Part shown: positions 1 through 34,646 of the stretch, piece by piece | Position numbering within the stretch: the stretch's first letter is position 1 | Layout: every line of letters begins with the position of its first letter | Source: Chloroflexia bacterium | GTDB lineage: Bacteria; Chloroflexota; Chloroflexia; Thermomicrobiales; CFX8 | Length of the DNA stretch: 34,646 nucleotides | Assembly: GCA_030431755.1 (NCBI GenBank) | Contig: JAUIIK010000047.1 | Location: 1 to 34,646, forward strand | Direction: 5' to 3' | Program-made: the position numbers and the translations under genes | The notes under the pieces: generated by a model | Databases searched by the model: none | Told to the model about the DNA's origin: nothing | Seen by the model: only the letters and a program-made list of their open reading frames with translations

Positions 1-655
1 CCGTGCCCCAGTATTCGGCAGCCCGCCAGGTCATCCACGCGAGCGGGGTGTCGAGCAAGGTAGCTTCGATGTGCTGACCGCGGCCACTCGTCTCCCGGTG
101 GTAGAGGGCCGAGATGATCCCCAGCGCCCCGTACATGCCGGTTCCGAGATCGCAGACCGGTGTGCCGGCCTTGACCGGCGGCCCGCCGTCGGGGTCGCCG
201 GTCACGCTCATCAGGCCGCTCAAGCCCTGAGCGATTAGGTCCAGCCCGGCCAGGTCGGCATAGGGGCTGCCCTCGCCGAAGCCCGAGATCGAGCAGTAGA
301 CCAGCCGCGGGTTGATCTCTTTGAGCGTGTCGTAATCCGCGCCAAGCCGTTGCATGACGCCGGGGCGGAAGTTCTGTACGAGCACGTCCGAGGTCTTGAC
401 CAGGCGGTGGAAGAGCTCCTGACCGCGCGGGTCTTTCAGGTTGACCGCGAGCCCACGCTTGTTGCGGTTCGCGATCAGAAAGTGCCCGTTCTCTCCTTTA
501 TATGCTGCGAGCCCGCCGGCCATGCGTTCACCCGGATCGGGATTCTCGATCTTGATGACGTCTGCGCCGAGGTCGGCCAGCACGGAGCCGCAGAACGGCC
601 CCGCCAGCGCGAGCGTGCAGTCGAGCACCCGGATGCCTTCGAGCGGCCCTGGCAT
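1..655 (-). CDS. CaiB/BaiF family CoA-transferase (class III), 3' end cut by the window edge
   Basis: Reverse-strand translation from the ATG at 655 gives 218 residues beginning MPGPLEGIRVLDCT. This is the typical family III CoA-transferase N-terminus, followed by LADLGADVIKIENP (about 27-40), NKRGLAVNLKDPRG (65-78) and the NFRPGV motif (95-100). Asp169 in the segment CDLGTGMYG falls at the position of the catalytic aspartate of formyl-CoA transferase, so the enzyme is probably active. The family moves CoA between carboxylic acids in the cytoplasm; the substrate cannot be read from sequence. It is the last visible gene of a minus-strand operon, 32 bp after the binding-protein gene. Only about the first half of a usual 380-400 residue protein is inside the window. 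Confidence 0.93.
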   Translation of the reverse strand, partial: MPGPLEGIRVLDCTLALAGPFCGSVLADLGADVIKIENPDPGERMAGGLAAYKGENGHFLIANRNKRGLAVNLKDPRGQELFHRLVKTSDVLVQNFRPGVMQRLGADYDTLKEINPRLVYCSISGFGEGSPYADLAGLDLIAQGLSGLMSVTGDPDGGPPVKAGTPVCDLGTGMYGALGIISALYHRETSGRGQHIEATLLDTPLAWMTWRAAEYWGT

Positions 656-687
656 TCGAATATCCTTCCTTTAGCCTCTGTCGAGGG

Positions 688-2496
688 TTATTGCGGATCC
701 AGCCAGAGTTCTTCTTCCTCGAAGTGCTCGATGTAGAGCACCGGAGGAATACCCTTGACCCGAGCGTTGGCGGCCCAGTTGGCTGGCTGAACCCAGATGT
801 TCCCCCACCACGCGGTCTCGTGCATCAACTGTTGGACTTCTTCGTAGATCTCCTGGCGTTCGTCGCGGTCGTAGCTCTCGCGTCCCGCCGCAATCAGGTC
901 CCAGATCTCCGGCTCGTCCATGCGGGCATAAGCCGCTGGCCCATCCGGCGCCCAGGTGAGCGTCCAGTGTTGATCGGGATCTGGTGGCGCGCCGGTGCGC
1001 TGGGTCGCGACCTCGAAATCGTTGGCGCGGCGCACCTGATCACCCCAGGCTGCGCGTTCGACGACCTCGACTTCCAGGTTGATGTCGATCTCGCCGAGCA
1101 TCTGCTGAATCATCTGGGCCATCTGTTGGTCGGCCTCGCGCGCGATGATCGTGATACGGGTGTCGAGCGGCGTTGGCGCGCTCGACTGGGCGCGCAGTTC
1201 CTTGGCTTTGTCGAGGTCGAACTCATAGTAGGGCAGATCGTCGCTGTAGCCGATTGCGCCCGGCAGCAGGTTGTACTTCGCGGCGAATCCGAGACCACCG
1301 CCGACTGCTTCGGCGATCGCCTCGCGGTTGATCGCGTACTGCACCGCCTGGCGCAGCGGGAGATCCTCGGAAAATGGACCTTGCTGGGCGTTGAAGAAGA
1401 TGCGATAGAGCGTGCCGCCGCTGGCCGGATGCTCGATGTATTGGAGATTCGCGTCATCCTTGACGGTGTCGATGTCGCGCCCACGGACAAAGAAGGTCAT
1501 GTCGGCTTCCTGGCTGCGCATCTCGATCAAGCGCACGGAATCGTCCGATACCCAGCGGTAGACAACTTCGTCGACATAGGGCAGCTGGTTGCCGTTGGCA
1601 TCGCTGCGCCAGTAATCCGGGTTGCGCTTGGCGGTGAGCGTCGAACTAGTTACCCAGTTGTCGAAGATGAATGGACCTGTGCCAACGGCGTGCAACTCGA
1701 TACCGTCTTCGCCCATTTCCTCGAATGCTGTTGGCGAACCGATGCCGGTCGTGCGCTGAAGGTCGGAGAGCTCGGTTAGCAGCGAGCCGGTCGGCGCGGT
1801 CAGGTTGAGCTGAACCGAGTAGGTGTCGACGACCTCGGCCGGGTTCGTCTCGTCGAGGCCGGCGAGCGAGTTCTTGGCAATTGACTGCGGGTGGGTCGCC
1901 CACATCTCGGCGTTCCAGCGCACAGCTTCGGCGTCCAGGTCGGTGCCGTCGTGGAACTTGATGCCCTCGCGCAGGTGGAAGATCGCGGTCGTCTCGTTGA
2001 GCTCCCAGGACTCGGCGAGCGAAGGCTGGACTTCCCAGCCTTCGCCGTTGAAGCGCCAGGCTAGCAGCCAGTCATAGGCTTTTTCGAGGGTCGGGCCGGT
2101 CGTGAACATCGGCCACATCGAGACAAAGTCGTTCGGGTGAACGATGGTTAGTGTCCCACCGTATTGCGGCTCCCCATCTGAGCCACCCGAGTCACCGGAA
2201 TCGCTCGAATCTTCCTCGTCGTTGGCTTCGGTGGCATCCGACGAGTCCGAAGAGTCGGCCGCGGTCGTTGCGGTTGGGTCTCCGGATCCACCACTATCAC
2301 TGGAATCAGTCGAGCCGGAACCGCCACTGTCGTCATCGTCATCATCGTCGTCGTCATCGCCGCCGCAGGCAGCGATGAGGCCGGAGGCGAGCGGGAGCGC
2401 CATGCCGACGGCTATCGCTCGCTTCAGGAAAGTGCGCCGAGCCTGTCGTTCATTGAGCAGCTGTTGTCCGAGCAAGCCCTCGTGGAGATCAGTCAT
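688..2496 (-). CDS. Peptide/nickel-type ABC transporter substrate-binding lipoprotein (SBP family 5), Tat-exported
   Basis: The 602-residue protein starts at the ATG at 2496 (MTDLHEGLL), which has a GGAGG ribosome site about 8 nt upstream; a longer reading frame to 2766 lacks this and overlaps the preceding gene. A twin-arginine motif (RRTFLKR, 20-26), a hydrophobic segment and a lipobox ending at Cys44 (LIAAC) indicate Tat export and lipid anchoring. Residues 47-110 are a low-complexity Asp/Ser/Gly linker. After it comes a family-5 solute-binding domain (YGGTLTI, then REGIKFHDGTDL, and LRQAVQYAINREAIAEA). Such proteins deliver oligopeptides, opines, nickel chelates or similar solutes to a permease. 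No permease or ATPase gene is in the window; they may lie beyond the left edge. The operon position suggests it captures the substrate degraded by its neighbours. Confidence 0.93.
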   Translation of the reverse strand: MTDLHEGLLGQQLLNERQARRTFLKRAIAVGMALPLASGLIAACGGDDDDDDDDDDSGGSGSTDSSDSGGSGDPTATTAADSSDSSDATEANDEEDSSDSGDSGGSDGEPQYGGTLTIVHPNDFVSMWPMFTTGPTLEKAYDWLLAWRFNGEGWEVQPSLAESWELNETTAIFHLREGIKFHDGTDLDAEAVRWNAEMWATHPQSIAKNSLAGLDETNPAEVVDTYSVQLNLTAPTGSLLTELSDLQRTTGIGSPTAFEEMGEDGIELHAVGTGPFIFDNWVTSSTLTAKRNPDYWRSDANGNQLPYVDEVVYRWVSDDSVRLIEMRSQEADMTFFVRGRDIDTVKDDANLQYIEHPASGGTLYRIFFNAQQGPFSEDLPLRQAVQYAINREAIAEAVGGGLGFAAKYNLLPGAIGYSDDLPYYEFDLDKAKELRAQSSAPTPLDTRITIIAREADQQMAQMIQQMLGEIDINLEVEVVERAAWGDQVRRANDFEVATQRTGAPPDPDQHWTLTWAPDGPAAYARMDEPEIWDLIAAGRESYDRDERQEIYEEVQQLMHETAWWGNIWVQPANWAANARVKGIPPVLYIEHFEEEELWLDPQ

Positions 2497-2650
2497 CTGG
2501 TTTTCCTCCATATTGCTCTGGAATCCGTGGCGAGGATCCGCAGGTCGCCGGTGCGGCGGCGCACGTTCCCCCTGTGCAATACATGCGTGTTGAATGGCGC
2601 GGATTGCAGCGATCCCCCTGGTCGCGCTGCGTCGCACACTGTCTTCCTCG

Positions 2651-3604
2651 CTAGAGATCCACCTCCATTCCTGCCCCGGATGCGACCGCGGCGTCGTAGA
2701 TACGCGCCGCCACCGCCATATCCTGGAGTCCGAGTCCAACGGATTTGAAGATGTTGATCTCGTCATCGCGCTCGCGTCCCGGGAGGTAGCCCAGGACGAT
2801 GTCGCTCAGTTCGCGCACCTGATTCCAGTGCAGGTGGCCGGCATCCACCGGCACAAAGAGGTCGCCGGCTTCCAGCACGCTCTGGTCAATCGCTTCGACA
2901 ACGATCCGGCTGGAGCGCCGGATGACGGTGCTGTCGATCTCGCGCTTTTGCAGCAGATTCGATCCGGCGGCGACGACGGTCGTGCCGTCGCGCAGCTGCT
3001 TGCCATCGAAGACCGGGTCTTTCGAGGTTGTCATCGTCACGACGACGTCGGCGATTTCGATGGCTTCGTCTGCCGTTGCCGCGGGCGTGATGTCCGTCTC
3101 AAGCTTCGCGCTCATCTCCTCGCAGAAGCCGGCGAGGCGCTCGGTGTTGAGGTCGAAGACGCGGATCCGCTCGAAGGGCCGGGCATTGACCATGCCTTCG
3201 AGCATCGCCTTGCCCATCGTGCCGGCGCCGAAGAGCGCGCCCTGCCGGCTGTCCGCGCGCGCCATGTGCTTGATGGCAACGGACGCCACCCCGCCGGTGC
3301 GGAGCTCTCCCAGACGTTGCGCCTGCAGCAAGCCTTTGAGCTCGCCGCTACGAGCGCTGTAGAGCAGGACCAGGAAGCGGATGCCTGAGCGAAAGGCTGT
3401 GTAGCTCTTGAGGCCCAGCGCGTCCATCTCTGGAATCGCGGCCGGCAGGACATGCAGGATCTCGCCGCCGAGCTTCACGCGCGTGCGCGGGTTATTGAAC
3501 GCTTTGCCCTGGCCGAGCTGGCGAAATGCCTCCTCGACCGCGTCGGCGGCGTCGCTCATGCCGAGGAGCTCGTTGACTTCGGCTTCGCGGATTAGCAGCG
3601 CCAC
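2651..3604 (-). CDS. Ornithine cyclodeaminase/mu-crystallin family oxidoreductase, probably an amino-acid dehydrogenase or imine reductase
   Basis: The 317-residue protein starts at a GTG (3604) and has the full family architecture. Lys66 (GLKSY) matches the conserved lysine, the Rossmann motif FGAGTMGKA is at 125-133, and the C-terminal hallmark FKSVGLGLQDMAVAA is present. In true ornithine cyclodeaminases a catalytic aspartate sits in a GGD/GAD motif before the conserved RE. Here the segment reads AAGSNLLQKREID with Asn216 at that place, as in the alanine-dehydrogenase and ketimine-reductase branch. I therefore infer NAD(P)H-dependent oxidation or reduction of an amino or imino acid rather than proline formation. 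It lies 51 bp after the MaoC-type gene and 154 bp before the binding-protein gene, in the same direction. Confidence 0.9.
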   Translation of the reverse strand: MALLIREAEVNELLGMSDAADAVEEAFRQLGQGKAFNNPRTRVKLGGEILHVLPAAIPEMDALGLKSYTAFRSGIRFLVLLYSARSGELKGLLQAQRLGELRTGGVASVAIKHMARADSRQGALFGAGTMGKAMLEGMVNARPFERIRVFDLNTERLAGFCEEMSAKLETDITPAATADEAIEIADVVVTMTTSKDPVFDGKQLRDGTTVVAAGSNLLQKREIDSTVIRRSSRIVVEAIDQSVLEAGDLFVPVDAGHLHWNQVRELSDIVLGYLPGRERDDEINIFKSVGLGLQDMAVAARIYDAAVASGAGMEVDL

Positions 3605-3655
3605 GCCAACCCCGCTCTCATCGTGGTCGGGACTGCTTCCGCTGTTTGGCGATGT

Positions 3656-4654
3656 CTAGCTGTTGCCATTACGCACAACCGTCGCCGTCGCGATGCCCAT
3701 CAGGGTCTTGTCATCGTCGTGGGCCATGACTTTGCAGTCGACGACGTTGCCGTCCTCGTTGGTGATCTCGCCACTCAGGGTCAGGCGCGTCCCGGCGTGG
3801 ACCGGCCGGATGCCTTTGAACTCGAGACGGCTGCCATGTTTCAGCAACGCGCCCGGACCAAAGGCTTGTTCGAGCACTTCGGAGCAATAAGCGGTCGTCG
3901 CGACGCCCATGTTGACGGTCCCGCCGAAGATCGTGCGCTGAGCGAACTCGGGGTCGCTGTGGAGGCTGGCGGAGATGCGCGGCCGGACGCGGGTGAGCTC
4001 GGAGTAATCGTCGATCGCTTCCTGCGTTTCGAGCTTGGTGATGGCCTGGAGCTGCCGCTCGGCCGGGGCCGGTTCTTCGGCCGGACGCGGCGGACGGGCG
4101 GTCTTGGCGGCATTTGGGTCCTGCGGCGCTCGCCGCCAGATGATCGTGTAGCTGTAGTCGACGACCTTGTCGCCGTGCTGATTGACCGCGCCGATCTTCC
4201 AGGTAATGAACTGGTTGTCGCGGCGGATGTACTTTTCGGCCAACTCGACGACCGACGTGATCGTGTCGTTCAGGCGGATCGGCCGCTGGAAGTGGATCTC
4301 GGTCTTCGCGAACGGCGTGGCGCGGTCGCGCTTCTCCTCGGGCGAGGCATAACCCTGGGCGTGCATCACCTCGTTGCGGCGCATCGGCGCGCATTTGAAG
4401 ACGTAGGTTGGCGGGGCGATGATCGTGCCAAACGGCCCTTGCCGGGCGGCGTTCTCATTGAGATAGAGCGGATTGGTGTTACGCACGGCTTTGCAGTAGT
4501 CGGCGATGCTCTCGGCGGTCGCCGTGTGCATGAACGGCGGCGCCCGGTGGCCGATTTCGGCAATGTCCCACTCGTAGAGCGGCATGCTCTCGACTTGCTC
4601 CAATGTCAGCGGCTCTTCGTAGATTACGCGCTCTCCAACGGTCGTGTCGCTCAC
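3656..4654 (-). CDS. Double-hotdog MaoC-type dehydratase/hydratase
   Basis: The 332-residue protein starts at GTG 4654 with a GGGGA stretch about 7 nt upstream. Two hotdog domains are visible. Residues 1-175 resemble the MaoC/FAS1-like N-terminal domain (NPLYLNENAARQGPFG at 61-76, then APPTYVF). Residues 200-330 form a second MaoC-like domain (LHSDPEFAQRTIFGG at 231-245), after a Pro/Ala-rich linker at 178-200. Members hydrate or dehydrate CoA thioesters, for example mesaconyl-CoA hydratase. The usual GDxNP active-site motif reads RNTNP (58-62), so the usual Asp is Asn. Together with the CoA-transferase of the same operon it suggests a CoA-thioester step. Substrate unknown. Confidence 0.87.
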   Translation of the reverse strand: MSDTTVGERVIYEEPLTLEQVESMPLYEWDIAEIGHRAPPFMHTATAESIADYCKAVRNTNPLYLNENAARQGPFGTIIAPPTYVFKCAPMRRNEVMHAQGYASPEEKRDRATPFAKTEIHFQRPIRLNDTITSVVELAEKYIRRDNQFITWKIGAVNQHGDKVVDYSYTIIWRRAPQDPNAAKTARPPRPAEEPAPAERQLQAITKLETQEAIDDYSELTRVRPRISASLHSDPEFAQRTIFGGTVNMGVATTAYCSEVLEQAFGPGALLKHGSRLEFKGIRPVHAGTRLTLSGEITNEDGNVVDCKVMAHDDDKTLMGIATATVVRNGNS

Positions 4655-4690
4655 TGCGTGTTCCCCATTTCACATGCGACGAGAGAGTCT

Positions 4691-6211
4691 CTAGATCTGG
4701 CTTGCGGCAGCCCGGGCTTCGGCGAATAGGCGTGCGCGTGCCTCCTTCACTTGTCCTTGGTCGGCTTCGAGGCGTGCGCGGTCGGTGGCGAGGCGCTCGC
4801 GTCCGGCCGCGATCATGCGGCGCATTTCGGCGGGCGCGGTGCCGCCCGTGACGGTGCGGCGGCGGATGTTCTCGGCCGGGTCGAGGGCGTCGTGGAGCGC
4901 CTCGGGCGAGACGCCGAGTGGACGGTTGAACAGCTCCTGGGAGGCGCGCTCGAACATGTCATGCGTAAGCTCGTCCGCGGCCAGGCCTTCAGCAAGCGCC
5001 GCGACGACCGTCTTGCCGACGATGTTGTGGGCGACGCGGAAGGAGACGCCGGACTCACGGACGATGGTGTCGGCGACCTCGGTCATCGTGCCGTAGCCGG
5101 TGCGGGCGAGGTCGAGCATGCGCTCGGCCCGCACCTCCATCGACTGCAACCCGCCGGCCAGCACTTCGAGGCAGGCGATGGCGGTGGCGCAGGCTTCGAG
5201 CATCGGCTCGTTGCCGCCGTCCGACGCGTCGCTGGCGTCGGTGAACCAGGAGCCCTTGACGGCGGCGAGCACCTGCGTCGAGCTGCCGATCAGATGCCCG
5301 GCCTCTTTCTTGACGAATTCGAGCAGGCCGGGGTTCTTTTTCTGCGGCATGATGCTGCTGACGTTGGCGAAGTCATCGCCAAACTCCACCAGCCCGAATT
5401 CGGCGGTGTGCCAGACGAAGAGGTCTTCAGCCACGCGCGCGAGGTGGACACCCAGAACGGCCAGCGCGCAGGAGGCTTCCTCGCTGTCGTCGCGTGAAGC
5501 GACGGCGTCGAAGCCGTTTTCAACCAGGCCGTCGAAGCCGAGCAGGTCGGTCGTTGTCTGGCGGTTGATCGGGAAGCCGGTCGTTGTCAGCGCCGCCGCG
5601 CCAAGGGGGTTGCAATTGTTGGTGGTGTAGGCGGCCGCGATGCGGCGGGCGTCGCGTTCCAGGACATCCGCGAAGGCGGCCATGTAATAGCCGAGGGTGA
5701 TTGGCTGGGCGTGTTGCGAATGGGTGTAACCGGGCATGACGACTTCGGCGTGGGCTTCCGCCAGGTCGAGCGTGACGGCGCGCAGCCGCAGCAATGACTC
5801 GCGCACATCGAGCAGCCGCTGGCGGATAGCCATGCGCCAGGTGGTGACGCCGAGATCATTGCGGCTACGGGCGGTGTGGAGCCGCCCGGCGACATCCGCC
5901 CCGAGGGCGATGACGATGTGCCGCTCGATGTGGGAGTAGAGATCTTCGAGCGTGTAGTCGATCTCAATCGAGTCTGCGCCGTTGTCGCAGAGCTCCAGGA
6001 GCTTGCCGAGGATCGTCGCTCCATCTTGTTGCGGGATGATTTCCTGCTGCATGAGCATCAGGCAGTGTGCAAGATGGATTTCCATCTGCGGCTCGAAGGC
6101 GACGGCGAACTGGTGGCGGATTTTCGGACCGGACATGTGTTCGACGAGGATAGCGGCCGGGTCCTTGGACAGGCGTTCGCGTAGCTGGACATCTGAGGTC
6201 GCCGGGTTCAC
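4691..6211 (-). CDS. Argininosuccinate lyase superfamily protein, probably a catabolic C-N lyase rather than ArgH
   Basis: The 506-residue protein starts at GTG 6211, with an ideal AAGGAGG at 6221-6227 nine bases upstream. Superfamily signatures are present: TARSRND (113-119), THSQHAQP (163-170) around the general acid/base histidine, and the flexible signature loop SSIMPQKKNP (285-294) with its catalytic serine. The family cleaves a C-N bond with release of fumarate. Departures from biosynthetic ArgH include TARSRND instead of TGRSRND, GLLEF instead of DSLE after the loop, and an operon with no arginine-biosynthesis gene. It is the first gene of a LacI-linked catabolic operon, so I infer cleavage of a fumarate-bearing amine. 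Other characterised members act on EDDS or form aspergillomarasmine. Confidence 0.9.
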   Translation of the reverse strand: MNPATSDVQLRERLSKDPAAILVEHMSGPKIRHQFAVAFEPQMEIHLAHCLMLMQQEIIPQQDGATILGKLLELCDNGADSIEIDYTLEDLYSHIERHIVIALGADVAGRLHTARSRNDLGVTTWRMAIRQRLLDVRESLLRLRAVTLDLAEAHAEVVMPGYTHSQHAQPITLGYYMAAFADVLERDARRIAAAYTTNNCNPLGAAALTTTGFPINRQTTTDLLGFDGLVENGFDAVASRDDSEEASCALAVLGVHLARVAEDLFVWHTAEFGLVEFGDDFANVSSIMPQKKNPGLLEFVKKEAGHLIGSSTQVLAAVKGSWFTDASDASDGGNEPMLEACATAIACLEVLAGGLQSMEVRAERMLDLARTGYGTMTEVADTIVRESGVSFRVAHNIVGKTVVAALAEGLAADELTHDMFERASQELFNRPLGVSPEALHDALDPAENIRRRTVTGGTAPAEMRRMIAAGRERLATDRARLEADQGQVKEARARLFAEARAAASQI

Positions 6212-6273
6212 GAAAGAGGTCCTCCTTATGATAAATTAGCCATGCGCTGTACTTCTGCGCGCACACGAATCCC

Positions 6274-6307
6274 TTTGCGCGTTATCACGCAAATGTGAAC
6301 GCTAACA
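6274..6307. promoter_or_regulatory. Candidate LacI-family operator pair between the catabolic operon and its divergent regulator
   Basis: Two adjoining palindromes are visible. 6274-6293 has TTTGCG arms around CGTTATCA, with 16 of 20 positions symmetric. 6294-6307 reads TGTGAACGCTAACA, an imperfect palindrome with the central CG typical of LacI-family operators. Both lie just downstream of the transcription start predicted for the minus-strand operon, where a bound repressor would block transcription. Function is inferred from position and symmetry. Confidence 0.55.
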
Positions 6308-6321
6308 TGCTAGATTCCTGT

Positions 6322-6350
6322 ACTATAGGCGGGCTGGATGACACTGTCAA
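6322..6350 (-). promoter_or_regulatory. Sigma-70-type promoter of the lyase-MaoC-OCD-SBP-CoA-transferase operon
   Basis: On the minus strand TTGACA (6350-6345) and TATAGT (6327-6322) are separated by exactly 17 bp, near consensus for a housekeeping sigma factor. The predicted start is near 6315, giving a leader of about 100 nt before the GTG at 6211. Confidence 0.7.
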
Positions 6351-6366
6351 CCCCAGCAAGTAAAGT
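6338..6366 (+). promoter_or_regulatory. Candidate promoter of the LacI-family gene
   Basis: ATGACA (6338-6343) and TAAAGT (6361-6366) are 17 bp apart on the plus strand, which places transcription start near 6373. It overlaps the -35 box of the opposite-strand operon promoter, so the two promoters are back to back and may compete. Confidence 0.45.
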
Positions 6367-6400
6367 CAATGTGTGATCCGCCCAATGCGGTCACCCCGCT

Positions 6401-7468
6401 TTGTTCATATTGACGAAGAGCACGCGGCCCCCGGTCAGCCGTGCCGGTACAGAAGATTGGGTTGCCGTTGTGTCATCCAGAGTCACGCTCGCCGATGTCG
6501 CCCAGAGGGCCGGAGTTTCAACCCAGACCGTCTCGCGCGTGGTCAACCACAACCCGGCAGTTCGCCCGGAAACACGCGCAAGAGTGCTCGAAGTCATCGG
6601 TGAGCTTGGGTATCGCCCGAATACGGTCGCCCGGAGCCTGGCGACGCGCCGGACAATGACCTTTGGGATCGTTGTGCCGGACATCGGGAATCCGTATTTC
6701 GCCGATGTCGTGCGCGGCGCGGAGGACGCGGCGCGCGGGCTTGGCTATCAGATCCTGCTCTGCAATACCGATCAGATGCCGGAGCGCGAACTGACCGCCA
6801 TCGAGGCATTCCAGGAAAAACAGGTCGACGGCATCATCCTGTGCTCCACGCGGATTCCGGAGGAAGACCTCCCCGACACCTTACGGACGCATACGCCGAT
6901 CGTGCTCACGGGCCGCGAGTGGGTCGAGGGCGCTGTCGGGGCAGTGCACGCCGATGACGACCGCGGGTTGCTGCTCGCGATCAAGCACCTGCTGCAGCGG
7001 GAACGCCGCAATATCGTCTTCGCCGCCGGGCGGCCAGGCGGGCCCGGCCATGCGCGCCGCATGCGGGCCTGGCACGAATTCGCCGATAGCGCCGGGTACT
7101 GCGCGGAGCAGCTTGTCGCGATCCCCTGTGCGACAAATCCCGCCGGCGGCCAGGAGGCCGCCAGCCAGGCGTTGCGGGACAACCCGGAGGTCGACGGCAT
7201 CGTCTGTTTCAACGATCTCGTTGCCATCGGCGCGGTGCACGCCTGCATCGAAGCCGGCAAGCGCGTGCCGGAGGATGTGGCTGTGGTTGGTATGACCGAT
7301 ATCGCCCTGGCCAGCCTCGTCGAACCGCCGTTGACGACGGTCGGCCATGCCAAGCACGAACTCGGCAAGCAGGCGGTTGCCATGCTCGTCGATCACCTGG
7401 CCAGCCGCGCCCACGAGCGCGAGATCGTGCTTAAGACAGAGTTGGTGGTACGGGCCAGCGCGCCCTAG
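6401..7468 (+). CDS. LacI-family transcriptional regulator
   Basis: The LacI helix-turn-helix is clear: VTLADVAQRAGVSTQTVSRV, followed by a hinge (GYRPNTVARSLATRRTMTFGIVVP) and a periplasmic-binding-protein-like sensor domain ending in FNDLVAIGAVHACIEAG and VVGMTDIALASLVEPPLTTV. The frame opens at TTG 6401 (355 residues), 23 residues before the usual LacI start. The GTG at 6470 gives a more typical N-terminus, but neither start has a clear ribosome site. It is divergent from the five-gene catabolic operon and probably controls it, with the pathway substrate or an intermediate as effector. The gene ends 20 bp from the convergent Lrp-type gene. Confidence 0.92.
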   Translation: MFILTKSTRPPVSRAGTEDWVAVVSSRVTLADVAQRAGVSTQTVSRVVNHNPAVRPETRARVLEVIGELGYRPNTVARSLATRRTMTFGIVVPDIGNPYFADVVRGAEDAARGLGYQILLCNTDQMPERELTAIEAFQEKQVDGIILCSTRIPEEDLPDTLRTHTPIVLTGREWVEGAVGAVHADDDRGLLLAIKHLLQRERRNIVFAAGRPGGPGHARRMRAWHEFADSAGYCAEQLVAIPCATNPAGGQEAASQALRDNPEVDGIVCFNDLVAIGAVHACIEAGKRVPEDVAVVGMTDIALASLVEPPLTTVGHAKHELGKQAVAMLVDHLASRAHEREIVLKTELVVRASAP

Positions 7469-7488
7469 AGGTTGGTTCTCCGGCAGGC

Positions 7489-8037
7489 TCAGCCGGTAAC
7501 GTCGCCCGGGAGGTGTTGTGGCGGTGGCGGAGTGTCTTCGTTGAGGAGCTCGTCGACCGGCAAGCGCCAGTTGGTGAAGGCCTTCAACACGCGTGTGTTG
7601 ACGACGACTTCGACATCGTTGACGCCCGGCAGCGGCCCGATGCGGTCGCTCAGGAAGGTGTTGAGATCTTCAAGCGTCCGGACGACGACCATGCAGCTGA
7701 CGTTGTACCGGCCAGCGGCGATTGAGACGTAGGCGGTTTCAGAGAAATCACGGATGCGCTCGGCCACCTCCGACATGCAGTTCACGTCGACCTTCAGCAT
7801 GATCGTCGCGCGTGTGCGGTAGCCGAGCTGATGGATATTAGCGATCATCGCCGGGAGGATGATCTCGCGCGCGAGCAGGTCGTCGATCCGGCGTTTGACC
7901 GTCGATTCATGCACATCGGAAAGCCGTGCGATGGTTGAGTAGGGCGCGCGGGGGTTGTCCTGCAATATGCGGATGAGTTTCAGATCCAGTTCGTCAAGCG
8001 AGGCCGTTGCGGCCTCTGTCCTCTCGCCAGCGATCAA
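7489..8037 (-). CDS. Lrp/AsnC-family transcriptional regulator
   Basis: The 182-residue protein starts at TTG 8037, following a purine-rich stretch (GGAACAAGG). It has the AsnC-type winged helix (LDELDLKLIRILQDNPRAPY at 15-34, then ESTVKRRIDDLLAREII) and a C-terminal RAM ligand-binding domain (TIMLKVDV to NDVEVVVNTRVLKAF). The C-terminus carries an extra Pro-rich tail (TPPPPQHLPGD). The family senses amino acids or related small molecules. It lies on the same strand as the upstream hydrolase gene, 258 bp away, and is convergent with the LacI-family gene, so either neighbouring cluster could be its target. No target can be assigned from sequence. Confidence 0.9.
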   Translation of the reverse strand: MIAGERTEAATASLDELDLKLIRILQDNPRAPYSTIARLSDVHESTVKRRIDDLLAREIILPAMIANIHQLGYRTRATIMLKVDVNCMSEVAERIRDFSETAYVSIAAGRYNVSCMVVVRTLEDLNTFLSDRIGPLPGVNDVEVVVNTRVLKAFTNWRLPVDELLNEDTPPPPQHLPGDVTG

Positions 8038-8135
8038 TGCCTTGTTCCTTTACCCGCTGGCGCTTGGACGCCAGCGCACTATGGGAGCCTGATCTTCCAG
8101 ACGCGCCGCGCCGCCACCGCTGGACCGACAGGCTC

Positions 8136-8148
8136 TCGGATTGTCCGA
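8136..8148. promoter_or_regulatory. Short perfect inverted repeat upstream of the Lrp/AsnC gene
   Basis: TCGGATTGTCCGA has perfect 5-bp arms around a 3-bp centre and lies about 100 bp upstream of the regulator's start. It may be an autoregulatory site. It is the only compact palindrome I noticed in the 8038-8295 gap, and no clear promoter was found there. Confidence 0.25.
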
Positions 8149-8295
8149 AATTGGGGAAGGTTGACACCGTCCCAGTATTGACTCTACCACTCGGTATTCC
8201 AGTGCCTATTCGATGAGACGTACCGGGAGCGCCTGCGAACGTCAGGGCGTGGCAGTAGGGGCGTCTGTCACACAGGTCCGGTTGCCTGACAAACG

Positions 8296-9063
8296 CTAGA
8301 ACCAGCGTGCGAGGAAGAGCTCGATGTCGCGGCTCCAGCGCTCCGGTTCGCGGCGGAAGAAAGCGTGGCCCTCGCCCCAGCCCGAGCCGGTCGGCGGGTA
8401 GATGCGGGTTTCGTGGGGTTTGCCGCCGCGCGCCAGCTGGCGTCCGAGCGCGTAGGTCGGCTCGAGGTTGCTGTCGTTCTCGGCCTGGATGATGAAGAGC
8501 GGCGTCTCGCAGGCGTCGATTGCGGCGAGCAGCGCTGTCTGGATCTGCGGCACGTCGGGCCAGGTCAACGCGGCCCCGGCGAAGCAAATACCGGCCCGGA
8601 AGCTGTTCGTCCGGCCGACGCAGAAGATCGTCATGATCGTGCCGAACGACTGCCCGACCAGGCCGATGCGGTCGCCGTCGATCTCCGGTTGCCGCGCCAG
8701 CCACTCGGCGGCGGCCAGGACATCGTCGCTCTCGGCCTGGAGCGTGCTGACGAGCTGGCGGCCGACGGCGTGATACATCGTCTCGTCGTCATCCGGCTCG
8801 CCGGTGACGAGATCGCGCCAGAAGGGGCCGGGGTTGCCATTGTGCCCCCGGCGCATCGGCGAGAGCACGGCATAGCCAAGCCGCGCCAGCTCCCGCAAGC
8901 CGCTGATGACCTCCGGCACTAGCCCGCCGCTGCCGTGGTTGAACATCAGCGCCGGGAATGGCCCATCCCCCTCTGGAAGCAGCAAGTAGGCGCTCAGCTC
9001 CCACGCCCCGCTCGGGTAGGTGACGCGCCGTCCAAAGTCCTCGTAGCCTGCCGGGTTGTCCAT
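8296..9063 (-). CDS. Alpha/beta hydrolase, dienelactone hydrolase-like
   Basis: The 255-residue protein starts at ATG 9063. The alpha/beta-hydrolase layout is complete: oxyanion region FNHGSGG (41-47), nucleophile elbow GLVGQSFG with Ser139, acid Asp197 in AENDSNLEP, and His233 in GEGHAFF. The sequence around PMRRGHNGNPGPFW is typical of bacterial dienelactone-hydrolase-like carboxylesterases that lack a signal peptide, so it is cytosolic. Substrate is unknown. It stands alone on the minus strand, divergent from the peptidase gene at 9219, and could be co-transcribed with the downstream Lrp-type gene. Confidence 0.85.
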   Translation of the reverse strand: MDNPAGYEDFGRRVTYPSGAWELSAYLLLPEGDGPFPALMFNHGSGGLVPEVISGLRELARLGYAVLSPMRRGHNGNPGPFWRDLVTGEPDDDETMYHAVGRQLVSTLQAESDDVLAAAEWLARQPEIDGDRIGLVGQSFGTIMTIFCVGRTNSFRAGICFAGAALTWPDVPQIQTALLAAIDACETPLFIIQAENDSNLEPTYALGRQLARGGKPHETRIYPPTGSGWGEGHAFFRREPERWSRDIELFLARWF

Positions 9064-9218
9064 GACTGTGGTGATCCTTGTTTCTCCTGTGTTTGCCGCG
9101 CGTTCATAGCCTAGCCCAGTTGGCCGCAGCCCGGCGCTTGTTACACTTCCCGCGCCCGCCGCTTGTCATACTCGGACCGCGCTCGACACTGATCGCTACG
9201 ATTACCTGAAGGCGCTCG

Positions 9219-10931
9219 ATGCTCGCAATCCGCCAGGCTCTCCTCACGGCAATCGTTCTCATCCCGGCGCTCGCCGCCTGCTCTGGGCCGCTAAACAGCG
9301 ACGACGGCGCTGCCATCGACGAGACGCCGCCCACCGCAACCGTCGCATCGACACCGAGCGCCACGGCAGAAGCGCCGCTGGCTGAGTCGACGAGCGCTTC
9401 ACCGACAGCGACCAGCGATACCACGCCGCTACCAACGCTAACCCCAACGCGCGCTGAAGTGACGACGGCCACAGCGCTACCTGCTACCGCGACGCCGGCG
9501 AGCCAGGCAGCCACCGCCGCGCCAACCCCGACCCAGGCCAGTGAGCCGCAGCAAGCGCCGGTCGATGCGACGCCCTGGCTGCCCGACGGCCGCCCCGAAG
9601 ACCAGCACGTCGAGCTGCCCGACCTCGATCTCCACTACGCCCTGCACATCAGCGAGCTGTCGGTGACGACCGGCTTCGTCCAGGCCAGCCAGACGGTGAC
9701 GATCCGGGAGTTCCGCGATTACGTGCCTGATCGGCTCTACTTCCAGGTCCCGGCCGCCGGCTATGGCTTCTTCACGCTGGAGAGTTTGACGTTGAACGGC
9801 GCGCCGGTCGAACCCGCCTGGCTCAACGGCGGCGCGACGATGGTGCTGGATCTGCCGAACACCGCCGACAGCCGCGTTACCGTGCCGGTCGAGATCGGCA
9901 TCAACTTCCAGCTCAACGTGGGCGGGCCGGAGCCGGAGGGGTGGGGCTATCTGGCCGTCGATGCCGATGTGCTGCGGCTCGGCTACTGGTTCCCGCAGAT
10001 CTCGGACGACCACTCCTTCAGCCTGACGCTCGACCCCTCCTACACCCGTGTCGCGGACTTCGACGTGACGCTCGATCTCGCTCCGGCGCTGGAGTTCAGC
10101 CACTCCGGCGAGGTCACCGGCAGCGAGCAGCTGCCCGATGGCCGGATACGCTACTACCTGCACGGCGAGAACATCCGCGATTTCGATTTTGCCTTCTCGC
10201 CCAGCTACGTCTTCGCCTCGACCGTCTCAGCAACCGGGGTGACGATCGAATACGCCTGGCGTGGTGGCGCGTCGCCGGACGTCAGCGCCCAGGTGCTGGC
10301 GACCACCGCCGAGGCGGTCGACCGGCTGTCGGCGCTGCTCGGCCCCTACCCCTGGCCAACGCTGCGGGTTGCCGACGCCGGGCCGTCGATGCCGGGCGGC
10401 ATCGAGTACGGCAATCACATCTGGATCAACCCCCTCTACCCGCAGCTCGACCGGCTGATCTACCACGAGGTCGCCCACATGTGGCTCTACGGGATCATTG
10501 GCACCCGCACGCTGGAGGAAGGCTGGGTCGACGAGGGCGGGGCCGAGTTCTTCGAGCGCGGTCTGGCGACGGACTTCACCGAGGTCGCGCCCGTCGTCAG
10601 CGGCGGCTACTGCTGCCCGCTCGATGCGCGTTGGGAGGAGCTGCCGCAGACCGGCAACGGCACCTACTTCGCGATTTACGAGCAGGGCCAGCGCTTCTAC
10701 ATGGATGTCCTGGCGACGATGGGCTGGGACGATTTCTGGGCGGCGTTGCAGCAGATCTACAACGACTTCGCGCTCGACATCGTCACCGCCTACGACATGC
10801 TTCGGACCTGGCAGGCCCACAGCGCCACCGACCTGCGCCCGCTCTTTGATTCCTACTTCCGCTACCCCTGGATTGCCGACCTCCCGCCGCCCGGCGTCGA
10901 CAGCCGCCAGGGTTGGCTGTCGTTGCCATGA
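9219..10931 (+). CDS. Gluzincin (M1-like) metallopeptidase lipoprotein
   Basis: The 570-residue protein starts at ATG 9219 with GAAGG six bases upstream. A signal peptide with lipobox ending at Cys21 (LAAC) is followed by a Thr/Ala/Pro-rich linker to about residue 110. The catalytic part has HEVAH (416-420) and WVDEGGAEFFE with Glu439. That is the HExxH-18-E zinc signature of the M1/M61 gluzincins, so the peptidase should bind zinc and act outside the cell membrane. N-terminal to the active site is a beta-rich region (about 125-330) like the first domain of M1 enzymes. The GAMEN exopeptidase motif is replaced by GGIEYGN just before the active site, close to the usual form. Substrate unknown. 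Confidence 0.88.
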   Translation: MLAIRQALLTAIVLIPALAACSGPLNSDDGAAIDETPPTATVASTPSATAEAPLAESTSASPTATSDTTPLPTLTPTRAEVTTATALPATATPASQAATAAPTPTQASEPQQAPVDATPWLPDGRPEDQHVELPDLDLHYALHISELSVTTGFVQASQTVTIREFRDYVPDRLYFQVPAAGYGFFTLESLTLNGAPVEPAWLNGGATMVLDLPNTADSRVTVPVEIGINFQLNVGGPEPEGWGYLAVDADVLRLGYWFPQISDDHSFSLTLDPSYTRVADFDVTLDLAPALEFSHSGEVTGSEQLPDGRIRYYLHGENIRDFDFAFSPSYVFASTVSATGVTIEYAWRGGASPDVSAQVLATTAEAVDRLSALLGPYPWPTLRVADAGPSMPGGIEYGNHIWINPLYPQLDRLIYHEVAHMWLYGIIGTRTLEEGWVDEGGAEFFERGLATDFTEVAPVVSGGYCCPLDARWEELPQTGNGTYFAIYEQGQRFYMDVLATMGWDDFWAALQQIYNDFALDIVTAYDMLRTWQAHSATDLRPLFDSYFRYPWIADLPPPGVDSRQGWLSLP

Positions 10932-11099
10932 GTGACGGCAACGGCAAGGCCGCGCGTCGCGGGAGTCTACGGAAAGCGCCTTCGCTGCTGAGCGGTAGGA
11001 TTTGCGTGTAACGTAGGCGCATGCTGTCGAAAGCGCGCCTCATGGCGGATAATGTGGGTGCGCGTCGCCGACGGCAACCGCGAGGATGCCGCGCATCTT

Positions 11100-11119
11100 A
11101 CCCGGCTGGATTGCCGGGT
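11100..11119 (+). terminator. Hairpin between the peptidase and P-loop kinase genes
   Basis: ACCCGGC and GCCGGGT form a perfect 7-bp stem with a 6-base loop, followed by TCTCTAT rather than a long T tract. It could end the peptidase transcript or lie in the leader of the gene starting at 11144. The rest of the 10932-11143 gap shows nothing recognisable. Confidence 0.35.
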
Positions 11120-11143
11120 TCTCTATATGGCTGAATCGAGATC

Positions 11144-11620
11144 ATGACGCCGACTCTTTACCTCATGTGCGGATTACCGGGAGCGGGCAAGACCACCCGC
11201 GCCAGGGAACTCGAAGCGGCTGGCAAGGGAATCCTGCTGAACGCCGATAGTTGGGTTTGCCAACTCTACCCTGACGACGCCGAGGCCGCCGCCAGGGACG
11301 ACCGGAAGAGGCATGTCGAGCAGCTACAGTGGGAGCTCACAGAACGGCTGCTGAGCTACGGGCTTAGCATCATCCTGGACTGGGGCGTCTGGACGCGCGC
11401 CGAGCGAGAATACCTCCGTCAGCGGGCGCGTGAACTGGGCGCGACTGTGCGGACAGTGTACATCGACGTGTCCGTCGAAACGCTCCAGGAGCGCATCGCG
11501 CAACGCAACCGCGATCTCCCTCCCGGGACCTTCCATGTCTCAGCCGAAGAGCTCGATGCCTGGGCCGCATTCTTCGAGCCACCAACGCACGAAGAACTGA
11601 CCGAGGTTCTTCAAGGCTGA
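11144..11620 (+). CDS. Small P-loop kinase-like ATPase (AAA_33/zeta-type predicted kinase)
   Basis: The 158-residue protein begins MTPTLYLMCGLPGAGKTTRA, with the Walker A motif GLPGAGKTT at 10-18. LLNADSW (about 31-37) follows the pattern of predicted kinases in which an Asp binds the phosphate acceptor. IILDWGVWTRAERE (76-89) and YIDVSVETLQERIAQRN (106-122) are the expected central strand and lid region. The family phosphorylates small molecules or nucleosides; the substrate is unknown. It is a stand-alone gene, convergent with the DUF6508 gene. The 110-bp gap after it (11621-11730) contains no recognisable signal. Confidence 0.8.
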   Translation: MTPTLYLMCGLPGAGKTTRARELEAAGKGILLNADSWVCQLYPDDAEAAARDDRKRHVEQLQWELTERLLSYGLSIILDWGVWTRAEREYLRQRARELGATVRTVYIDVSVETLQERIAQRNRDLPPGTFHVSAEELDAWAAFFEPPTHEELTEVLQG

Positions 11621-11730
11621 TTTCTACGGTCAACGCGCACGTCGTCGCAAGCTCTGGCAGCACTGAGCTGGCGACTCCGAAGAGCTTGTGGGCGGCGCGG
11701 AGTTTCGATGCGTCTGCATATCTAAACCCG

Positions 11731-12165
11731 CTACGACGTCGGTTCAGCTTGCCCGGTCGACTCTTCTCCATCCCGTAGCAGCGCGGCGGCGCGCTGGGCA
11801 ATCGCCGTGAATTGACCGGCCTCAAAGGCTACGGCAAGATGGCCCTCGGAAAAGCGGTTCAGCCGGATGTGGACGGTCAGGAGACGTTCGAGATCCTCGA
11901 CCGTGGCCCCGGCAATCGCGTCCGCGTCTTCAAGGAACCGCCGGGCCTCGTCGGTCCGCTGCCAGGTGGGCCAATCGAAGCCGGGAACGACCCAGTCGAA
12001 CATCGAGACGGTGGAGATGAAGCGGCTGGCATCGGCGGAGAGGCTGAACCACGGCATCTGACCCGGCGGGCTATGCCACTCACCGAAGCTGAAGTCCGCC
12101 GCCCCAAACACCGGCACGAACGCCGCCAGCGCTGCTAGCCGTTCGCGTTGTCTTTGAGCGCTCAT
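11731..12165 (-). CDS. DUF6508 domain-containing protein
   Basis: The chosen ATG at 12165 gives 144 residues (MSAQRQRERLAAL) and has GGAGG about 11 nt upstream; an in-frame ATG at 12189 would add eight residues. The sequence AFVPVFGAADFSFGEWHSPPG, then WFSLSADASRFI, then TVHIRLNRFSEGHLAVAFEAG matches my memory of the DUF6508 family. That family has no known function and is often found as single small genes. There is no signal peptide or membrane segment. Its neighbours suggest no role. Confidence 0.72.
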   Translation of the reverse strand: MSAQRQRERLAALAAFVPVFGAADFSFGEWHSPPGQMPWFSLSADASRFISTVSMFDWVVPGFDWPTWQRTDEARRFLEDADAIAGATVEDLERLLTVHIRLNRFSEGHLAVAFEAGQFTAIAQRAAALLRDGEESTGQAEPTS

Positions 12166-12276
12166 CCGTCTGTCTGCCTCCGGTCGCATATATGCTACGC
12201 GTCGCGTTGAACTGTAATCGCTGAACGGTGCCCGTACTACTGATTTCCGATGGAGTGGTATGTTCGACTGGTACGT

Positions 12277-12591
12277 GTGGAGTTCATCTCACCATTCATG
12301 CATCAGGTTGAGCCGTTTGCTTGTGGTGCGCCCGAGGGATCTTGTTGCGAGCGTGCCACCCGTTGGCGCAGTAGGCGGTGGTCGATCCCGCTGTAGCGAC
12401 TGGCACAGTCTTCCTAGGAGCGTGGCGCTGGCGGTCGGAGATCCCTCAGGCGCAAAGCCTTCCTCGGGATGCCAGCCTCAGGGCGGGGCGTTGGTAAACG
12501 ACGGTGCTTGGCGGTGTGCGGCGGAAAGTCCGGGCGCAATCTTCTTGTCACACACCTAACTTGATGCGTGAAGGGTGGAGTTCATCTCACC
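12277..12591. repeat. Dispersed intergenic element, copy A (internally deleted) with flanking 17-bp direct repeats
   Basis: Terminal inverted repeats lie at about 12294-12312 and 12557-12574 (core TTCATGCATCA / TTGATGCGTGAA). The core consists of a truncated left arm (12328-12342), a 96-bp spacer (12343-12438) and a right arm (12439-12471). GTGGAGTTCATCTCACC occurs in direct orientation immediately outside both ends (12277-12293 and 12575-12591). The copy is on the opposite strand to copy D at 26996. Short open frames across it are not coding. The remaining gap bases, 12190-12276 and 12592-12795, hold only the candidate -10 box listed separately. Confidence 0.8.
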
Positions 12592-12751
12592 TCGCTCATC
12601 TAGTTCACTTGCTACGGTGCTCACCGAGCGACCAACTCAGTTCATATTGGTACATCTCCGTGCCACATCAATATGTAACGCAGCCGACCACTGGCGAATA
12701 CGTTTCAGGCGCAAGTCGCGCGCAATACGCTACGATCCTCCCCTCCCCGCC

Positions 12752-12757
12752 TATACT
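12752..12757 (+). promoter_or_regulatory. Candidate -10 element upstream of the PP2C-cyclase gene
   Basis: TATACT lies 39 bp upstream of the start codon. No matching -35 box is seen 16-18 bp further upstream, so support is weak. Confidence 0.25.
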
Positions 12758-12795
12758 TTCCATGAGGCTAAGGAAACCGACCGGGGCGGGCGTTG

Positions 12796-15156
12796 ATGTC
12801 GGGGTCGATGACGGGCTACGCAGCCTGGCAAGCGAGCTTGCCGGGCCACAACCAGGAGGTGCTGCTCGATAGCGTCGAGTCGCGTGAGGCGACGACGCCC
12901 TTCGAGCGCGCCCAGAAAGGCTCGATCTGGGTCATCGCCGATGGCTTTGGGCCGCGCGATGACGCCCTCCACGCCAGCCGCCTGGCCGCCCGCATCGTCA
13001 TCGAGCACTACTGGAATAGCGCGATTTCCGACGCCGAGGCGCGGCTGCGGACGGCCATCGAACGCGCGAACCTCATGCTCCGCGATACCCGCGCTGAGGA
13101 CGCGCCGGTCGCTGGGGCCACGCTCATCGCGCTGGCGGTCGTCGACAACGTCGCCTACCTCGCTCACATCGGCCGGGCGCGCGGCTACGTCGTGGCCGAC
13201 GGCGCGGCCGAACGAGTCACCGCCGACCATACCTGGGTCGCCCGGGAGGTTGCCGCCGGGCGAATCGCTCCCGAGGATGCCGCCGGCCACCCACGGCGCA
13301 ACGTCCTGACACGAGCGCTGGGCATCGAGCGTCAGGTCCGGGTCGACATCACCCGCCACCAGCTGACCGGCACGGCGTTCATCGTCCTCGCCAGCGACGG
13401 CGCCGGGCGAGCGCTCGAGCTGGAAGAGATCGCGACGGCGCTCGAAGATGCAAGCGACAGCGATCCTGCCGCCGCGCTGGTTGCCCGCGCCCGCGAGCAC
13501 GGTGGGCCAGATAGCGCCAGCGCCGTCGTCGTGCGGCTCGATGGCTCGCTGGCCGAGAGCGAATCGACCGGTGAGCGGCTGGCGATTCTCCAGAGCGCCG
13601 GGCGCTCGCTGGGCGCGTCGCTCGATCTCGACGTGACGGTCAGCTCGGTGATGCAGGAGCTGCTGGCGCTCCTGGGTGGCGAGCACGCCGCCGTCGTCCT
13701 CTGCGACGATCAGGGGCAGCCGCAGTTCGACGATGCGCGGCAGTTCCGGCTGACCCGCGCGGGGCGGGTTGAGCCGGTCGATGGCGAGATTATCTTCAGC
13801 CGTTCTATTGTTGAGGGCGTCATCGAGCGCGGCGAGCCCTTTATCACCGGCGACGCCCTGAGCGACCCGGATGTGGACACATCCGAATCCATCGTCAATC
13901 TCGCGCTCCGCTCAGTCCTCTCGGTCCCGCTGCTGGCGCGGCAGCGCGGAGCCGGTCCAGCGCGCAACCGGCGAGTTGGGGCGCTTTATCTCGACTCTTC
14001 GATTCAGCGCGGGGCCTTCAGCCGCGACGATCTCGACCTGATGGCGAGCTTCGCCGGGCAAGCCGGGGCCGCCATCGAGAACGCCCGGCTCCACGCCGAA
14101 ACTGCGCGTCAGCAGGCGCACCAGCAGTCGATCATCCGCTCGGTCTCGTCGGCGCTGATAGCCGTCGACGCCGAGCGAGTCATCACGACCTGGAATCCGG
14201 CCGCTGAGCAACTGACCGGCATTGGCGCAGGACAGGCTGTCGGGCAGGCGCTTGACCAGGTTGTCAGCGGCAACTTCGCGGCCTGGCTGCGGGCGCTCAG
14301 CACCCAGGCCGAAGCCGACGACCAGACGATGATGATCGGCCACGACTGGAGCGGCGAGCTAGGCGAACGCGAGCGGGTCTTTCTGACGGCGCGTGTCGCG
14401 CTGCTGCGCGAGGGTTCCCGGCCGGCGATGCAGGGTTTCGTCTTCCTGATCAACGATCTGACCGAGGTTGTCCAACTCGAAGAGGCCCGGCGGGCGGAGG
14501 TGCGCCGGCGGCGGCAGGTGCGGCAGGTCTTCGGACGCTACCTCGCGCCGCGTGTCGTCGAGCAGCTACTGGCCAACCCGGATGACGTCCAGCTGGGCGG
14601 CGCGCGGCAGGAGGTGACGATCCTCTTCGCCGACCTGCGTGGCTACACCTCGATGTCCGAGCATCGCCAGCCGGAAGAGGTCGTCGCGCTCCTGAACCAG
14701 TACCTCACCCTGGCAACCCGCGAGATCTTCGCCGAGCTCGGGACGCTCGACAAGTTCCTCGGCGACGGCATGATGGCGATCTTCAACGCCCCGGTCGAGC
14801 TGCCGCAGCACGAGCTGGCGGCGATCCGGGCCGGGCTGCGGATGCAACAGCGCCTGCGCGAGCAGGTCGCGGATTCCGGCGGGACGTTGACGACCGGCTA
14901 CGGCGTCGGGATCAACACCGGCGCGGCTATCGTCGGCAACATCGGCACCCCGGAGCTGATGAACTACACCGCCATCGGCGACGCCGTCAACGTCGCGGCC
15001 CGGCTGCAATCCGAGGCCCAGATAGGGGATGTCCTGATCAGCGACGCGACCTACGAGCGGGTCGCCGGGCGAGTCGAGGTCGAGGAATTGGGCACGCGGC
15101 AAGTCAAAGGGCGCAGTCAACCCGTACTTGTATACCGGGTACTTGGAACTCGTTGA
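12796..15156 (+). CDS. PP2C-like phosphatase - GAF - PAS - class III adenylate/guanylate cyclase fusion
   Basis: The 786-residue protein (ATG 12796; a TTG one codon earlier is possible) has four modules. Residues 5-250 are PP2C-like: IADGFG with Asp49, GATLIALAVV, TADHTWV, LTRALG, LASDGAG and GGPDSAS. Residues 260-435 are a GAF domain (LDLDVTVSSVMQELLALL through DLDLMASFAGQAGAAIENA). Residues 440-560 are PAS-like (ALIAVDAERVITTWNPAAEQ). Residues 600-785 are a class III cyclase with FADLRGYTS (metal Asp613), DKFLGDGMMAIF (Lys653, metal Asp657) and NYTAIGDAVNVAARL. It should make cAMP or cGMP under GAF/PAS control. No membrane segment is seen. It precedes a Ser/Thr kinase gene by 114 bp, so phosphatase and kinase are probably partners. 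The 15157-15270 gap contains no gene. Confidence 0.9.
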   Translation: MSGSMTGYAAWQASLPGHNQEVLLDSVESREATTPFERAQKGSIWVIADGFGPRDDALHASRLAARIVIEHYWNSAISDAEARLRTAIERANLMLRDTRAEDAPVAGATLIALAVVDNVAYLAHIGRARGYVVADGAAERVTADHTWVAREVAAGRIAPEDAAGHPRRNVLTRALGIERQVRVDITRHQLTGTAFIVLASDGAGRALELEEIATALEDASDSDPAAALVARAREHGGPDSASAVVVRLDGSLAESESTGERLAILQSAGRSLGASLDLDVTVSSVMQELLALLGGEHAAVVLCDDQGQPQFDDARQFRLTRAGRVEPVDGEIIFSRSIVEGVIERGEPFITGDALSDPDVDTSESIVNLALRSVLSVPLLARQRGAGPARNRRVGALYLDSSIQRGAFSRDDLDLMASFAGQAGAAIENARLHAETARQQAHQQSIIRSVSSALIAVDAERVITTWNPAAEQLTGIGAGQAVGQALDQVVSGNFAAWLRALSTQAEADDQTMMIGHDWSGELGERERVFLTARVALLREGSRPAMQGFVFLINDLTEVVQLEEARRAEVRRRRQVRQVFGRYLAPRVVEQLLANPDDVQLGGARQEVTILFADLRGYTSMSEHRQPEEVVALLNQYLTLATREIFAELGTLDKFLGDGMMAIFNAPVELPQHELAAIRAGLRMQQRLREQVADSGGTLTTGYGVGINTGAAIVGNIGTPELMNYTAIGDAVNVAARLQSEAQIGDVLISDATYERVAGRVEVEELGTRQVKGRSQPVLVYRVLGTR

Positions 15157-15254
15157 GTACTGGAGTAGGCAGGATGGCCCTACCGCTTACTCGCGTGGCT
15201 GCGACAGAATATACAGGTAGGAGCGGGGCGGGCATCTGATTCAGCGGAAAGTGC

Positions 15255-15270
15255 GGCAGGCAGACCTGCC
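15255..15270 (+). promoter_or_regulatory. Perfect hairpin abutting the kinase start codon
   Basis: GGCAGG-CAGA-CCTGCC forms a perfect 6-bp stem with a 4-base loop whose last base directly precedes the ATG at 15271. It occupies the place of the ribosome binding site and no strong Shine-Dalgarno sequence is visible upstream. It may restrict translation of the kinase. Confidence 0.4.
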
Positions 15271-16926
15271 ATGAGCAGCAATCCTATCGGGCAGCAGGTT
15301 CAGGACTATATCATCGAGGAAGAGGTCGGCCGCGGCGGCATGGCCCGGGTCTATCGTGCCCGCCATCGCGTCCTCGACCGGGTCAGCGCGGTCAAGATCC
15401 TGCTCCCGGAGCTGGCCGGCGACGAGAACTTCGTCGAACGCTTCTTGCGCGAGGCGCGGGCGGCGGCGCGGCTGGAGCACCCCAACATCGTCCCAATCTA
15501 CGAGACGGGCCGCACAGCCGAGGGCCAGTATTTCCTGGCGATGAAGTACGTCGAAGGCGCGACGCTGCGCCAGGTCGCCAACAGCCAGCGGGGTCCGGAC
15601 CCACTCGATCTACAAGCGGTCGTGGCCTACATCAGCCAGATCGCGGCGGCGCTCGACTATGCCCATGAGAACGGCATCATCCACCGCGATATCAAGCCCG
15701 GCAACGTTCTCGTCGACGCAGAGGGCGGGGCGCTGCTGACCGACTTCGGCATCGCTCAGGCCGCTGAAGACATCAACGTCACCAACCAGGGCATGCTCGT
15801 CGGCACGCCGGCCTATATGTCCCCGGAGCAGGCCCAGGGCTTCCCGGCCACGGCCCAATCGGACATCTACGCCCTCGGCGTCGTCGTCTACGAACTGTTG
15901 ACCGGGACGACGCCCTTCCCACACCGCACGCCGCACGCCGTCCTGCTCGGCCACATTAGCGAGCCGCCGTTGCCGGCTCACGACCGCAACCCGCAGCTTT
16001 CGCCGGAGATGAGCGCCGTCGTCGGCAAGGCGCTGGCGAAATCACCGGAGGACCGCTACCGCAGCGCCGGGGAGTTCGCCGAGGCACTGGCCCTGGCGCT
16101 TGGCGAGCACCCCTCGGTATCGCTGCCGGAGGGCGTCGTGCCGGTCGCGGCCGACCCAGAGCCGGTCATCGAAGAGCCGCTGGGCCGCCGGTGGTCGCCG
16201 TCGAAGCTATTGAGCGAACAGGGGCGCTGGTTCGTCGCCGGCGTCCTGGCGATGGGCTTCGCCTTCGTTGTCGTCGGCTTGCTCGTCGCCCCCTTCGGTA
16301 TAGGTAGGAGCGACGGCGGCGGGGCCGGGACGCTCACGGTGAGCAGCGTCCCTTCGGGCGCGACGCTAACCGTCAACGGCCAGGAAGTTGGGACGACACC
16401 GCGCGTCATTACCGATCTGCCGGACGGCGACCACGTTGTCCGCGCAACACTACCGAGCTACATGGCTGTCGAAGAGCAAGCGCGAGTTGACGATGACGAC
16501 GTGGAACTGTCACTGATTCTGCAGCCGCTCCCGGTCGCTGAAACGTTGCAAGTGACCCGCGCGACGATGACGACCGCCGTCGAAGTCAATGACGAGGGCA
16601 TCGAAGCGCCCGTCGATACCGTCGTCGAGTACGCACCCGATGATGAGGCGATAGCCTTCGTCTATGTCGTCTCGTCGGCCTTCGAGATCCGGGACGTCGA
16701 GTTTGTCTTCCAGACGCGCTGGTACGATCCGTCCGGCACGCTGCGTTCGACCAGCCCACCGGCGGAAGTCGTGCTCGATCAGACTGGTCAGGTCTGGCAT
16801 CTCAGTGCCACCGACCGGGCCGGCGATATCGACCCGCTGGCCAGCGGTGAACCGTGTACAGTTGAATTGCTTGTCGATGACACGGTCATCCAGACGTTGC
16901 AGTTTCGGGTAGCGAGCCAGTCATGA
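15271..16926 (+). CDS. PknB-like membrane Ser/Thr protein kinase with extracytoplasmic PEGA domain
   Basis: The 551-residue protein has a complete kinase domain at about 13-275: glycine loop VGRGGMARVY, Lys42 in SAVKILL, catalytic HRDIKPGN with Asp140, DFG with Asp158, and GTPAYMSPEQ in the activation segment. A single membrane helix follows at about 322-344. Outside are a PEGA domain (GTLTVSSVPSGATLTVNGQEVGTTP, near 354-378) and a beta-rich C-terminal domain of unknown type. The kinase should phosphorylate cytoplasmic proteins on Ser/Thr in response to an envelope signal. The upstream PP2C-cyclase fusion is the likely counteracting phosphatase. The downstream gene overlaps its stop by ATGA, so the two are translationally coupled. 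Confidence 0.95.
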   Translation: MSSNPIGQQVQDYIIEEEVGRGGMARVYRARHRVLDRVSAVKILLPELAGDENFVERFLREARAAARLEHPNIVPIYETGRTAEGQYFLAMKYVEGATLRQVANSQRGPDPLDLQAVVAYISQIAAALDYAHENGIIHRDIKPGNVLVDAEGGALLTDFGIAQAAEDINVTNQGMLVGTPAYMSPEQAQGFPATAQSDIYALGVVVYELLTGTTPFPHRTPHAVLLGHISEPPLPAHDRNPQLSPEMSAVVGKALAKSPEDRYRSAGEFAEALALALGEHPSVSLPEGVVPVAADPEPVIEEPLGRRWSPSKLLSEQGRWFVAGVLAMGFAFVVVGLLVAPFGIGRSDGGGAGTLTVSSVPSGATLTVNGQEVGTTPRVITDLPDGDHVVRATLPSYMAVEEQARVDDDDVELSLILQPLPVAETLQVTRATMTTAVEVNDEGIEAPVDTVVEYAPDDEAIAFVYVVSSAFEIRDVEFVFQTRWYDPSGTLRSTSPPAEVVLDQTGQVWHLSATDRAGDIDPLASGEPCTVELLVDDTVIQTLQFRVASQS

Positions 16927-17495
16927 GCGGGCGTTGGGTCGAGACACCAGATAGCGAAGGATTCCAGCGACCGAGTTGGCTGACACCGGGCCTGATTGTC
17001 GGCGTAGCCTTTGGCCTGCTGATCCTGGTCGTCGTTATCGGCGTCTTGGTCAGCCGGCGTGACAGCGAGGAGGTGCGCGGCGACCTGACGATCGCTACGC
17101 TCCGCAGCGATCCCGCCGGGTACGACGGCGTCGAGGTCGAGCTGGTCGGCACGATCAGCAACCGCTACACGATCCCTATCCTCGATCAGTACGCGCTCTA
17201 CGAGCTGGACGACGGCACCGGCTCAATGTTCGTGCTCTCCGATAAAGGCGCGCCGCCCGATACCGGCGAGCCGGTCCGCGTGACCGCCATCTTCAACGGC
17301 GCGGTCGAGCTGGATGACCAGATCCGCAACCTCATCGAGGATCAACTCGGCTCGGCGGCAGCCTTCGTGGCCGACCAGTTCCTGCCCGGCATCCCGCTCA
17401 ACGTCGCCTTTCTCACCCACCAGCGCTTCGAAACGCCGGTTGAGGACGAAACGCCAACCGCAAATCGGTACGATCCGGCCTTCATACAGAGCTGA
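16923..17495 (+). CDS. Single-pass membrane protein with OB-fold-like extracytoplasmic domain
   Basis: The 190-residue protein starts at ATG 16923, overlapping the kinase stop codon (ATGA), which indicates coupled translation. A short cytoplasmic N-terminus (1-22) is followed by one membrane helix (about 23-44) and a domain at 50-150. There the pattern VELVGTISNRY, YALYELDDGTGSMFVL, then GEPVRVTAIF resembles OB folds of the tRNA/YgiW-type class. No catalytic motif is seen. It may be an accessory or sensor subunit of the kinase, but this rests only on coupling and location. Confidence 0.75.
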   Translation: MSGRWVETPDSEGFQRPSWLTPGLIVGVAFGLLILVVVIGVLVSRRDSEEVRGDLTIATLRSDPAGYDGVEVELVGTISNRYTIPILDQYALYELDDGTGSMFVLSDKGAPPDTGEPVRVTAIFNGAVELDDQIRNLIEDQLGSAAAFVADQFLPGIPLNVAFLTHQRFETPVEDETPTANRYDPAFIQS

Positions 17496-17573
17496 TAATC
17501 CTATTACCGTTGAGATGGCAGGGGCGTAGCGTCCCGGCCCGTATTGCACTACGCGATCTCAACGGAGGCCCGG

Positions 17574-18563
17574 ATGCGCGCGCTCTTTATTCCATTGCTC
17601 CTGACTCTCACCCTGCTTGTGACCGCCTGTGGTGGTGGTGACTCCAACGACGCAGCCAATGATGACTCTGGGTTGCCTGCTGGCATCGCCGGGAATGGTT
17701 CCGGCGACGCCGGTGACGACGCAACCACAGCTCCCGATGACGCGACGACGGCTGACGGCGAAGCTCCGGTCGGCGCGGCATCCGGCGCAACGAGCGCCGC
17801 TCCGACGGCCACGGCGACGCAGGCCCGGATGCTGTCGCTGCCAACCGGCACGCCACGCCCGACTTCGACGCCCTTCCCCACCGCCACGCCGCTGCCGATC
17901 CCACCGACGGCCACCGAGGACACGCGGCAGCCGACGGAAGCGCCGTCGCTGGAGGCTACGGTCGAGGTGATCTCAACCCACGTCTACCGTAATGTCGAGG
18001 CCGGTTCCGCGATCATCTTCGGAGAGGTCCAGAACATGAGCGATGTCCCGGCGACGGGCGTCATTGTCTCGGCCCGGCTCTTCAACGCCAATGGCGACCG
18101 GGTCGGCCGGGGCGAGAGCGAGGCGGTCGGCAAGACGGTGATGAACCCCGGCGACGTCGCGGGCTTCTCGATCATCGTTACCTTTGATGGCGGTACTTAT
18201 GTCGAGTGGTCGAGCGAGGAGCTCGTGGCCGACCACAACTTCACGAGCGAGGACATCGTCGCGGCCTATACTCCCGAACTGTCAATCAGTGACGACCAGC
18301 TCGTCCCGCCCGCGACCGGCTTCGACTTCGTCGACGTAGCCGGCAACCTGACGAACGATTCCAGCGAGACGCTCACCTTCGTCCAGGTTGGCGCGACCGC
18401 CTACGACGCCGCCGGCAACGTCATCAGCGTCGATAGCTTCGTCACGACCGAACCGCTAGCGCCCGGCGCAACGATCCCCTTCACCGTCGAGTTCAGCCGC
18501 GGCCGCCTCAAGGATTTCCCCGCCAGCTACGCCTTCGTCGTCGAAGGACTCGCCGGGGAGTAG
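17574..18563 (+). CDS. FxLYD-type lipoprotein with Thr/Pro-rich linker
   Basis: The ATG at 17574 is preferred because GGAGG lies five bases upstream and a signal peptide follows at once (MRALFIPLLLTLTLL). The lipobox ends in VTAC, with GGG after it, so the 329-residue product is a lipoprotein. Residues 24-125 are low complexity (Asp/Ala then Thr/Pro/Ala). Two repeats of an FxLYD-like beta domain follow: YRNVEAGSAIIFGEVQNMSD with DVAGFSIIVTF, then DFVDVAGNLTNDSSETLTFV with GATIPFTVEF. Such domains occur in secreted proteins of unclear role. It sits 78 bp after the OB-fold gene in the same direction and may belong to the kinase cluster. Confidence 0.8.
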   Translation: MRALFIPLLLTLTLLVTACGGGDSNDAANDDSGLPAGIAGNGSGDAGDDATTAPDDATTADGEAPVGAASGATSAAPTATATQARMLSLPTGTPRPTSTPFPTATPLPIPPTATEDTRQPTEAPSLEATVEVISTHVYRNVEAGSAIIFGEVQNMSDVPATGVIVSARLFNANGDRVGRGESEAVGKTVMNPGDVAGFSIIVTFDGGTYVEWSSEELVADHNFTSEDIVAAYTPELSISDDQLVPPATGFDFVDVAGNLTNDSSETLTFVQVGATAYDAAGNVISVDSFVTTEPLAPGATIPFTVEFSRGRLKDFPASYAFVVEGLAGE

Positions 18564-18596
18564 GGGGAAGGGGGATAGGTGACAGGGTACAGCAGA
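18561..18596. repeat. G-rich heptamer array, left arm of a split palindrome
   Basis: After the TAG stop of the lipoprotein gene come GGGGATA, GGTGACA, GGGTACA and then GCAGA (18592-18596). It pairs with the complementary array at 18925-18963. The stop codon is formed within the TAGGGG motif. Confidence 0.75.
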
Positions 18597-18620
18597 CTTG
18601 AGGATCCCCTCCGCCAAGAT

Positions 18621-18920
18621 CTTTCATGCATGAAGGTAAGGCGTTCGCTAGCGGTGTGCCCGAAATCGGTTGGTATGCACCACCTCGCAGTAGGAGCCAC
18701 AGCAACAACCGTGGCATCCCGACGCAGGAGGGATCTTGTTGCGAGTGTGTTACATGCCGGTGCGAGGAAGCGCTGACAACAACGCTGTCGCGACGGGCTC
18801 CGTGCCTCAGGATGCCAAGCGGCGCTGGATAGCTCCAAGTGAATGCAGGTTGGCGCCGCATGCGCGGAGCATGCGAACTCGATGCTCTACCGCTAGCTCC
18901 TAACTTGATGCATGATGAGT
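18621..18920. repeat. Dispersed intergenic element, copy B
   Basis: The ends carry CATGCAT cores in inverted orientation (18621-18636 and 18903-18919). The inside shares about 45 bp with copy C1 with one mismatch (18697-18741 here). Inverted arms are built on GGCATCCCGACGC and GCCTCAGGATGCC, with a shorter spacer than copies A, C2 and D. A conserved hairpin, GAGCAT-9-ATGCTC, lies near the right end. The copy sits in the middle of the heptamer palindrome 18561-18963. No coding potential is seen. Confidence 0.72.
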
Positions 18921-18924
18921 CCCC

Positions 18925-18963
18925 TCTGCTAGAACCTATGACCTATCCCCTATAACCTTCCCA
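18925..18963. repeat. G-rich heptamer array, right arm of a split palindrome
   Basis: TCTGC (18925-18929) is followed by TAGAACC, TATGACC, TATCCCC and TATAACC, the complement of the left arm's units. The stop codon of the minus-strand oxidoreductase gene (18950-18952) lies within it. Confidence 0.75.
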
Positions 18964-19318
18964 AATCTATTTCGACCGGGAATGAGCGTTGGGCCCAGTC
19001 GGAGAGCGGTTGCTCGTCGGTCCAGTTGTGGTACTTGGCGTCGAGTCTTTGGCGGGCGCGTGGGTCCTGCTCCTCGCCCTCAATCCCCCGGGCCGTGCCG
19101 GCATAGGTTGTGTCCGCGATGCGGACGGTGACGGTCGGGTTGTTGAGCAGGTTGCTTACCCAGTCGCTCTTGCGGCCGCCGCCGGAGAGCATAAAGATGC
19201 GGTCTCCGGCATCCTGCGCGAACCAGATCTCGATCTCATGCGGTTTGCCGGTGACCCGGCCGGTCGTTGTCAGATAACAGAGCCGTTCGGCCGCGTGCTC
19301 GTCGGTCAGGACAGTCAT
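18950..19318 (-). CDS. Nitroreductase/deazaflavin (F420)-dependent oxidoreductase family protein
   Basis: The ATG at 19318 has GGAGG six bases upstream and gives 122 residues. LTTTGRVTGKPHEIEIWF (16-33) is the signature of the DDN-like split-barrel family, and MLSGGGRKSDWVSNLLNNP (about 43-61) is the second conserved block. In actinobacteria and Chloroflexota these bind F420H2 or flavin and reduce quinones or nitro compounds. The protein is cytosolic. The last codons and the TAG stop lie in the G-rich heptamer array, so the array has set the C-terminus. It is divergent from the MOSC gene, with a 132-bp gap. Confidence 0.82.
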   Translation of the reverse strand: MTVLTDEHAAERLCYLTTTGRVTGKPHEIEIWFAQDAGDRIFMLSGGGRKSDWVSNLLNNPTVTVRIADTTYAGTARGIEGEEQDPRARQRLDAKYHNWTDEQPLSDWAQRSFPVEIDLGRL

Positions 19319-19450
19319 AGATAACCTCCTCAGGATCTCAATTTTCACTCAACTGAGTATCTAGCCGCCGCGAGTTGTCGCGCATCGGGAGAACGTCGTA
19401 CCGTTCCAGCCTGATCTGGTGGGCACAATGCGTGAGAGAGCGGGTAGCGG

Positions 19451-20113
19451 ATGGCGCGGCTTCTGTCGATTCAGGTAGGGATGCCGAAGGTGTTCGGCGA
19501 CGAGGGCGGTTTTCGGCCCGAGCGCTCGTGGTCCAGCGCCATCTTGAAAGAGACCGTGACCGGTCCGGTTTGGCTCGACGAGCTCAACCTGGTCGGCGAC
19601 CGGCAGGACGACCTCTCGGTACACGGCGGACCCGACCAGACGATCCTCGGCTACTCGGCGGCGCATTACGACCACTGGCGCGAGGCGCTGGAGCGGCCCG
19701 ATTTCCCCTTCGGCGCGTTCGGTGAGAATTTCACCATCGATGGTCTCGACGAAGACACCGTCAGCATCGGCGACACGTTCGAGATCGGCGACGTCGTCAT
19801 TCAGGTGACCAGCCCGCGCGGCCCCTGCTGGAAGATCTCGCGCCGCCACGGCATCCCGGAATTGACCGCGATGGTCGAGCAACGCGGCTGGACTGGCTGG
19901 TACTACCGCACGCTCCAGCAGGGCCACGTCGAAGCAGGCCAGGAGTTCGCGCTGACTGCGCGCCCGCACCCCGCCTGGACGATCCGCCGGGTCGCAACCA
20001 CGCGCCGCGGTCGCGACCTCGACGCCCTGCGCGAGCTCGAGGCGCTACCGGAGCTGGCCGAGCGTTTCCGCGGCAGCGTGCAGCATCGACTGGAGCGGCT
20101 CGCAGACAGCTAA
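19451..20113 (+). CDS. MOSC domain-containing protein, YiiM-like
   Basis: The 220-residue protein carries MOSC motifs: DLSVHGGPDQTILGYS (about 54-69), FGAFGENFTIDGL (88-100), VQVTSPRGPCWKISRRHG with the conserved cysteine, and GWTGWYYRTLQQGHVEAG. The family uses molybdenum cofactor or sulfur carried on the cysteine; YiiM relatives reduce N-hydroxylated purines. No signal peptide or second domain is present. Upstream is the divergent F420-type oxidoreductase; downstream is a 380-bp region with only a small candidate peptide gene. The function beyond MOSC-type redox activity is not readable. Confidence 0.88.
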   Translation: MARLLSIQVGMPKVFGDEGGFRPERSWSSAILKETVTGPVWLDELNLVGDRQDDLSVHGGPDQTILGYSAAHYDHWREALERPDFPFGAFGENFTIDGLDEDTVSIGDTFEIGDVVIQVTSPRGPCWKISRRHGIPELTAMVEQRGWTGWYYRTLQQGHVEAGQEFALTARPHPAWTIRRVATTRRGRDLDALRELEALPELAERFRGSVQHRLERLADS

Positions 20114-20152
20114 GTCAAGCAGCCCAGATCGGACACAGGCGTTTGGGAAGAG

Positions 20153-20187
20153 AGCCGCCCGGGCGGTGGGGGGATGCCGCCCGGGCT
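20153..20187. repeat. GC-rich palindrome pair after the MOSC gene
   Basis: CCGCCCGGGCGG is a perfect 12-bp palindrome and GCCGCCCGGGC recurs 22 bp later. It may form a strong hairpin ending the MOSC transcript, but no T tract follows. Confidence 0.3.
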
Positions 20188-20208
20188 GGAGGGGAAGGAG
20201 GATTGACA

Positions 20209-20268
20209 ATGGAGGGCCGGCAATGCGCGGTATTTGGTTCCTACCTATATGCCGCTTCTGCACTCTAA
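20209..20268 (+). CDS. Candidate 19-residue peptide gene with strong ribosome site
   Basis: ATG 20209 is preceded by AAGGAGG (20195-20201) with an ideal 7-base spacer and opens a frame MEGRQCAVFGSYLYAASAL ending at TAA. It lies in an otherwise empty stretch (20114-20509) between the MOSC and DUF3179 genes. It could be a small protein or a leader peptide for the gene downstream. Evidence is the ribosome site only. The rest of this stretch has an AT-rich patch near 20430-20465 that may hold the promoter of the DUF3179 gene, but no clear boxes. Confidence 0.3.
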   Translation: MEGRQCAVFGSYLYAASAL

Positions 20269-20509
20269 TGGCGGGAAGGAACCCGAGTGAGAAGCTACGC
20301 GGCCGGCCCGCGCGGTTGTCACGCAATCTATAACCGTCCCGCGCCTGCCGTTATTCCCGCTATTAGCCATTGGGCTACGGCATGGGCCAGACGATCAGGT
20401 GATTTCGTGCCAAACGTGAATTCATAGTAATGTCATCTCGCGCCGACGTCAATATTTTATTCACAGGGCATGAATCAATTCGGATCGATGCCGGATGGAG
20501 CGGTCATTG

Positions 20510-21940
20510 ATGCGCCGCGTGCCAGTCGTCATGCTCCTACTTCTCTCTAGCCTGGCCGCGCTCGGCTTGAGCAGGCAACCAACCCCGCCTCCGGCCATCG
20601 GCGACGCCGAAGCGGAGATGCTGCTCTACGATCTCACGCACACCGGCGGCCAGGCTGCCGAGGCTGCGATGGCGCGTGTTCTCGCTGCCCGGGACCGGCG
20701 CTTTATCGCCGCCTTCATCGAGCTTCAGCGCGCGCTTGTCTTCGACACCGACCGCGACGACCACCTCGCAACGCTCGAAGCGCTCAGCGGCCAGCGCTTT
20801 GGCCGCGACTGGGTCGCCTGGCGCGAGTGGTATGCCGCCACGGACTATCAGCCGCCGCCGGGCTTTACTGCCTGGAAGGGCATTCTCCTCGGCAGGATCG
20901 ATCCCGGCTTGCGCACATTCCTCTACGAGGATGCCCCCACGACGATCCGGGTCGAAGAAATCGTCTGGGGTGGTGTCACCGTCGATGGCATCCCGCCGCT
21001 CGAACAACCACCCATGCTGGCGGCGGCCAGTGCAACCGAACTGCTGGAAGACGAGCCGGTTTTCGGTCTCGTCGTCAACGGCGAAGCCCGCGCCTACCCG
21101 CTGCGGGTGATGGACCAGCACGAGATGGCGAACGACGTCGTTGGCGGCGAGCCGGTCAGCCTGGCCTACTGCACGCTCTGCGGGGCGGGCATCGCCTATC
21201 GCACAACCCAGCCCGACGGCACCGTGTTCGACTTCGGCACGTCGGGGCTGCTCTATCGCAGCAATAAGCTCATGTATGACCGCCAGACGTGGACGCTCTG
21301 GAACCAGCTGACCGGCGTGCCGGTCGTCGGCGAGCTGGCTGGAAGCGACATCAGGCTGGAGATCCTGCCGCTTGTCTTGACGACCTGGGGCGCATGGCGC
21401 GCCGAGCATCCCGAGACGCTGGCGCTCGACCTCGACACCGGCTTCGACCGCCAATACCTGCCGGGCACGCCTTATGCTGAGTACTTCGCCAGCTCCGGCA
21501 CCTGGTTCCCGACACCGGGTGAGGATGATCGTCTGCCACCGAAGACGCAGGTCTTCGCCATCGAGCTCAACGGCGCGCCGAAGGCCTACCCGCTCGACGC
21601 GGTGCTGGCTGCCGGGATCGTGCATGATGACCTTGGCGGCGTCGAGATCGTCCTTCTCGGCTCCGGCGAGAACATCACCGTCGACGCGCTAACCCCGGAG
21701 GATGTCGGCATCAGCTACGCGGCCGGCGGGGCGGTCCGGGCCTACGCGCGCGACGGCCAGCGCTTTCGCCCCGGCTTGGATGGCGCAACGCTGATCGACG
21801 AGAGTGGCGCAGAATGGCGGATCACCGAGGAAGCGCTGCTTGGCCCGGCCGGTCAACGTCTGGAGCGGCTACCAGGCCACCTCGCCTTCTGGTTCGGTTG
21901 GTCGAGCTTCTTCCCCGACACTGCTGTTTACAGCCCGTAG
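20510..21940 (+). CDS. Secreted DUF3179 domain-containing protein
   Basis: The ATG at 20510 is chosen because GGAG lies nine bases upstream; ATG 20495, in frame, would add five residues. The N-terminus MRRVPVVMLLLLSSLAALGL is a signal peptide. The DUF3179 domain is clear: GEARAYPLRVMDQHEMANDV, AYCTLCGAGIAYRT with two cysteines, FGTSGLLYRSNKLMYDR and WNQLTGVPVVGELAG. Its C-terminal repeat-like half has KTQVFAIELNGAPKAYPLDA. The family is widespread in envelopes of Chloroflexota and others, without an established activity. The CxxC pair may bind a metal or heme, which is inference. Confidence 0.9.
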   Translation: MRRVPVVMLLLLSSLAALGLSRQPTPPPAIGDAEAEMLLYDLTHTGGQAAEAAMARVLAARDRRFIAAFIELQRALVFDTDRDDHLATLEALSGQRFGRDWVAWREWYAATDYQPPPGFTAWKGILLGRIDPGLRTFLYEDAPTTIRVEEIVWGGVTVDGIPPLEQPPMLAAASATELLEDEPVFGLVVNGEARAYPLRVMDQHEMANDVVGGEPVSLAYCTLCGAGIAYRTTQPDGTVFDFGTSGLLYRSNKLMYDRQTWTLWNQLTGVPVVGELAGSDIRLEILPLVLTTWGAWRAEHPETLALDLDTGFDRQYLPGTPYAEYFASSGTWFPTPGEDDRLPPKTQVFAIELNGAPKAYPLDAVLAAGIVHDDLGGVEIVLLGSGENITVDALTPEDVGISYAAGGAVRAYARDGQRFRPGLDGATLIDESGAEWRITEEALLGPAGQRLERLPGHLAFWFGWSSFFPDTAVYSP

Positions 21941-21973
21941 CCGAGCGGGGCGCGTGAGGCGCCCGCATTCGGC
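21940..21973 (+). terminator. Strong hairpin overlapping the DUF3179 stop codon
   Basis: GCCGA...TCGGC encloses GCGGGGCGC-GTGAG-GCGCCCGC, a long GC-rich stem with one bulged G. It begins at the last base of the stop codon. No T tract follows, so it may be an intrinsic-like terminator or a 3' protective hairpin. Confidence 0.4.
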
Positions 21974-21975
21974 CG

Positions 21976-22180
21976 GCACGTAGCGCCATGCAACAGACGC
22001 CAGAGCAACAACCGTGGCATCCCGACGCAGGAGGGATCTTGTTGGGACCGGGCCACATGCTGGCGGGATGAGATGCGCGTCGGGATGCCCCGTGCGGTGC
22101 TGGATACTCCGAACGGCTAACGGTTGGTGTCGTACCACGGAGCATAAGGACTCGATGCTCTACCACTGAGGCTTAACCTG
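21976..22180. repeat. Dispersed intergenic element, copy C1
   Basis: It shares the block GCACGTAGCGCCATGCAACA and a 45-bp segment (22001-22045, one mismatch) with copies D and B. GGCATCCCGACGC and GCGTCGGGATGCC form inverted arms. The conserved GAGCAT-9-ATGCTC hairpin is near its right end. It is followed directly by copy C2. Confidence 0.65.
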
Positions 22181-22202
22181 CACGGTTCCCGGACTCGGTC
22201 GG

Positions 22203-22509
22203 CGCGCAGCGCCATGCAGTAGACGCCACAGCAACACCATGGTCATCCCGAGGAAGGCTTTGCGCCCGAGGGATCTCCGATCGCCAGCGCCACGCTCCGT
22301 GGAAGCCTGTCCTGGTCGGTGCAGTGCTGTCGGTCACCGTTTACGGCACCAGCGGGTGGCACGCCCGCAACAAGATCCCTCGGGCACAGAGCCTTCCTCG
22401 GGATGCCAGGTTCGGAGCGGAACGTTCATAAACGACGGTGCTTGGCGGCGTGCGATGGTGAGCACGGGCACGATCTTCCTGCCCTACATCTGACTTGACG
22501 TATGAGAGG
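22203..22509. repeat. Dispersed intergenic element, copy C2 (core inverted)
   Basis: 33-bp arms at 22244-22276 and 22373-22405 match as an inverted repeat at 31 of 33 positions and enclose a 96-bp spacer. Outer flanks match copy A and the reverse strand of copy D, for example AAACGACGGTGCTTGGCGG shared with A. The spacer, however, runs in the opposite direction relative to those flanks. The bases from 22510 to 22585 show no gene. Confidence 0.75.
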
Positions 22510-22585
22510 ACGTGATGAATCACGCCCCTACAACTGCCATGCGTTTTCTGTTGGCGCTCATGCCGAGCCGGATTGCTGAAGCGGT

Positions 22586-24040
22586 TCACGTTGAAAGCAG
22601 GCTGCCCAGCTTGGCAATGCCCTCGTCGATCGCCGCGGGCGGCACAGCCGAGTAGCAGAGGCGAAACTGATGCTTGCCGGACCCGTCGGCGTAGAACGCG
22701 TCGCCGGGCACGAAGACGACCCCCTCGGCTTCGGCGCGGCGCAGCAGCTCGCGGCTGTCCAGCCGGTTACGAAGCGTGAGCCAGAGATACATGCCACCCG
22801 TCGCCGGTTCGAGCGCTAGCAGACCGGGCGGAACATGTTCTTCCAACGCATCGAGCATGCAGGTTGCGCGGAGCTGATGTTCCCCGCGCAGACGCTGGAT
22901 GTGCTGGTTGAAGAAGCTGCCAGAGAGCATACGCGCGACGAGGAACTGCTCGATGCCGGGAGAGGTCACGTCGCTACGTTGTTTGAAGAGCTTCAGCTGG
23001 TCGATGATCTCCTCGGCTGCCGCGACGAGCCCGATCCGCAGCCCGCCGGCCAGCGTCTTGGAGAAGGTGTGAATGTGAATTACGAGCGCATTGCGGTCGA
23101 GGCTAAACAGTGTCGGCGGGGGCGCGGGACGCCTACCGGGCCCGTCGAAGCCCAGCTCGCGGTAGGGCTCGTCTTCGAGGATCGGCAGCCGGTAGCGGTT
23201 GGCGAGCTCGAGGAGATCCTGCCGCACGCTCCGCCGCAGCACCCGACCAGTCGGATTTTGGAAGGTCGGATTGGTGTAGAGCAGCTTGGGCCGGTAGCGC
23301 ACGATCAGATCCTCGAGCTCATCAAGGTCGGCGCGCTCGATGTCCCAGCCGATGATGCTCGTGCCGGAAGCCCGGAAGATATGGAGCGCTCCGAGATAGC
23401 CGGGACGATCCATGATCACAGTGTCGCCGGGATCAAGCAGGCAGCGGGCCACGAGGTCGATACCCTGGGTCGCGCCGGCGACGACCAGCACTTGCTCTGG
23501 GCGAGCGCCAACGTGCTGCGCTCCTGCCGACCGTAGTTCGGGCTGGCCTGCGGTCGGCGACGGGGCCAGGACGCGCAGCGAGTAGCGTTCCAGAACCTCG
23601 ACGAGCGCCGTCTGGAGCTTCTCGATGGGGAAGGTGTCGACCGCCGGCAGGGCCGCGGCGAAGGTGATAACCGGCCCAAGCGGGTAGCCCTCGCTCGCCG
23701 CGTTGGTGATCCAGCCAACGGTGGGATCGAGCGTCCGCAGCGCGCCGAGCGAGACTTTCCCGCGCCATGCGAAGGGCGCGTCGGTGTGGTCGGGCCGGGC
23801 ATCGACGAAGGTGCCCCGGCCGACCTGGCCGCGCACGAGCCCCCGCGCCCGCAGCTCATCGTAGGCGTTGATGACGGTCGTGCGGCTGACCTCCAGCTGC
23901 GCCGCCAGATCCCGCTCCGAGGGCAGGCGTTCGCCGGGGCTTAGCTCGCCGCTGTCGATGGCCGCCACCAGCGCGTCGCAGAGTTGCAGGTAGAGCGCGG
24001 TATCCCGGCTGCGGTCGAGTCCGATCGCTGCATAGTTCAT
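22586..24040 (-). CDS. MocR-type GntR regulator with PLP aminotransferase-like domain
   Basis: The 484-residue protein starts at ATG 24040. An N-terminal GntR winged helix (ALYLQLCDALVAAIDSGELS, then LPSERDLAAQLEVSRTTVINAY) occupies 1-80. A fold-I aminotransferase domain follows (about 115-480), with NPTFQNPTGRVL, DEPYREL and the PLP-binding Lys328 in TFSKTLAGG. MocR regulators sense amino-acid-like effectors through PLP. It is divergent from azlC-azlD, and its promoter puts the transcription start at the ATG, so the message is probably leaderless. The most likely target is azlCD, exporting branched-chain or related amino acids. Full-length for the family, no lesions seen. Confidence 0.93.
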   Translation of the reverse strand: MNYAAIGLDRSRDTALYLQLCDALVAAIDSGELSPGERLPSERDLAAQLEVSRTTVINAYDELRARGLVRGQVGRGTFVDARPDHTDAPFAWRGKVSLGALRTLDPTVGWITNAASEGYPLGPVITFAAALPAVDTFPIEKLQTALVEVLERYSLRVLAPSPTAGQPELRSAGAQHVGARPEQVLVVAGATQGIDLVARCLLDPGDTVIMDRPGYLGALHIFRASGTSIIGWDIERADLDELEDLIVRYRPKLLYTNPTFQNPTGRVLRRSVRQDLLELANRYRLPILEDEPYRELGFDGPGRRPAPPPTLFSLDRNALVIHIHTFSKTLAGGLRIGLVAAAEEIIDQLKLFKQRSDVTSPGIEQFLVARMLSGSFFNQHIQRLRGEHQLRATCMLDALEEHVPPGLLALEPATGGMYLWLTLRNRLDSRELLRRAEAEGVVFVPGDAFYADGSGKHQFRLCYSAVPPAAIDEGIAKLGSLLST

Positions 24041-24046
24041 GGACGC

Positions 24047-24074
24047 ATGATAGCCACTGCTCGCCCAGTGTCAA
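24047..24074 (-). promoter_or_regulatory. Promoter of the MocR gene giving a leaderless transcript
   Basis: On the minus strand TTGACA (24074-24069) and TATCAT (24052-24047) are 16 bp apart. The -10 box ends six bases before the ATG at 24040, so transcription should start at or next to the start codon. Confidence 0.65.
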
Positions 24075-24078
24075 ATAG

Positions 24079-24137
24079 CCAATCGAAAATTGGATATTGG
24101 AATACGTGTGAATGATCGCCACAATCGCGGTATTGGA
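24079..24137. promoter_or_regulatory. Candidate MocR operator sites
   Basis: CCAATCGAAAATTGG (24079-24093) is a palindrome just upstream of the MocR -35 box. TATTGGA occurs in direct orientation at 24095 and 24131, 36 bp apart. MocR proteins often bind spaced direct repeats in such divergent regions. Assignment is by position. Confidence 0.4.
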
Positions 24138-24208
24138 TCTTCATTCCGAATGATCGGCGATAACCAGTGTCCGTTCTGTCGAATGCCACGCATGTTCCGC
24201 GACGCGCC

Positions 24209-24910
24209 ATGAGCATTGCAGCCGACCGTGAGTTCCAACGCGGATTTGCGCTGATGTTCCCGCTCTGGCCGGGCGTCCCCGCGTTTGCCCTGGCCTTCGC
24301 CATCGCAGCTGGCGCAGCTGGGTTCACCGCCCTCGAGGTCGTAGCCCTGTCGCTCTTCATCTTCGCTGGCTCGGCCCAGGTCGCGACCGTCGCGCTCTAC
24401 GCCAGCGGGGCCGGCTTCATCCCGATCGTGCTGACCGCTTTGCTGCTGAACCTGCGCCACACGTTCTACGGACTATCGATCAACCGCTGGCTGCCGGAAC
24501 GGACGACACCGCCGAAGCCATTGCTGGCCTTCTTCGTGACCGATGAGTCCTACGGCATGACCATCCGCTCGCTGATGGCCCGGCGCGGCGGCGCGCTCTA
24601 CCTCTTCGGCGCGAGCGTGAGCCTCTGGCTGATCTTCATCGCTTCGACGACGCTCGGCGCGTTGCTCGACGGCCGTCTGCCGGCAGCCGGCTCCGCCGGA
24701 CTGGAGTTCATCTTCCCCTTGACCTTCGTCGCGCTGCTGGTTCCGCTGCTGCGAGGCCGGGTCGAGCTCGCCGTCGCGCTCGTTGCGGCCGTGCTGATGT
24801 ATCTCGTCGATGGGCTCGTGCCGGACGGCGCCTCGATTGTCCTTGTGATCCTGCTCTCCGCCGGCGTCGGCGTGGCACTCGATGAACGTGCCGGAACAGC
24901 GGCCACCTGA
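24209..24910 (+). CDS. azlC: AzlC-family amino acid exporter subunit
   Basis: The 233-residue membrane protein from ATG 24209 (an in-frame GTG at 24167 would add 14 residues) shows the AzlC pattern. It begins FQRGFALMFPLWPGVPAFALAF, followed by LSLFIFAGSAQVATVALYASG, LLLNLRHTFYGLSINRWL and FFVTDESYGMTI, then further helices to the end. AzlC pairs with the small AzlD protein to export branched-chain amino acids or analogues such as azaleucine. It overlaps azlD by one base (TGATG), so both subunits are made together. It is divergent from the MocR gene, its probable regulator. Confidence 0.92.
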   Translation: MSIAADREFQRGFALMFPLWPGVPAFALAFAIAAGAAGFTALEVVALSLFIFAGSAQVATVALYASGAGFIPIVLTALLLNLRHTFYGLSINRWLPERTTPPKPLLAFFVTDESYGMTIRSLMARRGGALYLFGASVSLWLIFIASTTLGALLDGRLPAAGSAGLEFIFPLTFVALLVPLLRGRVELAVALVAAVLMYLVDGLVPDGASIVLVILLSAGVGVALDERAGTAAT

Positions 24911-25194
24911 TGGAGCGTCTCGGCCTGATCCTCGCCGTCGCCGCCGTCACCTACGCCGCCCGCATCGCGGGCTTCACCATCGACCAGGGGCGCATCCCAC
25001 ACCGGCTCGACCGCGCGTTGACCTATGTCCCGATAGCTGCCTTCGCCGCCCTGGTCGTGCCCGGCCTCAGCGATGACGGCAGCCTCGCTCCCGTGCGCAT
25101 CGGCGCAGCATTGCTCGCGGCTGCTGTCATCCTCCTGACCCGCCAGCTCTGGGCAAGCCTGCTGGCGGGGATGGTCGTCTTCTGGCTCTTGTAG
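24910..25194 (+). CDS. azlD: AzlD-family amino acid exporter subunit
   Basis: The 94-residue protein has three to four predicted membrane helices. YAARIAGFTIDQGRIPHRLDRALTYVP is typed here in parts: YAARIAGFTI, then RALTYVPIAAFAALVVPGL, matching the AzlD pattern of Arg-rich loop plus YVP. It is the partner of AzlC in amino-acid export and overlaps that gene by one base. The stop codon TAG is followed seven bases later by a G-rich heptamer array that separates it from the convergent RidA-like gene. Confidence 0.9.
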   Translation: MERLGLILAVAAVTYAARIAGFTIDQGRIPHRLDRALTYVPIAAFAALVVPGLSDDGSLAPVRIGAALLAAAVILLTRQLWASLLAGMVVFWLL

Positions 25195-25200
25195 GGCGCG

Positions 25201-25299
25201 TAGGGATTAGGGAGCAGGGATTGGGGATTAGTGTGGAGTCAGGGAATCGCAGATCATTCTGCTGTCCCCTGTAACCTACAACCTATCCCCTTCCCCCTA
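25201..25299. repeat. Palindromic heptamer array between azlD and the RidA-like gene
   Basis: The left arm is TAGGGAT, TAGGGAG, CAGGGAT, TGGGGAT (25201-25228). The centre is GCAGA-TCAT-TCTGC (25249-25262). The right arm is TGTCCCC, TGTAACC, TACAACC, TATCCCC, TTCCCCC (25263-25297). The RidA-like stop codon (25297-25299) is formed at the end of the last unit. Confidence 0.8.
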
Positions 25300-25782
25300 G
25301 TGTCCGTCGATTTCAACCTGGGCCGCGACGATGACGCAGCTGTTGCCGGCGAGGGTCGAGTGGCCGGCGGCGGCGCGCGCGTGGTTGCCGATCTCCGGTC
25401 CAAAGAGCTCGATGATGAACTCCGAGAAGCCGCTCATGACATAGGAGGTGCGGTCGAAACCGGGGTCCGAGGCGACCATCCCGGCGACGTAGAGCCACTT
25501 CGAGATGCGGTCGAGATCGCCGATCTCTTCCTTGATCTGGGTCAGGATCGTCAACGCCGCGCCTTTGGCCGCTTCGCGCGCATCATCGGGCGAGACCTTG
25601 CTCGGCACGGCCCCCTTCGGCGCGGCGCCTTTGCCATCTATGCCGCGCGCCGAATGTCCCGAGACATAGACGATGTTGTTACGGACGACGACCGGCACCG
25701 GCGGCCCGGTCTGCGACGACAGATATGCCCCCGGCGGCGGCAGCTCGTATCCCATCTCGGCCAGCTTCGCTTCAATCTTCAA
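25297..25782 (-). CDS. RidA/YjgF-family protein
   Basis: The 161-residue protein starts at TTG 25782 with GAGGGGAAG just upstream. MGYELPPPGAYLSSQTGPPVPVV, given here in parts as MGYELPPPG and FEVRN-like VVRNNIVYVSGHSA, belongs to the longer RidA subfamily often written as YjgF-like endoribonuclease. NHARAAAGHSTLAGNSCVIV near 133-152 keeps the conserved Arg before the trimer-interface strand. RidA proteins hydrolyse reactive enamine/imine intermediates of PLP enzymes. It may be linked in function with amino-acid handling genes nearby, but it is a lone convergent gene. Confidence 0.88.
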   Translation of the reverse strand: MKIEAKLAEMGYELPPPGAYLSSQTGPPVPVVVRNNIVYVSGHSARGIDGKGAAPKGAVPSKVSPDDAREAAKGAALTILTQIKEEIGDLDRISKWLYVAGMVASDPGFDRTSYVMSGFSEFIIELFGPEIGNHARAAAGHSTLAGNSCVIVAAQVEIDGH

Positions 25783-26094
25783 AGGCTTCCCCTCGCTTGG
25801 TGCTCCGGTATCTGAGTACTCGCATGGACCTCAATACCCAACGTACGTTGAGAGATGCGCCATCATACAACCCATGACGGAGTGCCAGCAGTCTTCCGAC
25901 CAGGGGTAAGTCAGCGGGGAGTCGTGCGTTGATGAGGAGGCGACGCATCGCGTCGCGGCTACGGGAGTGGATTCACCCCAAGATGAGTGCTTCGGAGAGC
26001 GTCTAGCCTGCGGTATGTGTGCAGGTGGTGTACGGCGCTCCACTTAGTTCCTGAATCATTGAAGGTTCGATTGCATCTCGGGCCAACCGACATC

Positions 26095-26168
26095 GTAGGG
26101 ATGGGGCTTGTCCCCATCCGGCAAGGCGAGTGCGTACGTACGCGGATGGGGACAAGCCCCATCCCTAC
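26095..26168. repeat. Nested palindrome with perfect 26-bp arms
   Basis: Arms at 26095-26120 and 26143-26168 are perfect reverse complements separated by 22 bp. Each arm is also a hairpin on its own (GGATGGGG-5-CCCCATCC). The spacer ends in GCGTACGTACGC. The rest of 25783-26254 contains a 12-bp palindrome at 25839-25850 and no gene. Confidence 0.85.
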
Positions 26169-26254
26169 AAGATCCAGGGATCTTCTGTACGTGATGCCTT
26201 TGATGTCTTCGAGAATCGGTCTAACGGACGATCTCTGCTTGAGTGACAGTCAAG

Positions 26255-26782
26255 CTATCCGAGGCGGTAGATCATCTCGGAGCGGCCGAGGCGGATGCGG
26301 TTGCCGTCCTGGAGCGTGTAGGGCGCGCGGATCTTGCGACGGTTGACATTGGTAGCGTTCTCGCCGCCGCCATGGACGATGATGTGCGAGCCGACGCTGG
26401 AATCCCAGCGCATGTGGGCGTGGACTCTGTGGACGTAGGGATCGCTGATCCTGACCGTCGCGTTCTGGCCGCGGCCGAGGATGATGATCCCGGCTGATTC
26501 GTCGCAGGGCAGGCTCGCCATCTCGTTGCCGCTGGGGTCCTCCGGCTTGGCGGGTTGCTCGTGTTGGCCGGTGGCCGAGCGCAGGCGGTCGGAGAGCGGC
26601 CCCGAGACAGGTTTCACGTCGCGGCGGGTGTCGATCAACGAGTCATATTCATCGAGCTCTTCGCGGGTGGCGCTACCAGGGAAGAATGGATCGACGAACT
26701 CGGCCAGGCGTTCTTTGGCGCGCGTCTGCTCCAGCTCGCGGATCTCTTTTATGGCCCGGAGGTTGAATTGCCTGCGACTCAT
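26255..26782 (-). CDS. FHA domain protein
   Basis: The 175-residue protein starts at ATG 26782 with GGGGTG nine bases upstream. Residues 1-85 are charged and probably helical or disordered (REELDEYDSLIDTRRDV). Residues 90-175 form an FHA domain: GIIILGRGQNATVRISDP, VHRVHAHMRW with the conserved His, and GGGENATNVNRRKI, then LQDGNRIRLGRSEMIYR. FHA domains bind phosphothreonine. The Ser/Thr kinase at 15271-16926 is a plausible source of its ligand. No transmembrane segment is present. It stands alone between intergenic repeats. Confidence 0.9.
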   Translation of the reverse strand: MSRRQFNLRAIKEIRELEQTRAKERLAEFVDPFFPGSATREELDEYDSLIDTRRDVKPVSGPLSDRLRSATGQHEQPAKPEDPSGNEMASLPCDESAGIIILGRGQNATVRISDPYVHRVHAHMRWDSSVGSHIIVHGGGENATNVNRRKIRAPYTLQDGNRIRLGRSEMIYRLG

Positions 26783-26893
26783 GTCAGCGCACCCCGATGA
26801 TCATTGACTACAGTGATTATGATCGGATTAACGGTCGATCTAGCGTAGTCTAACAGGCGCTGTGGCCAAATCGACCTGCGTACGTACAGGACA

Positions 26894-26920
26894 TTGGAGC
26901 CAATTGAATACCGGCTCCAA
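26894..26920. other. Hairpin upstream of the FHA gene
   Basis: TTGGAGCC and GGCTCCAA form a perfect 8-bp stem with an 11-base loop. It lies 112 bp upstream of the FHA start. Its role is unknown; it may be a regulatory site or a repeat remnant. The rest of 26783-26995 shows no gene. Confidence 0.35.
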
Positions 26921-26995
26921 CCTGGCCGGCGGATTGGGGTTTTCGATTGGCGCTCTATGCAATTTGCGTTGGTTGGACCGCTGATTATACGTTGA

Positions 26996-27393
26996 GGAGT
27001 GGGATTCATCTTCATCTTTCGTGCATCAAGATGAGGCTTGGACAGGAGGACTGCGCCCATTCTTTCCACCGAACGCCGCCAAGCGGCATCCATGACGCGC
27101 CCCCCTCTCCGAAGCTGGCATCCCGAGGAAGGCTCTGCGCCCGAGGGATCTTCGGCCGCCAGCGCCGCGTTCCGAGGAAGACTGTCGCTGTCGCTACAGT
27201 CCAGTAGATCATCGTCTCATGCACCGGCGGCTGGCATGCTCGCAACAAGATCCCTCGGGCGCAAAGCCTTTCTCGGGATGTCCATGGTGTTGCTGTGGCG
27301 TCTGTTGCATGGCGCTGCGTGCTGTCAGCTCTGGGGCGCACCGCAAGCGAACGGCTCAATTTGATGCTTGAAAGGTGAGATGAACTCCACTCC
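26996..27393. repeat. Dispersed intergenic element, copy D (longest copy)
   Basis: Terminal inverted repeats of about 39 bp lie at 26996-27035 and 27355-27393 (outer end GGAGTGG, inner core GCATCAA). The core has 33-bp inverted arms at 27119-27151 and 27248-27280 (31 of 33 matching) and a 96-bp spacer. It matches copy A on the opposite strand from end to end, apart from A's deletion. No coding potential. Confidence 0.82.
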
Positions 27394-27450
27394 TACCAAC
27401 CCGTGCGCCACCGTCGCGCGGTTGGCGTTTTATTGCGTGAGAGAAGGGGG

Positions 27451-27909
27451 CTACAGCGCGAGTTTGTAGCCTATGTGGCTGCTGACGAATCCCAGGCTCT
27501 CGTAGAAACGGTGGGCGTCGGGCCGCTCCTTGTCGGTCGTGAGCTGGACGAGGTAGCAGCCCCGCGCCCGGCATTGCTCGATGGCCCAGGCGAACATCTG
27601 CTGGCCGAGGCCCGCTCCACGGTATTGAGCCGCGATCCGGACGCCTTCGATCTGGCCGCGCCAGGCGCCGGTGCGCGTGAGACCGGGAATGAACGTCAGC
27701 TGCAGGGTTCCGGCAACGTCATCCTCTACTATCGCGACGGCGAGCAGCTGGTTCGGGTCGGCGTCGATGGCGCTGAAGGCGTCAATGTACTTCTGATTGA
27801 GCGGCGTGCCGAGGTCCTCCCGGCGCTGGCCGAGGATGTCGTCGGCGAGGAGCGCGATAATCGCTGGAATATCCGCCTCGGTGGCGCGGCGAAATGTTAC
27901 GTCGGCCAT
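27451..27909 (-). CDS. GNAT-family N-acetyltransferase
   Basis: The ATG at 27909 is preferred, with GAGGAG about nine bases upstream; an earlier in-frame start at 27936 would add nine residues. The 152-residue protein has the GNAT fold signals: FRRATEADIPAIIALLADD at the start, VAGTLQLTFIPGL, the acetyl-CoA loop QYRGAGLGQQMFAWA, and GCYLVQLTTDKERPDAHRFYESLGF. It transfers acetyl from acetyl-CoA to an amine; the substrate is unknown. It follows the S9 peptidase gene by 84 bp on the same strand and may share its transcript. Confidence 0.92.
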   Translation of the reverse strand: MADVTFRRATEADIPAIIALLADDILGQRREDLGTPLNQKYIDAFSAIDADPNQLLAVAIVEDDVAGTLQLTFIPGLTRTGAWRGQIEGVRIAAQYRGAGLGQQMFAWAIEQCRARGCYLVQLTTDKERPDAHRFYESLGFVSSHIGYKLAL

Positions 27910-27993
27910 TGCTTGCTGCTCCTCGCGCTTGTCCATGCTCCAGTCAATCCAGGCATCCGTCCGACTCCGGCTGCATCGCAGTGGATGGATACG

Positions 27994-29940
27994 CTATTGC
28001 AGGTAGCGGTCGAACCAGGCCACCGCGCGTTTGATGTTGTCGATGCGGTGCTCGATTGGACCGTCGCTCTGAAAGGGGTGGGCGCCGCCGGGATAGCGCG
28101 CGAACTCCGTCTCGACGCCCGCCTTCTTGAGCGCGATGAACATCTGCTCGCCCTGGCCGATTGGGCAGCGGTCGTCGGCCTCGCCGTGGACGATCAGCGT
28201 CGGTGTCACGGCTTTGTGGGCATGGTAGGAAGGCGAGTGCTGCTCGTACCACTCCGGCTGCGCGTGGTGTGGCCCGCCGAACTGGACCTCGCCGAAGCGT
28301 ACGCCGATGTCACTGGTGCCCCAGAAGGATTCGAGGTCGAAGCAGGGCGCGCCGCAGACGGCAGCCTTGAAGCGGTCGGTCTGGCCGATGATCCAGGCGG
28401 TCATGTAGCCACCGTAGCTGTAGCCCCGGACGCCCTGGCGGGTTTCGTCGCAGTATGGGCGCTCCAGCGCTTCGTCCAGCACCGCCATCAAGTCGAGGTA
28501 GTCCTCGCCGCCCCAGTCGCTGAAGACACGGCTGGAGAAATCATGGCCGTAGCTGCCCGACCCGCGCGGATTGGCGTAGACGACGATGTAGCCGGCCGAT
28601 GCCAGCGCCTGGTGGATGATGTTGAAGTCGAAGCCGTAGAAGCCGTTCGGGCCGCCGTGGATCTCCAGGACGACCGGGTACGTCTGCTCTGGATCGAAGC
28701 TGGGCGGCTTGAGCATCCAGGCTTCGATAGTCAGGCCGTCGCGTTCGACGTCGAAGCGCTCCCAGAGCGCCTGCGGCCGGGTTTCCAGCACCTCGTCGGA
28801 GTAGCCGGTGATGAGCTTGGCGCTGCCATTGGCCAGGTCGATGACGGCTAGCTCGCCGCGCCGATCCGGGCTGTTCAGCACGCGGACGGCGATCGAGCCG
28901 TCGGCCGCGAAGCTCATCGCGTTCGGCATGTTGTTGCCCTCGCGGACGAGCTCGGCGGTCCCATCGACGGTGTCGACTAGTTGGAGCACGGTTGTGCCGC
29001 CCTTAGCGCCCTGGAAGGCGACCCTGCGGTCGTCGATCCAGGCCGGCTCGGCGATCATACCGCCGCCCAGCCGCGCGCCGGGGTTCCATTCAAGGTCCGT
29101 CAGCAGGGCTTTGCTCTCATCCGCCGCGACGTCGTAGAGCCAGATGTCGCCGTGGTAGGTCTGGGTCTCTTCGCCCGAGTAGATGATCTGGCTGCCATCG
29201 GGCGACCAGGCGTAGATATCGACGATGCCACCCTGCGGGCCGACGAGCTGCGTTGCGCCGCTGGCCACGTCGATCAGCGCCAGCCGCGAGCCGACGCTGT
29301 CGACGCCGGTGACCTGGGCCGCGAGCCTCTTGCCGTCGGGCGACCAGCGCGGGTGGCCGTAGTCCTGCACGTCGTCGGTCAACTTGCGGCGTGCACCGCT
29401 TGCCACATCGACGACGAAGATCTGCTTGCGAACGTCGCCACGGTAGCCGAGCCCATCGACTTTGTAGTCGAGCCGGCTGGTGACGCGCACGGGCGGCGCG
29501 GCATCGTCGTCGGGCTGCTCTTCCTCGGGGTTGTCCGGGTCGTAATCGGTGACGTAGGCGATGCTGGACCCGTCGGGCGACCAGGCGATGTTCGCGATGC
29601 CCTGGTTGTGTCTGGTGATCTCCCGCGCGTCGCCGCCCGCCAGCGGCATGACGAAGATGCCGCTCTTGTCGACGCGGTTGGAGACAAAGGCGATGGATTG
29701 GGGCGCGCCTTCAGGACCGGGCGACCAGCGCGGCTCGCTGTTGCGGGCTCCTTCATGTGTGAGTTGCCGCTTGTTTCCGCCGTCGGCGTCGCATGCCCAT
29801 AGCTGGACCTGTTCTTGCTTCTTATCTTTGTCGACGGTGGTCAGCGTGTAGATGATCGTCGAGCCGTCGGGCGCTGCCTGCGGGTCGCCGGCAACCTTGA
29901 AACTGCAGACCAGCACTTCGGGTGTCAGCTGTTCGGGCAT
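27994..29940 (-). CDS. S9 family serine peptidase (acylaminoacyl peptidase/prolyl oligopeptidase type)
   Basis: The 648-residue protein starts at ATG 29940 after an AAAGGGA stretch. Residues 1-380 contain WD40/TolB-like beta-propeller repeats (EPRWSPGPEG, IAWSPDGSSIAYVTD, HPRWSPDGKRLA, YAWSPDGSQIIY). The alpha/beta-hydrolase domain has HGGPNGFYG (oxyanion region), GYSYGGYMTAW with Ser508, HGEADDRCP with the acid residue, and YPGGAHPF with the catalytic His. No signal peptide is seen, so it is cytosolic and probably trims peptides. It is divergent from the LAS peptidase gene by 59 bp. Confidence 0.94.
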   Translation of the reverse strand: MPEQLTPEVLVCSFKVAGDPQAAPDGSTIIYTLTTVDKDKKQEQVQLWACDADGGNKRQLTHEGARNSEPRWSPGPEGAPQSIAFVSNRVDKSGIFVMPLAGGDAREITRHNQGIANIAWSPDGSSIAYVTDYDPDNPEEEQPDDDAAPPVRVTSRLDYKVDGLGYRGDVRKQIFVVDVASGARRKLTDDVQDYGHPRWSPDGKRLAAQVTGVDSVGSRLALIDVASGATQLVGPQGGIVDIYAWSPDGSQIIYSGEETQTYHGDIWLYDVAADESKALLTDLEWNPGARLGGGMIAEPAWIDDRRVAFQGAKGGTTVLQLVDTVDGTAELVREGNNMPNAMSFAADGSIAVRVLNSPDRRGELAVIDLANGSAKLITGYSDEVLETRPQALWERFDVERDGLTIEAWMLKPPSFDPEQTYPVVLEIHGGPNGFYGFDFNIIHQALASAGYIVVYANPRGSGSYGHDFSSRVFSDWGGEDYLDLMAVLDEALERPYCDETRQGVRGYSYGGYMTAWIIGQTDRFKAAVCGAPCFDLESFWGTSDIGVRFGEVQFGGPHHAQPEWYEQHSPSYHAHKAVTPTLIVHGEADDRCPIGQGEQMFIALKKAGVETEFARYPGGAHPFQSDGPIEHRIDNIKRAVAWFDRYLQ

Positions 29941-29999
29941 AGCGTGGTTCCCTTTCGGTGTCGTGTTCTATTGGTGGGTATCATAGTCGCCTTTAGACG

Positions 30000-31151
30000 G
30001 TGGACAATGCGGAGGACAAGCGAGAAGCTGTGAGATGGAGTGCCTTGATCGTCATTGGCGGCTGCCTGCTCGCGATTGCCGCCTGCTCTGCGCCCGAACG
30101 TGGTGGCGGCGACCCAACGCCGACCGGGACGGCGAGGATGAGTCCGCCAACCCTGATGCCGATGACCACGCCAACCGCAACTTCGACGTCAACCAGCACG
30201 CCAACGGCCACCGCAACTGCCACTGCGACGCCCAGCCCGACGCCCTCACCGTCGCCGACGGCAACTCCCGAACCCACCCCGACGCCAACGCCAACACCGG
30301 AACCCCCGCCGTTAGCGGTCGCCGCGCTGACCCTGAACGACATCGATGGCGCGCCGCTCCAGTTCCTGAGCGTCGACGAGCATCCTCACTTCGGCGGCTC
30401 GACGCTCGTGCATGGCACGCTTGCAATCGAAGGTGAAGGGACGATTGCGGCGATCACTCTGGAGATCACCGACCCCGCCACTGGCGCGCTAGTCCATGCG
30501 AGTCTGACGGCTGCGGCCGGCGAGCAACTCCTCCTGCCGCTCGGGGCAGCCGGGCGGGTAGAGATCGCCGCGAGCCAGCTCCTGTTCGAGATTCCCTCGA
30601 CCGCATTCGCCGGGTTCGACAAGAGCCAGGACGGCGTCGTCGAGCTACGGGTGCGCGTCACCGCTGCCGACGGACGCGAGGCGCTCTATGCATCCTCGGA
30701 ACTGAACGACATCGGCAAGCTCGTGCGCTACACCGCCGACAATCGCTACTTCGTCGGTGAGGAAGAGCAGGGTGGTAATAGCTGGGTGACGCCGAACGTC
30801 AAGACGCTCGCTGAGCAGCTTCCCGACGTTCAGTATGGCGACTTCAGCAACATGAACGGTGGCTTCTTCCCGCCGCACGTCAGCCACCAGCGCGGCGTTG
30901 ACATCGACGTCTGGTTCTTCGGCTACAACGATCTCGACGGCGCGGCAGCCCAGTTCATGCTCGACCTCCTGAACCGCCCCGGCATCATCGAGCGCGTCGA
31001 GCTCGCCTTCGTCGCCTACGCCCAGACCGACGGCGACCCCTACTGGGAGGTAATCCGCGACGTCGTGCTCACGGATGGCCGCCCGGCGGGAGACGTGTTC
31101 CTCCCCGAGCCTGACCACGACACGCACTTTCACTTGCGGCTATGGGAATGA
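30000..31151 (+). CDS. LAS-type metallopeptidase lipoprotein, MepA (M74)-like
   Basis: The frame opens at GTG 30000 (383 residues), without a clear ribosome site; GTG 30030 or TTG 30045 are alternatives just before the signal peptide. A lipobox ends at Cys29 (AIAAC), followed by a Thr/Pro-rich linker to about 105. The C-terminal domain has PHVSHQRGVDIDVW (292-305) with His296 and Asp303, and DTHFHLRL with His376 and His378. His296-Asp303-His378 match the zinc ligands of MepA-type LAS peptidases. Such enzymes cut peptidoglycan cross-links. The N-terminal half (105-240) is a beta-rich domain of unknown function. Localisation outside the membrane is expected. Confidence 0.85.
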   Translation: MDNAEDKREAVRWSALIVIGGCLLAIAACSAPERGGGDPTPTGTARMSPPTLMPMTTPTATSTSTSTPTATATATATPSPTPSPSPTATPEPTPTPTPTPEPPPLAVAALTLNDIDGAPLQFLSVDEHPHFGGSTLVHGTLAIEGEGTIAAITLEITDPATGALVHASLTAAAGEQLLLPLGAAGRVEIAASQLLFEIPSTAFAGFDKSQDGVVELRVRVTAADGREALYASSELNDIGKLVRYTADNRYFVGEEEQGGNSWVTPNVKTLAEQLPDVQYGDFSNMNGGFFPPHVSHQRGVDIDVWFFGYNDLDGAAAQFMLDLLNRPGIIERVELAFVAYAQTDGDPYWEVIRDVVLTDGRPAGDVFLPEPDHDTHFHLRLWE

Positions 31152-31255
31152 GGAACAGGGGATAGGTGACAGGTTTTAGGGTATAGCAGAGTCGGGAAGC
31201 AACGCGTTCTGCTGTCCCCTGTAACCTGTCCCCTATCCCCTTATCCCCTATCCCA
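31151..31255. repeat. Palindromic heptamer array between two convergent genes
   Basis: The left arm is AGGAACA, GGGGATA, GGTGACA, GGTTTTA, GGGTATA and GCAGA (31151-31190). After 17 bp come TCTGC, TGTCCCC, TGTAACC, TGTCCCC, TATCCCC and two further units to 31255. The arms match at about 28 of 33 positions. The array starts at the last base of one stop codon and contains the other (31248-31250). Confidence 0.85.
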
Positions 31256-32183
31256 CCAGTACCGGACAGGTCATGCAGTGCGGTCCGCCATTCCCCAGCG
31301 CGAGCGTCTCGCCTGACACCGTGGTGATGGCGATGCCGTGGGACTCGATCTCGGCGTTAACGCGGGGCGCGCCGGCGAAGCCGATGGCGGATTGGCCGCG
31401 GCGGGTGATCGTGACATTGGCGCACATGGCGTCGCGCTCGTCATCGTCGAAGGTGATGCAGGTGAAGCCGCGCTCGGCCAGGAAGTCGAGGAACATGATG
31501 TGGCGCGGTTCGCTCTTCCCGGTTTCGTAGAGGCGGCACGGGAAGACCTCGAAGGTCGGCGCGTGAACGACGCAGAGCTGCTCATCGAGCACCATGAAGG
31601 TGCCGTCGATGTGGATTTCGCCAAAGGGCAGCGGCACGTCGAGGAAGTACTGCGCGTCGTTGCCGAGGACGATCTCCCGCAGCGCCCGTGTGCCATTCTC
31701 GTTGGCGCGGTCGCAGATCGAGGCGGCGACGGTATCCTCGCCGATCGGGATGACCCCGCCGCCTTCGAGGAAGTCGGGCTGTTCGATAGCGCCGAGGACC
31801 GGGATGCCGAGCCGCTTGAAGGCCCGGCCGAGCATCGCCTGGTCGCCCCAGCGACCCCGCAGGTGCGGTCCCATCAGGACCGCGCCGCGCTTGAAAACGG
31901 TCGCCAGATCGCGGGTGTAGGTCATGTTCGGGCGGTGGCGGATATAGCCCAGGGCGTCGTCATCGTCGGCCAGGATGTCGGTCAAGAGCAACGTCTCGAC
32001 GCCGTGCTGATGGAAGGTATCGAGCAGCGCGTCGTAGTCGGCCGCGAACGCTTCGACATCGACCGGGCTGTCGAAGTTGAACTCGGTCAGCGTATTCGCG
32101 GTGACCTTGCCTAGCTCCTCGCCGGGCCGGTGCATGATGACCCGTTTCAGGTCGCCATAGCCCGACCGCACCCCGTACTCCAT
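31248..32183 (-). CDS. Arginine deiminase/amidinotransferase superfamily protein (ADI/DDAH-like)
   Basis: The 311-residue protein starts at ATG 32183. Guanidine-modifying superfamily motifs are present: LKRVIMHRPGEEL near the start, NMTYTRDLATVF, FLEGGGVIPIGED with the conserved Glu, GEIHIDGTFMVLDE with the catalytic His, and GNGGPHCMTCP with nucleophile Cys303. Members hydrolyse arginine to citrulline and ammonia, or methylated arginines. The length is shorter than classical ADI (about 400) and nearer DDAH-type proteins. No arc or other arginine genes adjoin it, so substrate is undecided. The stop codon lies within the heptamer array. Confidence 0.88.
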   Translation of the reverse strand: MEYGVRSGYGDLKRVIMHRPGEELGKVTANTLTEFNFDSPVDVEAFAADYDALLDTFHQHGVETLLLTDILADDDDALGYIRHRPNMTYTRDLATVFKRGAVLMGPHLRGRWGDQAMLGRAFKRLGIPVLGAIEQPDFLEGGGVIPIGEDTVAASICDRANENGTRALREIVLGNDAQYFLDVPLPFGEIHIDGTFMVLDEQLCVVHAPTFEVFPCRLYETGKSEPRHIMFLDFLAERGFTCITFDDDERDAMCANVTITRRGQSAIGFAGAPRVNAEIESHGIAITTVSGETLALGNGGPHCMTCPVLVG

Positions 32184-32280
32184 GGCCTCGCCTTTCCCTA
32201 TGATGTATCCGGCTGCACGCTAGCACAGCAGCGTTGACGATTGGACGAAACAACACAGGACCAAATCCTCCATCACTCTC

Positions 32281-32497
32281 GTCATTCTGAGCGGAGGCTC
32301 GGCGGGTACCCTCTGGGTGCGAAGAATCCAAGAGTCGGACGTACGGTGGAAGCGGTGCGGTACGAAGCTCGCATCAATCGGCCGCTATCGAGCACGAACA
32401 CCTGCTCAAGCCATCAATCGAATCGAGTGGCCCCGATCGTAATGAGTTGGATTCTTCGCACCCAGAGGGTACCCGCCGAGCCTCCGCTCAGAATGAC
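32281..32497. repeat. Perfect 51-bp inverted repeat with 115-bp spacer
   Basis: Arms 32281-32331 and 32447-32497 are exact reverse complements over 51 bp (outer end GTCATTCTGAGCGGAGG, inner end GAAGAATCCAA). The spacer has no open frame of note. The outer sequence resembles a common bacterial intergenic repeat beginning GTCATTCTGAGC. The rest of 32184-32674 shows no gene except the possible extended N-terminus of the transporter. Confidence 0.92.
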
Positions 32498-32674
32498 ATG
32501 GGTGGAGGAGGCCTGGACTTACAGAAAGCCTGAGTTGGACGACGCCTGGCAGCGGCCTGCTGCCCGAATTGCACTGCTTTTTGAACGAAGGAACAGACAA
32601 TCGCAGCGGACCGCAACGACTCCCCACTCCCAGCCCACGCCTCCCTGAACTGGCGGCCCGAGCTCGTCTACTGG

Positions 32675-33787
32675 TTGCTGATGCTCTACTTCGCCGTGCT
32701 CGGTGTCCTGGTCGGCTCGACCGGGGTTGTCTGGGCGAGCATCGTCGACGAACTGGATATCGCAAGCGGCCCATTCGGTACCGCCCAGCTCGGCTCGGCG
32801 GTTGTCTCGACGGTGATCGTCATCGCCTATGCCCGGCTCTCCGGTTGGCGCGGACCGCGTCTGATCGCCGCAATCGGCGCGGCAGCGGTCGCCGGCGCGA
32901 TGGTCGTGATGACGACCGCGGGAACGTTGCTGGTGCTGGTCCTGGCATTGGCGTTGATGGGGCTCGGCACCGGCCTGACCGATGGCGCGATGACCCAGGG
33001 CTCCGTTGATTGGGAGCAGGCGATCCGGCGCAGACGCATGAGTCTCTTCCATGCCGGGTTCAGCATCGGCGCGGTTGTCGGCGCGTTCGGGACCGGTGGG
33101 CTGCTGGCGTTCGGTCTCTCCTTCAGGACGCCGCTGCTGATCGTCGCCGGGCTGCACCTCGCGCTCATCCCTCTCACCGCGATCATCGGCTACCCGCCGG
33201 TCGAGACCGCGCCGCGCTCCTCGCGCTTCAGCGATGTCGGCGATGTGCTCGGGAGCCGGGCGGTGCGGGCGTTGGTGCTGATCATCCTCCTCAGCATCGT
33301 CGTCGAGATTGGCGTTTTCATCTGGGGCGTGATCTATCTCCAGGATGAGCTGAACGGCTCGGAGCTGCTCGGCGGCCTCGGCTACGGCGCGTTCAATGCG
33401 GCGATGTTCGGCGGGCGCTTGCTCAACTCCCATGTGATCGACCGCTACGGAGCGCGCAGGTCGCTTGTGCTCTCCGGCATCGGGTTGATCCTGGGTGGCC
33501 TGGTGCTCGTTGCAGCCTGGGGGCCGTGGGTCGGGTTGGTCGCGCTAGCCGTCACCGGGCTGGGCGTCGCCGGGATCTATCCGACGGTGATGAGCGCCGC
33601 CGGCGAGCGCTTGCCGGGCCGCAGCGGCACGCTCGCCAGCGTCGTGATGACCGCTACTTATGCGGCCGGGATCGTCACGCCGCCGCTAATGGGCTGGGTG
33701 GCCCAGTTCGGCTCGCTGCGGATCTCGATGGTCGCCATCGCGTTATCCGGCGCGGGCATCCTCTGGCTGGCCCGGCGGGTCGATTGA
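32675..33787 (+). CDS. MFS transporter
   Basis: The 370-residue protein has about eleven hydrophobic segments in MFS arrangement: a first helix LGVLVGSTGVVWASIVDEL, the loop RLSGWRGPRLIA between helices 2 and 3, a central loop near 175-195 (PPVETAPRSSRFSDV), and DRYGARRSLVLSGI in the second half. It resembles fucose-permease/YbjJ-like members; the substrate is unknown. The frame is open from 32585 but has no ATG, GTG or TTG before TTG 32675. That TTG has no ribosome site and lies at the edge of the first helix. An unusual start further upstream (for example CTG 32645) is possible. No neighbouring gene points to a substrate. Confidence 0.87.
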   Translation: MLMLYFAVLGVLVGSTGVVWASIVDELDIASGPFGTAQLGSAVVSTVIVIAYARLSGWRGPRLIAAIGAAAVAGAMVVMTTAGTLLVLVLALALMGLGTGLTDGAMTQGSVDWEQAIRRRRMSLFHAGFSIGAVVGAFGTGGLLAFGLSFRTPLLIVAGLHLALIPLTAIIGYPPVETAPRSSRFSDVGDVLGSRAVRALVLIILLSIVVEIGVFIWGVIYLQDELNGSELLGGLGYGAFNAAMFGGRLLNSHVIDRYGARRSLVLSGIGLILGGLVLVAAWGPWVGLVALAVTGLGVAGIYPTVMSAAGERLPGRSGTLASVVMTATYAAGIVTPPLMGWVAQFGSLRISMVAIALSGAGILWLARRVD

Positions 33788-33869
33788 TCCTCCACGCCGC
33801 GCAGGTTCGCTGTGGCGACCGACGGGTGGAGTTGCGATACTACGGGGAGGATGTCGTCGCTAGCGGAAA

Positions 33870-34391
33870 GTGGATGCTGTGTCGGAAGAACGAGCGCCAA
33901 CTCAGGCCCAGGAACAAGCGCAGGCGGAAGCCGAGAGCCGGCTCGATCAACAGCCGGAGCCTGAAGCCACCGCCATGACGCCGGCCGAATGCATCGACCA
34001 GCTCAAGCAGCTCCGCTCAGTCGTGATGCCGATGCTCGAAGCGTGCCGCGATGAGTACGCTGGACGGGGCCGGCCAGGCTACCCGCATATCGTCGACAAT
34101 ATCGAGCGCGGCGGCGTCTTCGGCATCAACCTCGATCCCGGCTTCGGCGCGTACTACATGACCGACGGCAGCTCGGTCTACGCCGAAATCCACCGCGTTG
34201 CCCTCCGCACCGACACCCTCTCGGCCGCCAACTACGAGAAGTTCAGCGGCCGCCCCACCCAGGACCGTATCGACCTCGACCTGGAGGGCGATACGGGTAC
34301 TCTCTGGATACGCCAATCCCGCAACGTCATCTCCCGCCTGCTGAACGCCTGGACGCAGCAGCAGACGTTTCTCTTTCGGGTGGATTCCTGA
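33870..34391 (+). CDS. Hypothetical protein, 173 residues
   Basis: I do not recognise this protein. It opens at GTG 33870, with another GTG three codons later. Residues 1-35 are low complexity and rich in Gln, Glu and Ala (QAQEQAQAEAESRLDQQPEPE). Residues 36-173 look folded: TPAECIDQLKQLRSVVMPML is probably helical, then GVFGINLDPGFGAYYMTDGSSVYAEIHRV reads as beta strands (given in parts: GVFGINLDPGFG, AYYMTDGSSVYAE), and NVISRLLNAWTQQQTFLFRV ends it. No signal peptide or membrane helix. It follows the transporter by 82 bp on the same strand. A heptamer array starts eight bases after its stop. Confidence 0.7.
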   Translation: MDAVSEERAPTQAQEQAQAEAESRLDQQPEPEATAMTPAECIDQLKQLRSVVMPMLEACRDEYAGRGRPGYPHIVDNIERGGVFGINLDPGFGAYYMTDGSSVYAEIHRVALRTDTLSAANYEKFSGRPTQDRIDLDLEGDTGTLWIRQSRNVISRLLNAWTQQQTFLFRVDS

Positions 34392-34399
34392 GCGGAGCG

Positions 34400-34434
34400 A
34401 GGGAACAGGGAACAGGGAATAGGTAACAGGGAAC
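34400..34434 (+). repeat. Five tandem G-rich heptamers
   Basis: AGGGAAC, AGGGAAC, AGGGAAT, AGGTAAC, AGGGAAC follow each other without gaps and run into the start codon of the four-helix-bundle gene, whose ribosome site (AGGGA) is the last unit. It is the same unit type as the palindromic arrays elsewhere in the window. Confidence 0.85.
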
Positions 34435-34435
34435 A

Positions 34436-34646
34436 GTGCAAAGACAGCCAGCACGATCTCACCGAGACCTAATCGTTTGGCAGAAGTCGATGGATCTTGT
34501 CGAGATGATCTATCGACTCGCAAGCCAGTTTCCGAGTGATGAACGCTTTCGCCTAACAAATCAGATTACGCGTGCTGCGATCTCAGTGCCTGCGAACATC
34601 GCGGAAGGCAACGCCCGTTCGGCGCCAACGGATTATGCCCGTTTCT
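34436..34646 (+). CDS. Four-helix-bundle protein (23S rRNA intervening-sequence protein family), 3' end cut by the window edge
   Basis: From GTG 34436 the frame reads MQRQPARSHRDLIVWQKSMD, then LVEMIYRLASQFPSDERFRL, TNQITRAAISVPANIAEGNA and RSAPTDYARF to the window edge. RDLxVWQKSMDL, LTNQITRAAISVPANIAEG are the signature of the S23/IVS four-helix-bundle family (about 120 residues when complete). Its members are encoded in rRNA intervening sequences and at many dispersed chromosomal sites; the Avd protein of diversity-generating retroelements is related in fold. The function is unknown. The gene's ribosome site is made by the last heptamer of the repeat array before it. Confidence 0.9.
   Translation, partial: MQRQPARSHRDLIVWQKSMDLVEMIYRLASQFPSDERFRLTNQITRAAISVPANIAEGNARSAPTDYARF

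What the first reader, a model, noticed from the sequence alone, without database searches (positions are those of the whole stretch)
22203..22509. Invertible 96-bp core: orientation flipped in copy C2
Copies A, C2 and D have the same plan: 33-bp inverted arms around a spacer of exactly 96 bp. Relative to their outer flanks, A and D carry the spacer in one orientation (GCAACA end facing the CCACAGCAACA flank) and C2 carries it reversed. Recombination between the arms would produce this, so the core behaves like an invertible segment. It may be a switch or simply a trace of past inversions.
Basis: seen in the sequence. Interest (0 to 1): 0.7.

Follow-up and report, generated by a model that had tools for sequence, protein, structure and literature searches.

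The report
Repeat family whose core flips
A 162-bp hairpin unit inside a ~400-bp interspersed repeat of a Chloroflexota genome has had its 96-bp loop turned around in place several separate times, most likely by rare copying errors between its matching arms rather than by a gene switch, which makes it a tidy natural record of a known mutational process.

Summary
In detail: C2 (22203-22509) has 33-bp inverted arms (31/33) around a 96-bp core, and the core is reversed relative to its flanks compared with copies A and D (A's left arm is truncated). C2 belongs to a family of about 40 scored copies in this 5.1-Mb Chloroflexota genome, not found in relatives, the rest of the class, or a 400-genome phylum sample. 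Of 40 copies, 34 carry the core one way and 6 the C2 way. The six are not a subfamily: the tree needs six changes, and the AU test rejects one clade (p=0.0036). Their arms are mosaic (outer part stays with the flank, inner part travels with the core), which places the exchange inside the arms: in-place inversion, not re-insertion. A sister family with poorer arms shows no flips (0/~36). Copies sit mostly between convergent genes (23 vs 3 divergent), including C2, so a promoter switch is unlikely; unbiased fast flipping is rejected. Best reading: rare, independent, arm-mediated spacer inversions (template switching or short-homology recombination) in a REP/BIME-like non-autonomous repeat. A biased trans-acting recombinase is not excluded. 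New member of a known kind; modest interest.

The parts
22174..22243 (+). Left flank (L) of copy C2, 'type I' variant
   Evidence: aligned with L flanks of 34 other copies
22244..22276 (+). Left 33-bp arm of C2 (CATCCCGAGGAAGGCTTTGCGCCCGAGGGATCT, equals family consensus)
22277..22372 (+). 96-bp core of C2, in the minority (flipped) orientation
22373..22405 (-). Right 33-bp arm of C2, 31/33 matching the left arm
22406..22503 (+). Right flank (R) of C2
22510..22531 (-). Outer right end of C2: hairpin tagged GTAG (GTAGGGGCGTGATTCATCACGT on the minus strand), REP-like
   Evidence: sequence; outer ends of other copies; RAYT-associated GTAG repeats
21961..22173 (+). Copy C1: sister family with 22-bp imperfect arms, abutting C2 (C2's own left outer end is missing)
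12327..12564 (+). Copy A: left arm truncated to 16 nt (12327-12342), core 12343-12438 in majority orientation, right arm 12439-12471, R flank
27119..27350 (-). Copy D: arms 27119-27151 and 27248-27280, core 27152-27247 in majority orientation relative to flanks, L flank to about 27350; its R flank lies at about 27020-27118
18658..18907 (+). Copy B: C1-type sister-family copy
20495..21940 (+). Flanking gene, DUF3179 protein; its 3' end faces C1/C2
   Evidence: Pfam PF11376, E 1.6e-79
22586..24040 (-). Flanking gene, GntR-type regulator with aminotransferase domain; its 3' end faces C2 (convergent)
   Evidence: Pfam PF00392 and PF00155

Best explanation
The element is a ~400-bp, non-coding, REP/BIME-like interspersed repeat: outer GTAG-tagged hairpin ends, then L flank, 33-bp arm, 96-bp core, inverted 33-bp arm, R flank. 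The arms allow the strand to form a long hairpin. Rarely, an exchange inside the arms turns the core around in place. It could be DNA polymerase template switching between the arms during replication, or short-homology recombination. Each inversion is an independent, roughly neutral event at one locus, because the arms, and so the hairpin, look the same afterwards. Shown from sequence: two orientations, independent origins, exchange inside the arms. Inferred: the replication/repair mechanism, neutrality, and mobilisation of the whole element by the genome's RAYT.
For: 34:6 orientation split in 40 copies. Flipped cores have no class signature: identity within the flipped class 0.749, between classes 0.752. 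Tree: six label changes, one clade rejected, flipped L013 and unflipped L021 are sisters at 99/91. Arm mosaic: the outer marker (arm position 10) stays with the flank and the inner markers (positions 23-24) travel with the core. The best common crossover lies at positions 20-22 (range about 16-22), 12.9 log units better than 'whole arm moves with the core' and 5.8 better than 'whole arm stays'; 0 of 2000 random unflipped sets matched this. Flips occur where arms are 33 bp and near-perfect (6/40) and not in the sister family with 22-bp imperfect arms (0/~36, p = 0.026). ML rate about 0.8-1 flip per copy per substitution per site, i.e. rare. Convergent placement, 23 vs 3 divergent, gives no promoter role. 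Template switching between inverted repeats is reported to invert spacers, repeatedly and with a preference for longer arms (PMC8604942).
Against: A biased, fast trans-acting recombinase fits the tip states at least as well (lnL -16.7 vs -17.5 to -17.8). Template switching is expected to homogenise arms, but arms within a copy are no more alike than arms from different copies (0.899 vs 0.904). Reported spacer inversions are usually much shorter (chloroplast 4-50 bp, yeast coding spacers 2-5 substituted bp), so 96 bp is long. Only six flips are known, so the arm statistics rest on few copies.
Confidence: 0.72

Rival explanations
1. Site-specific inverton system: a tyrosine or serine recombinase acting in trans recognises the 33-bp arms at all dispersed copies and flips the cores, with a strong bias to one orientation.
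For: The genome encodes seven Phage_integrase and three Resolvase domain proteins. Crossover inside the arms is also what a site-specific enzyme would give. A fast biased model is not worse on the tree. Trans-acting master invertases for many loci are known (Mpi of Bacteroides fragilis, described in PMC5903667).
Against: No integrase or resolvase hit lies next to a copy; the nearest found is about 4 kb away (C131). Five of six flipped copies are between convergent genes and none is divergent. No promoter-like site at C2. Arms belong to a wider hairpin-repeat motif with 103 hits, many unpaired, unlike a dedicated site. Unbiased fast flipping is rejected.
Confidence: 0.1
2. Separate re-insertion: the 162-bp arm-core-arm unit is a mobile sub-element that inserted into the outer element in either orientation.
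For: The unit is palindromic-ended, and truncated or hybrid copies exist.
Against: The arms of flipped copies are mosaic, so the outer arm part did not move with the core. L and R flanks abut the arms at the same place in both classes. No empty outer element was seen among the copies examined.
Confidence: 0.04
3. An old subfamily with fixed orientation that spread by transposition.
For: Four of six flipped copies have the type I left flank (4/6 vs 7/28, p = 0.07).
Against: Six changes on the tree, AU p = 0.0036, and no shared core or R-flank signature.
Confidence: 0.04
4. Assembly artefact: the assembler turned cores around through the inverted arms of a short-read metagenome assembly.
For: The genome is in 272 contigs, and orientation rests on assembled contigs only; L010 has two identical 33-bp arms.
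Against: In five of six flipped copies the longest exact stretch shared by the arms is 9-16 bp, shorter than usual assembly k-mers. The 162-bp unit is within reach of ordinary read pairs (general knowledge).
Confidence: 0.07

Closest known systems
Inverted-repeat spacer inversion by template switching (Saccharomyces coding genes, PMC8604942)
   Same: Spacer between inverted arms is reversed while the arms stay; recurrent in parallel; favoured by longer arms
   Different: Here the spacer is 96 bp rather than a few bp, in a dispersed non-coding bacterial repeat; arm homogenisation is not seen
Hairpin-associated small inversions of chloroplast DNA (reviewed in PMC12371153)
   Same: Recurrent, homoplastic inversion of a hairpin loop in non-coding DNA
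   Different: Those are typically 4-50 bp at single loci; here many dispersed copies of one repeat family in a bacterium
GTAG-type REPs, REP dimers (BIME/REPIN) and RAYT transposases (PMC3733652)
   Same: GTAG-tagged hairpin ends in head-head arrangement, high copy number, intergenic, mostly convergent or unidirectional; one RAYT with GTAG repeats in this genome; Chloroflexi known to carry them
   Different: The element is ~400 bp with a nested second pair of inverted arms; mobilisation by the RAYT is not shown; core inversion was not mentioned in the passages read
Phase-variable invertons (fim, Cdi sites; PMC5903667)
   Same: Inverted repeats around a short DNA segment found in two orientations
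   Different: No adjacent recombinase, no promoter-like site, convergent gene context, strong orientation skew, read-level mixture unknown

Membership tests
Phase-variable inverton | Segment flanked by inverted repeats occurs in both orientations | tested here: met
   34:6 among copies, but across loci, not at one locus
Phase-variable inverton | Both orientations coexist in one population at one locus | not testable with these tools
   no reads available
Phase-variable inverton | Recombinase dedicated to the site, usually adjacent | tested here: inconclusive
   none beside the copies; 7 integrase-type and 3 resolvase-type genes elsewhere
Phase-variable inverton | Segment positioned to control a neighbouring gene | tested here: not met
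   C2 and 4 of the 5 other flipped copies lie between convergent genes, 1 tandem; no promoter-like site at C2
IR-mediated spacer inversion (microinversion) | In-place inversion with breakpoints inside the arms | tested here: met
   arm mosaic, best crossover at arm positions 20-22
IR-mediated spacer inversion (microinversion) | Recurrent, homoplastic | tested here: met
   six changes on the tree; one clade rejected
IR-mediated spacer inversion (microinversion) | Dependence on arm length and identity | tested here: met
   6/40 vs 0/~36 in the sister family with poorer arms, p = 0.026
IR-mediated spacer inversion (microinversion) | Independence of RecA or of a site-specific recombinase | not testable with these tools
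   needs experiments
GTAG REP / BIME (RAYT-mobilised) | GTAG-tagged hairpins at the element ends | tested here: met
   many copies end in GTAG(G) plus palindrome, inverted at the two ends, with degeneration in others
GTAG REP / BIME (RAYT-mobilised) | Cognate RAYT flanked by the same repeat | tested here: inconclusive
   one Y1_Tnp gene (C174, L050:1396-1968) flanked by related but different GTAGGGATGGGGCTCGTCCCCATCC repeats
MITE | Terminal inverted repeats with target-site duplications | tested here: inconclusive
   inverted outer ends seen; no target duplication established

The most novel reading that the evidence does not exclude
A single trans-acting recombinase flips about 40 dispersed, near-identical non-coding units between genes, with a strong orientation bias: a genome-wide multi-site inverton that does not work through promoters (for instance through antisense transcripts or hairpin RNAs between convergent genes).
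Probability: 0.07. Interest if true: 0.75.

Novelty: new member of a known kind. Interest (0 to 1): 0.36.

Why it matters
It gives a clean natural experiment in one bacterial genome: dozens of copies of one inverted-repeat unit, with independent inversions and an arm-quality contrast (33-bp vs 22-bp arms), from which a per-copy inversion rate relative to substitution can be estimated. It also warns that two orientations of a segment between inverted repeats do not by themselves mean a phase-variable switch; the gene context and the family tree are needed. Inverton predictors that rely on inverted repeats could call such REP-like repeats wrongly.

Tried and rejected
Fixed subfamily: rejected by tree, AU test and class consensus. 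Re-insertion of the arm-core-arm unit: disfavoured by arm mosaics. Known RNA family: no Rfam match in the window. tRNA association: none. Plasmid origin: no match. Same element in other species: nothing beyond 26-41-nt scraps in 60 relatives, the rest of the class (158 genomes searched) and 400 genomes of the phylum; exact-pattern scans of genome contigs and viral contigs found nothing, so no orthologous locus with the other orientation could be compared. Pairing-driven co-evolution or arm conversion within copies: none. Promoter or terminator motifs at C2: none. Literature search for the arm motif as text listed only papers that look unrelated by title.

Full report
Observation. C2 was checked first. 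Its arms at 22244-22276 and 22373-22405 are 33 nt and 94% complementary, with exactly 96 nt between them, and the unit folds far better than shuffled sequence (z -8.07). Cutting C2 into L flank, arm, core, arm and R flank and searching each piece shows the core reversed relative to the flanks in A and D. One detail of the finding is wrong: copy A keeps only 16 nt of its left arm (12327-12342), the outer part and the L flank being deleted.

Family. The window's genome (5.15 Mb, 272 contigs) gives 90 matches to C2, many in both strands at one place, which is what a flipped core looks like. I fetched 37 further copies and scored 40 in all: 34 have the A/D orientation, 6 the C2 orientation (C2, L009 on contig C188, L010 on C144, L011 on C147, L012 on C172, L013 on C236). 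Typical copies have the order outer hairpin end, L flank (~75 bp), arm, core, arm, R flank (~100 bp), outer hairpin end, about 400 bp in all. The element was not found in 60 relatives, in the other 157 genomes of the class, or in a 400-genome sample of the phylum, apart from scraps of 26-41 nt. Protein relatives of a flanking gene come mostly from Chloroflexota MAGs.

Independent inversions. When cores are turned to one direction, the consensus of the flipped class differs from that of the unflipped class at only a few positions, and no alignment column separates them strongly. Mean core identity is 0.749 within the flipped class and 0.752 between classes. Flanks tell the same story. On a maximum-likelihood tree of the whole element the label needs six changes; holding the six together as one clade is rejected (AU p = 0.0036; core alone 0.018, flanks alone 0.036). 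Flipped L013 and unflipped L021 are sisters with 99/91 support. Much of the tree is poorly resolved, so the exact number of events is uncertain; more than one is well supported.

Where the exchange happened. In unflipped copies the left arm often carries a non-G at position 10 (12/28 against 1/28 in right arms), and the right arm often carries changes at positions 23-24. In the flipped copies the outer marker stays with the L flank (2/6 on the left, 0/6 on the right) while the inner changes are on the left arm, next to the same core end as before. A likelihood scan over crossover positions peaks at 20-22; moving the whole arm with the core is 12.9 log units worse and leaving the whole arm with the flank 5.8 worse; none of 2000 random sets of unflipped copies gave such a gain. 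This is what in-place exchange within the arms gives. It argues against re-insertion of the unit.

Arm dependence and rate. A sister family (C1 and B type, about 36 copies examined) has 22-bp arms with a mismatched middle; I saw no flipped core there by eye (0/~36 vs 6/40, Fisher p = 0.026). A two-state model on the tree gives a best rate of about 0.8-1 flip per copy per substitution per site. An unbiased fast model is about 9 log units worse; a fast model with 15% flipped is not worse (lnL -16.7). So a symmetric fast switch is excluded, a strongly biased one is not.

Context. By a simple ORF caller 23 of 37 copies lie between convergent genes, 11 tandem, 3 divergent; since a circular chromosome has equal numbers of convergent and divergent gaps, 23:3 is a real bias (p about 9e-5). 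Five flipped copies are convergent and one is tandem. C2 itself lies between the 3' ends of a DUF3179 gene and a GntR/aminotransferase gene. No promoter- or terminator-like site was found there. REPs are known to lie mostly between convergent or unidirectional genes (PMC3733652).

Element type. The outer ends are GTAG-tagged hairpins pointing outwards, like head-head dimers of GTAG REPs, which are known from Chloroflexi (PMC3733652). The genome has one RAYT-type transposase gene (Y1_Tnp, contig C174), flanked by a related GTAG hairpin. That the RAYT moves this element is inference. The arms belong to a wider hairpin motif, CATCC(C/T)GAG...GA(A/G)GGATCT, with 103 hits in the genome and none for the reversed control pattern.

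Mechanism. Template switching between inverted repeats is reported to invert spacers, recurrently and with a preference for longer arms (PMC8604942), and hairpin-associated small inversions are common in chloroplast DNA (PMC12371153). The present case works like these. One expected by-product, homogenised arms, is not seen, so recombination between short homologies is an alternative within the same explanation. Site-specific recombinases exist in the genome but not beside the copies. Assembly error is unlikely because the arms of five flipped copies share at most 16 identical bases in a row. Read-level mixture remains untested.

Noticed in passing
L050:1396-1968 (genome G000:C174:26.5 kb): RAYT-type Y1 transposase gene (190 aa) flanked by inverted GTAGGGATGGGGCTCGTCCCCATCC hairpins, i.e. 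a REP/RAYT system in this Chloroflexota genome.
   Followed up: partly
window 26095-26168: REP dimer (26-bp perfect inverted repeat, GTAGGGATGGGGCTTGTCCCCATCCG) of the same kind as the repeats flanking the RAYT.
   Followed up: partly
window 32267-32331 / 32447-32511: 65-bp inverted repeat (92%) with a 115-bp spacer, whose arms begin like the wider motif (GTCATTCTGAGCGGAGGCTCGGCGGGTACCC...); another hairpin with a long loop that could flip.
   Followed up: no
L112, L118, L130, L123 (sister C1-type family, inner edge of the left arm): CTCGCAACGA (or CTCGCAGCGA) in place of the usual CTTGTTGCGA, close to its reverse complement: a possible ~8-10-bp microinversion in a few copies.
   Followed up: no
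window 12260-12342 (copy A): L flank and outer half of the left arm lost by a deletion that joins at a shared motif near GTGCGCCCGAG.
   Followed up: partly
L045:1079-1404: A copy whose inner unit carries an inserted stretch with another hairpin repeat (GTAGGGGCGTGATTCATCACGCCC); L030's left flank holds a near-identical stretch.
   Followed up: no
L106, L113, L117, L123, L126, L129: Hybrid copies with a C1-type left arm and a C2-type core and right arm, all unflipped; recombination between the two sister families.
   Followed up: partly
L027 and L041, left of the arm: The left flank resembles the reverse complement of the R flank, so these copies have R-like flanks on both sides.
   Followed up: no
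window 18924-18964, 25257-25297, 31207-31247: Three copies of a 41-nt stretch of short CCTATCCCC/CCTGTAACC-like units.
   Followed up: no
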